The notes under the pieces: model-generated
Databases searched by the model: none
What the model was told of the DNA's origin: nothing
The model's input: the letters and a program-made list of their open reading frames with translations, nothing else
In this document: positions 1 to 64,000 of the stretch, in pieces
Position numbering within the stretch: position 1 is the first letter of the stretch
Layout: the number at the start of each line of letters is the position of its first letter
NCBI GenBank assembly: GCA_027475525.1
Contig: JAMWFC010000059.1
Span: 620,001 to 684,000, forward strand
Direction: 5' to 3'
From: Macrolepiota albuminosa
Taxonomy: Eukaryota > Basidiomycota > Agaricomycetes > Agaricales > Agaricaceae
DNA: 64,000 nucleotides
Position numbers and translations under genes: made by a program

Positions 1-448
1 TCTGGGGTTTGTGCGGCAGGGCTGCCAAGGGGTGTGGCGTGATGGTGTGGTTTGATGTGTGTGATGGCAGTGGGGGCGGTCCTGATGGTGGGGGTCATGT
101 CGTGGAGTGGGTGGAGGGCCTCAAGATGTAGCTCCAGGGGTGTCCTGGAGTGGTCGTTCACCCCCCTCTCAGCACTGAGACTCTCCAAGGTGCATGGTGC
201 TGGTGGCTCAGACTGGATGGGAATTGCCTCACCTCCTGACACGTAGCAAAAAAAAAAATTTTACCATCAAACTTAACATGTTATGTACACCAACACATTT
301 TCCGATGCCCCCACCTACCAACAAAGTCATGCCTCTGGTCACATGGGAGGCCCAGAATGCAAGGCACTGGTGCCAGCTTGATTTCAAGTGTGTGGCAGCC
401 CTCATGCAGCAATGTCATCTCGCTTGCCATGTCTAACTTTTCTTTTAG
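1..448. other. No gene assigned; G-rich left edge
   Basis: This is G/T-rich sequence with short open stretches in two frames but no recognisable domain. The segment near 430-448 (pyrimidine-rich, ending TTTTAG) could be the 3' splice site of an intron leading into the broken gene that follows, so an upstream exon may lie here or left of the window. Confidence 0.3.
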
Positions 449-2565
449 AGCAACAAACCATTCCTGCTCCGGAGGCCAGTCCCAGCTGTCTCCCAGAGCC
501 TGCCCCTGAGGCAGGCTCTGGTGGCCCTTTGCAGTCGGGCCCCAGTTGTCCTGCGCCTACCTTTGCACAGATGACTGTCTGCCCTCCCCATTTCTGTCCC
601 TCCCCTTGCCCTCAACTGGTTGCCCCCTGCTTTTGTCGCTTTGAGATAGAGATGGGGGCCATTTTAGAGGTCCCGGGTGGACGCAATGCAGGAGCATTTT
701 GAGCAGGCTCTAGAGAGGCCCCAGGGTCTGCCCTCCCATGGGTGGTGTGTGAGCAATGAGCTGGTAAGTCACCTTTTACCTCTGGTTTTGTCGTTGACCT
801 TGGTACCTCAGTGTTTGCACTATGCTTGCTGGCTGGTTTTCTGCCTATTTGAGGCCCCGGGTCCCTCATCCTGCCAGGACACGTCTGTGTGCAATGTGTG
901 CTGCCTCAACCATGAGCAATGTTCCGTGTCAGTGCTGTGGAGGGCACGTTGTATCTCCTGGGAGCAGGGGTGGCCACTGGGGGGAATTACTTGGAGGCTG
1001 GAGGTGGAGGAGTGGGAGTGGGTAGTGGAGCCAGAGGAGGAGCCACAAGTAGTGCCTGCAGAGGAGTCTGGGGAGGGGTCAGGAAGCGGGGGGACTGTCC
1101 AGGTAGGGGGTTGGGGCCAGCCTGTGGTTCTCATCATGCGCCAGATGACCCGGGCTGGGAGGGGAAGTCAGGAGGGGCATGGGGGGTGCCTCAACAAGGG
1201 GAAATGGCGGGCGTCACCAAGCCCTTCTCTGGAGCCTTCAAAGAGGGCACGTCTGCCCTCCAAGACCCCATCTCTGATCTCCTCACCACAGCTATCTCCA
1301 GTGGTGTTCTTGCCCTGATGTGGGGAGCTTCCTGGAGCAGGCAGGGCAGGAGCAGGAGAAGCTCAGAGTGGGGCAGGAGGCAATGGTCTGGAAAGGGATG
1401 GAAGAGGAGCTGGAGGAGGTGAGGGTAGCCTGGGGGGAGGTTGAGGCCATTTACCATCTAATCACCAGTTATTAGCCCTTCAGCACACTCCATTCACCTA
1501 CTAGATTGAGGAGGCTCAGAACTTGTAGCGCTAGCACAATGGCAGGGAGTGGACTCTGACCAAACCCCAATCAATACTGGAAGGGGTTAATAGTTGGTGC
1601 TGTCAATCACTGAGGCACCTCAATCAGAAGTCTAAAGGAATCAATGACAATGAGACAGGATACATGCAGACCTGACATTCAAATCTATCAAAAGGTGGTA
1701 CAATGTTTAGCGCGTACCATTTCTAAGTAGTTTTAGAGTTGCCATTGGTCACTGTCACCCATGTGCTACAAGTTGCCGTTGACAGGTGACCATTAGCTAC
1801 AACCACAAGGAGAGGCACTAATGGGTAGCACCACCAATGGACTTATTTTTGGAAATACAGTAGCGCATAGTATAAAGACTAGCTACTTTACATGTATAAA
1901 CACTTAGCATTCAAATTGCACTAGCTTTGCCTGACTTTGTTACTAAGTTTGGCGCTAGCTTTGTTTATTTTGTCTTTGTTGTTTATGGTGCCACCTACGG
2001 GCATACTACGCTGCACTATTGATCTTCTTCTCTATATCTTTACTTAAACTACGGCACTTACCGTTTGCTAGGTAGCACCTGAGGCACTATTATCTAGCGC
2101 ATCATTTTATCATATCCACTTGAGCATACCAGGACCCTGCCGGGACTCCTCACAGCCCCACATGCCAGGTGCTGGAGACAGCGTTGTACTGCATATACGT
2201 CCAGCACACCTAACCACAGTTGGCATCATCAGCGGGATGCCTTATGGGCCAGGCTGTCGCCGGAGACGGAACTTCCAGAGTGGGTCCTCATGGGCCAGGA
2301 GTTTCTCAAGGTCCTGTGGCAGGATGTTGTAGTCATGCACATGGCCACTCTCAGTGAGTGATGTCAATTCCCTTGATTGTGGTCCATGCTGACACTTCCA
2401 GGTTGGGCCTGGGAGCACCGCCTGCTCATGGACAGGGCAGCAGTGGTGTTTGCCTTGTTGCAGGAGGGGCTGTGGCCAGAGTTGATGACCCCAGGACAGA
2501 GCAGGGCCTCGACTCGCTGGGGAGGTTGGTGGCAGCACACTGGCAGAGGAACGTGCCTGCCCTAA
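449..2565 (+). pseudogene. Decayed Cys-cluster / coiled-coil orphan gene
   Basis: Function unknown. Frames change several times, but the pieces have the composition of a basidiomycete orphan family. At about 860-940 there is a Cys/His cluster (SVCNVCCLNHEQCS). Then come an acidic Glu/Val stretch, a basic KGKWRASPSPS-like stretch (about 1200-1260) and a Glu-rich probable coiled coil (about 1320-1460). After a non-coding block, coding-like sequence resumes at about 2225-2353 (WARLSPETELPEW) and 2402-2560 (LLMDRAAVVFALLQEG). Two plausible introns are visible: 764-811 (GTAAGT...CCTCAG) and 2354-2401 (GTGAGT...TTCCAG). The same Cys/His signature recurs on the minus strand near 38,200. Domain identity is inference; the frames are not intact. 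Confidence 0.4.
1480..2115. other. Non-coding block inside the broken gene
   Basis: About 630 bp with no usable reading frame separates the coiled-coil segment from the later coding-like pieces. It repeats short words such as GCTAGC/TAGCGC and GCACTA, and is more AT-rich than its flanks. It could be a degraded non-autonomous insertion or a solo LTR. I see no clear terminal repeats or target duplication. Confidence 0.3.
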
Positions 2566-2999
2566 GTATCTGGTTCAAGCAAGTCCTGTACAAGGGCAAG
2601 CCACTCCCATTGTGGGATCAGTTGGCAGAAGAGGCATTGCAGGAGCATGGTCCAGGGGGGATGGGGGAGGAGTTCTGGGGTCAGCCTGGAGTGGGGGAAG
2701 GGGAGGGGGAGGTCTGGGGTCCCATGTTGGTTGTTTTTTCTTTCTTTTTTTTCTTGTTGTCCCAGCCCCTACTGTAGATAGTGTAGTAGGAAAAATGTAC
2801 ATACTTGGTGTTTTGGGATCCGGAAGAGTGGTCAGTATGTGTAGGGGAGACAAATTATAAGTAGAGGGACATTCCCAGATTCCATTGTACATAGAAATAT
2901 AAAGATAGGTGAGAAAGGAGAATAGCGGGAAAGAGTCAGAAATATTTGTGGGAGTTGAATTCCTATCAAACCCAGAGGCAGGGATTATGCCTACTAATG
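2566..2999. other. Purine-rich spacer between decayed elements
   Basis: Begins with a short coding-like remnant, then a long G/A-rich stretch (about 2655-2725), a T-rich run (2730-2760) and an AT-rich tail. It lies just beyond the chromodomain end of the minus-strand chromovirus, so the element's 3' UTR or LTR may be here. No matching second LTR exists in the window. Confidence 0.3.
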
Positions 3000-3400
3000 C
3001 TATCCATAAGCTCTGTGCCCAAGGGAAATGTTCCCTGGGCGTTGTTGTTTAAAATCCTTGAGGGCCCCTTTGAGGTTGTGCTGTGGTTCCCAAATGTTGT
3101 TTTCCAGGCCATATCCCTTCCATTGTACAAGGAAGTGGGGTCGTTCATGGATATCTTGAGAGTCAAGGATGTCTTCAACCTTGTAGTACTTGTTCTTGAC
3201 CTTGACTGGGGGAGGGGGCTCGGGGCACCACTCAGGGAAGGGTCTGGGAGGTGTTGTTCCAGGAGGTGGACGTGAAAGACTAGGTACGGTCTTTTGAGCC
3301 CCGGGGGGAGTTTGATCTTGTAGACATGGGATGAGACCTGGGGGTGGTACTCTTTGTTGACGAAGAAGGGTGCTACCCTGGTGGCAGAGTGTGGCATGTT
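3000..3400 (-). pseudogene. Chromodomain end of decayed Ty3/gypsy chromovirus
   Basis: A C-terminal chromodomain is readable on the minus strand at about 3200-3045: YYKVEDILDSQ, then FLVQWKGYGLENNIWEP with the usual aromatic residues (Y, W, W). In chromoviruses this domain follows the integrase and steers insertion to particular chromatin marks. The pieces just upstream (HVHLLEQHLPDPS) belong to the GPF/GPY-type end of the integrase but sit in another frame, so there is a frameshift between them. Family assignment is secure; the copy is dead. Confidence 0.8.
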
Positions 3401-4301
3401 GTGGTAGGTGAACTTGGCCAGGGGGAGCTTGGTGCACCAATCATCCTGCAGGTAGTTGACATACAGCCAGAAGTACTGCTCAAGGAATTGGTTGACCCTT
3501 TTGGTTTGCCCGTTGGTCTCTGGGTGGTAGGTGGTAGAGAAGTTAGTCTTTACTTAAGAGGTCCAGAATTTGGATACAAAGAGCAGGTCACAATCAGAGA
3601 TAATGTCATCCAGGAGCCTGTGCTTGGCAAAGACATGCTTGAGGGATAGCCAGGCAAAGTCCAGGGCGGTGTCCATAGTGTGGCAGGGTAGGAAGATGCC
3701 CTGTTTGATCAGCCTACACACAACAATGAGAATAGCATCGAACCCTTCAGATTTTGGGAGCTTGAAAATGTGATCCATGGATATGGAGGACCAGGGATGT
3801 TGTCCAACCAGCAATGGTTTCAGGAGTCCATAGAGTTGGTGTCAGGGGACCTTGGCCTAGAGGCAGGGTTTGCATGATTGAATGTAGTGGGTCACATCCT
3901 TCTTCAAGCCTGGCCAAAAGTAAGTCCGGGAGACAAGCTGGAGGGTCTTACATATCCCAGGGTGTTCCCAGAGCTTGTGGTTGTGGTGTTGGCTAAGGAT
4001 GTTGTATCAAAGTCGGGTTTGGTCTGGAACGTAGATGCAACCATCCCAGAGGAGAATTTTTTTTGTTGAGGAACAAGAAGAAGGCGGGGTCTGGGTCAGT
4101 TCTGTTGGGAGGGTTGCGGGGATTGTGATCAGTGAAGTACTTGTCTCGGGGGGCACAGCAGATCTGGCTTAGGGTTTCTTTGTTGTTTAGAATCAGTACA
4201 TTATTCAGATGTTTGGGAGGGATCACCACATGATGATTGAATGCATTGCATTCTGCCTCAAACAATTTCTTGGGGTAGACATCCAGTTGTTTTAGCTCCA
4301 A
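3401..4301 (-). pseudogene. Integrase and linker of decayed chromovirus
   Basis: Minus-strand remnants include an RNase H-to-integrase linker (3993-4301) and the integrase core. The first catalytic Asp is in SMDHIF (about 3780) and the second in IISDCDLLFVSKF (about 3585). The third catalytic position reads NGQTKRVNQ (about 3505), where the family has NGQTERVNQ, so the catalytic Glu appears replaced by Lys. Stops and frameshifts break the frame between blocks. CpG dinucleotides are rare here, which fits an old, deaminated copy. Confidence 0.75.
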
Positions 4302-5525
4302 GTTGTCCTGGGCAGTACTAAAATGTGAAGTTGTACTCCAAGAGGATTTCAGACCATTGGGCCTGTCACCAACTAAGTTGCTTGGTCATAGTGAAGTACT
4401 GCAGGTTGTTGTGATCCAAGTAGACCTGGATCTGATGCTGGGCTCCCTCAAGATAGGCTTGCCACTGTTTGAAGGCTTTGACAATGGCAAGGAGCTCCTT
4501 ATTGTAGATGTTGTAGTTGAGCTTGGCATCAATCATAGACCAGGTATAGAAGGTGACTGGCCAGGGTTCCCTGCTGTCAGATCCCATTTGCAAGAGAATC
4601 CCAGCAATGGCGTAGTCAGAGGTGTCACATTCCAGGATGATTGGGAGGGCAGTGTTATAATGCCGGAGTATGGGGACAGCTGTGAAAGCCTTCTTAAGCA
4701 AGTTGAAGACACTTTGGCACTTACTGTCCTAGTTCTATGTGATGTTCTTGTGCATGAGCCAGTTGAGGGGTTTTGTGATACCAGAGTAGTTGTCTATAAA
4801 CCTCCGGTAGAAGTTAGCAAAACCCAAGAAGGATTGTACTTCCTTGATGTTCCACAGTTGCAGCCAGTTGACAATGGCCTCGACCTTGTGGGGGTCCATG
4901 CAAATGCCATTTGGGGATACTAGAACGCTGAGATACTCAACCTCTTCCATGTAGAATGAATACTTCTTGGGCTTGGCATGGAGGTTGTGCTCCTGGAGGC
5001 ATTCAAGGACTTGCCAGACATGCTTCTGGTGGTCCTCCTTCAAGTCAGAGTAGATGAGGATGTTGTCCAGGTAGACGATGACAAAGACATTACTCATGTC
5101 ATGGAAGATGTTGTTCATAAAGTATTGGAATGTAGTGGGGGAGTTAGTCATTCCAAAAGGCATTACAAGGTACTTGAACAGACCATACCACATGCAGAAC
5201 GCAGTTTTCCACTTGTGTTCTGGAGCAATGCAGACATTATTGTAGCTGGAGCAGAGGTCAATCTTTGTGTAAACCTTGGCGCTATGGAGTCAATTGACCA
5301 GATTGCTGATGAGTGGAAGTGAGTAGCAGTTCTTTTTGGTGATCTTATTGAGTCCCCGGTAGTTGACACAAAGTCGGAGTGAGCTGTCCTTCTTCTTGGT
5401 GAATAGAACTGGAGCTCCAGTGGTGGAGGCCAAGGGGTAGATGAATCCCTTCCCAAACATTTTGTTGAATTCATGGTACTCCAGGGAAACTACTTCTTGT
5501 AAGGTCTGCTCCTCAGTCTTTTTTT
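4302..5525 (-). pseudogene. Reverse transcriptase-RNase H of decayed chromovirus
   Basis: The reverse transcriptase starts abruptly near 5525 with sequence equivalent to the middle of the fingers ([19 protein letters not shown]). It continues through LVMPFGMTNSPTTFQ to VIVYLDNILIYSD, where the catalytic YLDD has become YLDN. RNase H follows (ILECDTSDYAIAGILLQ; YNIYNKELLAIVKAFKQW). Frame breaks occur near 5300 and 4710. Gag and protease are absent: the element is truncated at about 5525-5545, where an inverted Helitron fragment begins. Confidence 0.85.
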
Positions 5526-5544
5526 CTGGAGGCTGTATAGTTTC

Positions 5545-6020
5545 GAAATATTAGTAATTCATATGCCAAATTTTAAATTATGTCTAATAGTCTTGAAAAG
5601 CTTTTCAGCATCAAAATGTAGAGCATAACAGTATAGACATGCAACATCTATAGAACCAAAATAGTGTGAAGGGAATCTATATAATGCTGTTTTCCTGTTA
5701 GAAGAGCATTGCTAGGCTAAATATCATCAGATTGTTATATTTTCTGTAAAACAAGAGATGCTAGTATATTTTACTGTATGTTATTTTTAGGTGGATTGAC
5801 ATATTCTAAGTCAGAAGAGGCTGATAGATTTTTCTGTCTATTATCTTTAGATGAATCCACATACTTCAAGTTCTCTTTTATATTCTCAGCAGAGTCATTT
5901 CTAGAATCATCTAATAGATTTGAATCAATCACATTGTCTATGGGATGCTCCAAATACTCTAAAGGATTTTGAAGCATTTTATCAAAAGCTGTGTAGATAT
6001 TTTCTAATTGTCTGCTGAGT
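5545..6020 (-). pseudogene. Helitron N-terminal fragment, inverted copy
   Basis: Read on the minus strand, this segment matches the plus-strand segment at about 8200-8670 in both DNA and protein: MLQNPLEYLEHPIDN here, MLQNPLGYLEHPIDN there. The downstream stretch also corresponds (words such as CTACATTTTGATGCTGAAAA). It is therefore a second, shorter copy of the Helitron replication-protein N-terminal region in opposite orientation. It abuts the truncated chromovirus on its left. Both copies carry stops. Confidence 0.7.
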
Positions 6021-6450
6021 GCCTTTCATAAAGCTGTCAACATGCTTTATCAGAACTAGATAAAGCTCTTTTCAAAAAATAAGGCAGAGTTAGAGACTAT
6101 TAGAGTATTTATTCTGCTTTACAAAAATACACAAAACAAGTTGACGTACTTATTCAGAGACTGCTTCTTCTGACTATACTTGTTCTTGTCACAGAAGGCC
6201 AGCATAGTGGTTTTTGCTGTACTTTAAAAAAAAAAACTTCTTTAGAACTCCTATTTAAACTTGTCTCAGTCCTATAAGCTAATAATGCCACTCAGACATT
6301 AGAGAATCCTCAAAATATTGGGTTGCTACTTGTCTGGACTTTATACAAGATAGAATTTATGCTATTTTTAACTTTTTAGAAAGAAAATTATTCTTACAGA
6401 ATTTTTATATAATGCAACAATCATTTTGTAGGAACTATCTCATTAGTAAG

Positions 6451-6480
6451 GCTGACCAAGGCTGACCAAGGCTGACCAGG
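6451..6480 (+). repeat. 10-bp unit repeated three times
   Basis: GCTGACCAAG occurs three times in tandem, the last copy differing by one base. It is a microsatellite-like slippage product in otherwise AT-rich DNA. Confidence 0.9.
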
Positions 6481-6699
6481 AACTTTCTTTTTAGGATAAC
6501 AACATTTTCTGTACTTGGAGTCTCAATTTTTATAGAATATAAAAAATAAAATATATATTATAAACTTCAATAGTAAGATAAATACTATATTTGGATATTT
6601 TTGAAATGTGTCCAGATAAGAAAAGGCCAAACACAATTTAGTAGACATCAGTTTTTACGTCTTGCATGTTCTTTGACTATATATGACGAAACAAACTTA

Positions 6700-7110
6700 C
6701 TATTGTAGTAAGAAGATACTACAAACAAAGTAAGATTGATCAATGTTTACAAATGTTAAATTTAGCTTATTTGACACTACAAATAAACTTACAATAAAGT
6801 AAGTATTGGCTTATTTATGATTGATCAATTAATAAACATTCAATTCAGCTACAAATAATTCTGAAATTGTTACAATAAAGTAAGTATTGGTTTATTTATT
6901 ATTGATGAATGCTAATTCAGCTTATTTAATACTACAAACAAATCCAAAATCATTACAACAAAGTAAGTGTTGATTTATTTATTATAGATCAATGCTAATA
7001 TATATCCAATTCAGTTTATTTAACACTATAAACAGGTAGTATTAGTTCATTTATTATTGATTGATGCTAATAAACATTGAATTTAGCTTATTAGTAAAAG
7101 CTTGACAACA
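6700..7110 (+). repeat. AT-rich degenerate tandem repeat
   Basis: About four to five imperfect copies, roughly 80-105 bp each, share the words ACAATAAAGTAAGTATTGG, TTTATTATTGAT and AATTCAGCTTATTTAA followed by ACTACAAACAAA. Copies differ by small indels. No protein is encoded. Confidence 0.7.
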
Positions 7111-7379
7111 GTTAGCTATTGATATACTAAATATATTGTCATGTAAGTAACTTTCAAAGAGTTTGAGCTACTAAAATGCTTAAAAAATCAATAATTTAGA
7201 CAATCTTCAACTACTCATTCTAAATCCAGTATTCCTGAAAATTCAAAACAGCAGGCTAGGATTAAAAGCAGGCTTTAATAGTTGCAAATAACTGATCTTG
7301 ATAATTGTTATGCAAATAGAAGTAGAAGATCTACTTTAGTAGTTATTCCACTTCATTTTAGAACTGAGGAGATAGGATC

Positions 7380-9712
7380 TGGGAGTATACAAACTGGGAG
7401 AATATAAACTAGGAGAATACAAACTAGGGGAATATAAACTGAGGATAGAAGGTCTGGAGATATGCTTATTGCTCAGAGTCTATTTGTTATTGTCATTCTT
7501 CAAACTCATTTGCCTGAAGAATGAGATGTATTTTTACAGAATCCTGTATCTATAATAGTGCTGCCTCTACCTATTTCTACATTCAGAAGAAACAATAGGC
7601 CTCAAATAGTACTACTTCTACCTGCTCTATCTCTTCTTATATATAGAAGAGACAACCTGCCTACTATTGCTCTACTTCCTGTGAACATTCCTGAAACTGT
7701 TCTGCCTAAAGGATAGGACACTCCTTTACAGAATCTTATGCCTATAGTGCCACCTCTATCTGCTTTGGCATTTAAAAAAGTCAGAAATACATCTATACAG
7801 AATTCTATGCCACCTCTATCTCCTGCCAGACTAGCAGAATCATAAGAGCAGCAAAAGCTGAGATATATGGCTATGATTTGAGAACAAGACAGACAACAGG
7901 AATTAGGACAAGCAATAGTAGAGGAGCAACAAAGGGTCAGATATGAGGAGCAAGAGAGAGAATAAAGACAACATGAAGCATTGGCTACTTTGCACTAAGA
8001 AAGGCTGAGGAAGGAGGAAGGATTTAAGATTAGAGGTAAGACAAAGCTAACTTTAAAAGCCTATTTTAATTGACAAAATTTGATAGTTTGTTAATCTCAA
8101 TCCTGAACATAGGCCTTTAAATCAGGCTTGGATTGAAAGGATCTTACAAAACTGAGAACATCAATATTTAGCTAATTTTAAAGAGAATTTCAATGATTTG
8201 GATCTTTATAGATTACAAAATATCTATGCAGCTTTTGATGAAATGCTTCAAAATCCTTTGGGGTATTTGGAGCATCCTATAGACAATAAGATTGATCCAA
8301 ATCTACTGAATAATCCTGCTAAGAATATAAAGGAGGACTTAAAAGATATAGATCTACTTGGAGATAATAGACGACAATATCTACTAGCATTTCCTGACTT
8401 GGAGTATGTAGATCTACTTGGGGATGTTATGCAGCAAAATGTACTAGCACTTTCTGTCTTACAAAGGATACAACAACCTGATGATGTTTAGCCTAGAAAT
8501 GATTTTCCAACAGAAGGACAGCATTATATGAATGGATCTTCTTTACACTATTTTGGTTTTATGAATGTTGCATGTCCAAACTGTTATGCTCTACATTTTG
8601 ATGCTGAAAAGCTCTCTAAATCAACTAGATGTAATCCAAAGTTTGGCATGTGCTATTTATAAGAGTAGATTGATTTGCCTATACTTGCAAATGCTCCACT
8701 AGAACTTCTTGGCTTACTCCAAGGCCATCATCCTCTTTTTGATGCTTTCAAAGCATCTATTTGTCAATACAATGCTGCTTTTGCATATACATCTCTGGGA
8801 ATCAAAATTGACTATGCAATTACCAATGTTCTAGGCCCATATAGCTTTAGAATTAATGGAGAGCTTTATTATCTGACAGATGCTTTGCTTCCAACTAAAA
8901 GCAATTATTCTGTATATACACAACTCTACTTCTATGATCATAATCAACAATTGACTTTTTGTCAATAGAGCAATTCTAGATTGAATCCTCAGATAATGGC
9001 CTCTTTGCAAGATATGCTTCATAGAGTCAATTCTTTTATTGGCTTATACCCAACTACAAAGGCTTTCTGTTCAACTTAGAGCTGACTTTGGAGATCATCA
9101 GCACTATAACAACCCTAATAAAATAGTTCTGAAAAATGATCAGATCATTATAATATAGTCTTGCATCTCCATGGAGGCCAATTAAAGCAAATCAGCCATC
9201 TACACCTCTATTATACTCCTCTGCATTACACTATCATATTTCTAACTGGAAAACCTAGATTCCATACCAATATTCAATCTTAATTTAGACCAGCAGGAGA
9301 ACAAATAGCCAAAAATGTCAGTCAAACTGCATATTATATATATAGGCTGCAGCAGAGAGCTTTGGAAGCAAATGCTGCATTGCTTTGAAGTGGCAAACTA
9401 TTCCAGCAATATGTTGTGAATGCATGGGCATCAACAGAACAATCAAAGCTCAACTGGGTTAGACAGAATCAAAAGAAGATTAGGGCTGAAGTTTACTAAG
9501 AAATAGTTGATACTGTAGCTGGAGATGAAGAGTTATGTAAATAAAGCGGCCATGTGGTCCTTACCTCTTCTTATATTGAAAGTGAACGACATATGCAGCA
9601 ATTATTCCAGGACTCTATGGCTATTTACAGGCATTTTTACAAACCAAATCTCTTCATCACTATGACTGCCAATCCAAAGTGGTCTGAAATTGAAGATGTC
9701 AGAGGACTCCTC
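7380..9712 (+). pseudogene. Decayed Helitron replication protein (N-terminal half and start of Rep)
   Basis: Several plus-strand blocks match Helitron helicase-like proteins in order. A charged, Gln/Glu/Arg-rich coiled-coil-like block lies at about 7880-8040. A Cys block follows at about 8570-8660 (ACPNCYALHFDAEKL). Next is FAYTSLGIKIDYAI ... SFRINGELYYLTDALLP (8675-8968). Last is MQQLFQDSMAIYRHF..LFITMTANPKWSEI (9554-9700), the conserved stretch before the HUH motif. Many in-frame stops separate the blocks, and sequence after 9712 no longer matches. It is a dead, 3'-truncated copy of a different family from the Helitron at 51-60 kb. Confidence 0.75.
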
Positions 9713-9821
9713 ATTTCTCTCTTTTTTCATGCCTTATCTCTTCACTCTCCTTTCATTCATTCTCTTATTTCTTCTGACATTATTTCATTTTACTGTTCCG
9801 AGATCTAGAATAGATTGAGGT

Positions 9822-9905
9822 TTTTCTGTGCAGCGGACTATGTGTGGGAAAAATGTCTTCAATTTTTGCCGTCATGTGACTGTGTTTGTTACAATGTTAC
9901 AATTG
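9822..9905 (+). repeat. Diverged single unit of the 36.8-37.4 kb array
   Basis: The order CAG..GACTATGT..GTGGGAA.AATGTCTTC..TTTTT..GTCATGTGA matches the repeat unit arrayed at 36,763-37,449. This copy lies just outside the LINE 3' end, while the array lies just outside its 5' end. Confidence 0.65.
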
Positions 9906-10102
9906 TGTTATCTACCTCCGCTAAACTATTAGCTAAGGACAAGTTGGTAATAACCTGCCTCGGTAGACCTAGTATGAAAACTAAAATAAGAAACTGTAAT
10001 TAAAAGGGCAAGTGGGGTAGCATCAAAACCCCGTAGGGAAAACTTGCCACCACTGCAGTCGAAGTACACGAGGTTGTGCAGTTAATATATAAGAGCCTCG
10101 AG

Positions 10103-10978
10103 TCACGGAATATCAGCACATCTCGTGGCCATGCGTTGCACTTGTCCCCATATCCGGCCAGCAAGTCTAATGGCCGAAGTATGCCACAGCGTCGCAAAGA
10201 AGTAGACCTGACATCTAATCTCGATCTTCGCCAATGAATCCCCTTTGTCTGAGTGTGTGAAGAGATGAGATACATTTGGGATTCTGCCTAAATAAAACAT
10301 AGTGCTGTGTAGTGGCCAAACAGCACTATTATCATAATAGAGAGACTTAGCTACTAGTCTGATCCTAGACGCTGTCTCATGAGTCATCATACCCTGCTTC
10401 AGCAACTTGTCACATTTGCTATCGGTAGCGCAGATAACTTCCTTTGAGGACTCCGCTCTCATTTCAGCAAAGCGAGGGCAGCAGACGAATATATGATGTT
10501 TGTCCTCTACAGCCTGATCGCATCCGAATCGACAATGCGCGGTGGGGAGTTTGGCACGAGATTGCAGACGCAAGGCAGTGGGAAGTTGACCAGCCCTGGC
10601 ATATAGCTGAGTTACCGCCAAATAACAAGATGACGCTTGCAAGTAGGGGAATTCTGGAGGTGAACCTAAATCATAGATAAGTCGTCGGAGTCGCAACCCA
10701 TGACTGTATTTGAGTTTGAATGCTGTGCATTGGGCATATCTGCGATCTACATAATTCCTAATATTAGATTCAATCCAAGTGTCAGTCACATTGAATAACG
10801 TGTATTCGTCCATGAAGAACGTCGGGACCGGAGCATATGGAGTATTAGGATTGGATTGGGCCTCAACGGCATGGTGATCTGCCAAGGAATTAAGGATTGA
10901 AGGAACGGTATCTCCTTTTGCGTGACCCTTCATATACCTGATTAGCGCCGGTTTGTGATCCAGGATACTCAGCAACCA
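10103..10978 (-). pseudogene. LINE ORF2 C-terminal domain (end of RNase H and zinc knuckle)
   Basis: Continues the RNase H in the same frame after a premature TGA at 10,979-10,981 (RSYY*WLLSILDH). It contains the RNase H His region (KGHAKGDTVPSILNSLADHH) and, further on, a Cys/His cluster CRFGCDQAVEDKHHIFVCC typical of the extreme C-terminus of Agaricomycete LINE ORF2 proteins. Past the premature stop the frame stays open to about 10,103, where another TGA occurs that may be the natural end. Confidence 0.75.
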
Positions 10979-11826
10979 TCAATAGTAGGAGCGAGCATTC
11001 ATGTATCGAAGCTTAGTCTCATGATCCGCTGTGGTCCGGCTGTTGTCGATCAACCTTACTGAATTGAGATGATCAGTGTGAATTAAGGCGTCAGAGGGGC
11101 CGTTGCGCAAGGCAATGAGACCTGTGATCAAACCCATGAGCTCTCCATGCAGTATCGAGATATTTCTACCACTTAATTTCAAGCAAACCATCTTACGACC
11201 CGTTACTGCAGCGGTGACCGACTTATGGTCTAAGATACCGGCAGCTGGTGGAATTATCAAGCCATTGGTTCCCCACTCATCCCCTTCTGAAGTGACCATT
11301 GCTGGGGAAAGAGTGCTGTTCAAGCATAGGGCCAATAAATGACTTTTGGCCATCAGACGTCTCTGAGGTCTCGAGATCAATCGTTCTGGTTGACCACTGT
11401 ACAGCATGCCAAGATGGATCCTGGAGCATGCGTCCATGACCGTCACCCAGTTTCTCCTTTGGGCATCAGACCATCTCCCCTCCGGTAATGGTTTAACTGC
11501 AGATTATCAGAATGAACAGTCCATGCACCAAGATCTTTGAGTTGAGTAACACCCATGGCCCGTAACGACCTGACAACATGACCAGTCAGTGGGTTGTCAG
11601 ATTGGACAGTGGACTTAGCGGCTGTCAAAACATGAGACACAGAGCATCTGCCTTCAACAAGATGACTGAAGTCTGTCAGTCATACAGATATGCGTAATCT
11701 CGAGAGGTGCTCATGTGCGATTAGCCATCCAGCAGGAACTGAACCAAGGAAACGCGAGAAGCTTCAGTCGAGCCCACGGCCATCAAGCGGGTGTATACAG
11801 CCATTGATGTGACAGGTCCAGTCAGC
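10979..11826 (-). pseudogene. LINE ORF2 RNase H and connector
   Basis: The RNase H fold is recognisable: VTSEGDEWGTNGL (first acidic region, degenerate), LHGELMGLITGLIAL (catalytic Glu helix) and LIHTDHLNSV (catalytic Asp). It lies at 10,979-11,446. The connector upstream (11,447-11,826) carries two in-frame TGA stops (11,764-11,766 and 11,680-11,682), where the context suggests Arg. A frameshift lies near 11,445. The reading frame joins that of 31,673-31,978 across the chromovirus insertion. Confidence 0.75.
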
Positions 11827-11831
11827 TAGCG

Positions 11832-12037
11832 TGTAGCGTAGTCCGCTATGTGGTGTTGGCCACATAGCTTTACTTACTGTAGTAAATATTATATTATTAT
11901 TTAGTTACTATAGATACGTTACAAGTGCTGCTTACTAAGCAGCTTATTTTTGTATTACACTACATAGACAATAGACCGGACTGGTCTGATTCTGTGTGGT
12001 GTGAACTTAAGCTCACAAACGCCGTAACTTCGTTACA
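11832..12037 (+). repeat. 5' LTR of outer chromovirus
   Basis: A 206-bp direct repeat of 31,397-31,621, starting TGTAGCG and ending CGTTACA, flanked on the left by target duplication TAGCG. It contains a perfect inverted repeat CTATGTGG...CCACATAG near its start, which could fold as a hairpin in the RNA. Compared with the 3' LTR it has TG for CG at one site and CG for TG at another. Confidence 0.95.
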
Positions 12038-12144
12038 TTTTTTTGAATCCGCCAGCTAGGATCTATTGCCTAGCACCCGACGTCAGTCGCTGAGTTCGTT
12101 GACAGAACTCTATCAGCTTCTCGAGCCTCTTGCACAGCCACACC

Positions 12145-13260
12145 ATGCAAATTTCAAACAGGGAAACGATGAGTAATCCCATACCTGCAGTTTCCACTGA
12201 CGGCGGGCGTAATGCCCACGATCTACGGGGAGACCCAGCAGACACCCAGGACGCGTCAGCGACCAATGCGGGTCAGGCGAGACCCAAGGCTCAAGACCAA
12301 GGTCGAAGCACCGACCTGACCGGGATCGAAAGCGAGGCCCGGAGAGCTGAAAGCTCACAGCAGGACGGTCAGCAACGTCTCCAGGATAAGATGCCAGGGG
12401 GATTAACTCCCCCAGTTACGCAGCTGCCAGGAGGACTGCGGCGGTCCAGCCGATTAGCGTCCAAAGGGCCCCCTGTAGACGGCCAACAGTTGACAGGCAC
12501 CTATGGCGCCCCAGGAGACACCAAATCGTCGGTACGGACTGGGAAATCTATCCCTTCGAACCGGAGTAGTGGGACTAGGTGGCCCACAGCAGGCCCAATG
12601 CCTTCTAAGATAGCGGAAGCCCGCATCAAAGAGGTACCAGAAGAGGCTGCGAGCCCTGAAGTGTCCCACGCGGAAAACCGATTCCCACGTACACCAGCGG
12701 TGGAGGAAGTTCAGGAGGCTGTAGAGCCTCCAGAGAAGGTGATTGAGTTGTCAAGTGACGACGACGTCGGAGCAGAGGAACAGCGGCTGAAAACCGCGTA
12801 CACCGTGCGCTTGCGGGTATTCTGGGACTTGCACCCAGAGGTGATGAAATACACCACCCAAGCGCGACTTGAGCGCTACGCGTCAGCACATATAGTAGCA
12901 CTTAGACGACAAGGGCACGAAGTGCCCAATGTATTCAGTACGAAATATACTGATTTGATGGTGAGAGTGCTCACTATGGAGCTGCAAATGTATGTGCAGC
13001 ATAAGGCCACACGGCAATCGGGGGTCTCGACCCCCTGGAGCCACACGTCCGAGGAATGCTTGGCACGATGCAATCATGACGTCGGAATTGAGCTAGTGGA
13101 GGCACTAGCACGGGCACAGGAAGTGCCCGAAGTAAGACCGGTGAGTACCTTTTATACTCCAGCAGGACAAGGGTACATAACCAAGACCGTAGGACAGATA
13201 TGTCAGGTCCGGATGGGCACAATAGTACTGTGCTCAAGGTGGAGAGTGAGGCATCTGTGA
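12145..13260 (+). CDS. ORF0 / Gag N-terminal ORF of outer chromovirus
   Basis: An open frame of about 371 codons begins at the ATG at 12,145, roughly 100 bp after the 5' LTR. The N-terminal half is low-complexity and charged (GGLRRSSRLASKG). Near the middle is VIELSSDDD, a good match to a SUMO-interacting motif. The C-terminal part (about 12,780-13,100) looks globular and helical (LRVFWDLHPEVMKYTTQARL). It overlaps the next frame by about 60 bp, with that frame -1 relative to it. It may be the N-terminal portion of Gag joined by frameshifting, or a separate protein. Whether the TGA at 13,258 is genuine or another CGA-derived stop cannot be decided. Confidence 0.6.
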   Translation: MQISNRETMSNPIPAVSTDGGRNAHDLRGDPADTQDASATNAGQARPKAQDQGRSTDLTGIESEARRAESSQQDGQQRLQDKMPGGLTPPVTQLPGGLRRSSRLASKGPPVDGQQLTGTYGAPGDTKSSVRTGKSIPSNRSSGTRWPTAGPMPSKIAEARIKEVPEEAASPEVSHAENRFPRTPAVEEVQEAVEPPEKVIELSSDDDVGAEEQRLKTAYTVRLRVFWDLHPEVMKYTTQARLERYASAHIVALRRQGHEVPNVFSTKYTDLMVRVLTMELQMYVQHKATRQSGVSTPWSHTSEECLARCNHDVGIELVEALARAQEVPEVRPVSTFYTPAGQGYITKTVGQICQVRMGTIVLCSRWRVRHL

Positions 13261-15176
13261 TGCCGCGCGTGCCCATGGCCGAAACGTTGAGCGACAGAGT
13301 CGCGTATCAACGCATGCGCAATGGCGACCTCAGGACTAAGGGACAATCCCTTATTGACGATCAGGGCATTGTATTTGAGGGCACTAAGCCCATTGACGAG
13401 ATGCGTCGTCAATTTGTCACGCAGGGTCAGGAGAATCAAGCTTCTCCAGGTCCAGGGCGGCGCACTGATCATGATCGAGATGGTGCCACGAGACGTGATG
13501 TCCCTGGTAACGGCTGGGATGATGGCCCTAGGTCGAGTCCTCGAGACAAGGGCAATTATGCCCACAGTCGAGGAGGCTCGGGACGTCCTCCGCAAGGTGG
13601 ACGAGGGAAGTCGCTTCCCCAAGCCGCCGATTTGGCGACTAGATCCCCGGGTCAGCGGGAGGCCATTTGTATGCACCGTGAAGCCATGCACGATTGCCTG
13701 CATTGAGTAGTCGATGATGCCCTAGGCGTAACCTTATGGTTACCAGACGGAGTGAAGCTGCGCAAAGCAGATAGTAGGCACATTCGCGCCTATACAGGCG
13801 CGTCCAAGTTCAGCGACCTGGAAGATTGGGCGATGGATGTATGCACCCATCTTGCCATGTGCTTATACGGAGGTGACCGTATGGAACGAGAACGAATCTT
13901 CGTTCTGCCTGAGTTCTTGGCTGAAGAGGCCATGGGTTGGTTTCGACGGGCAGTATTGCACGTCAACCGTGTCCAATATGACTGGACATTCAAAGGAGTC
14001 CTTACTGGACTGTACGATCGATTCGTACACCCCTCAACGCTCCAGGATGCACGGCGGGACTTCCAGTCCGCCAAGTACACCGAGAAGTTGGGGGTACAAG
14101 GGTTCTATGATACCCTTAATGACCATGCCCAGAACATGGCTGTTTACCTGGACGGGTATACAATGCTTGAAACGTTCTTGGATGGCATGCCAGCGGACAT
14201 GCGCCGCTATTTGATACGTGAGGACGGATTGTCCCCAGAAGTCAACGATGTTGAAGAATTTGTGGCATATGCCATACGGTATGAGCAGTCTCTGAAGACT
14301 GCTAACCACTACGAACACTGGAGTGGACACAAAGGGGGACCCAGGCGACTACTGCCTAGTGGGACACCCTCACGGGGTCAGCATGTAGGGACCTTCTTGG
14401 CCAAAAAGGCCGATTTGGACCGTGACCACAACACGCGGTTTGTTGTGCGCAGAACCCCTGCTGCGATCCGAGGGCGGAGCCGCCCACGCCCAGAGCGGGT
14501 GCCAGATGGAGAACATCCTAAACCAAGGCCGGACTTCAAGCCGGCCAACCCACCGGGGCAGGCGGGGACTTGTTTCGCGTGTGGCCAACCAGGCCACTAT
14601 GCTACCAACTGCCCTGCGAAGCCAGGTACCCTGAGGAAGGGGTATACACCCCGCGCCCACCTGCGAGCTGCACATACTGCAGCCGCGAGTGGGAGTGATG
14701 GAGACGTATCTGCCAAATCTGAGGCAGAGCACCCCACAAACGACCAGGAGCCCCCAGAGGAGGCATCAGGCACCGAGCCCGAGAGTGTGGTCGTGGAGGG
14801 GGAGGAGTACGTCACAGTCGACGTATATGACAACACCTACGACAATGAGTACTACAGTCGCGACAGCGACTCCGAGTGCCTAGCGGCGATGACGGATTGG
14901 CTGTCCACAAATGATCCCAAACGGAATAACGTGGTTCAGATGAAGAAGGTGACCCTTCATCGTGCAGAGGGCACTTTACAGCGCCCTATACTGAAACGAG
15001 CAGACAAGGAGTGCCTGGTCTCGTATGTGGACATAGACGGCCACAAGGCATGGACCCTATGGGACTCTGGGAGTACTACATCGGGCATAACGCCCCAGTT
15101 CGCCCATGTGTACGGAATATCCGTGCAGGAGTTGGATACGCCATTGGCGTTACAGCTGGGCACCGTAGGGAGCTGA
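13200..15176 (+). pseudogene. Gag and protease start of outer chromovirus
   Basis: One frame runs from 13,200 through a premature TGA at 13,704-13,706 to a second TGA at 15,174-15,176. The Gag core lies at about 13,750-14,330 (FSDLEDWAMDVC, WTFKGVLTGLYDRFV). A CCHC zinc knuckle follows at about 14,572-14,613 (CFACGQPGHYATNC). Acidic sequence leads to a retropepsin with active site LWDSGSTTSG (about 15,060). Both stops are TGA in positions where Arg is the natural reading. The frame continues downstream into the reverse transcriptase, so Gag and Pol appear to be one frame in this family. Confidence 0.85.
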
Positions 15177-18021
15177 GCCATGGTACAGTATGGGACAAAT
15201 GTGAATGTCCAAACGCCGGGCTCACGTAGCCGGGAATACATGGATGTAGCGAACTTTGATCGCTACGATATGATACTGGGAACGCTATTCATGCGGCGTA
15301 ACAAAGTCATATTAGACTTCGACCATTGTCAGGTGCTAGTGAATGGGAAAGTTATCCCAGCCAAGCGAGCTACAGCAGACGACACTGATAATCGTCTGCG
15401 ACACCATCACACTACGGAGAAACGCAAGGACTCTCCATGACTTGGCCGGCGCAGAGTGCCGACCGTGGAGGATGGGGAGGAGGAAGTGCAGGCTATGCCT
15501 GGACTGAGCGCAGACCACAATGTGGTGATGATGAGCGAGGAGGAGTATCAAGCCTCCAAGAAGAGCAACGAGCAAATAATCGCTCCTGAGATTCGAGGCG
15601 CAAGGCCTCCAGACAAACGCCAACAAAAGGCGAGATGACAGGAGCACTCAGTGGATGTATGTCCACCGACGTCCTCACGAGTCAAGTTGGAAGACTTGAA
15701 AGACAGCATCCGAGAGGCGGAAGCCTCAGAAGAGGGGGACACACGGTCCCTATGGGAGCGACCAGCCCCCCTGCCGGAGTACGACTAGGCATACGACCCC
15801 CGAATGCCGCAAGAGTGGAACGAGCTGGTGGCAGCCATGTGTGCGCGAAATGCGCACCAGAGACGGATGACCGTCAAACCAGCGTATCGTCAGCCAGCCT
15901 CAGACGAGGTGTCCGTAGCGTACTCACTTGTACGTGAGGGAAGAAGCCTCGTGGCTTATAAGGCAGCGGCAGCGGGTTCTCCGCTGAGACTACATATACC
16001 CGATGACAGTGTCAATCGAGTGCTGTCCATGCGCGAGCAGTATGCACCGCCACCTCGGCCACTCTTAGAGACGGTGGAAGTACTTCCCCCTGTGCATATG
16101 AAGGGGAAGCAGAAGGCGACAAGCCTTCGTGGGGAAGATATTCCTCGGTTGCGTCAGCAATGGCAAGAAGAATTTGCCGACATGGTCAACGGGACCAAGG
16201 AAGAGCTGCTGCCATGGCGGGAGGTGAACCATGACATCAATCTCATAGACAAAAGCAAGCAGTATAAGTACCACTTGCCGTGCTGTCCGCACACCCTCCA
16301 GGAGCAACTACGCGATAAGACTAATCGCTATCTGAATGCTCAATGGTGGTCTCCATGCACCACCGCTCAAGCTGCACCATTATTATGCATCCTGAAGAAG
16401 GATGGAACCCTTCAAACAGCTCTTGATGCGTGTCAGCGCAATGACAACACCATAAAGGATGTAACTCCTTTACCAGATCAGGAGGTGATCTGGGAAGACG
16501 TGGCTCGGGCGAAGTATCGCTCGAAGATCGACCTTACTGACGCTTACGAGCAGGTGCGCATTCGCACCGAGGACGTACCCAAGACCGTTTTTGCATCGAT
16601 CATGGGCACGTTTACGAGCAATATAATGCAGATTGGAGACTGCAATGCTCCAGCAACTTTCCAGAGGCTAATGACCTCTATCTTCCGAGACGTAATAGGA
16701 CGTTTCATGCACGTCTACTTAGATGATATATTCATCTACTCGGATACTATGGAGGAGCATGAGCAGCACCTCAGAGTCGTATTCGAATGACTGCGCAAGT
16801 ACAAGTTGTACTTGAAGTGGAAGAAATGTGAGCTTTACGCTCAGAGTATAGACTGCCTAGGGCATGTCATTGATGAGCAGGGTATCCACCCCGATCAGGA
16901 CAAGCTCGATCACATTTGGGAGTGGCAAACGCCCCAAAACTACAATGACATCCAACGGTTTGTTGGTCTTGTCAACTATATTTCGAGCTTCTTGCCCGAT
17001 GTAACAGCTTATACTGGGCCACTTATGGCCATGACACAGAACGGGTCACCGTTCAGTTGGAGGCCGTTGCACCAGCGGTGCTTCGAGAGATCTGTACGAA
17101 GACTCCGGTGATTCGACCAATCGACTCTAGACAGGACGAGCCTATATGGCTCATTTGCGACACGTCCAAGACAGGCGTCGGGGCCATGTACGGCCAGGGA
17201 AGCAGCTGGCAGACGTGCCGCCCAGCCGGGTTCATGTCGAAAACGTTCACGACAGCCCAGCAAAACTATGTGGTGCATGAGTTGGAGACTCTTGCCATAC
17301 TCAAAGCCCTCCTTAAATGGGAGGATAAGCTGATGGGATATCCCATCCACATCATAACGGACCACAAGGCCCTTGAGTTCTTTAAAACTCAGGTGAACTT
17401 GTCGCCGCGTCAGCGACGGTGGATAGATTACATGTCGAGATACCAGTTCGACATCACCTATGTTAAAGGTGAACTCAACAAAGTGGCAGACTGCTTGTCG
17501 CGCTACTTTGAGAGTGATGTGGTTGGGGAGGCTCACGAGCCTCATGAGTATGTGCAGGCAGATTGCCGCATAGACCCTGATGGAGAGGATTTACCTCTTC
17601 ACTGATACCAGGAGCTCAGGGAGCATGTCCTGGAAGTACGCGCTATGCGTGATGAAGAACGAAGGCAAAGCACTCGCCTCAGAGAGCAGCGTGAAGAGCG
17701 GGACGTAGCCGCCCAGTTGCTCAAGGAGCATGAAGCTGTGGACCCAGAGTCCACTAGGGAGCACGAGCGCCACGATATACCCATAACGCTTGCAGAGATG
17801 CTCGAAGGCGAATTGCCTTCATCCCAGCCTCCTAGCCTGGTCACTGATGACTTCCGGCAGGAGGTGGTGCAGAACTATGGCGATGATTCTCTCTTTGCCG
17901 AGATAATCGCCAATCCTGACGACCATCCTCGGTTCAGGCATGCGCCTGGTGGACTCATTATGACGGAAAACCGTCAAGGGGTGGCAGTGGTATGCCTCCC
18001 CTGTACGCGAACCATTGTTAC
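15177..18021 (+). pseudogene. Protease end, reverse transcriptase and RNase H of outer chromovirus
   Basis: The same frame continues past TGA at 15,438 and 15,636, TAG at 15,786 and TGA at 16,788. The protease ends near MILGTLFMRRNKVI (15,270). The reverse transcriptase carries LRQ-type palm sequences and VYLDDIFIYSD (about 16,710-16,742), then CLGHVIDEQGI. A one-base frameshift near 17,090 moves the frame before RNase H (LICDTSKTGVGAMYGQG; HIITDHKALEFF). TGA at 17,603 precedes a charged connector. The frame is cut at 18,021 by the inner element and resumes at 26,648. Confidence 0.9.
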
Positions 18022-19081
18022 TGTAGTACTTGGTTGCAAGTAGTACTGATAGTTCTGGGGCTTTCTTGAAGTCTTAGAAAGTGACCTCTAATCCACACTG
18101 GTGCTTGATGATAAAAACTTGATGTATTGGATGCTTCACAGAATATCAAATATCCTGATGGGCAGAAGAAGGTTCTCAATAAACTCCAGCCTAAGCAGTT
18201 CACTCCCTGGGAACCACCGAGCCTTTGTCTACCAATAGACTTCCAATGAGAGGTGTTCAATAAACTCTAGCCTAAGTGATTCACTCCCTGGGAACCACCG
18301 AGCCTTTGCCTATCAATTGCCTGGTTATTCTCTACTCTACTTGGACTATTTATACTAATTTTCCAGTGCACAGACCACCAGATCACATGACTTTTTGCTC
18401 TTGACCTCCCAGCATTCCTGACCTAATTTGTTGTTCCATTTTCCATTTTGGTGATGCATGTTTCAGTGCCACCATTCCATTCATCTCTTCCTTCCTCCAT
18501 TCAATGCATGTTTCAGTGCCACCATTCCATTCATCTCTTCCTTCCTCCATTCAATGCATGTTTCAGTGCCACCATTCCATTCATCCCTCCCTTCCTCCAT
18601 TCAATGCATGTTTCAGTTCCACCATTCCATTCATCCCTCCCTTCCTCCATTCAATGCATGTTTCAGTGCCACCATTCCATTCATCCCTCCCTTCCTCCAT
18701 TCAATGCATGTGCCACCATTCTATTCATCTCTTTTGACATCCCTCCATGCTTCTTTCCCTTTCCCCTTTCAGTCATATCAAATTGGGGATTGTCAGATCA
18801 GATCTTGATCTAGATCATCACAATTTGATCCCCTTTTGTCACCTCTGCCAGCTCCCATGCTTCCCCTCCCCATAACAGTGGTTGGACTATTGTTGAGTTG
18901 ATAGCTTGAGCTGGTCCCTGCCCTTTGTTCTGTACTGTCTGTGTATTTATTGGGGTGTTTTTGGAGATATAATTTGTTGAGACTGCTACCAGGAGGCTTA
19001 CAGTTTTCAGCCCATAATTAAATGTTTATTTTGACTTCTGGTGCATGTTGTGTCCCTGACTGCTGGTACAGCATCGTATCA
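18022..19081 (-). repeat. 3' LTR of inner element (left)
   Basis: Direct repeat of 25,634-26,643. In element orientation it starts TGATACGATGC and ends CCAAGTACTACA. It holds five copies of a 50-bp unit (the other LTR holds four). One of the few single-base differences between the LTRs is a CG/TG transition (CACCGAG versus CACTGAG). Confidence 0.95.
18454..18703 (-). repeat. 50-bp minisatellite, five copies, inside the LTR
   Basis: The unit begins ATGCATGTTTCAGTGCC (plus strand) and repeats exactly every 50 bp. The first two copies carry TCTCTTCC, the later ones TCCCTCCC; copy four has one extra substitution. A truncated copy follows at 18,704. The other LTR has four copies at 26,066-26,265. 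The array is C/T-rich on the plus strand. Confidence 0.97.
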
Positions 19082-19094
19082 TCTCCCCCCCACC
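19082..19094 (-). other. Polypurine tract of inner element
   Basis: On the minus strand this reads GGTGGGGGGGAGA directly adjacent to the 3' LTR. This is the expected position of the primer for plus-strand DNA synthesis. Confidence 0.85.
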
Positions 19095-19287
19095 AAATAA
19101 AGACTGTCCTCAGTCATTCACAGTTCCAGATTAGGTCAAGTCCCATTTCTTTGCCACAATTTCAAAAGATATGTCCTGGCCTCCTGTAATGTTTTTGAGG
19201 TCCCTTTTGCATGTTGTTGCTGTCTCCCCCTTTCACTCCAAAAGCCCTTCAAACCCTCCTCTTTGGCCTATTCTCTTTCTTCTCTTC

Positions 19288-22200
19288 TTACTCCTCCCAG
19301 TCATCATGTAGATGCACACCCTGAAGGTACAGGTCCTCCTCCACCTGTCTCTCATTCTTTTCCTCCCTTAGTTCTTGTAGTTTAGATGGTGTAATGTCAA
19401 TCCATTCTTCAATACTAGTAGGCAGAGTGATTTGCTGCCTGGCCTTGTAAGGTATAACCCTAAAGGCAGCCACCCTCTCTTGCCACACAGTACCATCCAA
19501 CTCTGCCACTATGTAGTTCCCTCCTTTGGTCCTAGTCAACACCACCATAGGTCCCCAATAGCGAGCAGACATTTTCCCACTTAGAGATTTAGCTGCCACT
19601 ATGTTTCTAACCAGTACTAAGTCTCTTGGTTTGAACTTGTACTCCTTGATAGAGGCTTCATTTTCCCTTGTGAAGTTCTCTGCCCATCTCAACTTCTCCT
19701 TGCTGACTCTAGCCCTCATTTCCTCCACATGCTGGTAGTGCTTTGCCAGTGCTTGAGCCCTTAAGCCAATTAAGTCTTCTGTAGATACTGGTCCATCAGG
19801 CCAGTCTATCAACCAAGTGGCTTCCACTAAGTCCAAGGGTAGTATAGGATGTGCTCCAGTTACTAAGAAGAATGGGGAGCACCCAAATCTCTTTCTAACT
19901 GTAATCCTGTCTGCCCACATTACATGCCAAAAGAACCAGTACCACTTGGTTCTGTCTTCACAGGCTTTATACAAGGCCTGCCTCACATCCCAATGTGGTC
20001 TCTCTATCCTCCCATTAGCTCTAGAATTATAGGGAGCAATAGTTATGCCCTGTATCCCATACTTCTTAGATAGCCAATGTACCACTTTTGTGAACTGCCC
20101 AGCATTATCTGTTACAATAGTGCTTATACAGCCCCATCTACAGATCACTTCTTCAAACAACCACTGCCCAATCAACTTGTGGTTATCCTTCTTCAAAGGT
20201 CTACCCTCCATCCATGAGGTTAAAGCACACCTCCCATGTACAATATACTTGCACCCATTTGAACTTGGTGTCATATGCATGGTATCCAAGTGTATGGTTT
20301 CAAATATACTGGGAGTATAGGCTACCACAGGCTGCCTGCATACTGCAACTTTCTGCCTCACTTGGCAAGCATGACAAGTGTCTATATACCACTTTACATC
20401 AGCTTCCATCTCTGGCCACCAAAACCTCTCTTCCAGTAAAGCCTTAGTTGCAAAGGTCCCTCTGTGACCAAGTGCATCATGAGCAGACTTTAGCATATAC
20501 ATCCTCCTGTCCTTCTCTATGACTAGCTTGTGCTTTCCCTCTTCTCCTCTCTTGTAAAACCTTCCCTTGAGATCAAAGAAGAACTGTCTTGCAAATCTAA
20601 GGAATTGACCTTCTTTCACCTCTCTGGGCACCTTTCCAGGATGCCTAAGCCAGTCCTGTACTAGGGGTAAGAGGTTATCTAAGGCTTTCCCCTTCCCAGT
20701 TCTCCTCTCTTCTTGGTACTCTTCTACAGTAGAGGCAGAGGGCCTTTCTGGCAGCAAGAGTGTAGATAAAGTTAAGACTGCTACTGGATTCAGTGTAGTC
20801 CCTGCTTTAGTACTCTGCTCTTGTAAGCCTAAGGCTATCCCTTGCTCTCTGTCTCTACCCAACTCCACTTCCTCCTGTACATCCTCTGGAGTGACTGCTA
20901 ACAAGTAGCCTCCTCTTGTATCAATCTCATCCATGAAGTCCTCTAACTTGAGGGGCACATGTTCCTCCCAGCCAGGTACTTTGTTAATCTCATCTGGATA
21001 CTCAAAGGACATTGGCTTTGGATCATCCAGTAAAGATGAGTCCACAGGAGGATACTCTTCATCTCCTGGTTGCTTCTCCCTGCGAGATAGACCATCCATA
21101 CTGAAAGTCTTTCCTGGCACATGCCTCAAGGTGAAGTGATACATAAGTACAGCTTCTACCCAGCGCATTATAGTAGCATTAGGTCCTATTCCTGGGTTGC
21201 TCAGCATGCCCTTGAGGTATTTAGCATCACTCTCAATGATAAGCTTTCTGCACCCTAGTAACCAATAGCTGCTAACTTGTAATGCCCTCATAAGACCATA
21301 CAGCTCTCTCTTAGGTTGTGAAAACCTAGCCTCCCTCTCATTCAAGGTAATGGACCCCAGTCTAGCACAAGTCCTCTGTTTTGGATTTGTACTGTCTTCT
21401 TGGAAGATCCCAAACCCAACAGCCATCCAAGAAGTGTCTACTGCCAAGATGACAGCTCCTTCAGACTCATAGTCTATAGGTCTTAGAGCTGCACAACTTG
21501 CTAACCTCCTCTTCATCTCCTTCATGGCCTCCTTCTGTTCTTCCTCCCAGACAAAAGCCACATCATCCTTAGTGAGCCTATTGATAGGCTCTGAGATCTT
21601 GGCATAGTCCTGGATGAACATCCTGAAGGTACCACAAGTTCCCAAGAACTTCCTAACCTCAGAGACATTGCGGCAGTCTCCCCAACTCATGACCACTGCA
21701 TATCTCTTTGTCTCTGGCTTGCGCCCCTCATAAGAACACAAGTGACCCACTACAGTGATTTCATCTGCACATAGCACAGACTTAGTCCCTGAGAAGGTTC
21801 CTCCAGCATACTTGATGCGCTGAACAACTCTATTGACATTGTTCAGGTGCTCCCATACAAAGCGCCTAATCCCTTGATTCTCTGCAATAGTCTCATACCC
21901 TCCTCCTTCCAACTCATACCTAGTCTCAGGTCCTCTTATTGGAACATCATCAATATAAGGCCAAGTGACATGAGGTATCTCATCCTGCAAGATATAAGTA
22001 ACATCATCATGGAAGATGGGAACTGAATTAGTCCATCCCATTGGCAATGTCACCAATCTCAGAGCTCCATAAGGTGTCTGAAAGGTGGTATAGTCTCTAG
22101 ACTTAGGGTCCAAAGTCCTTTCATCATATCCAACATAGAGGTCACACATCCCACCACATGCTCTTCCAGCAAAGTGGTTGGCCAGTTCTTCTGTAGCAGG

Positions 22201-23022
22201 AGGTACTCCAGAATGAGCTATAGTGACTTTGTTTAGGGGTTCTAAACTGTGCACAAGCCTTAGACTTTTCCCATCCTTCTTCAGAACAGCAAACCATTGT
22301 GATCTATATGAGGAGTTTGACCTCTCATAAACCCCTGCTTCCAACTTCCTCTTAATCTCCTTGCACAGGTCATTGTACTTCCCAGGAGGTATGGGTCTGT
22401 TTTTCAACACCCAAGGCTGGTGAGGTACTACTGGCATAACAACAGGTGGGAAGTATTCCTCTTTGAACTTCCCCTTCTGACTGTCATTCCATGCAAAGGC
22501 CTCATTCTGCTGCATCATCAGCTGGTGCAGCAACTTCCTCTCTTCTGGCCATAGAAACTCTCCTTCATGTGCTTGGTCAATAATCTGCTTGCACTCCTCT
22601 GTGTACCTCCCAGTAGGTCTGAATTCAGGTGGATGTGGACTCAAAGGTGGCATATCCTTTAAAGGATCACCAGTGATATTCCTCTCTATCCTGAACTCCT
22701 CTGGTGTAGTACCCAACACAGGTCTAACTTTCTTGGCAACAGGCTTATATTTCCCAAACACTTGTACAGTTTCCTCCTGGCTTTTCTCCCCCCCACTCTT
22801 TAACTCTTCAGGTAGGTAGCCTAGCTCTCCATTCAGGTAAGCTCCCAGCAACTGCCCTGTCCTTTCTCCTTCTCTTCCAGTAGCATGGTAAGCAGCCAAG
22901 TACACATCCCTGAGTTCTTGCTGCTCAAAACTCTTCTCCTTGACACAGTACCCCTTGATCCAGAAACCTTCCTCCTCACTCCCCTCTATCATTACTGCAG
23001 CCTCTCCTTGATCTGGGATCAA
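19288..23022 (-). CDS. Pol (reverse transcriptase-RNase H-integrase) of inner element
   Basis: A continuous frame of about 1,244 codons from 23,022; it has no ATG at its 5' end and opens further upstream in the -1 frame of the protease ORF. Approximate residues, counted from 23,022: RT fingers 220-260 (FAVLKKDGKSLRLVHSLEP); catalytic YIDD 356-359; RNase H AVDTSW 527 and IIESDAKYL 595; integrase HHCC (H848, H853, C883, C886) and catalytic Asp913 (HLDTMHM), Asp972 (VTDNAGQF) and Glu1007 (NGRIE). All catalytic residues are present. No chromodomain follows; the C-terminus is a short basic/acidic tail. Lack of a start codon, together with the GGGAAAA heptamer just upstream, suggests expression by -1 frameshifting. 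Confidence 0.95.
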   Translation of the reverse strand: MIPDQGEAAVMIEGSEEEGFWIKGYCVKEKSFEQQELRDVYLAAYHATGREGERTGQLLGAYLNGELGYLPEELKSGGEKSQEETVQVFGKYKPVAKKVRPVLGTTPEEFRIERNITGDPLKDMPPLSPHPPEFRPTGRYTEECKQIIDQAHEGEFLWPEERKLLHQLMMQQNEAFAWNDSQKGKFKEEYFPPVVMPVVPHQPWVLKNRPIPPGKYNDLCKEIKRKLEAGVYERSNSSYRSQWFAVLKKDGKSLRLVHSLEPLNKVTIAHSGVPPATEELANHFAGRACGGMCDLYVGYDERTLDPKSRDYTTFQTPYGALRLVTLPMGWTNSVPIFHDDVTYILQDEIPHVTWPYIDDVPIRGPETRYELEGGGYETIAENQGIRRFVWEHLNNVNRVVQRIKYAGGTFSGTKSVLCADEITVVGHLCSYEGRKPETKRYAVVMSWGDCRNVSEVRKFLGTCGTFRMFIQDYAKISEPINRLTKDDVAFVWEEEQKEAMKEMKRRLASCAALRPIDYESEGAVILAVDTSWMAVGFGIFQEDSTNPKQRTCARLGSITLNEREARFSQPKRELYGLMRALQVSSYWLLGCRKLIIESDAKYLKGMLSNPGIGPNATIMRWVEAVLMYHFTLRHVPGKTFSMDGLSRREKQPGDEEYPPVDSSLLDDPKPMSFEYPDEINKVPGWEEHVPLKLEDFMDEIDTRGGYLLAVTPEDVQEEVELGRDREQGIALGLQEQSTKAGTTLNPVAVLTLSTLLLPERPSASTVEEYQEERRTGKGKALDNLLPLVQDWLRHPGKVPREVKEGQFLRFARQFFFDLKGRFYKRGEEGKHKLVIEKDRRMYMLKSAHDALGHRGTFATKALLEERFWWPEMEADVKWYIDTCHACQVRQKVAVCRQPVVAYTPSIFETIHLDTMHMTPSSNGCKYIVHGRCALTSWMEGRPLKKDNHKLIGQWLFEEVICRWGCISTIVTDNAGQFTKVVHWLSKKYGIQGITIAPYNSRANGRIERPHWDVRQALYKACEDRTKWYWFFWHVMWADRITVRKRFGCSPFFLVTGAHPILPLDLVEATWLIDWPDGPVSTEDLIGLRAQALAKHYQHVEEMRARVSKEKLRWAENFTRENEASIKEYKFKPRDLVLVRNIVAAKSLSGKMSARYWGPMVVLTRTKGGNYIVAELDGTVWQERVAAFRVIPYKARQQITLPTSIEEWIDITPSKLQELREEKNERQVEEDLYLQGVHLHDDWEE

Positions 23023-23046
23023 CTCCTCAAGGCTGAAGCTTTTCCC
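22998..23046 (-). promoter_or_regulatory. Predicted -1 frameshift signal, protease-to-pol
   Basis: On the minus strand the heptamer G GGA AAA (23,046-23,040) is in phase with the protease frame (X XXY YYZ). It lies about 18 nt before that frame's TGA (23,021-23,019). Slipping back one base gives GGG AAA AGC, exactly the pol frame. After a 4-nt spacer, CAGCCT (23,035-23,030) can pair with AGGCTG (23,003-22,998). It encloses a perfect hairpin TTGATC-loop-GATCAA (23,022-23,008). Heptamer, phase and stem are seen in sequence; frameshifting itself is inference. Confidence 0.7.
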
Positions 23047-24023
23047 AACTCCTCCTTGTTGCCACTAGGGGGTGCCTTGCCTCTCTCATAAGTTGGCAGT
23101 GCAGTCCTCTTCCCAGTATTAGGATCCCTGATAGTGATGATTGCACTACCATCCTTCAAGTTCTGCACATTACTCTCAGTGGCTGTATCAAATGGCCTCC
23201 CCAGTAATACTGTATAGGCAGGTTTCTCAAATATATGCACTTGCAAGTATATTGTGAAACCCTCAGCAAACTTGAAGGGCACATTCTTGGCCATCCCCAA
23301 AGACTCATTGACTTGTTGATTGGCACTCTCCATGCGCAACCTTATGTCAGGATCCCAAGTCAATCTCAAACTTAGTGCCTTGTCCAAAGCCATGCACACA
23401 ATCTGAGACCCACTATCCAATATAGCCTCTACCTTTTCTTGGTCATTCACACTAGGGTACAGAGACCTCAACACTTGTAAGTCTCTGGCCACATAGACCA
23501 CTTCTGGCCTATCCCCTGGTGGAAGCTGTTCCAAGAAGGTAGCCACACAGTCCTCATGAACCACTGATCCCTTTGGAATCCCCTCTTCTTCACTCTGAGA
23601 GATATGGTACCCTGGTTGAGGCAAGTCATCTATGTTGACCTGGCCCATTACAGAAGCACTTCTATCCTCTTGTGCAAAGACCTTGGCTGCTGTCCACTTG
23701 GTAGCACCTTCTCTCCTTCTCCAAGTCTTCTCCATAGCCTCCTGCAAGGCTGGCACCTTCAACAATTCCCTTGTAGAAATTGTCACCTCATTGTCCAATA
23801 TTTTGCTGACAATCTCATCCTCCCTTCTCTGCCATACTCTGGGCTGGTACAGCTCTTTCTTGTCATTTTGAAATTTTACTATTTTCTCTCCATTGACAGC
23901 AGGCACCTGCTCAAAGGGCAGGTTCCCTTTGCCTACTTCTATAACTCCCCTTTGCCTTTTCAGATCACTCTCAGGTGGTAGTGGTGTCCTCAATTCAGGC
24001 TGGACCCTTCCATCTGCCACCAT
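23019..24023 (-). CDS. Protease ORF of inner element
   Basis: 334 codons from the ATG at 24,023 if initiated there, but the frame is open upstream to at least the slippery site at 24,044 and is -1 relative to gag. The retropepsin active site is ILDSGSQIVC (about residues 201-210) and the second conserved strand TVLLGRPF lies near residue 283. The first 200 residues are a charged linker. The stop overlaps the pol frame by four bases. A stand-alone protease frame between gag and pol is unusual for Ty3/gypsy, where gag-pol is generally one or two frames. Confidence 0.9.
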   Translation of the reverse strand: MVADGRVQPELRTPLPPESDLKRQRGVIEVGKGNLPFEQVPAVNGEKIVKFQNDKKELYQPRVWQRREDEIVSKILDNEVTISTRELLKVPALQEAMEKTWRRREGATKWTAAKVFAQEDRSASVMGQVNIDDLPQPGYHISQSEEEGIPKGSVVHEDCVATFLEQLPPGDRPEVVYVARDLQVLRSLYPSVNDQEKVEAILDSGSQIVCMALDKALSLRLTWDPDIRLRMESANQQVNESLGMAKNVPFKFAEGFTIYLQVHIFEKPAYTVLLGRPFDTATESNVQNLKDGSAIITIRDPNTGKRTALPTYERGKAPPSGNKEELGKASALRS

Positions 24024-24044
24024 CCTTGAGTTCTCTAAAAACCC
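24023..24044 (-). promoter_or_regulatory. Predicted -1 frameshift signal, gag-to-protease
   Basis: Minus strand: heptamer G GGT TTT (24,044-24,038) is in phase with gag and directly followed by the gag stop TAG (24,037-24,035). A one-base backward slip gives GGG TTT TTA GAG, which is the protease frame. Downstream, GGTGG (near 24,020) could pair with CCACC (near 23,970), but this stem is weaker than at the second site. Initiation at the ATG at 24,023, 12 nt beyond the gag stop, is an alternative. Confidence 0.65.
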
Positions 24045-25309
24045 TCCTGCTTCTGCTGCTGAGTGTTCTTCTCATAAGTCTGACTCCTAGTAGTTATCAG
24101 ACTTGCCACCAAGCTCTGCAGTTCTTCTATCTTCTTCTCCAAATCCCCCCTCTCTTTGGGCACTGCCTGCACATAAGTAGCCACACTAGGCACAACTGTT
24201 ACTGGTTCCTCTACCCACCCATAGAAGGCAGCAGCCTTAGAGTCCATGATAGCATTGACCCTCTCCTTGGGAGACACATTAGGTGGACTCCTGGGAATAG
24301 GATCCCCAGAAGGTAGCCTAGGCCTGCCTTCAACAAGAATAAGCTTGCCTTCTTGGACTTGAGTCCTGAGGTATTCACAGTCAATGGTCCTATGTCCCAG
24401 CTCCCAACAATGATAACAGTTTATTCCTGCTGCTGAACTGTTGCCTCCTTGAAACTGAACAGTCTGCAAGGCCTGAGCAGGCATCCCCATCCTATTCTGC
24501 AGACCTCCCTGCATAGGAACCTGGCTCTTTGCCTTCCACTCATTGTTCATGGTCTGCATGAACCCCCTCAGACTGCTCATCTCCTTCCCCAGAGCCATGA
24601 CTCCATCCTGGAGGTTAGCTAACCTCCCCTCAGTCTCCAAATCTGGCTCTTGCTTGACCTTGATCACCCCTGGGACCTTCTCCTGTGGACTGTCATTGTC
24701 CCTGAATGAGGTTCCAGAATCAACCAAAATAGCCACCACATTGATGATTTCCTTCAGATCATATCTATCATCCTTGTGTCTCCTCCTGGTTATGTCACTA
24801 TAATGACCATATTTTTGCAAGGCCTGAGCCAGAATAAGTTCCCTGAAGGCTGGGGTGAAGCACTTAGTGAACTTCTCAACCAGTGCCCCATTCCCAAGCA
24901 CCCCCTTCAACTTCTTGGCTTCAGCCCTAAACTTCCTGACCAGTGCATGGATCTCTTCTGTGTCATTCTGTCCCAACCTTGCATGCTCTCTACAGATCCT
25001 GTCAAGTACTGCCACACTCCCCTCATCAGAGATTGCCTCTGGGTAGGAATCTTGGACCTCCTTGACAAAGACCTCCCAACTTGACTCATCACTAAAACTG
25101 TCCAATCCCCTCCACTCACTGTCTGTCTCTGCATCCACATACTCTGTCACCCTCTCCTTCCTCTCCTCAGCATCATTAATCCCTGCAGCCTTGAAGAGAC
25201 TCTCCATCTTTCTGAGGAAGCGCCTGACTTCAGTGGGCTGTGTGTGGGTGAACCTAGGTGCATCTCTGCTTGTAGACAGAGGCAATTTTTGTCTTGTAAC
25301 TTCTGGCAT
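24035..25309 (-). CDS. Gag of inner element
   Basis: The frame is open from 25,474, but the first in-frame ATG is at 25,309, giving about 424 residues. The upstream open part has a GTG and no ATG. It encodes a helical Gag core (VRRFLRKMESLFKAAG ... ELILAQALQKYG) and, about 70 residues before the end, a CCHC knuckle CYHCWELGHRTIDC. The C-terminus is a coiled coil rich in Gln/Lys. The frame ends in GGT TTT TAG, which forms a slippery site. The host stretch around it is CpG-poor. Confidence 0.9.
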   Translation of the reverse strand: MPEVTRQKLPLSTSRDAPRFTHTQPTEVRRFLRKMESLFKAAGINDAEERKERVTEYVDAETDSEWRGLDSFSDESSWEVFVKEVQDSYPEAISDEGSVAVLDRICREHARLGQNDTEEIHALVRKFRAEAKKLKGVLGNGALVEKFTKCFTPAFRELILAQALQKYGHYSDITRRRHKDDRYDLKEIINVVAILVDSGTSFRDNDSPQEKVPGVIKVKQEPDLETEGRLANLQDGVMALGKEMSSLRGFMQTMNNEWKAKSQVPMQGGLQNRMGMPAQALQTVQFQGGNSSAAGINCYHCWELGHRTIDCEYLRTQVQEGKLILVEGRPRLPSGDPIPRSPPNVSPKERVNAIMDSKAAAFYGWVEEPVTVVPSVATYVQAVPKERGDLEKKIEELQSLVASLITTRSQTYEKNTQQQKQEGF

Positions 25310-25614
25310 ATTTGATAGATTTGTACTTGTAATTTTGATAGTTTTGGATGTTGGCTTTCTGCTTGATCTCAAGACTTGTTCAGGGTCCCCAACACTATTG
25401 AGTGTGGTGGTCTTGCTGCTCCTGGTAGTGGGCTTGTGTGCTTGCTCCCTAGGACTGACCTTTTGCTTGGGCACTGTCCTCTTTAGCTTCTCTGGGGTAG
25501 ACCCTCTTGGTGCAAATGAAATCTTGAATTAAGCTTGAGGTGAACCTGACTTGCTGGTCCACAAATGAACTTGATGACAGTGTTTCTTGTTGGTAAACTT
25601 TCTAAGCCAAAGCC

Positions 25615-25631
25615 CCTCGCGGTGGGCTCCA
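25615..25631 (-). other. Primer-binding site of inner element
   Basis: Two bases inside the 5' LTR the minus strand reads TGGAGCCCACCGCGAGG. It starts with TGG, as expected for a sequence complementary to a tRNA 3' end (CCA). It is one of the few CpG-containing stretches of the element, consistent with constraint by tRNA pairing. The tRNA is not identified. Confidence 0.7.
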
Positions 25632-25633
25632 GA

Positions 25634-26643
25634 TGTAGTACTTGGTTGCAAGTAGTACTGATAGTTCTGGGGCTTTCTTGAAGTCTTAGAAAGTGACCTC
25701 TAATCCACACTGGTGCTTGATGATAAAAACTTGATGTATTGGATGCTTCACAGAATATCAAATATCCTGATGGGCAGAAGAAGGTTCTCAATAAACTCCA
25801 GCCTAAGCAGTTCACTCCCTGGGAACCACTGAGCCTTTGTCTACCAATAGACTTCCAATGAGAGGTGTTCAATAAACTCTAGCCTAAGTGATTCACTCCC
25901 TGGGAACCACCGAGCCTTTGCCTATCAATTGCCTGGTTATTCTCTACTCTACTTGGACTATTTATACTAATTTTCCAGTGCACAGACCACCAGATCACAT
26001 GACTTTTTGCTCTTGACCTCCCAGCATTCCTGACCTAATTTGTTGTTCCATTTTCCATTTTGGTGATGCATGTTTCAGTGCCACCATTCCATTCATCTCT
26101 TCCTTCCTCCATTCAATGCATGTTTCAGTGCCACCATTCCATTCATCTCTTCCTTCCTCCATTCAATGCATGTTTCAGTGCCACCATTCCATTCATCCCT
26201 CCCTTCCTCCATTCAATGCATGTTTCAGTGCCACCATTCCATTCATCCCTCCCTTCCTCCATTCAATGCATGTGCCACCATTCTATTCATCTCTTTTGAC
26301 ATCCCTCCATGCTTCTTTCCCTTTCCCCTTTCAGTCATATCAAATTGGGGATTGTCAGATCAGATCTTGATCTAGATCATCACAATTTGATCCCCTTTTG
26401 TCACCTCTGCCAGCTCCCATGCTTCCCCTCCCCATAACAGTGCTTGGACTATTGTTGAGTTGATAGCTTGAGCTGGTCCCTGCCCTTTGTTCTGTACTGT
26501 CTGTGTATTTATTGGGGTGTTTTTGGAGATATAATTTGTTGAGACTGCTACCAGGAGGCTTACAGTTTTCAGCCCATAATTAAATGTTTATTTTGACTTC
26601 TGGTGCATGTTGTGTCCCTGACTGCTGGTACAGCATCGTATCA
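25634..26643 (-). repeat. 5' LTR of inner element (right)
   Basis: A 1,010-bp LTR identical in structure to the left one, but with four instead of five 50-bp units (26,066-26,265). It is followed by the second TTAC target copy and then by the resumed host reading frame. Confidence 0.95.
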
Positions 26644-26647
26644 TTAC

Positions 26648-27955
26648 GCGGGTCTTGGACCAGGCCCATGCCCTGGTGGGGCACTTTGGTGCCGCCCAGA
26701 CGTTGGGCTACATCCGGAGATGGTATTGGTGGCCACGCATGGCCCAAGAAGTAACTAAGTTTTGCGCGTCATGCGCAGCGTGTCAGAGGGCAAAGTTGCC
26801 CCCTGGATCCCCTCCCGGGAAGCTACACCAGCTACCCGTGCCGGTGAAACCCTGGGATTCAATCGGAATGGACTTCATAGGTCCCTTTCCCGAGTCCAGA
26901 GGGTTCAATTATCTCTGGGTAGTCATATGCCACATGACGAGCATGGTGCACCTCATACCGGTGCGAACTACACTGATGGCTAAGGAGCTGTCTTGGATCT
27001 ACCTGAGGGAGATTGTTAGGCTGCATGGGCTGCCTAGCACCATTGTGAGCGACCATGACTCAAAGTTCACATCTCAATGGTGGAGAGAACTCCACAAACT
27101 GCTAGGAGCTCGATTCCTCATGTCGACATCCTTCCATCCTCAAACAGATGGGCAGACAGAGCGGGCTAACCGCAGTATAGGTCAAATTCTGAGGGCAGTT
27201 GTTCGCCCTGACCAACAGGACTGGGTGGACTGGTGTCCACTCACTGAGTTCGCGATTAATGCGAGTATCTCGGATACCACAGGGTATGCGCCCTTTGAAC
27301 TCAACGGAGGGTACTTGCCCTCCATGCTGCATGAGGTTCGTGCTGATACGGTGGCTCACCGCGGAGTTGTCGAGTTCGGCAGGCCCTGGAGAACATCGCG
27401 GCGGCGCATGACGCCATCATAGAGGCGCAAGTCTTCCAGGCGAAAAACACCAATCACCGTAGGTGAAAAGAACCGCCGATAGCTGTAGGAGCATTGGTAT
27501 ACCTATCAACGCGTAATCTGAGGCTCCCAAAGGGAAGAGCGAGTAAACTCTGCCCGAAATGGGTAGGCCCATACCGCATTCTGGATGCGGAGCCAAGTAC
27601 CTCCAACTACGTGTTGGAGCTGCCTCTGGCATTACAGAAATGACGCATCGTTCCTAAGTTTCATGTGTCGCTGTTGCGACCTTACAGCGCGTCTGACGAT
27701 GCGCTGTTCCCTAACAGGGCAACCCCGGGCCCCTATGATTTTGGGGCTCGGGACAATGACGAATGGTTCGTCGAGTGCATAATTGGGCACCGGTGGACTG
27801 AGCGTAACACGCTCGAGTTTGAAGTACGTTGGTCCCTGGGGGACACAACATGGGAGCCGCACTCCCATTGCTCCAAGTTGGCGGCACTTGACCGTTATTT
27901 GAAGTTGAAGGGCGTTAAGCGCCCACATCAATTGAGTAAGCGTGCCGGCGCTTAA
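26648..27955 (+). pseudogene. Integrase and chromodomain of outer chromovirus
   Basis: Continues the Pol frame cut at 18,021. It holds the HHCC zinc domain (H-L-V-G-H ... CASCAACQRAK) and catalytic Asp in GMDFIGPF, Asp in IVSDHDSKFTS and Glu in DGQTERANR: all three retained. A one-base frameshift lies near 27,370. TGA stops at 27,464 and 27,641 sit where Arg is expected. The GPF/GPY-like end is followed by a chromodomain at about 27,755-27,920 (EWFVECIIGHRW...FEVRWSL..TTWEPHSHC), which places the element among chromoviruses. Confidence 0.9.
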
Positions 27956-28058
27956 TTAGATTGGCAGTGCCGGTCGTGGCTTGGCTGAGTTGGTCAGCAG
28001 CTGTGGCTGAAACACGCCTTAAAAAGCGAAATTTCTTTTTTGCCTTCTTTCCCCAACC

Positions 28059-31000
28059 ATGGACAAGATGCCCGTGGACACCGTTGAGCAGCAGCAGCAG
28101 CAGCACCAGCAGCAGCGATTTGAGAGTGCGCCGTCGGTCTTACCGTCGGCTGAAGGGGGGGGGCAGATGGCTCCCCCACTGACCCAAAATGCGCCCCAGT
28201 GGGGACAATCGCAACAGCCTGTGGGTTTCCCACAGCAGCAGCAACAACCAGCGGCGTACTCGCTGCAGCAGATGATGATCAGTGGCTATCCGCCACACCA
28301 ACCCATGCAGGGCAACTTCATGCCCCAGAACGTACCTGTGGGCGGCTATCAGCCCCAACAACCAGTAGCGGGCGCTTATGCGCCACATCACGCTGAGGGC
28401 CAATCTCAGCAACAGGCCTACGGGGGGCTAGTCAGCCCCCAAGCAGCGCCAGGATGGGGGCAGTTTGCCCCCGCTATGGCGAGAGGGGCTATGGGTGCAC
28501 ACCATTTGCCCCAGTTTACCGCCCCGGCGCACTACCCTGGCATGGGTGGTGTGCCCGTAATGATGCCGTACCCCCCGGCTTGGATGGGGGCGTGGGGCGC
28601 AATGCCCCAGTATGATGCCTCGTATGAGGCAGCAGCCAAGGGAGGCAGGGCTATTTCCCTGTTGACCACAGTACAAGGCGACAATCTAGAGGGACACCGA
28701 GCGTCCCTCGTGCAGGCCTCCACGGCCATTGAGAGTACAGAAACTCTCAATACAGAACCAAGCATCAGTTCATCGGCTGATGCGCCGACGGAGAGCCTGG
28801 CCAAGCTCTCCTTGTTACAGCGGCTTGAGATGCCGCACCAATCCGAGCTCAGCTCGGAAGAAGAGTCGCGTCCTTGACGCGACAAAGGAAAAGCACGGGC
28901 TGTCAAGCCCAGTCTCAACCAGGACTTAGTCCTGGCTACCCTTCTCCAACGACTGGGAGACAACGGGTACGATGTACCCGCAGACTCATCATACCTCCAC
29001 GACACGGAGGCAGTCATCCTCATCAGCCGGATGATGGACGACATGGATCATATGCATGCCCAGCGCAAAACTGATCTTCTTGCCCTATTGGCCGCTCGTA
29101 AGCGGCAGACTACACCCCCAAGTCGAGACACCGACTCCAGCAAAAGGGCACGTCGGCAAGGAGTGGAGGACGTGCCCTCCCACTCAATTCAGTTGAGCAT
29201 TGTCGTTCCCGGCTGGGAGGCCGGACTAGGACGGGACATCCTCCCCTATGAGGATGCCCCTGCTCCGGCCGCCCCCCGGCTCATCCAGCGCCTCGCCAGC
29301 GGCGCATCTGAGGTCGCATCTTCGCGACCATTATCCGTGGTATCCACCACGCACTCTGGGGAGCAGAGTTCCAGGGGCGTGAGTACACGCCCCACTGAGG
29401 CTAAGGCCTCACAACCCCGAAAAGATCGTCGGGGTAAGAACCCGGAAGGGCATGCCTATGTCAACGTGCACTTCCCTGAGGATGCCCCAAAAGGGGCCCC
29501 CAGGGCTAACATCCCCTTCCTCCCCGCAATACTGATAGAGGGCCCGCCAGCCCGATACCTGCGGTGTGTGTGGGCAATGGACCCACGTTCTGACAAGTCT
29601 GTCCCGGAAAGGCTGCCATCCCCGCCCTCCGACGACGACTGGTATGAGGAGCCTGAAGAGGCTCGCATGGAATCCCCTGTGCTGCACGAGACGGCGGCAC
29701 AACGTATGGCGCGCGAACGGCGCAACAGCAATCAACGGGCCAAGATGGACCGCCGGGCGCAGGATAGCGCCAAACGAGCAGCTGCCCTCGTTGAGGACAA
29801 AACTGGGCGCATCCCGGATGCGCTCGGTGTGGTGATCTACCGCGATCACACTGTCAAGCGTCAAAACTCATTCTTTGGCGCGGGGTTAGCTCCCCAGTTC
29901 TATTGGTCACCAGTGACCAACACCATCTTTGTCAGGCAAGAAGCCCGTGCAGCCAGGTCTTTTGAGGCCGATAAAGAGGGCAACGCCGCGTCGACGCCCC
30001 ACAATAGTAAGGTGTACCAAGTGGCACCTTGCAGGTTTCCCCGCAGTCCTTGAGAAGTCCGCAGACTTCATGCACTGGTGAACAACCAGTTTACGCCGAT
30101 TTGTCAGCGTCAGTTGGGCTATCTTTTGCTCAACAAATTCAAACGGGTGGCGCTCAACTGCCACCCTGCTGCCCGAGACAGAGCCATGTCTCACTTACTC
30201 GAGGAGGTCCCCTATAGGACCATCTTGGTACCCTTTGCGAGTCCAGAGGAGCGGGAGAATATCCCGCGAATGATTGTACCTTCGCAGATCTATCACCGCA
30301 AAGAGGGAGGGAGAATTGCCTTCGTTGGCCTTACTCCCCCTGATCCAAAGCAACCCTTTGCTTTGGACTACCTGGGCTCATATGCTCTTCTCTATGGACG
30401 TCCTGGGACGTCCAACGTATGGACCGGTCTGGCCATGGACCGTGCCATGCGCATTCATTGGCGCAGCCTGTTCGGGTTTGCACTTGTACGTGCTCTCAGC
30501 GCCAGCCGCCCCTCCAAGACCACAGTACACAAGTACCTGGCCTATGTTTTTGCGAGGCCAGGTCTCTACAAGGAGGCCATGGCCGAGTACAAGGCGGCTA
30601 TGGGGCAAGTGTTTGTGCCCCTCCACACCGACGACCCTAACTTCGAGGCTCAGGCGGTAGACATCCCGGAAGCATCAGCTTCCGTATTCACCACCTCGGA
30701 CGCTTTGCGCGTCCTTCTTCACAACCAGGTTCTGGTCAGCTGGGCTGACCATGCATACACCTACGGGGTCACCTACCTGGCCCACCTTTTCTTCAGCGAC
30801 AGCCAGCTCTACAACGAGGCGGCCGCTATCAACGACGAGAGGCTACAATGCCTCAACCATTACGGGACTCCCCAGTCCATTGCTCAGTGGGATGGGTGGC
30901 GCGAGGCCACCATTGGCGATCGCCAACGCCTGATGCTCCAGCAGCAGGATAGTCGTCGTGCATACGTCAACACATTCACCAAGGGGATGTACCTCCTAAT

Positions 31001-31295
31001 CGGGCAAGACATTCATGCCCATGAGATCTGGACGCGCCAGTACCCGTCCGACACTGGGGATCTTCCAGAACCCCAACCACCTGTTCCGGGGTCGAGTATT
31101 GACCCCACTCTTACATTGTCCCCCCTCCAGGACTATGACGACTCCCTGCCAGTAGCAGGGCCATTGGGCACATCTTATGAGCCCGCACCCAAGGATGAAC
31201 TCCTCGACTACGACATGGACGACGCGACCGCCGACCCATTCCGGGAGCCTGGGGACTCTTCCATTGCCCCCGTTCCTGACTTACCGACGGCCTGA
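28059..31295 (+). pseudogene. Extra 3' ORF (ORF3) of outer chromovirus, unknown function
   Basis: A single frame of about 1,079 codons lies between the chromodomain and the 3' LTR. It starts at an ATG in good context (ACCATGG) and is broken only by TGA at 28,875 and 30,051. Parts: residues 1-190 are Gln/Pro/Gly/Met-rich with Q runs (VEQQQQQHQQQR). A charged region follows with basic KRARRQG (possible nuclear signal). A globular region from about 30,080 to 31,000 has aromatic-rich helices (YGVTYLAHLFFSDSQLYNE). The tail is acidic. No signal peptide or membrane segment is seen, so it is not envelope-like. I recognise no family. Its position before the polypurine tract shows it belongs to the element. 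Confidence 0.7.
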
Positions 31296-31296
31296 C

Positions 31297-31408
31297 CGTC
31301 GTCTTATCTGGAGACCATAGCTCAGTCTGATTGGGGGGTGTGTAGCGTAGTCCGTCATCTTATCTCGAGACCGTAGCTCAGTCTGATTGGGGGGTGTGTA
31401 GCGTAGTC
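31297..31408 (+). repeat. 56-bp tandem duplication across the PPT/3' LTR start
   Basis: Two copies with a period of 56 bp (31,297-31,352 and 31,353-31,408), differing at a few bases. Each contains CTTATCT.GAGACC, the G-rich tract TTGGGGGGTG and the first dozen bases of the LTR (TGTAGCGTAGTCC). The element therefore carries two polypurine tracts and a partial extra LTR start. Confidence 0.85.
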
Positions 31409-31621
31409 CGCTATGTGGCGTTGGCCACATAGCTTTACTTACTGTAGTAAATATTATATTATTATTATAATATAATATTATTATTTAGTTACTATAAATA
31501 TGTTACAAGTGCTGCTTACTAAGCAGCTTATTTTTGTATTACACTACATAGACAATAGACCGGACTGGTCTGATTCTGTGTGGTGTGAACTTAAGCTCAC
31601 AAACGCCGTAACTTCGTTACA
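31397..31621 (+). repeat. 3' LTR of outer chromovirus
   Basis: A 225-bp copy of 11,832-12,037 with an extra 19 bp of ATTATAATAT-type sequence and three transitions. Preceded by the G-run polypurine tract (31,385-31,396) and followed by target copy TAGCG (31,622-31,626). Confidence 0.95.
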
Positions 31622-31672
31622 TAGCGTGACTCTGGCCATTAATCGATATGCTGGAATATAGTGATTGAGATC

Positions 31673-34654
31673 TCAAACAAGACCGTCCACTGCAATACCT
31701 GCATTAATCCTCGATATCGATGGAAAATCAAAACCACCTAGCTCTAGCGGAAGGGTTAGTAACTTTGATGATGGACAGAAAGGAAAACCCAAGATCTCGT
31801 GAACCCTATGAGTCAGCCTTTGATCTAGTCTCTGTGCGTCAGTGTGTAGAATGGGTTGTAAAGACAGTAAGGCTCTGCATCGGGAGATCAAGTTCTGTGA
31901 AATGATCTTGCGAATGAGAGTGAATGGTATCCTCATGGTGAAGGTAGGAAAAATAAAGCTATTGATGAGACTCATCAACTACGAGAACCAGGACTTTGGG
32001 TCGTGAACCTGCATTCGGAGGAAGCTAAATTCATCCTTCGAAACTGGTACTGCATGCTCTGAGATGATCCAAGGATTGACTCCGGGCTCCTTAGTAATTG
32101 AGGGGAAGGATAATGTAGGCGGCAACGGATCTGCGGTGTTCAAGATGTGCGCGGTGGTTTTTTCCCATGAAGTCAACCAGCCATACGTGAACTGAAAGCG
32201 TTTCATTTCCAATGTGAACCTTCTAAGGGCAGAATGAGATAAGGCTATCAGATAGCTATCGTCAGTAGCCTCCGTCATGGACAGATTAAGTGAGTAGGTA
32301 TCATTCGGGAGATACGGGTCGTCGATGGATTTGGACATACTTTGAATCACAATAGCATCTGGGTCATGGGCAGAGATATCATCCAAATATCTATGTCCCA
32401 GGCTAGTAGTGATGGTAGCCTTGAAGGGAGAGATTGGGCCACCTTGCTTAGTTACCCCGTCCACAATAATTGGCGATGCTATGCCCCACGCGGTTCTCAG
32501 AAAGCATTTGACCTGAGATTGCGATGCACAATCAAGGTCGCATATTGAGGAAGGCAGACCGTATGCTTGGCATGCGTCGTAAAAACCGTGAGGCGACAAG
32601 TAATCAAATCCTTTCATTTGATCGCGCTTAAGAAGGTAAACGAACTTTTTGTGTCTTCGACTCCAAGTCTTGAGACTACAGAGGAAGCTCATCAAATCCC
32701 GAGTCTGCACACCAGGCTGCGTGGCCACTTGAGTTTCAGGAATAATCCCCATTCTTGCAGCGTATGGAGAAAGTCTGTAATTCAACCAAGTCATGGGAGA
32801 GTTAGCGAGGAAATTGGAGATAGTCAGTCCTCTCCAATTTGAGAGGTTCGTTCGAATCCCTCGTTTGTGAAAATACGTCAGATGTGCCTCCTTAACCTTT
32901 CCAGGAAAGTGGGCATGCAGTACGGAGTAGTTATGCAGATCTAAGACTAATTGTAAGGCTCTGTCCGATAAATTCTTTACGCACCATTTTTCCCAGCCAT
33001 CTGGGCCCGGTGATGGGCGTGGATTGCCTCTCCTTAACATAGCGTGGAAGTCGGCTAAGGTCGCTGTGACAGGCCAAACGAAAGGACTCTTCTCAACCTG
33101 TTGTCTTACTTGCAAAACTGACGGCGTTGTCAACCACGGTTTGGGCTTGTCTGGAGGTGGGGAGCGTTTGTAAAGGTTAACAAAGTATTCACAAGTTAAT
33201 TCCGCAACCTCGCTAGGATCTGTAACAAGAGCATCAGGGTCGCGTGAAGAAACAAGAGCAGTAGGTAATGAAACGAAGGCTGACGATCCACCCAAAAGTT
33301 TTTTGGAGGAACCGCCTGATAAAACCCCCTGGATTCTTCCATAATCACGACGTTTAGCGCGATCCCATATTTCGGACTTCTTAGCCGCATGTAGCTTGCT
33401 ATACAGTCCTTTCCAAACGTGTATCATATATTTCATAAGATCACGGTCCGATTGACGCGCTTGGGATTCAAACCTTGGAGGTGGCGCCGGGGTGAAGAGA
33501 CCAGACGGGCGTGGAAGACCAGTGTGACCTGACTGAGTGCTAGAAGGGGACCATACCATCGTCGCGACAATTGCCCTATGATCGGTACCAGGGATCCAGG
33601 TTTGATCTGTGTGAATCTCATGGTCAGCAAGAGTTTCAGATGAACAAACAACCCTATCAATAATATTGCCGCCCTCATTGGAGTTCCAAGAGCGACTTGT
33701 CCAATGAATAAATCTGTTACGATCCGGTGATGCCTGCCACAAATCGATGCTGTGAGTTGAGTTCCTGGCTATGACATTGTCTGATGCCCATTTGACTTGG
33801 GACACCGTTGCATTGAGGTCACCAAACAATGACCACGAGGACTTTGTCCGACAGACTAACTCAGTTAATTGAGGCCAGAAATTCCTTGAGAGATCATCAA
33901 GCCCAGGATCACAGGGTGCATATACAGCAAAGACACGGTGCGCGAACAAAAATGAGTTATGACAGGGAACTACCATGTCAACAGCCACAACTCGACCTCT
34001 AAAAGAGGGGTGGGTGAGCGTGACTCGAGAAATAATTTGGACATCCCTTTGAATGCCTAAAATCACACCCCATTTTCCCCGATGTGCGGAACAAGAAACT
34101 CTGTTTTCTTCTACGATCTCGTAATCAGAGATTGAAAGATTAGCCCCCGTGTTAGACCTCGACTTTGTTTCCGAGATCGCAAAAAAATGGGGAGCTAGCT
34201 TCCCAATCAACGGACCAATTAAGGCGAGTTTGACTGGGCTTACAAGTCCGTTTGCATTCAGTGCAAATACTGATACTTGGGCTTGTGGATTTGTTGGCAT
34301 AGCTGCCACACACGGAAACAAAAGAGACAGCAGGAACCAATAAACTGTTATATGAAGAACAAGGAAAAACAATGGCCAACACAAACGATAAGAGCGATGT
34401 GCATTGAGTATGCAGTCCTTGAGACTGTTTGACTGTATATAAGTCGGAGTTGAATCCGTGTATGTAGTTGATCTGTATATAGTGGTTGAGCACAAGCCAG
34501 ACTTGACGTCCTTAAGACCGTACACATATTTCGAGGTAAAGATATAAGAACTGGTGCGTAACATAAGGGAAAGCAAGTGTTTATGATGATTGAATGAGAA
34601 GCTGGGTGCCCGTATTGCCGGCAAGCCCAGACCAATTAGACTACCCCTCCACAT
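31673..34654 (-). pseudogene. LINE ORF2: endonuclease and reverse transcriptase
   Basis: An open frame of 891 codons from 34,654, ended by TAG at 31,979-31,981. The same frame then continues to a TGA at 31,673 and onward across the insertion, so the TAG is premature. The likely start is the Met near residue 119 (MPTNPQAQVSVF). The APE-type endonuclease shows LNANGL, ISETK, FGDLNA and GTDHRAI (catalytic Asn, Glu, Asp/Asn, Asp-His). The reverse transcriptase shows PGPDGWEKW, KGFDYLSPH and TKQGGPISP. The catalytic pair is ATDDSYLIAL near residue 798, with Ala-Thr in place of the usual Tyr/Phe-Ala. The first 118 residues overlap the end of ORF1 and are hydrophobic, probably not translated. Confidence 0.85.
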
Positions 34655-36495
34655 AACCCAGCGAGAGCCGAATTTGACCCTTGAGGTTGAGGCTCCAGAT
34701 GATTGAGGGCTTGTTTCATTGGACGGAGTCTGAGAGAATGGGCACCCGCATTAACGGAATCATACGGTATACTCAACACACAAGCGGAACATACCAAGTT
34801 CGCAGTAGGGTGCAAGACGGGAGACTCAGGCACAGTTTTGACCGCAGGTAGGTCCTCCATTGTCCTTCTCTTCTTGCAAAGCCTCGTGGCTGGCACCGAC
34901 GGAGAATTTTTCGGCATGCGTTTCAATGGTTGTTGTTCGACAGCGGGAGCATCACCCAACTGTGGTGCAGGTAGCAAATTACCAGGAGGTCCATTCCCAA
35001 TGACACTGGCAAACTGTTCGGAAGTAGTGGAGAGCTCGGCTCTCTTCGAATCTAGCTCAGTAATCAGCAGGTCAAGAGCAGATTGAATTTCGTCCCTTCT
35101 CTGTTGACTGGCCGGGAACAATAGGGACACCCAAAGGCTGCCAATTTGGGACTCCAATTCCACCACACGAGACCAAATCTTTTCTTCATGTCCTTGCACA
35201 AGAAGAGCCTGTTGTGTAATACAGATTCTCTGGTCGAGCGACAGGACTTGATCCATCAGTTTTAATTGTGCCGAGGACATGTCGTCTTGCTTGAGCTGAA
35301 CCGATCGGACCTCATTTCTCAATTTGCGAATCTCTGCAGCCATTGACCTTATAGTACTCATAATCTGATCCGCTCCTCTCATGCCCTGATCACCCAGAGT
35401 CCTGCGGGTAGGGTTTTTGTTATAATCCCAAAGCTGACGCGGTGCAGAGATCGAATCTGGGAAGATCTTCCTAAAAGACTCTTCAGCCCGTAACACCTTG
35501 AGAGTGTCCGCCCATGTGGACATAGAAAAAATAAACAAATCTGTGTTTAAGTCAGTGGACCGACTCCCAATCCACGAACCAGGTGCGATTTTCCTAGCCC
35601 ATTTTTCAATCTGGCCTTTCATCTGTTCCCAGTCACGCATTCCAGAGACGACCAGCTTGAATGGACGCTCGAGAGGGATCTCCTTCAACGGTTCGACACG
35701 TGCGAGATGTCTGGACACTTTTGCAGGCACCGCAAACAACCCTAAAGCCATGAATCGGTCAGCATCAGACGGCAAGAGAAACGTGACCTGCAGGCCACCA
35801 AAGGAGGCGAAGATTGAGGCCACTTTATAGCCCTGCTTCTCGATGTGATCTTTGATCAGCGGTAGGTCAGCCTGGGGTATATCACTACAATCCCTAACAC
35901 CCGGATAAAGGTCTAAGAGGCAACAAGAAAGACGCTTGTCACTGCGTCCTTTCCTACTGGCGCTCCATCCAACCTCCCACTCGGGTCTAGCTTCATTGAT
36001 CGCTCGCATGATGATCTCCAACAGATCTACCCTGGGTTCGGAGCAGCTATCATCCTTAACCTGCACCTCAATATAACAGGCCGAGGAGAGGTTTGTAGGT
36101 CAATCACTGAATGGGGTGACATGAGGCTGCAATTTCTTGAAGTATTCGAACTATGGATCCAAGCTGAGCTTGTCGATTACGTCCTTTACCATGGAGGCGG
36201 GCGTCTCGGAGGGGTCACTAGGTATGCAACCGCGCACGATAAGTTGGCAACCCTTCGGGATCTGAGCCGGTGAGAAAACCATCTCATCGTCAGAACCTAA
36301 ATCACCCTCTGGGGTAGGTGGACGGACACCAGTTCTGGGTGTTCTAGGGGTAAATGGGGGAATTTTCAGTTCGGTGGCCACGGTGGGTGTGGTAGGTAAT
36401 GAGTAAACTATGGGATCAACTTCTATCGGGGTAGGAGAAGAATCTAAAGACTGTAGTAAGGGGGGAGGTAGGTTTTGAGTTGAAGGCAACATCAA
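34636..36495 (-). pseudogene. LINE ORF1 (RNA-binding protein)
   Basis: A frame of about 620 codons from the ATG at 36,495, with a premature TAG (36,151-36,153) and TGA (36,100-36,102), after which 476 codons are open. The N-terminus is Pro/Thr-rich (PPFTPRTPRTGVRPPTP). A central region of beta/alpha character (GYKVASIFASFGGLQVTFLL ... RPFKLVVSGM) resembles the RRM-like folds of fungal ORF1 proteins. It is followed by a long coiled coil (RSMAAEIRKLRNEVRSVQL) and a basic tail with KKRRTM. There is no CCHC knuckle. Binding of LINE RNA is the family role. Confidence 0.7.
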
Positions 36496-36762
36496 AAATA
36501 GAGTTAAAATTAAGCTGGAGTTAGAGTTTTAGGTTTTGATGAGAGAAGAAAATTTTCGAAGAGAAGTTGTTAGAATAGAATTTTGGCCGGAGTTGAGTAA
36601 TAATGAAGAAAAAGTTATGATCAAATACTGAGAGAAGTTTGGGGAGAGTTTGGGTGATATAGACGAGAATTGAGAGTGCGAGAAGGTTGCTAAAGGCTGG
36701 GGTGGGGTGGGGTGGTGGTGGTTGTTGTTGTTGTTGTTGTTCTCGTTGCCATTACTTCCTTC
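36496..36762 (-). other. LINE 5' leader with simple repeats
   Basis: Non-coding. On the plus strand it has G/A-rich sequence, GGGGTGGGGTGG and a (GTT)n run at about 36,715-36,742, giving an A/C-rich 5' end on the element's own strand. No initiator element can be named. Confidence 0.5.
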
Positions 36763-37449
36763 AGGTAAGCGTGGGAATAATGTCTTTGATTTTTAACATC
36801 ATGTGATACTACCGTTTGTCTGTACGGTTACTTAGTCAGCAGTAGACTATGTACGCGTGGGAATAATGTCTTTACTTTTTAATGTCATGTGATACTATAC
36901 GTATGTACAGTTACACAGATGCATGGGAATAATGTCTTTGATTTTTAACGTCATGTGATACTAGTACGGTTACATATATGTGTGGGAATAGTGTCTTTGA
37001 TTTTTAACGTCATGTGATACTACCATTCGTCTGTACGGTTACTTAGTCAGCAGTAGACTATGTACGCATGGGAATAATGTCTTTACTTTTTAACGTCATG
37101 TGATACTACCGTATGTATGTACGGTTACAGAGATGCATGAGAATAATGTCTTTGATTTTTAACGTCATGTGATACTACCGTTTGTCTGGACAGTTACTTA
37201 GTCAGCAGTAGACTATGTATGCATGGGAGTAATGTCTTCACTTTTTAACATCATGTGATACTACCGTACGTATGTACGGTTACAGAGATGCATGGAAATA
37301 ATGTATTCGATTTATAATGTCATGTGATACTACCATCATCTGTACGGTTACAAATTTGTGGGAATAATATATTCACTTTTTAACGTCATGTGATACTAGT
37401 ACGGTTACATATATTTGTGGGAATAGTGTCTTCCCTTTTTAACGTCATT
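36763..37449. repeat. Tandem array of about ten units beside the LINE 5' end
   Basis: Each unit starts GTGGGAATAATGTCTTT, then GATTTTTAACGTCATGTGAT, then a variable tail. Tails come in a long form (..GTACGGTTACTTAGTCAGCAG..GACTATGTACGC) and short forms (..TACGGTTACAGAGATGCAT). Unit lengths vary from about 58 to 88 bp. Units with GATTTTT and ACTTTTT alternate over much of the array, suggesting a higher-order dimer of about 155 bp. The array ends in the stop codon of the minus-strand gene that follows. A diverged unit occurs at 9822-9905. Confidence 0.9.
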
Positions 37450-38440
37450 TGTTCCGAATAGCCGCATTCCTCTCTTCCCGCATGGCCTCCCGAGCACGTT
37501 GTTCCCGCTGAAGATCATCTCGCGTGTGGTGCAGCTGTAATGTTACCCGGTACTCATTTGCCAGGGTCTCCTGCAACTGCTGGCGTGTTTCCTCATCAAT
37601 AGACGATTGGGCAGGTATCGGGGGGATTTCACAGATATCCGACATGTCCAAGCTTGGGGACCTCCGCGCACGCTTGTACCCTATTATCTCCACCGACTCA
37701 GTCGAAGCTCGGTGCTTCCCTTTGTCCTGTTGCGGAGACGACGCTTTCACCCTTCCTTCTTGCGACGAACCCTCAGTCTGCGCCTCAACCGACCCCACAT
37801 CCTTTGATGAACCCTCAGGCCGTGATCTACTTGACTCCTCGCCCTTTGACCTGGGCACATTACCCGCACTCGATGACTTTGTATTTGCGTGTCCGCGCGC
37901 GCAATTAAATAATATCAAACCCGAATTCCTTGCCTCCCCGAAGTACGGCTCCGGCGATGCTCGGCGCTTTCCCTTATCATGCCGAGCCATCGGCGCTTCC
38001 TCCGTCAACGCAGGTGAAGCTCTGCGCTTCCCCTTATCCTGCTGTGTAGTCAACACCTTCGCCTTCCTTCCTATCGATGAATTCCCAGCCTGTGCCCCAC
38101 CTGACTCCTCGGCCCTCGATCTGGATGCACTAGCCAACTGGCTCAGCACCCAGGTCATGTCCCACCCCTGTTCTTTGCTCATGCAAGATGCCTTCCATGC
38201 CTGAGCCATGGAGCATCGCTCGTGCTGGGCTCAATAGGAAACACACACTGAGTTATCCCTGCGAGATTTTGCCCCTGGTGCCTCGAATTCGCATGGTTCA
38301 CCTCGACGTGAGCATAACAAGCACTGGTGATGGTTAGGACGCGCAACCGGGCTGGTGCCTCGAATTCGCATGGTTCACCTCGACGTGAGCATAACAAGCA
38401 CTGGTGATGGTTAGGACGCGCAACCGGGCCAGGAGAACAC
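37445..38440 (-). pseudogene. Cys-cluster / coiled-coil orphan gene, truncated
   Basis: The minus-strand frame from about 38,426 encodes QCLLCSRRGEPCEFEAP, then SRRDNSVCVSY, a TGA (38,231-38,233) where Arg fits, then AQHERCSM. From 38,209 a 254-codon stretch follows with KGKRRASP repeated three times and a C-terminal coiled coil (DDLQREQRAREAMREE). The Cys/His order matches the broken gene at 0.45-2.5 kb. A 76-bp tandem duplication lies in the Cys region and shifts the frame. The C-terminus is cut off exactly where the tandem array starts, so it is probably truncated. Function unknown; nucleic-acid binding by the Cys cluster is only a guess. Confidence 0.5.
38275..38426. repeat. 76-bp perfect tandem duplication
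   Basis: Two adjacent copies (period 76) begin CTGGTGCCTCGAATTCGCAT and end GCGCAACCGGG. They duplicate part of the Cys-motif coding sequence of the minus-strand gene. Since 76 is not a multiple of three, the second copy is out of frame. Confidence 0.95.
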
Positions 38441-39120
38441 ACAGGACCCTTGTTCTGACACTACTTGAGGGTGGGACCCTTTTTGTTCTGACACTTGACT
38501 TGAGACTCGGTGGGAGGGCCACGGTGCCGGTTTTGGACTGCTGCGCTTGTCTAGATGGCGCTCGTATATTTCTGCCGGCGCTCCTCGTTGTCTAGCGGCG
38601 CTAGCCATGAAGCAGTTGAGTTATCACCAGGCAGAGGTGGCGTAGGCGAACGGTTAGGGGTAGAGTGGGGCAACATAGTCAAAGAAGGATGGATGGTCGA
38701 AATGTTTTTCTTATCTACCCTTTCATTATGATGGCATCAAGCTTCTACTTCTATTACCGCTATGAATACATAGCCACTGCCACATTGCTTAGATGAATAA
38801 AGAAAAATAAACCCCGAGTTTTAACGTAAGTAACGATAAGAGTGTTGTGTCCATACAGATAGTTTTGAATTCTCTGCAAAGTTCATGTATGTTTAACTAA
38901 ACTTTTCAATTGCATTTTTGTCATTTATTGTTTCATGTGTTGTTAATGTCATATGCAACGCTTATACAAGATAAAGGTCGTAAAAATGGAATGTAAAGGA
39001 TGGATAGGAATGTCATTACTCACTTAGACTCCTTGCCGGTTGCGTAAGACCTACGCAATGTGTCATTCCAAAGCCTCAAATAGTACAATATATCACCGAT
39101 CACATACAGGGTCGATCCTA

Positions 39121-39246
39121 AGATGCTCGGCATTCAGCAGATCCCCATGGAATGTGATCGCCGAATAGACTGCCAGTCATCGGATGCTCAGCATCAGCGG
39201 ATCCACATGGTACGTGATCGCCAAATAGACTGCCGATTATCTGCAA
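39121..39246. repeat. Imperfect 63-bp tandem duplication
   Basis: Two diverged copies share GATGCTC.GCAT, AGC.GATCC.CATGG and GTGATCGCC.AATAGACTGCC. Confidence 0.75.
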
Positions 39247-39300
39247 GCGTGACTTTGGTTTCACTATCCTCAACGACAAGACACGGCCGTCTTGAACCAT

Positions 39301-39454
39301 ATTTTGGGTACAGGTGCCCTGGGGTCAATGCAGGTAATATATAATACATCCAATGCCGATTTTGATGCTGATTATATATTTTGGGTACAGGTGCCCTGGG
39401 GTCAATGCAGGTAATATATAATACATCCAATGCCGATTTTGATGCTGATTATAA
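39301..39454. repeat. 77-bp perfect tandem duplication
   Basis: Copies at 39,301-39,377 and 39,378-39,454 start ATTTTGGGTACAGGTGCC and end GATGCTGATTAT. Identity looks complete, so the event is recent compared with its decayed surroundings. Confidence 0.95.
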
Positions 39455-40117
39455 TTGGTTAGAGCATAACTATATTTTGACTGAATGAGGGGGAGGGGAT
39501 GGGGGGGGTGGAGAGGAGAGAGAGAGAGATAGAGGGTTGATACAAATATCCGGTGAGTCATAATATTGGATTATAATACCATTGTTCATTTACCGACGCA
39601 TCTTAAGTCTGCGTTGTGGCTTGCTGGCTACATAAAATCGAAAGGGCATATTAGGGGTCGTATGTATCATCACACTGAGTATATTATTGCTGTCTGAAAC
39701 CAGTACATTGTTTTGGTCCCAGGTATGCAGCCACCCAGGTGAAGAGGTGCATAGGACGTCGGCCTCCTCAGAAGTATTCACTTGTTCATAAATAAATAAA
39801 TAAATAAATGAATAAATATATGATCTATTTGTCATTGTGGCTGTGTACCATTCAAATATGCGGCCGTTGCATAGCCACTATAATCATGAACATATATATT
39901 TTTATTATATATTTAATCATTTATTGTCAATATAGTAATAGCGTGTAATTTCATGCATATAGTGGCTGTGTATCAATCATATATTTGACTGATATACAGC
40001 CACCCAGGGGTTGGGTCCAACGCTCGCTTGCTGGCTTAGTCGCATCCTAACAGGCCCTTTCTATCATAATAGCTTTATCCTTCAAACTCTTCCTTTATGT
40101 AAATAGTGGATTTCGCT

Positions 40118-40185
40118 CGTGGTGGTGGCAAGCTTTCTTCATTGGGTTTTTGATGCTACCCCAATTGCACCCTTTTAGTTATGCC
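40118..40185 (+). mobile_element. 3' end fragment of a LINE of the same family
   Basis: GTGGTGGCAAG, then GGGTTTTTGATGCTACCCCA and CCCTTTTAGTTA, correspond to the LINE 3' end on the minus strand at about 9998-10,055. It is a short, 5'-truncated or decayed copy in plus orientation. Confidence 0.6.
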
Positions 40186-41020
40186 TATACTGTTCAGCTG
40201 TGGGTCTACCAAGGTGTTTCCTACCCGATATGTCCTTAGCTACCATGTAGCAGAAGTAGATAGCATTGTAGACGTACGGCTGTATTTAATTATTTATCCA
40301 ATCGTGTTATTGTGGCTGTGTATTGTTTCGAGTATACTATTGCTGTACAGCCATGAGTTCCGTGATTGCTACATGTATTCCATATTATTACATTCTTTCG
40401 AGTGCGAAACAATCTAATTGAATCTAAAACGTGTAATATTGCTTTTAACTTCACATATCATTTGAGGTGATATAACTATTTATCCGTCAATGTCGTATTT
40501 AATCTTTCTTGGTCTGCGGTTTATAAAGTTATTGTACTTAGAGAATTCATTGATCAAGCATTAAGGGAGAAAAAAAAATAATAATATTATTATTATTATT
40601 AATATATATGTATAATTCCCTTTGGTAGGTATTGCCAAACCGTTCGTCCATATGGTCGATTATATAATCGATGTATTATTTTGATGCAATGACACTTATT
40701 ACTACATGTTGTTTTGATGATGACACTTAGTTATTACTGTATTAACTGGGAAAAATACAAAAAAAAAAAACAAACAAATGACACAACATGATGTGGGCGG
40801 TAGTATATTGTATGTTAGCGCTATGGACGGTGGTTTATGTGGTGCTAGGTAATCGGGTTAATATATAAAGGCAATGAGAGAACAGCAATGAGAGCTTGTG
40901 GAACAATTCAGCAGGGATGACCGATTGATCAGATGTGAGAAATAGGATAACTCAGTGAAAACAGAATGGACCGCATTGGGTAAAAATGTCTCAATAGGTA
41001 GTATCAAAGCCATCGTAAGT
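40186..41020. other. AT-rich non-coding interval
   Basis: No gene seen. It includes an A-run and (TAA/TTA)n microsatellite at 40,568-40,610, a short palindromic word around CGATTATATAATCG (40,658-40,671) and a second A-run near 40,760. Confidence 0.5.
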
Positions 41021-41022
41021 TA

Positions 41023-42251
41023 TCAGTCGTCAATGTTCATGTAATTCAACATTTGTTGCTCGAAATTGCCGGTATTGACCGCCTTGCCAGCCCTCTGTTG
41101 GGTTTCTCCGTCATCTTCATATGTTCGGAGCTTCCTTTTCACCGGCTCGTAGTCTTTGCATTTGAGCGGTTGCTCCTTCCTCTTCTTGGTAATTGTCAGA
41201 GTGAGAAGAATACATTTATTGTTTATATGGCCACTCACCAGTGCAAATGTTTTGTCCAGCAGCGTTATCGATCTCAAAACTGTTAACATCTTGTACTTCT
41301 CTCCCCTCAATGGAACGACTGCAAAGGATACCTGCGCTGCAACTATATTGCCGATTCAGAAGGTCTGTGGTTTGATCCTCTTGAACCTTTGATTTGTGTG
41401 AGCATCTGTGTTTTATGGTCGTTGTTCATATATTCTTACGTTTTATCTCCTTCCAGTGTTATCCTTGCTTGCACATACTCGACAACATTGTCTGATGTTC
41501 TCTTGAATCCCCCTCGTGCAATTTTTTCGAGCAATCCATTGGGGTCAGTATCCTTTTCGAATGGGATGTGAAATTCTCGTTTGTCCGAGTCCTTTGCGGG
41601 TGTAAACACCCTATTGTTTGCATACAATATCTTGTTTCCTTCATCTGACATTTCTTCCGACCATTCTTCCAGTTTGCCCTCTTTGAACTCCCGGTCAAAT
41701 GCTTTGTATATTGTTTTCGCCGCAGCCATGGCGTCGTCGAACTGCTGCATGCCAAGCCCATCCAGTTTTATTGACTGTTTGAGGTATTTACACTTCCGAT
41801 TGAATTCACTACATCCCTATCAGCCATCTTCAATATGTGTAGCATCATTGAACGCTCACTTTATAGATCCTCCTATCTTAAATGGGGGCAGATCTATGTC
41901 TGCTATTGCACCGTACACCGTGAATATTGCTTCCTCGTTTGTCACCTTGCCATTCTGGTCTGCTAGTAGGATTCTCCATATTTTTGGGCTTTCGTACTGC
42001 CATACGACTACCGTACTTTTCCATTCTGGGTTCTTCACAAGACATTAACTCTATGTGTGGACACGATACATATATATTTTCATTTCACCTGAAGAATGTC
42101 ATGGAGTCGTGCTTCCTCCCTATGCCCGTCATACTCGACATGTCGTTCCAAGGTACTTCCTACGTTAATGTCCGTTTAAATATATTTTTATAATTCTAAA
42201 AGGCTTCATTCAGTACGCACTTGCATTGCTTTTGTCGTACTCGTTGTCCAT
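41023..42251 (-). pseudogene. Intron-containing gene, possible nucleic-acid-binding protein (one premature TGA)
   Basis: A consistent minus-strand model can be built from the ATG at 42,251, with five short introns. Exon starts/ends include 42,221, 42,164-42,089, about 42,034-41,864 and about 41,810-41,440; the final exon ends at 41,023. The protein would be about 310 residues: NEYDKSNA start, PEWKSTVVVWQYESPKIWRI, FKEGKLEEWSEEMSDEGNK, QVSFAVVPLRGEKYKMLTVL, and a basic tail KRKLRTYEDDGE. The single defect is TGA at 41,356-41,358 where Arg fits (TF*IGN). I recognise no named domain. The beta-rich segments could form an OB-like fold, which is speculation. It is transcribed away from the plus-strand genes to its right. 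Confidence 0.55.
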
Positions 42252-43739
42252 TTTTGTATATGTGTGTGCGATGATAAGATAGGCTACCGAATGTCTGGTG
42301 AGCTGATACTGTCTCGTGTCGCGTTGCAGCCATCTATTATAAGCAACTTTTCAGAGTCAACTATCTATGGCTTCTTATTCTCATGTCGCGTTGCATCGGT
42401 CTGATGCAGACAACATTTACCGGTCGACTGTCTGTCTGGCTTCTTAGCGATTCGGACATATTTTATCTCTCTTATTCAACACATTTGGAAATGATAAGAT
42501 CTACCCGATTTATTGGATCTCCCTATATGCTAATACTCCAACCGTCTCACAGACAACTTCTTTCCCATATATTCTCCCGTCCCACAGGACTGTGTTCTTT
42601 TCCTTTTAGTTCGAAGCATGTACATTTCCGCATTGATATATTTATTCCACTGTATCATTTTATTTGATTTTGGCTTATAGGTTGTCTGTTCCCTGGATAC
42701 TGAGTGGGTTACTTTGCTTCTAACATCTTTTAGGATTGAAATAGGTTAATTCAAACTGACTGATTGGTTTGCCTACATATTACCTATGTATTACTCTGTT
42801 ATTACTACGGGATTGAACAAGGCTAATTCAAATTGACAATTTGGCTTGCCTATTGGTATCCCTTACTTCTTACACTGTTATGGATACATTTCTCGTAGTA
42901 TCCGGATGTTTCTGCCTTTTCGCCTTTCTATGTCCAGACTCGCCGGTCTGGCGCATGTAGAGCTTGTGTGAAGTGGCGGTTTCTTACGCAGGCGTTGTTA
43001 TTCACTTTGTATTGATTTATTCATCTAAGCGTGTATTAATGGTTCTTTATCCGTCTCCCGAATTGCTGGCTCAAACCTTCTAACCCATCATTAACTCCGT
43101 GTTATTTTTCTTTTTATTTTTTTATTTCTATTTGTTTTAAACTTTTTTTACCCTATATTTGGCTTGTATATTCAGTTTATTGGTCAACCATGGGTACTTG
43201 TACTAATATATTTGGTTTATTCGACCCTCATTGCTTTTGACGTTTACGTGTCCGTTACTCTGCTGGGATACCATAAAACCTGCGTGCTGCAGGCTTCCTT
43301 ATCCTCAAATATTTTGCTCTATCTATCTGTCCCTATATTTGTCTATACATTGTTATACTTGGTACTACCATGCCCTCATGCAAAAAATCGAAGAAATCCA
43401 CAGATAAACCGGAAGATATGACATGTCCTTTGTACAAACAGCTGCAAGCTTTGTAAATTTATAACTACCTGCCTACGTCTCATTATTATACTGATATATT
43501 TGACTAAGGAATGCAGACCAATTAAACGTGTGCATTATATAATCGTTTGTATGTACGACCTTGACATGTGCTATTAGTATATTTGCAGCTGTGTTAGCCG
43601 GCAACTTGTCTGTTGACGCCGATTCTGCATCTTCCTCTTCAGTCAAGCACAAAATTGGTGTCGCCTGTGATGTGTACATCCTTGTATATCGTGTTGATGT
43701 TGATGATTGCTTATCATTTGTAGTGATAGTACGCCCTGT
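42252..43739. other. Divergent intergenic region, no gene seen
   Basis: T-rich plus strand with scattered short open stretches and no domain or splice structure I can support. It separates the minus-strand gene from the plus-strand gene at 43,740, so it would contain both promoters if they are real. Two similar segments (near 42,740-42,790 and 42,815-42,860; GATTGAA.A.GG.TAATTCAAA) form a small diverged repeat. Confidence 0.4.
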
Positions 43740-45570
43740 ATGCCTTCGCCAAAGAAGAAGAGGGCCGGTGGCCCTTCAAGCGTTGATTCCCCAGTCATGT
43801 GTGTACTAATGTTATGTTATTGACCTTTGGTTGACTGCATACTGTTTATTTAGATGTGCCTTGGAGAAGCTTTTGGCCGGTACAGGTGATACACTGTCCA
43901 CTCCGACTGGGTGAACTATGTTAGTTGGATTACACTATTTGTAGTATGACACACCTGAAAATGTTGTTTCTCGTATATCTTCAGGCGCAGTCGCACCCTT
44001 TCAGATAAACCTCAGGTTGCTGGGGTCACAAAATCGACCACCCATATCCTTCCCAACATGAAGGCTGATGCAGACAATAACTCGTTGTCTGACAATTCCC
44101 TGGATAACAGACATAGCATCATATCTCTTGCAGAAATTGACGGTTTGCCGGAAGTGTCAGTATTTTATTTTCAATTTTATTGTAAATACTGCTCATGCGT
44201 TGTGGCTTTTATTTTTATTCTTATTTGTGGTATGGGTACATCGATATGATAAACAAATAAGTGACGGATCAGTGCGATTTGCGCATATATCGGCCATGAT
44301 ATCGAAGATGACCGAAGAAAACGCAGAGTAAGTGCTTATGTTATCTTGTTCATGTGCATCGTCGTTACACCCATGTATAGATCTTTGATTCGAGGCCTAT
44401 TGTGGGTCAAACATGGCTTATACGTGCATTCAGCTCGCATACATCCTGATAATCTTACTGCCAAATCTTGTCGCCTTGCTTTAAACCATGGGGGTAATGC
44501 CTTTTGCATCAACGTCATGTTTGGCGTCATATCTGCTTCTCATCTCTTTGATTCCGGTGTAGAAGTCGGCAGTTACTCGTCCCCTTATAAACAGAAACGT
44601 TTGATGATTGTGCCATTTCAGCAAGAATTCCTATGTTCTATGGCCAATGTTGGAAATGCGTTGGGTTTGCGTTCTGATCCCATGGGCTCTTATTCAAGCT
44701 ATGGGATGGCCTTTGTAACCAGAGGCAAAGAGAAGAGCGTGTCCTTCAAAAACTGTAAATTTTCAACTTGCATGTAGCATACCTTTGTGTTGACATCATT
44801 TTGTAGCGGGTGGCTACTCAGTGCCTGTCCTTTCAAAGCCTCCTGTACTTACAGACGATTCTATGTTTTCTGTAAAATCTGCTCCTATCGTACCAACTCC
44901 GAAATTCAATAATTCTATGGAAGCGGTAATAAATTATGAATCGACGGGTGTGTCTTCCATGTCATTATTCAACTTCTCTATTTATTTATTTCCAGTGCCT
45001 GTATACGACGGTCGTTCGGAAACTGGACCTGCCTTTCAATTTTCGGCTGCTGACTTCAATGCTATTGCTAGTTGGCGCTCATACAATGGTAACACGTCCG
45101 ATGTTCCCGAGGGGTCCGTTGTTGCCGTGGGTTACACAGCTAGATGGTTTGAAGAGTCCTCTTCAGTGTATGATGACCATTTATTATGATATTCTCATTG
45201 GTTATTTATTTATTTATTTGTAGTTTCCTTTCGACTAACATCAAGTTCATCATAGTTCTTCACACTCCTGATCTTGTTGTGGTTGGTGGTGCAGGCACCA
45301 GGCACATGACATCCTTGATGAGACCGGTGGTCTTGAAGGGTCTGAATATGGCGCTCCAGAAGGGTCGAAAGATATTTCTTCTTCTGGTTCTGTGAGTGGT
45401 ATACCCCCTGGATGCTGCAGTGCCAGCTCCAAGACGTCTTGTGACGCTGGTTCGACTGCTTCTCCCCGATCTGGTTTTGGTAGATCGGCCACAAATCGGG
45501 GTGCTTCTTTCAAGCTGGCTCGTTCTACCGGTCTACCCAAGGGGAAAGGTAAAAATAAAGAAGCAACCTG
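43740..45570 (+). CDS. Hypothetical intron-containing protein
   Basis: Starts MPSPKKKRAGGPSSVDSP at 43,740 (basic, nuclear-signal-like) and ends with the TGA at 45,570 after a Ser/Gly/Lys-rich tail (LPKGKGKNKEA). Between them are about six to seven short introns, for example 44,754-44,806 (GTAAAT...TTGTAG). The best exon is 44,405-44,753 (SCRLALNHGGNAFCINVMFG ... RLMIVPFQQEFLCSMANVG). Then come YSVPVLSKPPVLTDDSMF and FNAIASWRSYNGNTSDVPEG. No recognised domain. Exon borders near 43,800-44,300 remain uncertain. It is co-oriented with the JmjC-like gene that follows. Confidence 0.5.
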
Positions 45571-46099
45571 ATTGCTGGCGCGTGGACCACATATGGTTCC
45601 TTCAATTTTCCGCACTTGTCTATGTAATTTTGAATTTGTTGTTTGCCGCATTTTGATCCCTTTGCTGATCTATCTCGTACCATTTTTGCGTACATCACTC
45701 TGTTTGACTACAAAATTTGGAGCAATGAATAAAATATACATCATTTGCAATGTGCCATTGGTCTTGTGTAAGAGTGTCGTGGACAGATAAAACTACCTCG
45801 GTATGACCTTCCTATTCATTGATATTATAGTGCGTATTTGATGTTTGATTGTTTTACTTGCTGAAGTTTGTGTCGTCTGTTTTGTATGACTAATCATTGT
45901 TGTTTGAATTCGTCCGTAGTTAATTCGCTGTCAATCTAAATATGGGCCACTATTACATATATAATTTTATTTACTGAAAATGTTGATTTTTTATTTTATA
46001 CATATATATATATGTGGCGCGTTAACACCCCCAAACCTCCATCTTGTCCTCCCTCCTGCCCTCTCCACATATACACGTACTTTCTGATATTTTCGTTAT
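45571..46099. other. Intergenic spacer between two plus-strand genes
   Basis: T/A-rich with no coding signal; contains an ATATATATATAT run near 46,001. Presumed terminator and promoter region; no specific motif supported. Confidence 0.4.
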
Positions 46100-49000
46100 A
46101 TGTCTGTGACTTCCCCGCATCCTCGCTTATCAAACAAGGCTTTCACGTCCTGTTCCTGGTTTACTGATGCGCTGCTATCAGACGGAGATCTTGCTATCCG
46201 CTATGGACAAGACACGGCAATCCACGTAAGTGAACGTTGTCAACTCGTTTATTGTTGATGATACCATAAGTACATGCTGTTGTTGTTTTGTAGCAACTTG
46301 TGAGCCGGATAATTACAGAGGAATCTACAGTTTCTCCTGCCTGCAAGGATGATCAGTATTCTCTGTTTTGCGCTCTTATGGTGGGAGATGATGTGCCCAC
46401 AATACCTGAAAAGATCCTGATGGATGCCCGATTTTGGATTCTCATGGCCTATCGTGTTGTGGACGTATTTGAGATGATGAAGGGGGGGGCTATTCGGAGA
46501 CCCTCTTCATCTGGTCCCGTAGTTGACAACTACAAAGCAGTAAGTGTCATTGTTTCTATTGGCTTTTATCAATTTGTCAAGTACAATATTTTATGTATTA
46601 CCTAGCCTATGGGAAGCTTTAATAATATTCCTGCTCTCCTGGAGAGATCCCAGAACGCCCTAAACTCTCATATACGTGCACTTCAATCCAAGGTGTGTAG
46701 AGATAAACAATTTGACTCTTCCACGTATTATTTGTTGGAAGGCGGTCCCTTGATTTGTTTGTACTCAAGTCTCGCTCGGCATGTTGGGAAAAAAAACGTT
46801 GTCACTACACTCATCAACTTGACCTCTGCGGCCCTGCATTTGGGATGTCTTCTTAAGGTACGTTAATGTCTATATTGTGTGTGTATTGTTAATGCTGAAA
46901 ATATTGGTGCTCGTATCAGGGAAATTTATTTCTGCCTACTGACATCGAGTCCATCGAGAGTATGATTGTTTCCGGGTACGATACTTTTCGGTTTAATTTT
47001 TATTTACATCTTATATTTTGATACCGCAGGTCGGAGAATAACCAGTCTGGGCTCGTGCATATTTGCCAAGTTCACGGTTCAGCTCCTCAAGGTCGCACAA
47101 CTGTTCTTCATAATTCTTTATATATCGCGTTGGCTATATCGCCTCTCATGTTACTCAATCCTCACGAGTATAATGAAGTGGGCGCAAAGGAAACAGTGTT
47201 CAAGGTGTGATTGTTCTCTTGCATGCCATATTGATAGTTAATTGTATCGTTAACATGGTAGTTATGGAATCACATAGGAGGGCTAGAACGACCACCCCTT
47301 GCTGTAGTAGAAGCGGATCGGGCGTTGTGGAAGGTGTTGTTTTCTGCAGCTCTAGGGGGGAACCTCCTACAGGAACTCAGATCCGCATTTCAACATCTGG
47401 ATGGGGTGGTGAGGGATGCCGTGCCTCATTGGCTGAACCTCGTTAACGGGTCTTTGCGCGTCCCTGCTACCCTATCTTCGCCATCCGATGTAATTGATCA
47501 GCTCGATATGGTGGTATATTCCGATGTTTTACCTTTTCCTGACAATTCTTTACTCCTGACCTCACTAACTGGAAGCGCCTCTGGTGCCAACGTTCCTGTG
47601 CCCAATGATTCCCGTTCATCTTCAATTATGTATGCTAACGAGTTCGATAACGACGGGCTTTGTTATAAAGATGTGTATCCTTCTCGATCTGCTGGTAGCG
47701 ATCCGTATCATCCACCTATCAATGGTGACGATTCTTGCGATACTTGTAGGACACATATGTCGCCTTTACAGGATACTACCGACGATCCATTCAGTGATGA
47801 TGTAAATGCTGGCAGTAAAAATCCGAGCAATTCAACAAACAAAACTGGACGACTTGGTGGGCGTGATGCGGCAGGCAGCCGTCCATCTTTCGTGTCTCCT
47901 CCGCCATATTCTCTCAACGATCAGGACCCTTCTCCTTCTGACGGGCCCACCAATGTTGATATCGATAGAAGAGATGTACCTGGTAGAGATAACGCTAGCA
48001 ATGATGATCAAGCTGTACTCGATAACCCCATCAATAATGATCACGACGTACTCAATATACCCGACATCAATCCGTTGTCCTCCGACAACCTCGTTCCTCC
48101 ACTGGATGAAGAATCTCTGGTTTTGGTTCCCAAAAGTTATGTATTGGGGGTGCGGTTGCGACAATCTGATAAAACAAGTAAACCGCCGTCTATTCCTTCT
48201 CCCACTCCCAAAAGGAAAAGATGAGCGCGCAAGAACACCAAAACTATCGAAGGTATGCGTGGTGACGGTATTGACAGGACACGGCATAGCAAACGCATTC
48301 CTCATGTCCTCATTGATTTGACTCTTGATGTTACTGTATGTACCCCTTTACATGTGATTACTACTATGTTATTTCACTGTATGTCGTATGACCTCAGGAC
48401 TTGGAGTTTGACTATTCTGATATCAATGTATCCGATGACGTTGTATTTGTGACAGGGGAAAGTCCTGTCGAGTATGCAATTCACGTTACGAACCGTGCAT
48501 ATCGGTTTACTCCCAAGTTCCATGTAAGTCCTGTAATCTGTTTCCGTAACTGCTGCTGAACACCCTACAGTTAACAGAGGATTTGCAATGGTTTTACTCA
48601 CTCCACAAAATGGTCGTTATGGGGTCGACTAGACCGACGTTTATCAAGATTGCTTCTATGGATGAATTAACGGACCCCACTAATACCAGCATTTCTAAAT
48701 ATCTGACCGACCACACTGCCGTATTGATCAAAGGCATCAACCATGTAGACAACGGATTTACCGGTGCAACATTGACCTCCATCTGCAACATATACAGTGT
48801 TACCACCATTCATGGTATGCCTGTTTGGGTATTCTTGTGTTCCATTCCATATACTTACATATGATAGATTTCACCTCGCTAAATAATCAACGTACGCGTA
48901 GAGGTTCCCCGGTTGACGTGTTCGCTGCTGTTTTGTCTGCAGAACCGCAGGCTCTGAGCGCTCTTGATATGCCGGCAGTACGCAATCCATTTCCCGTCTT

Positions 49001-50665
49001 ATCCGTGTCTGGTGATTGGTTCACGTGGTCGCAAGTAAATGGTCAATCCTCGTACTGCGACTCCTCCAACCATTATCCAATATCTGACATGCGGTGGGCA
49101 ATAGCATCAACTGGATCTGCCCATCATTACTGGCACATTGGTTCTAATGGATATGGCATTTTTTTACGGGTGGAAACGGGATTCAAGTTACTGTATGTTG
49201 CGCGACTGAAGTCGGGGTCTTTCGAGGATTTTGCTACCATATCTATTTTTACGGATAAATATGTCATGCATGAGGCGAACGCTGACTTGTGGGATACCGA
49301 AGTGGTTGTATTGGAACCTGGTGACGTTTTGTGAGTGGTGCCTTATATTGCTGCGTAGACGATGTGACTGTTCCCATAGTGTCGTGCGCCCGAACATGCC
49401 ACTTTGTGTCGTGACACCGGTACCTTCCATATGTGTTGGAGGTCATTATTATCTAGCGACCACTCTTGCTGATTCCGTTATTGGGATATATCACCATTTC
49501 GTGGGTAGTCAAACCCTTGCAAACACTGATCACGGAACGGCATCTCATTCTATACTAGTTCGCATGCTCACGCATTACTACCGCTATATAAATAAGCTTT
49601 TTGAGGGCGACCTAGGTAAGCCTACCTGACGTTGACTTCTAAATTTTAGTTTATTAAATTTATTTTATTAAATTTTTTATTTTTTTAAAATTTATTTATT
49701 TATTTATTTATTTTTAGACCGGGAGTATCATCATGTGCCGGATTGGGATACCTGGGAAGGCGCTTTGTCTATTTTCTCGCTATGCAATTATTTCGAATTG
49801 CATAGTGCTCTTATTAATTGGAACTACCCATTCAATACGGACATCTGCACATTTGAGTCATCTATCAAAAACCGCTCGAGGGCCCACAAAATCGTGTACT
49901 GGTACTTCCTGCGTCATACCTTTTGCAGGCCTGGTGATACTCTGAACAGTTACGACGCATTCCAGGCTATTTACTCCGTGTTTTTGGCTCGTCATGCTCA
50001 CGTGCTTATACTACTTAAGAGAGCCGCTCGTGCATCGGGAATACAAGGTGAGATTGAAGGGCTAGGTACATCTTCAGTTCGGACGGTGGTTTGCAAATGT
50101 ATACACGATGGGCCTGCATGGGATTGTTTCAAAAATATGACAGCCAGTTCTGCTGACCGATCGTTTTATTGGGATGGACCGTCATACACTGTCGAGAAAT
50201 CTACTTGTGATGCATACGGTGCGCTATAGTCTTGCTGTGTCAGTATTTTATTATGATTGGTTTATTTGTTTGTATTTACTAGATTGTCCTTACCTCGATG
50301 GTCTGGTGTACGGAGATAAGGAAACGGCATATGAATTCGGGTACTCTCTATCGCACATATCACCTTGCCTAGATCGCAACAATCCTAAGGATGATGACGT
50401 TTACAAAACCCTTGCATACAGCGATGGAGACGATTTTGATGATGACTTGGAATCTCCTAATGAGGTTATAAATGAACCATATTTGCATCGGTCTTCGGAC
50501 CCTGAATCCTTGCCAGAGGAAACTGTTTCGCCATCTAAGCGTCGTTTGCAACGGAAAGGATTGCCAATCTGCCTGACTACAGGATCTGCTCAAAATATTC
50601 GCAAATGGGATCGTCCGTCTTCAACTGCATCAGAACACACTCGTTGCCAAGGTATGTATTTATAA
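46100..50665 (+). pseudogene. JmjC-like (cupin) protein gene, one premature TGA
   Basis: A model of about 12 exons from the ATG at 46,100, with introns such as 46,227-46,292 and 49,332-49,379. The N-terminal 330 residues are helical. An acidic, disordered stretch follows (47,440-48,220, ending PSPTPKRKR). TGA at 48,222-48,224 interrupts a frame that otherwise continues (ARKNTKTIEG...). After it comes IDLTLD, a SUMO-interaction-like motif, then a JmjC-like region at about 48,880-49,620: MRWAIAS...HYWHIGSNGYGIF and, after an intron, VRPNMPLCVVTP..ICVGGHYYLATTLADS. Relative to related basidiomycete JmjC proteins the HxD ligand pair reads HIG and the distal His position reads Leu, so metal binding is probably lost. 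The tail is acidic, then basic. Confidence 0.6.
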
Positions 50666-51221
50666 TCGGAACACATCCATATTATCAGGTGGTTAATCAA
50701 TTATTCGGTGTAGTCCGTCCCCGAATTACATTATCCGACCCCTGACCCCATATTATTGTCATCTGTTGTGCTTGATGGTTTGCGTATCAATAAAAAAAAA
50801 AAAAAAATTGTATCTGTATATTAATGTGAATATGTGTGTGTTTTGCTAATATACGTTGAAGTAATATGAATCGTATACTCAGCGGTCGTATATACGAGTG
50901 ATTATGTAACAATGAATATGCATGTGTTTTGCTAATACGTTGAAGTAATATGAATTGTATACTCAGCGGTCGTATATACAAGTGATTATGTAACAATGAA
51001 TTACGGGTCTTACCGAAGGGTTGTCTGTCTTGACGCTTGTGTAACAAATACCACCTTTCAAGTTATTAGTATGCGACTCATCACCTTTTTTGTCGAGCGA
51101 TGGGCTAGTGTCTATCTGCTCGTCATGTGCAGATTATACATCCTTGTTGTATCTGCAAATGCGTATAATATTGGGTCAGTTACACCCTATTAATCGATGG
51201 TTCACCTACATATTAAACTGA
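50666..51221. other. Spacer before the Helitron coding region
   Basis: Non-coding, with an A-run (50,793-50,806) and an 86-bp tandem duplication (listed). The Helitron 5' terminus may lie here or further upstream; I could not identify a TC-type start. Confidence 0.4.
50828..50999. repeat. 86-bp tandem duplication
   Basis: Copies at about 50,828-50,913 and 50,914-50,999 share GTGTTTTGCTAATA, CGTTGAAGTAATATGAAT and GTATACTCAGCGGTCGTATA, with few differences. Confidence 0.9.
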
Positions 51222-53314
51222 ATGCAAACCAGACCTTCTTTACACGATGTAAAGCCTGTTGAACCAGACTATGTAGTACACAACATTTCAAACGCAACCT
51301 GCATGCATTCAGAACGCAATGTATCATGCATGCAACTCAATCATGGTGGTTCTGCACCTCTTATAGGGTTATGCAACCACCATATCAACCAATGTGATTA
51401 TGCTGAGGTAAATCAGCACCACTCTCATGTTGCCTTTTCACATTACATGTGTTTGCGTCTATACGCATTCCAACGTCTTTCGCAGTGTTTGCGTATCAAA
51501 CTAGACATTGCATCAATTAAACGGCGGTTTGTTTATCTGGACGGCCGAATGTACAATCAACGGTCTCCTCATAGTTACATTGACCTATACAATTTGCTAT
51601 ATCCTTGGGTACATGTTTGCCGATTTTGGACCAGTATGCACACTGCGAGGACGTGTTGTGTTTTACGAGTTCTATCAACCAGAGGACATATTCTACGGCA
51701 CGATTTTGCGATTTCCTTGAGGGACTGTGTGTCCAGCACCAGTATATTTCAACTTGCTGTAAAATTCGGCTCGTGTGATGCTGCAGTAATTGCACGTTTA
51801 ATTGAAGAGGATGTTGATCTTCCTGATGGCTGGCCGTCCTTTGTTTATGTACTCGCACTCAGGCACGTAATATTTACTATGGAGCGTGCGAGTTGTCTCT
51901 ACATATATAATGTACTCCGTCCATTGATCGTCTTACAAAACCATGTTCGTACACTCCACTACTTGAAGAAATACGTATTGAGTTGTGTCCTTCACTTTGG
52001 TGGTGACAAGTTCTATTCATTTCTTGTAGAGGCAGTTAGTCCGTATGTGTCTGCTGGTCACGATCACGTCCTGGTAGAGCAGGTGTTCAAATATGTTAAT
52101 CATGTAGATGCCAGCGGTCTCGCATCATATCCTGTGACGAAAGGCTTTGTGAATGCGCAAATACCTGTACGAGAGTTAATCAATCACTTGTCTATAAGAA
52201 ATATCTGTCTGGTTGCCCGCATGCACGGCATCAGTATGAGTAGTTCTATACTGAAGGAAGAATTACCCTTGAAGTTTGATGGTCACAGTTGCCCATCGTG
52301 CGTCATCAACACTATGGTGTTATGGTCTGAACCAGATAAACAAACCAGAGACGCAGCACGGCGGGCAATCGCCCGTCGCACACGTAAACAGAGAAGATCC
52401 TCATATCCTTGTCGTCACGGTACTCGTAGACATACCCATAAATCCACATGCATTGAACAAAGCATTGCCATACCTCTCGAACAAGAATATCCGGATCCGG
52501 ATGAAAGTGTAGTATTTCCACCACATCCGCTTAGTAAGTCGCAAACCATGGACATTGTAGGAAATTTTTGTTCTGGCACAGGACAGAGATACGTGGAGGA
52601 AGCAGGTTGTGCGGTGTGTGGTCTCCTACATCCTGTAGCCGATATGAATCCTCTCAAGAGTATGAAAGGTTATTTAGACGTCCTCTGCGTTCCAGGAGTC
52701 ATCAAAATAGAATGATTATCTGATACGGATCGTGTTAGGGAGCTGAGAGGACCGGTAATTGATCACTCGTGTAAACACGTTTGTTGATTGTGCAGACAGC
52801 AATTGTTCAATGGGCTCGTTCCAAAAAACACGCTAGCCAATGGCTTTTGGATTGGCCCTATACCTGATGTGTTAAAACGCCTTAATTGGACTGAACAGAT
52901 ATTAGTTGCTAGGGTAAGAAAGTCCTTGTGTTATGCTCATGTTTCAGCCTCCAGTCTGAGCAAGATGAAGGCGCATCTTATTGCTTTTGAGTCACCTATT
53001 CAGAAGGTATATCAAGTCCTTCCACCTCCTGTAGCCAACCTCAATGATGTGATCGCAATTTTATTTTCTGGTCCTTGCAAGCCATCTGCTAAGGAGCTAC
53101 AGAGGCTACCTCTGCTCGTGAGCAGATAGAATGTTCAGCGTGCGTTAGAATGGCTCAAACTTAACCATTCTTCATATAGCGATCTGGAAATATTGTACAG
53201 CAACTTAGAGGGATATCCTGAAGATGTTCCTCCTGTGTCCGTTGTTCATCACCAAAGCACTGAAGAGGCTGGTACAATAGACCCACCAGTACATGAAGAT
53301 AATAAGGACACTGG
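51222..53314 (+). pseudogene. Helitron N-terminal region (DUF6570-like)
   Basis: 497 open codons from the ATG at 51,222. An early His/Cys-rich stretch (CNHHINQCDYAEVNQHHSHV) may bind zinc. Residues near 410 are basic (RRAIARRTRKQRR). The end has EEAGCAVCGLLHP and LDVLCVPGVIKIE. TGA at 52,713 and 52,785 precede a block typical of the DUF6570 region upstream of fungal Helitron Rep proteins (LCRQQLFNGLVPKNTLANGF; ALEWLKLNH after TAG at 53,127). The stops fall where Arg, Arg and Gln are natural. The frame is cut at 53,314 by the solo LTR. Confidence 0.8.
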
Positions 53315-54206
53315 TGATACGACGCTGTACCAGCAGTCAGGGACAAAACATGCATCAGAAGTCAAAATAAACATTTAATTATAGGCTGAAAACTGTAAGC
53401 CTCCTGGTAGCAGTCTCAACAAATATCTATCTCCGAAAATATCCCAACAAATACACAGAAAAGTACAGAACAACAGGCAGGGACCGGCTCAAACTATCAG
53501 CTTAACAATAGTCTAACCACTGTCATGGAGAGGAAAAGCATGGAAGTTGGCAATGGACAAAACAGGATGAAATTGGATAATTATTATATTGATTCAATAT
53601 TATAATTATCCATTTCATCGTCAAATCAGTCAATGTTCGATTTGACAACAAGGAGGGGATGCAGGGAGGCGCTAAAAGAGAAAAGAAAGATCTATGAATT
53701 AGATCAGGCTAAATGGAGCTCAAGCAAATGGAGAAGTGGCAATCAGAAACACCCGGAAGGAGAGCGGAACAAGAAGTTGAATGGTGGAACGGGTGGCAGT
53801 GAAACAGGCCTCCCAAAAGGGAAATTGGACTATCAAATATGTTCTGGAAGTTGGAGAGTTTCCAACAAAGAGTCATATGTAGATAGTGGTCTGTGCACTA
53901 GAAAAACAGTATAAATAGCCCAAGTTTAGTAGAGAATAGACAGGCAATTGATAGGCAAAGGCTCGGTGATTCCCAGGGAGTGAATCACTTAGGCCGGAGT
54001 TTGTTAAGAAACCTCGACTCGTGGGAATATTATTATATCAAGTCAATATTATAATTTCTCAAATCCTCGGCGTTTTGCAAAATTATTAAACGCATTCAAT
54101 ATTATAATTATCCTTTTTAGTCGTCAAAGTCAGTGTGAATTCAAGGTCATATTCTACACTAGCAAGCCCCAGAACTATCAAGTAATACTTCTACCAAGTA
54201 CTACAC
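53315..54206 (+). mobile_element. Solo LTR of the inner-element family
   Basis: Starts TGATACGACGCTGTACCAGC and ends CCAAGTACTACA, matching the ends of the inner Ty3/gypsy LTR in sense orientation. The middle is diverged and lacks the 50-bp minisatellite. Target duplication is 4 bp, CTGG (53,311-53,314 and 54,207-54,210). With one copy removed the Helitron frame continues as NKDTG|VNAGDCP. It contains AT-rich near-palindromes around 53,576-53,612 (CAATATTATAATTATCC, also at about 54,084-54,100). Confidence 0.9.
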
Positions 54207-56073
54207 TGGTGTCAATGCGGGCGATTGCCCCTTTGTTGTCCATGGCCTCACAGGTGATGCTTTATCAGCCAAGACTACGGATGAACTTAAAGGCCTTGCA
54301 CTGCAACATTGGATGTCTAACGGAAAGGCTCTGCGTATTGGTCATTCTACATACCCCAAGAGTACATTCGGCAATCTGGATTTGTATCCGCAAATGTTTC
54401 CTTGGCTGTTCCCCTATGGTCTGGGTGGCATAGGCGGTAACAAGTGTGGTGTATCAGTGCGCGCTCATAAAGCCAACTTGCTTATGTATCATGATAAACG
54501 CTTTCAAACAGATACTGGATTCCCGTTCGCTGCTTTCAGCCATGAACAGGTAAAGGCTGCTACTAGTGGAGGCTATCTAGCAACAGAACGTGCAAACTTT
54601 AACGACATATCTGACCCTCTTACAACTGTCAATCCAAAAGTCTTTTCTGACCTTTCACAAAGAATGGCAGCTGGAGATATAGTGAAGCCAGTTACAGAGG
54701 ATGAAAAAACTTGTTTCCGTGTAATAGATGACTTGGATGTAATTTCTGGTGGTGTCAAAGGGTCTGCTGTTTTCAAAAAACACATGCAGAATGAGGTATG
54801 GTCCCTTGTCATAAGCAAAGGTGCTCCTTCTTGGTATATCACCTTATCGCCTGCCAATGTAAAACACCCTATATGTCTTTATTATGCAGATAGCAAGATG
54901 TCCTTCACACCGTCTGTGCCCTATACTTCGGACGATGCTTACCGTCTTATATCCAAGAATCCTGTTGCCGGCGCACGTTTCTTTTATTTTATGATAAACA
55001 CATTCATAATCCACGTATTAGGAACCAACTCAGATAACCCAGGATTGTATGGGCATACTTCGGCATACTACGGTACTGTGGAGCAACAAGGTAGGCTTAC
55101 CCTCCATTTACACATGCTTTTGTGGATTCGGGGAGTGTTAACTCCGGATGAAGTCAGGGAAAAAATCATGGACCTGTTGTCGGGTTTTCAAAAGGCTATC
55201 GTAGAATATCTAGAATCAGTACATCGAGGCGATTTCTTGACTGAAGCACTGGAAGACGTCGAAAAGCATATATTGTTGAATAAAGCTGCACCGGAATATA
55301 CGGATCCCACTAGGTTGCTTCCGGAACAGCCGTCCATTCCTTGCAAAGAAGAATGCTCATCGTGTGCAGCGTGTGATAATGCAGCAGGATGGTGGGATCG
55401 CTTTTGTCATATGGTGGACGATCTGCTGTACCGATCAAACATACATACATGTACTTCCACTAAGGACAAAAATGGTATACAGAAAAAAAATAAGGAACAT
55501 AAAGGATGTCTTGATAACCCATGGGGTAAATGTAGAGCAAGATTCCCTCGTCCATTGTACACGCACACAGAAGTTGATCCGACTACTGGAGCTTTGAACA
55601 TGCGGAAGACGGAACCATGGCTCAATACATTTACAAGTCCTTTTACTTACCTGTTTCGATGCAATACTGACGTAACGAGTCTCCGCTCTGGTACGGCTAT
55701 CAAGACTGTTTTGTCGTACATCACTAAATACGTTACGAAGCCCACTCTCAAAACATGCACTGCATTTGAGGCGGTTGCTTTGATATTCACTAAACATGCA
55801 GATATACTGAACGGTCCACTTGATCGTCAAGAGAAAGCCCGCACGCTAATGACCAAGATAGCTAATGTTCTTAGCGCTAAAACGGAAATGGGTTCGCCAA
55901 TGGTTTGCATGTATCTATTAGGCAATCCTGATCATTATACTGACCATAACTTCTCAAATTTGTATTGGCCTACTTTCGTTTGAGAGGCCAGACGTCCTTG
56001 GGCGGACGATGCTGCTGACCAGTTACATGACAAGTTTTCCAATAAGTTGGCAATAATTAAGAGATGAGGATGA
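54207..56073 (+). pseudogene. Helitron HUH replication initiator (Rep)
   Basis: After a one-base frameshift near 54,240 the frame is open to 55,983. It carries YPQMFPWLFPYGLGGIG, then the HUH motif TLHLHMLLW (about 55,100-55,125). A Cys/His zinc region follows (CKEECSSCAACD ... GKCRARFPRP), then the two-Tyr site SYITKYVTK (about 55,717-55,740). Both Tyr and both His are kept. TGA stops at 55,981, 56,065 and 56,071 break the linker to the helicase (context V*EARRPW and KR*G*VIG, all natural Arg positions). Rep would nick and join DNA strands during rolling-circle transposition. Confidence 0.9.
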
Positions 56074-58640
56074 GTGATAGGGCTATCACCCGTATTTGAT
56101 TATATTTTCAGAGGACCGGAGTTGGAGCGAATGACTTTGTACGAGTGGTCATCGAGATGTAAGAGAGTAAAGTTGACTAGCAGAACATGTAATATATTGG
56201 TCGATGATGACAACATATCCCTGGGTGAAATGAAAAACATGCAGGGTTTGGTGGTTATTAAATTCTCAACTCGTCATCCGCTTTCCAATACTCATGGTAC
56301 TTATGTGTATCCTCCTTTATGTAGGTGTGTCCCTAATTTAGTAGGCGGAAATTTACCTAGGAAGGATCAAGGGGATAGAGAGTACTATTGTGCGACCATG
56401 TTAACGCTTTTCAAACCTTGGCGTACAGGACATGACCTTAAAAATACTGGAGAAATGTGGGATTCAGCTTTTGAATATACATCCTTCAATAAGCGTCAAC
56501 TCACATTGCTCAAGAACATGAACATACGATATGAATGCTTAGATGCGGCCGACAACTTTTATGCTCAGCTGAAGAGCGGAGGTGTAGGTCTTACTAATTC
56601 AACGCTGACCAGAGATGAACTATCTGACATGATGCAGCGGGACGAAACCAAAAACTTTGAGGACATGGACGATATAATCGCAGGTGTTGATGAAGAAGCA
56701 TCTGCTGTGTTTGGCAAGAAAGAATTAAAACATAGATCTGATAGGCTGCAAATGTCAACAACTATGGCAGATCTGGGGTGGAGAGATCCTATAATGGACC
56801 AAGTGTTTCCTCAAATCGACGCCGTTGAACCTATGAATGAAGAACGTAACTCTTCTTACTCGAAAGCTGTTGTTACAGCAAAGCGGGATGAGGTGCTGAA
56901 AAGCCAAAATTCCAGCATACCTGCATGCAGTGGTAAGTTACCAGACAGCGTACCAGAACTACCGGGACATGTCGACATAGTAGATAGGAAGTATCTTCAG
57001 AAGATATATGTGGACGATAAATGGGAACCTACTATCGCTATTATATCTTCAGACTACGGGCTGAATGAAGAATAGCTAAGAGTGTTCCGCATTGTGGCTA
57101 ATCACGCAACGTCGTATATGTCTGAGCAACTTAAATTGTATATGGGAGGAATGGGGGGCACCGGAAAAACCCAGGTGCTCCGAGCCCTCATCAAGTATTT
57201 TGAAGCTAGAGGAGAGGCATATCGTCTGGCTGTGGTTGCACCTACCGGCACTGCTGCATTGCTTATAGGTGGCTCAACATATCATTCAATGTTCGGCATT
57301 AATGACATGGTTGGTGTATCGAAGAAACAACTCGCTGAAATTAAAACCCGTTTACTAGGTGTCGAATACATATTTTTCGACGAAGTATCTATGTTATCGT
57401 GTCGAGACTTGTATAAGATTTCCGCAAGACTGGCTCAGCTGTCCGGTAGACTAGATATCCCTTTTGGTGGTATGAACATGGTATTTGCAGGTGATTTCGC
57501 TCAGTTGCCCCCTGTCGCTGGGCACGAAGGATCGGCGTTATATAGTAGAACTGTAGGTTTAAATACCAAAACATTGAAGGATCAGGAGTCTGCCATAGGC
57601 AAGGCTGTATGGCATCAAGTAATGACCGTTGTCATATTGCGTAAAAACATGAGGCAGAAAACTCAGTCTATGGAGGATGCAGCTTTGCGTACCGTGCTCA
57701 AAAACATGAGGTATAGAGCATGCACCAAAGAAGACGTGAAGTTTCTTAAGAGCAGATCATTGGCCGTCTCTAATAGTTGCCCATCTATATCCGATAAACA
57801 GTTCAGAAATGTTTCTATAATCACTGCACAAAACGTAGACAAAGACGCTATTAATATTATAGAAAGTACTTGATTCGCAAGCGAGAGCCATCAGGAACTA
57901 GTGCATTTCTACAGCAAAGATAGTCCGTCATCCAGAGATGGCGATGCAACAAAAACCCATTCATCTAACTACACGCGCTCTAAAGAAACCACAAGATTTC
58001 CTTCAACTATACAGCGTGCGTTGTGGGACCAACCTCCATCATCTTGCAGTGTTCAAGTCGCGGGAAAGCTGTCGTTGTGTGTAGGCTTGCCTGTTATAAT
58101 CAAGAATAATGCGGCTACAGAATTATGCATCACCAACAGACAGGAAGGTTTTGTGTATGGTTGGAAAAGTTGCATCGGATTGGCCGGACAAATTATGCTG
58201 GATACGTTATTTGTACTACTCAACAATCCTCTGCAAAGAGTAAAAATTGATGGACTTCCCGGTAATGTGGTTCCGATTGTACGTACAAGCGTGCATCTTA
58301 AATGTAGACTCCCTAGCGATGACAGCGTGTCTTTGTCTCGATCACAGGTAGAGGTATTGGTAAACTACGCCATGACGGATTACACGAGTCAAGGAAAAAC
58401 TAGACCTTACAATCCAGTAGACTTAACCAAGTGTCAATCGCACCAAGCCACACTGCACTATCCCGCAGTGCTACTGCTGCAGGAACGCTCATCATACAAG
58501 GATTTGATGCTAACAAAATACAAGGCAAAGCGAGTGGCGCATTGCGCAGGGAATTTCGTGACTTGGAACTGCTCGATGAAATAACCAAACTCAGATATAT
58601 GAACCAGCTCCCTAAAAGTTTTGTCAATTCACCTAGATGA
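56074..58640 (+). pseudogene. Helitron PIF1-family helicase
   Basis: Starts GLSPVFDYIFRGPELERM and continues through a linker to TAG at 57,073, where the context (LNEE*LRVFRIVANHA) suggests Gln. Helicase motifs: Walker A GGMGGTGKTQ (about 57,145), TPTGTAA-like APTGTAALLIGG, Walker B YIFFDEVSML, GDFAQLPPV and LRKNMRQ. After TGA at 57,871 come LSLCVGLPVIIKNN and DYTSQGKTRP. A frameshift near 58,440 leads to SRSATAAGTLIIQGFD and REFRDLELLDEITKLRY, the usual end of the Helitron helicase. TGA at 58,638 separates it from the peptidase in the same frame. Confidence 0.9.
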
Positions 58641-59765
58641 TCTGATCTAATTCATTCATTTAGACAATGCAAACGAAAAGGTTACATGCCCCCTAACCTT
58701 CATACGGCCTTACATTGGAGTGACAAGGACCCTTATGATGATGCATCATTCCCGGATATCAAATGGCAGGTTGCTAGTGAAGATAGACCTATTAAGCTAC
58801 CGCAGTCCCCTAAAAGCAGATTTATTCCAGCTAAGGGCACTCAGCCCATAGTGCATCCTCAACCAATACACAACAAAATAAACCGGAACTGCGATGATGG
58901 TTCACTCAACTTGAAAATTTCGAAAAATCATATAAGCGGTGAACAGGAATTAAATTTGGACAGATGTGGAGGACTGGTTGGAACTAAGTGGAATGCCAAC
59001 AGTTGTGCGTACGACGCGGTAATAACTATATTGTACAATATGTGGCAAGATGACATGTCACTATGGTCGACGACTTTCCGATCATTTGGGACATCAATTA
59101 TGCGAAGAATGGAAAGCAACTTCTTATCAACACACGAAAGTAAAATCACGCTGGAGGACGCAAGAGAGGATTTGAGAAATTGTATGAACAATCGCAATCC
59201 GAGAAACTTTTTGTATGGTGAACTAACGAGTGTTCATGCTGTGATCGAAGAGTTGCTTACATACAAGCAAAATGTATACACATCATACATGCACTGTCCA
59301 CGCGGTCATGCAGTTAACAGAAGAGCCGTTACGTCAAATTCGTGTCAGATTGCCATACTAGATAATTCACAGCTGTCAATACAACATTTCTTAAGGAACA
59401 TGGAATTTCTTACTAAATCTCGGTGCAGAACATGCACGTCTGAATTAGTTAGAATAATGAGAACAGTATACACGGCACCAATACTGTCTTTTGATGTGGC
59501 GTCAATCGACATCGCAATTAATAGATACGTCGACGTGCCGGTTTATGGGTCGGGAGACAGACGATATATCCTAAAAGGTATCATATATTTTGCAAACAGT
59601 CATTTTACTTGTCGATACGTGGATTTGTCTTTGAGGGTGTGGTTCCATGACGGTTTAATTACTGGTAGAAGGTTGATTGTCGAAGAAGGCAGCCTGGATA
59701 CGTTGGATATACAAGTCTGCAGAGGTAGTAAAGCAACAATAGTGTTATACGTCAGAGTGGCGTAA
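58641..59765 (+). CDS. USP-like cysteine peptidase domain fused to the Helitron protein
   Basis: About 360 open codons in the same frame as the helicase end, separated only by the TGA at 58,638. Features of ubiquitin-specific peptidases are visible: a Cys box TKWNANSCAYDAVITILY (catalytic Cys about 59,005), paired CxxH/CxxC-like sites (MHCPRGH; RCRTCTSE) and a His box YFANSHFTCRYVD (His at 59,601) followed by VWFHDGL. It may protect the transposition machinery from ubiquitin-dependent turnover or process the polyprotein; both are inference. Cysteine proteases (OTU, ULP1) are known partners of Helitron proteins in other eukaryotes. Ends at TAA 59,763-59,765. Confidence 0.75.
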   Translation, partial: SDLIHSFRQCKRKGYMPPNLHTALHWSDKDPYDDASFPDIKWQVASEDRPIKLPQSPKSRFIPAKGTQPIVHPQPIHNKINRNCDDGSLNLKISKNHISGEQELNLDRCGGLVGTKWNANSCAYDAVITILYNMWQDDMSLWSTTFRSFGTSIMRRMESNFLSTHESKITLEDAREDLRNCMNNRNPRNFLYGELTSVHAVIEELLTYKQNVYTSYMHCPRGHAVNRRAVTSNSCQIAILDNSQLSIQHFLRNMEFLTKSRCRTCTSELVRIMRTVYTAPILSFDVASIDIAINRYVDVPVYGSGDRRYILKGIIYFANSHFTCRYVDLSLRVWFHDGLITGRRLIVEEGSLDTLDIQVCRGSKATIVLYVRVA

Positions 59766-61291
59766 TCGTATATTACCGATGGGGAGTTGTTTAGTTTGAA
59801 TCAAGTCTGTGTATTTAAGGATATAGGTCGTATTACTATATTACTACGAAGCCATCCACCTACGCTAGAAGTGATATTGTTCAAACGACCCCCTTGCAAA
59901 ATCAGGACAGTTAACGTGAATTTGGACGCTGTGAGGTCATATGATCTTCAAACCGGTCGTACACCCAAACACTGACATAATATATGTTAAATGTGCCCAT
60001 AGATAATACAATTTAATCTGATTTAAAGTAAAATATAATGTATTTTCATCTACGACAGCTAAACAAGGACTACGTAATCTGTAAAGATGATCCTCGGTAT
60101 ATCTATTAAGTGAACAAAGGTGCATGTTATATAAGCGTTTGGTGGGACAATCGATTTACTTATATATTTATTTACTTAATTACTTATTTATGCATGTATT
60201 CACATGTATTAAACATGGTGTGTTAGTTAGTAATCATGAGTTTGGGCACGTTATGTCCACCGTATGTAACCTGGCCAATTTTATGACCGTGAAATTTTTA
60301 ACGTGATGGTATATTATGTAAGCGTTCGGTGGGACGATCAGTTTAATTATATTTGTTTATTTATTTTGTCATTGTTTTAAATGCATATTAAATTATAAAA
60401 GGAATGATTAGTAAAATTAAATACCGAATTCGTAAACATGACTTTGTATTACATAATGATTCGGTGGAATGACTGTTTGGATAGTACGTAGCAAACACAC
60501 ATATATACATTTACTCGTTGTCATGCCACTTTGTACAAGGCTAGCCAACAAGCAAACCCGGTTTCTACTTGTAAAAGTAAGAAACACAATTGTTTATTTA
60601 AAAACAAAAGGTACAAATTTATGGTATGTTGAAACGACTTATGATACGTGTCTATTTGATGATATGTATTACTATTTTGTTTTTTATATATTAAAGTACG
60701 TACGTAATCCTTCACCTCTTCTCCCATGATGTGCTCTCCACCTTTCTATGTCTTTCAGTCTGTTGGTTCCTTTCGATGGTTTCTTATACTGGCTATGTTA
60801 CATCTGGCTTCCTCTTACGAAATGCTATTGTACGCTCTAGAAAATGCATTCCCACCCCCGCTTGGTTGTACTGGTACTAGTATGCTATGTTGCCATGTAC
60901 TTGCTCAATGGACACCTGATGGAAGCGAATACCATCGCTGTATATCGACTTGGTACTTATTACTCATTCCGGGCTATAACACTCCGATGGGTAAAAGTAT
61001 ATCAAGTAATACAGTACAGAAAGAACGTCAGTCTGATTGGTCTATGGATTTGCGCGAGTCAAAACGAAACATTTCTGCACGAACCTCTACGGAAAATACG
61101 ACGCGTTCCTCATACACCAACGGGATGAACTACAATACACTAATTTGATAAACCAGCCAATATGTTGAGTTATCATTAAAACATATAGTTAGCGCGAACT
61201 CACTACTTTACACAACAAATGTACGATGTCGATGTGTCCTCTCAATATATCTTCATATACGTTTACATTTGTTATTCCACTCACATAACAT
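59766..61291. other. AT-rich region with a recurring motif; no firm gene
   Basis: The motif TAAGCGTTTGGTGGGACRATC recurs as variants at about 60,131, 60,318 and 60,454 (and once at about 62,118), each preceded by a TTATATAA/TTATGTAA-like word and followed by T-rich sequence, spacing about 140-190 bp for the first three. A short coding-like stretch follows at 60,726-61,160 (LTRWVKVYQVIQYRKN in one frame), too weak to call. The Helitron 3' terminus should lie here; I did not find an unambiguous hairpin plus CTRR. Confidence 0.45.
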
Positions 61292-61801
61292 CATGTCCGC
61301 GCTCCCCATATCTAGTATTCAGTGTTGGTGCCTCCGCACTTCCGCTACATCATCGCGCGGCAGACAGATGAGGGAAATGGCGGATGTTTCCTTATCTACA
61401 GTATCCAGTTGGTACTTCAATGTATTGACGCAGGTGAACGTTGCCGATCTAGTGTTCTGGTGAGTTTTTCTGGACATTTTAGCGTTTATAGGCAGTTTTA
61501 TGATGTCGAATTTATATATTACCATCAGCGCTTATGCTCATAGAGACCGTAACACGCGACATCTCACGATAAAGGGATTTGACCAAGAAAGTCGTCTCAT
61601 TGCGGCTTTTCACTTATACCCGAGCGACGATGAGCAACACTTAGATGAAGCATACACTTATTCGTATGCAGGTGCATCGTACAGCTGGACAGCTTGGGCC
61701 ATAACAGTAACGCACATCGTTCCAACTAGCGTAACTCGTCATCACATGTTAAACATGTCTTCGAGAGAAATAGTGAGTATTCCGTCTTCCGGTCTTTCAT
61801 A
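61292..61801 (+). CDS. Small hypothetical protein, probably spliced
   Basis: ATG at 61,292 (MSALPISSIQCWCLRTSA). If a 36-bp intron (61,459-61,494, GTGAGT...GGCAG) is removed, the frame joins a well-formed second exon (LYITISAYAHRDRNTRHLTI ... YSYAGASYSWTAWAITVTHI), ending TAG at 61,801. The second part is beta-rich; no known domain. An intron this short is at the low end for the locus, so the joint is tentative. Confidence 0.3.
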
Positions 61802-63428
61802 GTCTCATTTTGTTAGTGCAGGCACATTACAGACCTCACATGAGCGGAACGTATGTATTACATATGTATCTTCTATGTGAGTAAGTTTAATTCTAACGCT
61901 TACCGTGCCTTATAAGTTTCACACATAATTTAATTGTATTATCAATGCACTGTGTTTCACGGTTTATTGCAGTAAATACACACCGTATTTGTCTATCTAC
62001 GTACGTGTATATATATCGTATTTAAACTTAGGAATATGTAACATAACAATAACTACTATACGTAAATAATTAACAATTAATAATTAATTGATAATTGATA
62101 ATTAATATATATTATATAAGTGTTTGGTTGGACGGCCTGTTTACTTAGATACCTTTCCTCTGCAGTTAGCGTGAATGCTGATGTGATAGCGCCGAACCGG
62201 TCACGCAATTGCGCGACCTATGTGTATTGGTGTCAGAGGCAAAAGCTATCAGCTGACTACTACTTATTTACAGGGTGAGGATGAAGGGTTGACGAATAAA
62301 CGAGTAAAATAAACTAATGAAGTATACTAGAGTTAAAACACATGTGCAAGCGCCTTAATAGGTCAGCATATTTTCTGATGGAACATGTTTCTGGATCCAG
62401 CAGTTTCTTTTGGCATACTTTATATAACGTGACTTGATAGATCTACGGCAATCTCCATGCAACTCGTGAGCAGCTTGGTCGTCAGCATCTGCTCTCATGG
62501 AATCACTGAAACAGGCGCTGCTGACATTCAAAGTGTGCATGCCTTTTTTTGTTTTTTTTTTGTTATGATTACTGATACTGTTATATACGATTCGAACATT
62601 GCATATTATACAAACGTTGCTGATATTTCTCTCTTCTGCGCTACCATGTCGCGCCGCGCTGGCAAGTCACAATAACGTGGTCATATTGACACTGCAACGT
62701 CACGTATTCAACACCCTAAGATGTAGGCCTCAGTCTCGTCGACGTTTTGATCAAATTCGGCAGGTAGATCTCGGTCACGCCGTGCTAGCAACGGCCCATA
62801 CAAGCAAGTTTCTATTCTTTCAACACTATCTGTTAGTACTACTCTCAGCTCTTGAGATGCTCTGGTTCTTTAGCCACCATTCAGACAAGTGTGGGCCCCT
62901 CAGCACCACTTCCAGACTGCTTCTATAAGCCAGAGTTTGCCAGAGTTTGCTCTTTATTTGTGCAATTGTTTGTGTAGGCAATTTTTGAGTTTTTAAGGTT
63001 TTGTTGTACTGTACAGTTGTTTCCCATGCTTCAGAGGCCCCAAAAGCGTCCAACCTGGCATAGGAAATCCCTAGACTTGTTCTCTTTGGATCTCCCTCTG
63101 CCAGGTGAGTACCTTGATATTGTTAGTATATATTCTAATACACTTTGGATCTCCCTCTGCCAGCTGTGTGACTGAGCCATAGCCTCTAGAGGTCACCCTT
63201 ACAGCAGAACAAGTCTCTACATTTCAATCTGGGAGCCCTCTTCAGCCTGCTTGAGCCCTCTCTTGCCCCTTTAGGTCCCTCCCCCACTGGATCACTCCCT
63301 GCCCCTCTGTTGCTTCTATGACCCAACCAGCCCCCTCAGACACTCCCCTGGACACTTCTGCCCCTCAGGATGATGCCTGGGGTTGCTTGCTTGCTCTGGA
63401 GACTCAGGTGTCCCATACAATCCATATC
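61802..63428. other. Non-coding or decayed sequence between Helitrons
   Basis: Mostly AT-rich to about 62,900, with a palindromic AATTAATTAATTGATAATT run near 62,070-62,100. From 62,930 it is C/T-rich and CpG-poor, including a 10-bp duplication (CAGAGTTTGC, 62,933-62,952) and two copies of TTTGGATCTCCCTCTGCCAG about 60 bp apart (63,085 and 63,144). Near 63,320 a short Pro/Ser/Thr stretch (MTQPAPSDTPLDTSAPQDD) looks like the start of a gag-type protein but ends within 50 codons. Confidence 0.4.
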
Positions 63429-64000
63429 TCTCAGTCAAATTCCAATGTTATATCAATGTAGAAGTCTGTGCTTCAGTGGATGCAATCAAATACATTCATA
63501 AGTACATTTACAAGCAACATGATAGGACAACTTTGTAGATTGCTAAGGAGGAGAGAGATGCAATCAAAGAACATTTGGATGCCAGATACATTTCTGCCTC
63601 TGAGGCTTGCTGGCACATCTTTGAATTCAATATGCATGCTGATATAGCATGAAGTCTATTTTCCAAATGATAAACTCATACAGGTGGTGGCTGCTAGACT
63701 TAATACAGACAAGACTGCACTCATAGCTTTGTTTGAAGCCAATACTAGGTTTCCCAACAATAACACCACTTATCAGAACTTTCCAACTAAGTTTGCTTAT
63801 GAGGCATCTAAACAGAGTTGAAAGGAGAGACAGAGAGGTACATGTACTTTGCTTTACCAAGACAGAAAGAAAGAGTCCATCTCAGAATACTCTTGACTGT
63901 TGTAATCAATGCAACTTTATGAGCTAATCTCAGGACAGTTAATGGCCATATCTATCCAACTTATCAGAAAACATACAAGGCTTTAGGTCTTTTGAAGAAT
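63429..64000 (+). pseudogene. Decayed Helitron Rep fragment, runs off the window
   Basis: The frame reads VEVCASVDAIKYIHKYIYKQ, then KEHLDARYISASEACWHIFE, which is the two-Tyr region of Helitron Rep. After stops and a frameshift it reads KTALIALFEANTRF..YQNFPTKFAYEA and, at the edge, LRTVNGHIYPTYQKTYKALG. Order and spacing follow the protein. Stops are frequent and CpG is rare. It belongs to the same broad type as the 7.4-9.7 kb copy (animal/plant-like Helitron series) rather than the 51-60 kb element. Confidence 0.8.

Follow-up and report, generated by a model that had tools for sequence, protein, structure and literature searches.

How a fungal LTR retrotransposon could express gag, protease and pol from three different reading frames is the question raised by a locus in a 64,000-nucleotide stretch of Macrolepiota albuminosa DNA (contig JAMWFC010000059.1, positions 620,001 to 684,000; hereafter the window, to which all coordinates refer). 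Two shifts that divide gag, pro and pol are familiar chiefly from some animal retroviruses. The original prediction, made from the letters of the window, was that an intact Ty3/gypsy element carries a double -1 design of this kind, and it is supported by the conservation of the element's copies, by the identical layout of a sister family, and by a predicted RNA stem. In the open-licence literature, of which our coverage was incomplete, we found no fungal Ty3/gypsy element described as having two shifts across gag-pro-pol. The features of the element are as follows:

18018-18021, no strand: left copy of the target-site duplication TTAC
18022-19081, minus strand: 3' LTR with TG...CA ends
19082-19094, minus strand: polypurine tract, adjoining the 3' LTR
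19288-23064, minus strand: pol frame, -1 to protease, with RT, RNase H and integrase
22998-23035, minus strand: predicted two-layer stem after the pro/pol slip site, starting 4 nt past the heptamer
23019-24071, minus strand: protease frame, -1 to gag, with Asp_protease_2 above cut-off
23040-23046, minus strand: candidate slip heptamer 2, GGGAAAA, in phase
24035-25528, minus strand: gag frame from stop to stop, first ATG at 25309, with a weak CCHC knuckle below cut-off
24038-24044, minus strand: candidate slip heptamer 1, GGGTTTT, with TAG directly after it
25613-25631, minus strand: PBS-like stretch TGGAGCCCACCGCGAGGGG, lying 2 nt internal to the 5' LTR, named on the basis of its position and TGG start only
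25634-26643, minus strand: 5' LTR with TG...CA ends, matching 18022-19081
26644-26647, no strand: right copy of the target-site duplication TTAC

Comparison of pol with solved structures recovered the domain order RT, RNase H, integrase, with Ty3 Gag-Pol as the best match (residues 237-676) and a separate integrase match (818-1053). Pfam searches detected the RNase H and integrase zinc domains, but no Pfam RT family and, with E up to 5, no chromodomain at the integrase end of the kind that marks chromoviruses. The domain order, the affinity to Ty3, the LTRs, the target duplication, the PBS-like stretch and the polypurine tract are together those of a Ty3/gypsy (Metaviridae-type) element. Between the two LTRs there are 3 substitutions and 50 gap positions, the latter reflecting tandem-repeat copy number. 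As part of the overall explanation that we favor, we consider it very probable that this Ty3/gypsy-type LTR retrotransposon inserted recently in an agaric-like fungus. The LTRs differ mainly in an internal 50-nt tandem repeat (18454-18711 and 26066-26273), which is present in 5.2 versus 4.2 copies. As a separate observation, 73 open codons precede the first ATG of the gag frame (25309-25528), which would allow a start at a non-ATG codon or a conserved leader.

The ORF coordinates place gag (25528..24035), protease (24071..23019) and pol (23064..19288) in three minus-strand frames, each displaced by -1 from the preceding one, with overlaps of 37 nt between gag and protease and of 46 nt between protease and pol. 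Gag ends in GAG GGT TTT TAG, so that GGGTTTT (24044..24038) abuts the stop codon. At the second junction GGGAAAA (23046..23040) is read in phase as TTG GGA AAA, exactly 18 nt before the TGA at 23021..23019; the first in-frame ATG of pol lies 18 codons 3' of the slip site. The successive frames, the phase and position of both heptamers and the missing 5' ATG of pol are thus all as originally described, with the distance to the protease stop, then given as approximate, now exact. Defining a canonical heptamer as an in-phase X XXY YYZ in which Y is A or T and Z is not G, we found one in the 497 codons of gag (the GGGTTTT at the stop), two in protease and none in pol. The remaining protease heptamer, GGGTTTC, lies 80 codons from the protease end; hence the two overlap regions hold two of the only three canonical in-phase heptamers across the three ORFs, and both junctions have the heptamer expected of a -1 cassette. 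Resampling of codons within each ORF (20,000 trials each) placed a heptamer in the overlap by chance in 1.1% of trials for gag and 2.2% for protease, giving a joint chance of about 2 in 10,000 if the two are independent.

Our favored reading, based on sequence and held with high confidence, is that elements of a fungal Ty3/gypsy clade produce Gag, Gag-Pro and Gag-Pro-Pol through two -1 slips. One RNA would yield three nested products: 1) most ribosomes would terminate after Gag; 2) a fraction would slip by -1 on G GGU UUU at the gag stop, to give Gag-Protease; 3) a fraction of the latter would slip by -1 again on G GGA AAA, aided by the downstream stem, to give Gag-Protease-Pol. We infer the slipping of ribosomes, its rates, and selection on the ratio of Gag to Gag-Pro to Gag-Pro-Pol.

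A search of the same genome (100.1 Mb in 129 contigs) returned at least 119 protease matches. Comparison of the genomic copies, a check put forward with the original prediction, showed both heptamers and the stem to be conserved in the element's own family, termed A: both heptamers are present in all 30 family-A loci fetched. A census by pattern search, which allowed up to 3 mismatches and misses copies with indels, gave 52 rows for the first site, one of which, with 3 mismatches, was dropped as a chance match (a backward control pattern had 4 matches); GGGTTTT is kept in 49 of the remaining 51 places, with GGATTTT in one and GAGTTTT in another. At the second site GGGAAAA is kept in 46 of 48 rows and replaced by GAGAAAA in two, against a single match of the backward control. 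Even A copies whose gag has diverged vary little at the end of gag and the beginning of protease, and heptamer conservation within A is therefore weak evidence when taken alone, being in part an effect of recency. The protease frame is unbroken in 29 of the 30 loci, the exception, L015, having an in-frame stop; L027 and L030 have altered protease ends, and the gag and pol frames of several copies are cut short. All three ORFs are under purifying selection, with dN/dS mostly well below 1. The comparisons covered gag and pol up to about 1.5 kb from protease. In seven chosen within-A pairs the values were 0.08-0.15 for gag and 0.09-0.20 for protease; those for pol were 0.00-0.12 in five of the pairs, and 0.41 and 0.43 in two pairs involving L029 (97 codons). 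Two pairs within the sister family, B, gave 0.01-0.23 across gag, protease and pol. Since dS is saturated between A and B, no ratio is given for that comparison.

Family B (loci L031-L070) is about 60% identical to A in protease and has the same -1/-1 arrangement of frames. Its gag/pro junction reads GGATTTT followed directly by TGA in 37 of the 39 loci read as B; the fortieth, L062, which also covers a copy of A, was scored as A. GGATTTT is a known variant slip heptamer. The pro/pol overlap of B is only 13 nt long, AGCAAAATTTTGA, and its site, AAAATTTT, is non-canonical, lying outside X XXY YYZ. This junction, A4T4 followed by a stop, occurs in 38 of the 40 loci, many of them near identical, with TAA as the stop in 4. 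Its codons are GCA AAA TTT stop, and neither GCA-AAA nor AAA-TTT allows both tRNAs to re-pair in the -1 frame. The AAAA aligns with that of the GGGAAAA of A when the stems are in register, and our guess is that a lysine tRNA slips on AAAA.

The two-layer stem proposed after the pro/pol site is the minimum-energy fold of the 60-nt (-18.1) and 120-nt windows of A starting at TTGGGAAAA, and independently of the 60-nt window of B (-13.7). At 90 nt, in both A and B, the best structure is instead a different fold around the same inner hairpin, or lacks the two-layer form. The predicted stem is kept in B with compensatory changes. Twelve pairs are in register between the families: 3 are changed on both sides (C-G to T-A, T-A to C-G and A-T to G-C), 3 on one side with pairing kept, and 6 are identical, while one of the 13 core pairs of A is lost in B. 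Among 20,000 synonymous codon shuffles each, 98 for A, 96 for B and 85 for a B subfamily matched or exceeded the actual count of core pairs. Of the 22 pol blocks, the one at the junction has the lowest codon-shuffle energy z in both A and B, the single z values being modest (about -1.9 and about -2.5 to -2.6). At the gag/pro junction no local downstream structure beyond chance was found in two copies of A and three of B at four window lengths (z from +1.33 to -1.74), and the signals seen there are the heptamer and the adjacent stop only.

Of the alternatives to frameshifting, the one that fares best is termination followed by re-initiation at nearby internal ATGs, which would produce Protease and Pol as separate starts. 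Suitable codons do exist in family A, where all 30 loci have an in-frame ATG 7 codons past the gag/pro slip and 18 codons past the pro/pol slip, and even a start 80 codons into protease or 34 into pol would spare the enzyme domains. However, in 12 of the 39 B loci read, 80 codons of protease pass without an in-frame ATG, as do 34 codons of pol in 33 of the 39; moreover, re-initiation leaves the in-phase heptamers and the stem unaccounted for. We therefore regard it as unlikely. Still less probable is an intron joining the frames, a spliced fusion having been an outcome that would count against the original prediction: scans of six copies for GT...AG candidates of 40-150 nt, filtered for a fair donor, a branch-like motif and a pyrimidine-AG, found none that joins the frames at either junction. 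Decay of a dead element through indels or assembly errors, which the broken copies of family A (the protease stop of L015, the shortened gag and pol frames) might bring to mind, is contradicted by the copy comparison and can practically be dismissed, as the same two breaks recur in 30 of 30 A loci and a matching arrangement in B, with low dN/dS and near-identical LTRs.

Two further families in the same genome bear on how widely the double slip reading applies. Of the five family-C loci fetched, three have gag and protease in a common frame and two are interrupted; three of the five retain an intact -1 overlap between protease and pol. Family D appears to have the same fused arrangement, judging from the length of its open frame (at least 869 aa in 24 of 36 rows); in all 14 junction stretches fetched its protease ends in RR-stop with pol open in the -1 frame. 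Both families have G TGT TTT C as a non-canonical candidate shift site, after which the predicted folds vary by copy and window. As for whether relatives read gag, protease and pol in one frame, the answer is thus mixed: C and apparently D fuse gag with protease, but the -1 step into pol is kept. All four families examined (A-D) have this step and only A and B have the gag/pro split, for which reason the split may be the younger trait.

Outside this genome, the nearest protein relatives are from Termitomyces, Tephrocybe, Arthromyces and Tricholoma, names by which the genome is agaric-like. We considered the 120 listed of 881 protease relatives, a list restricted to proteins 0.55-1.75 times as long as the query, so that stand-alone proteases are favored. 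A phenylalanine occurs in the last 10 residues of 111 of these 120 (as DF in 83 and GF in 9), and stands 5-6 residues from the C-terminus in 86. This terminal phenylalanine lies at about the slip codon of A and, as far as proteins can tell, would fit GAU-UUU or GGU-UUU. Protease resides in the same protein as pol in 3 of the 120 pol relatives listed (of 1275), namely P0156, P0189 and P0205, which points to some elements lacking the second break. Among the 120 listed of 357 relatives of the C gag-pro piece, 73 have the protease motif, preceded in 51 by more than 450 residues, and so the fused gag-pro layout is also widespread. The public relatives thus appear to include both layouts. One scan each of viral_contigs and genome_contigs with an alignment of 28 protease proteins yielded no related DNA loci; hence, statements on other species rest on proteins. 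The single gag-pro frame of C and D and the 3 of 120 pol relatives with fused protease together limit the double shift to a part of the clade.

A broader scenario, to which we give roughly an even chance, is that two layouts of retroviruses, gag-pro | pol and gag | pro | pol, were independently reached within this agaric Ty3/gypsy clade. The pro/pol shift would then keep a fixed, old position, with the slip sequence exchanged freely: A has GGGAAAA, B AAAATTTT, C and D GTGTTTT, and the public relatives probably GAU- or GGU-UUU, with a conserved stem common to at least A and B. Under this scenario family B would shift at a non-canonical -1 site directly adjoining a stop codon. The former layout is that of avian leukosis and Rous sarcoma-type viruses. 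Families C and, by its frame length, D resemble these in that a single frame covers gag and protease, with pol reached by a -1 step; they differ in being fungal and in their non-canonical candidate site.

The latter layout is that of MMTV and HTLV, where, according to passages of PMC5009743, pro occupies its own frame, -1 from gag, with a second -1 event at its end, and the joint output of the two events is about 2-5%. Those are animal retroviruses, whereas the fungal element has a Ty3-like pol and a predicted two-layer stem at pro/pol, with none found at gag/pro. Like beta- and deltaretroviruses it has pro in its own frame with a -1 step on both sides, a likeness of layout only. A retroviral RT affinity and an env gene are not seen: the best match is Ty3, and only about 200 nt separate the end of pol (19288) from the 3' LTR (19081). 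The element would thus work like a retrovirus without being classed as one. Among fungal LTR elements, LTR-Gypsy-RtPc1 of Paracoccidioides also has pol in the -1 frame relative to gag (PMC4427930); however, elements of this type, as the consulted sections present them, have a single shift with protease inside the pol frame. Single -1 layouts are described in parts of PMC4427930 and PMC2582038, and a 2003 survey of LTR elements, as summarized in PMC5009743, found the pol frame at -1 relative to gag in 28 of 51 animal elements and, among fungi, frames of +1 as well as of -1. The same source, in the sections consulted, ranks G_GGU_UUU among the shiftiest heptamers on mammalian ribosomes, and describes G_GAU_UUU with a stop 3 nt on in pea enation mosaic virus, the heptamer found at the gag stop of B (PMC5009743). 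Plant RNA viruses with such shift sites are unrelated to the fungal element, and some use long-distance pairing. In barley yellow dwarf virus, GGGUUUU likewise lies beside a stop.

The presence of a fungal double -1 layout beside single-shift families in one genome would make the order in which the shifts arose readable from sequence. The junctions of A and B would represent shift sites for fungal ribosomes, one of them non-canonical, which can be tested by simple reporters. The double-shift layout would also explain why elements of this kind turn up in databases as separate hypothetical proteins.

Some minor observations concern the element's history and surroundings. Family A gag falls into two lineages separated by a dS of about 0.7-0.9 (L001 versus L012, L026 and L028), while protease and pol are far closer; the jump in divergence lies about 540-600 nt before the first slip site, and looks like recombination between elements. 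The minus-strand element itself looks as if it had inserted into another gypsy-type element: integrase-like ORF fragments of the apparent host, read by eye, adjoin the insertion at 26622-27955. Farther on, at 31673-34750 on the minus strand, long frames have motifs that, by eye, resemble a LINE (non-LTR) endonuclease and reverse transcriptase.
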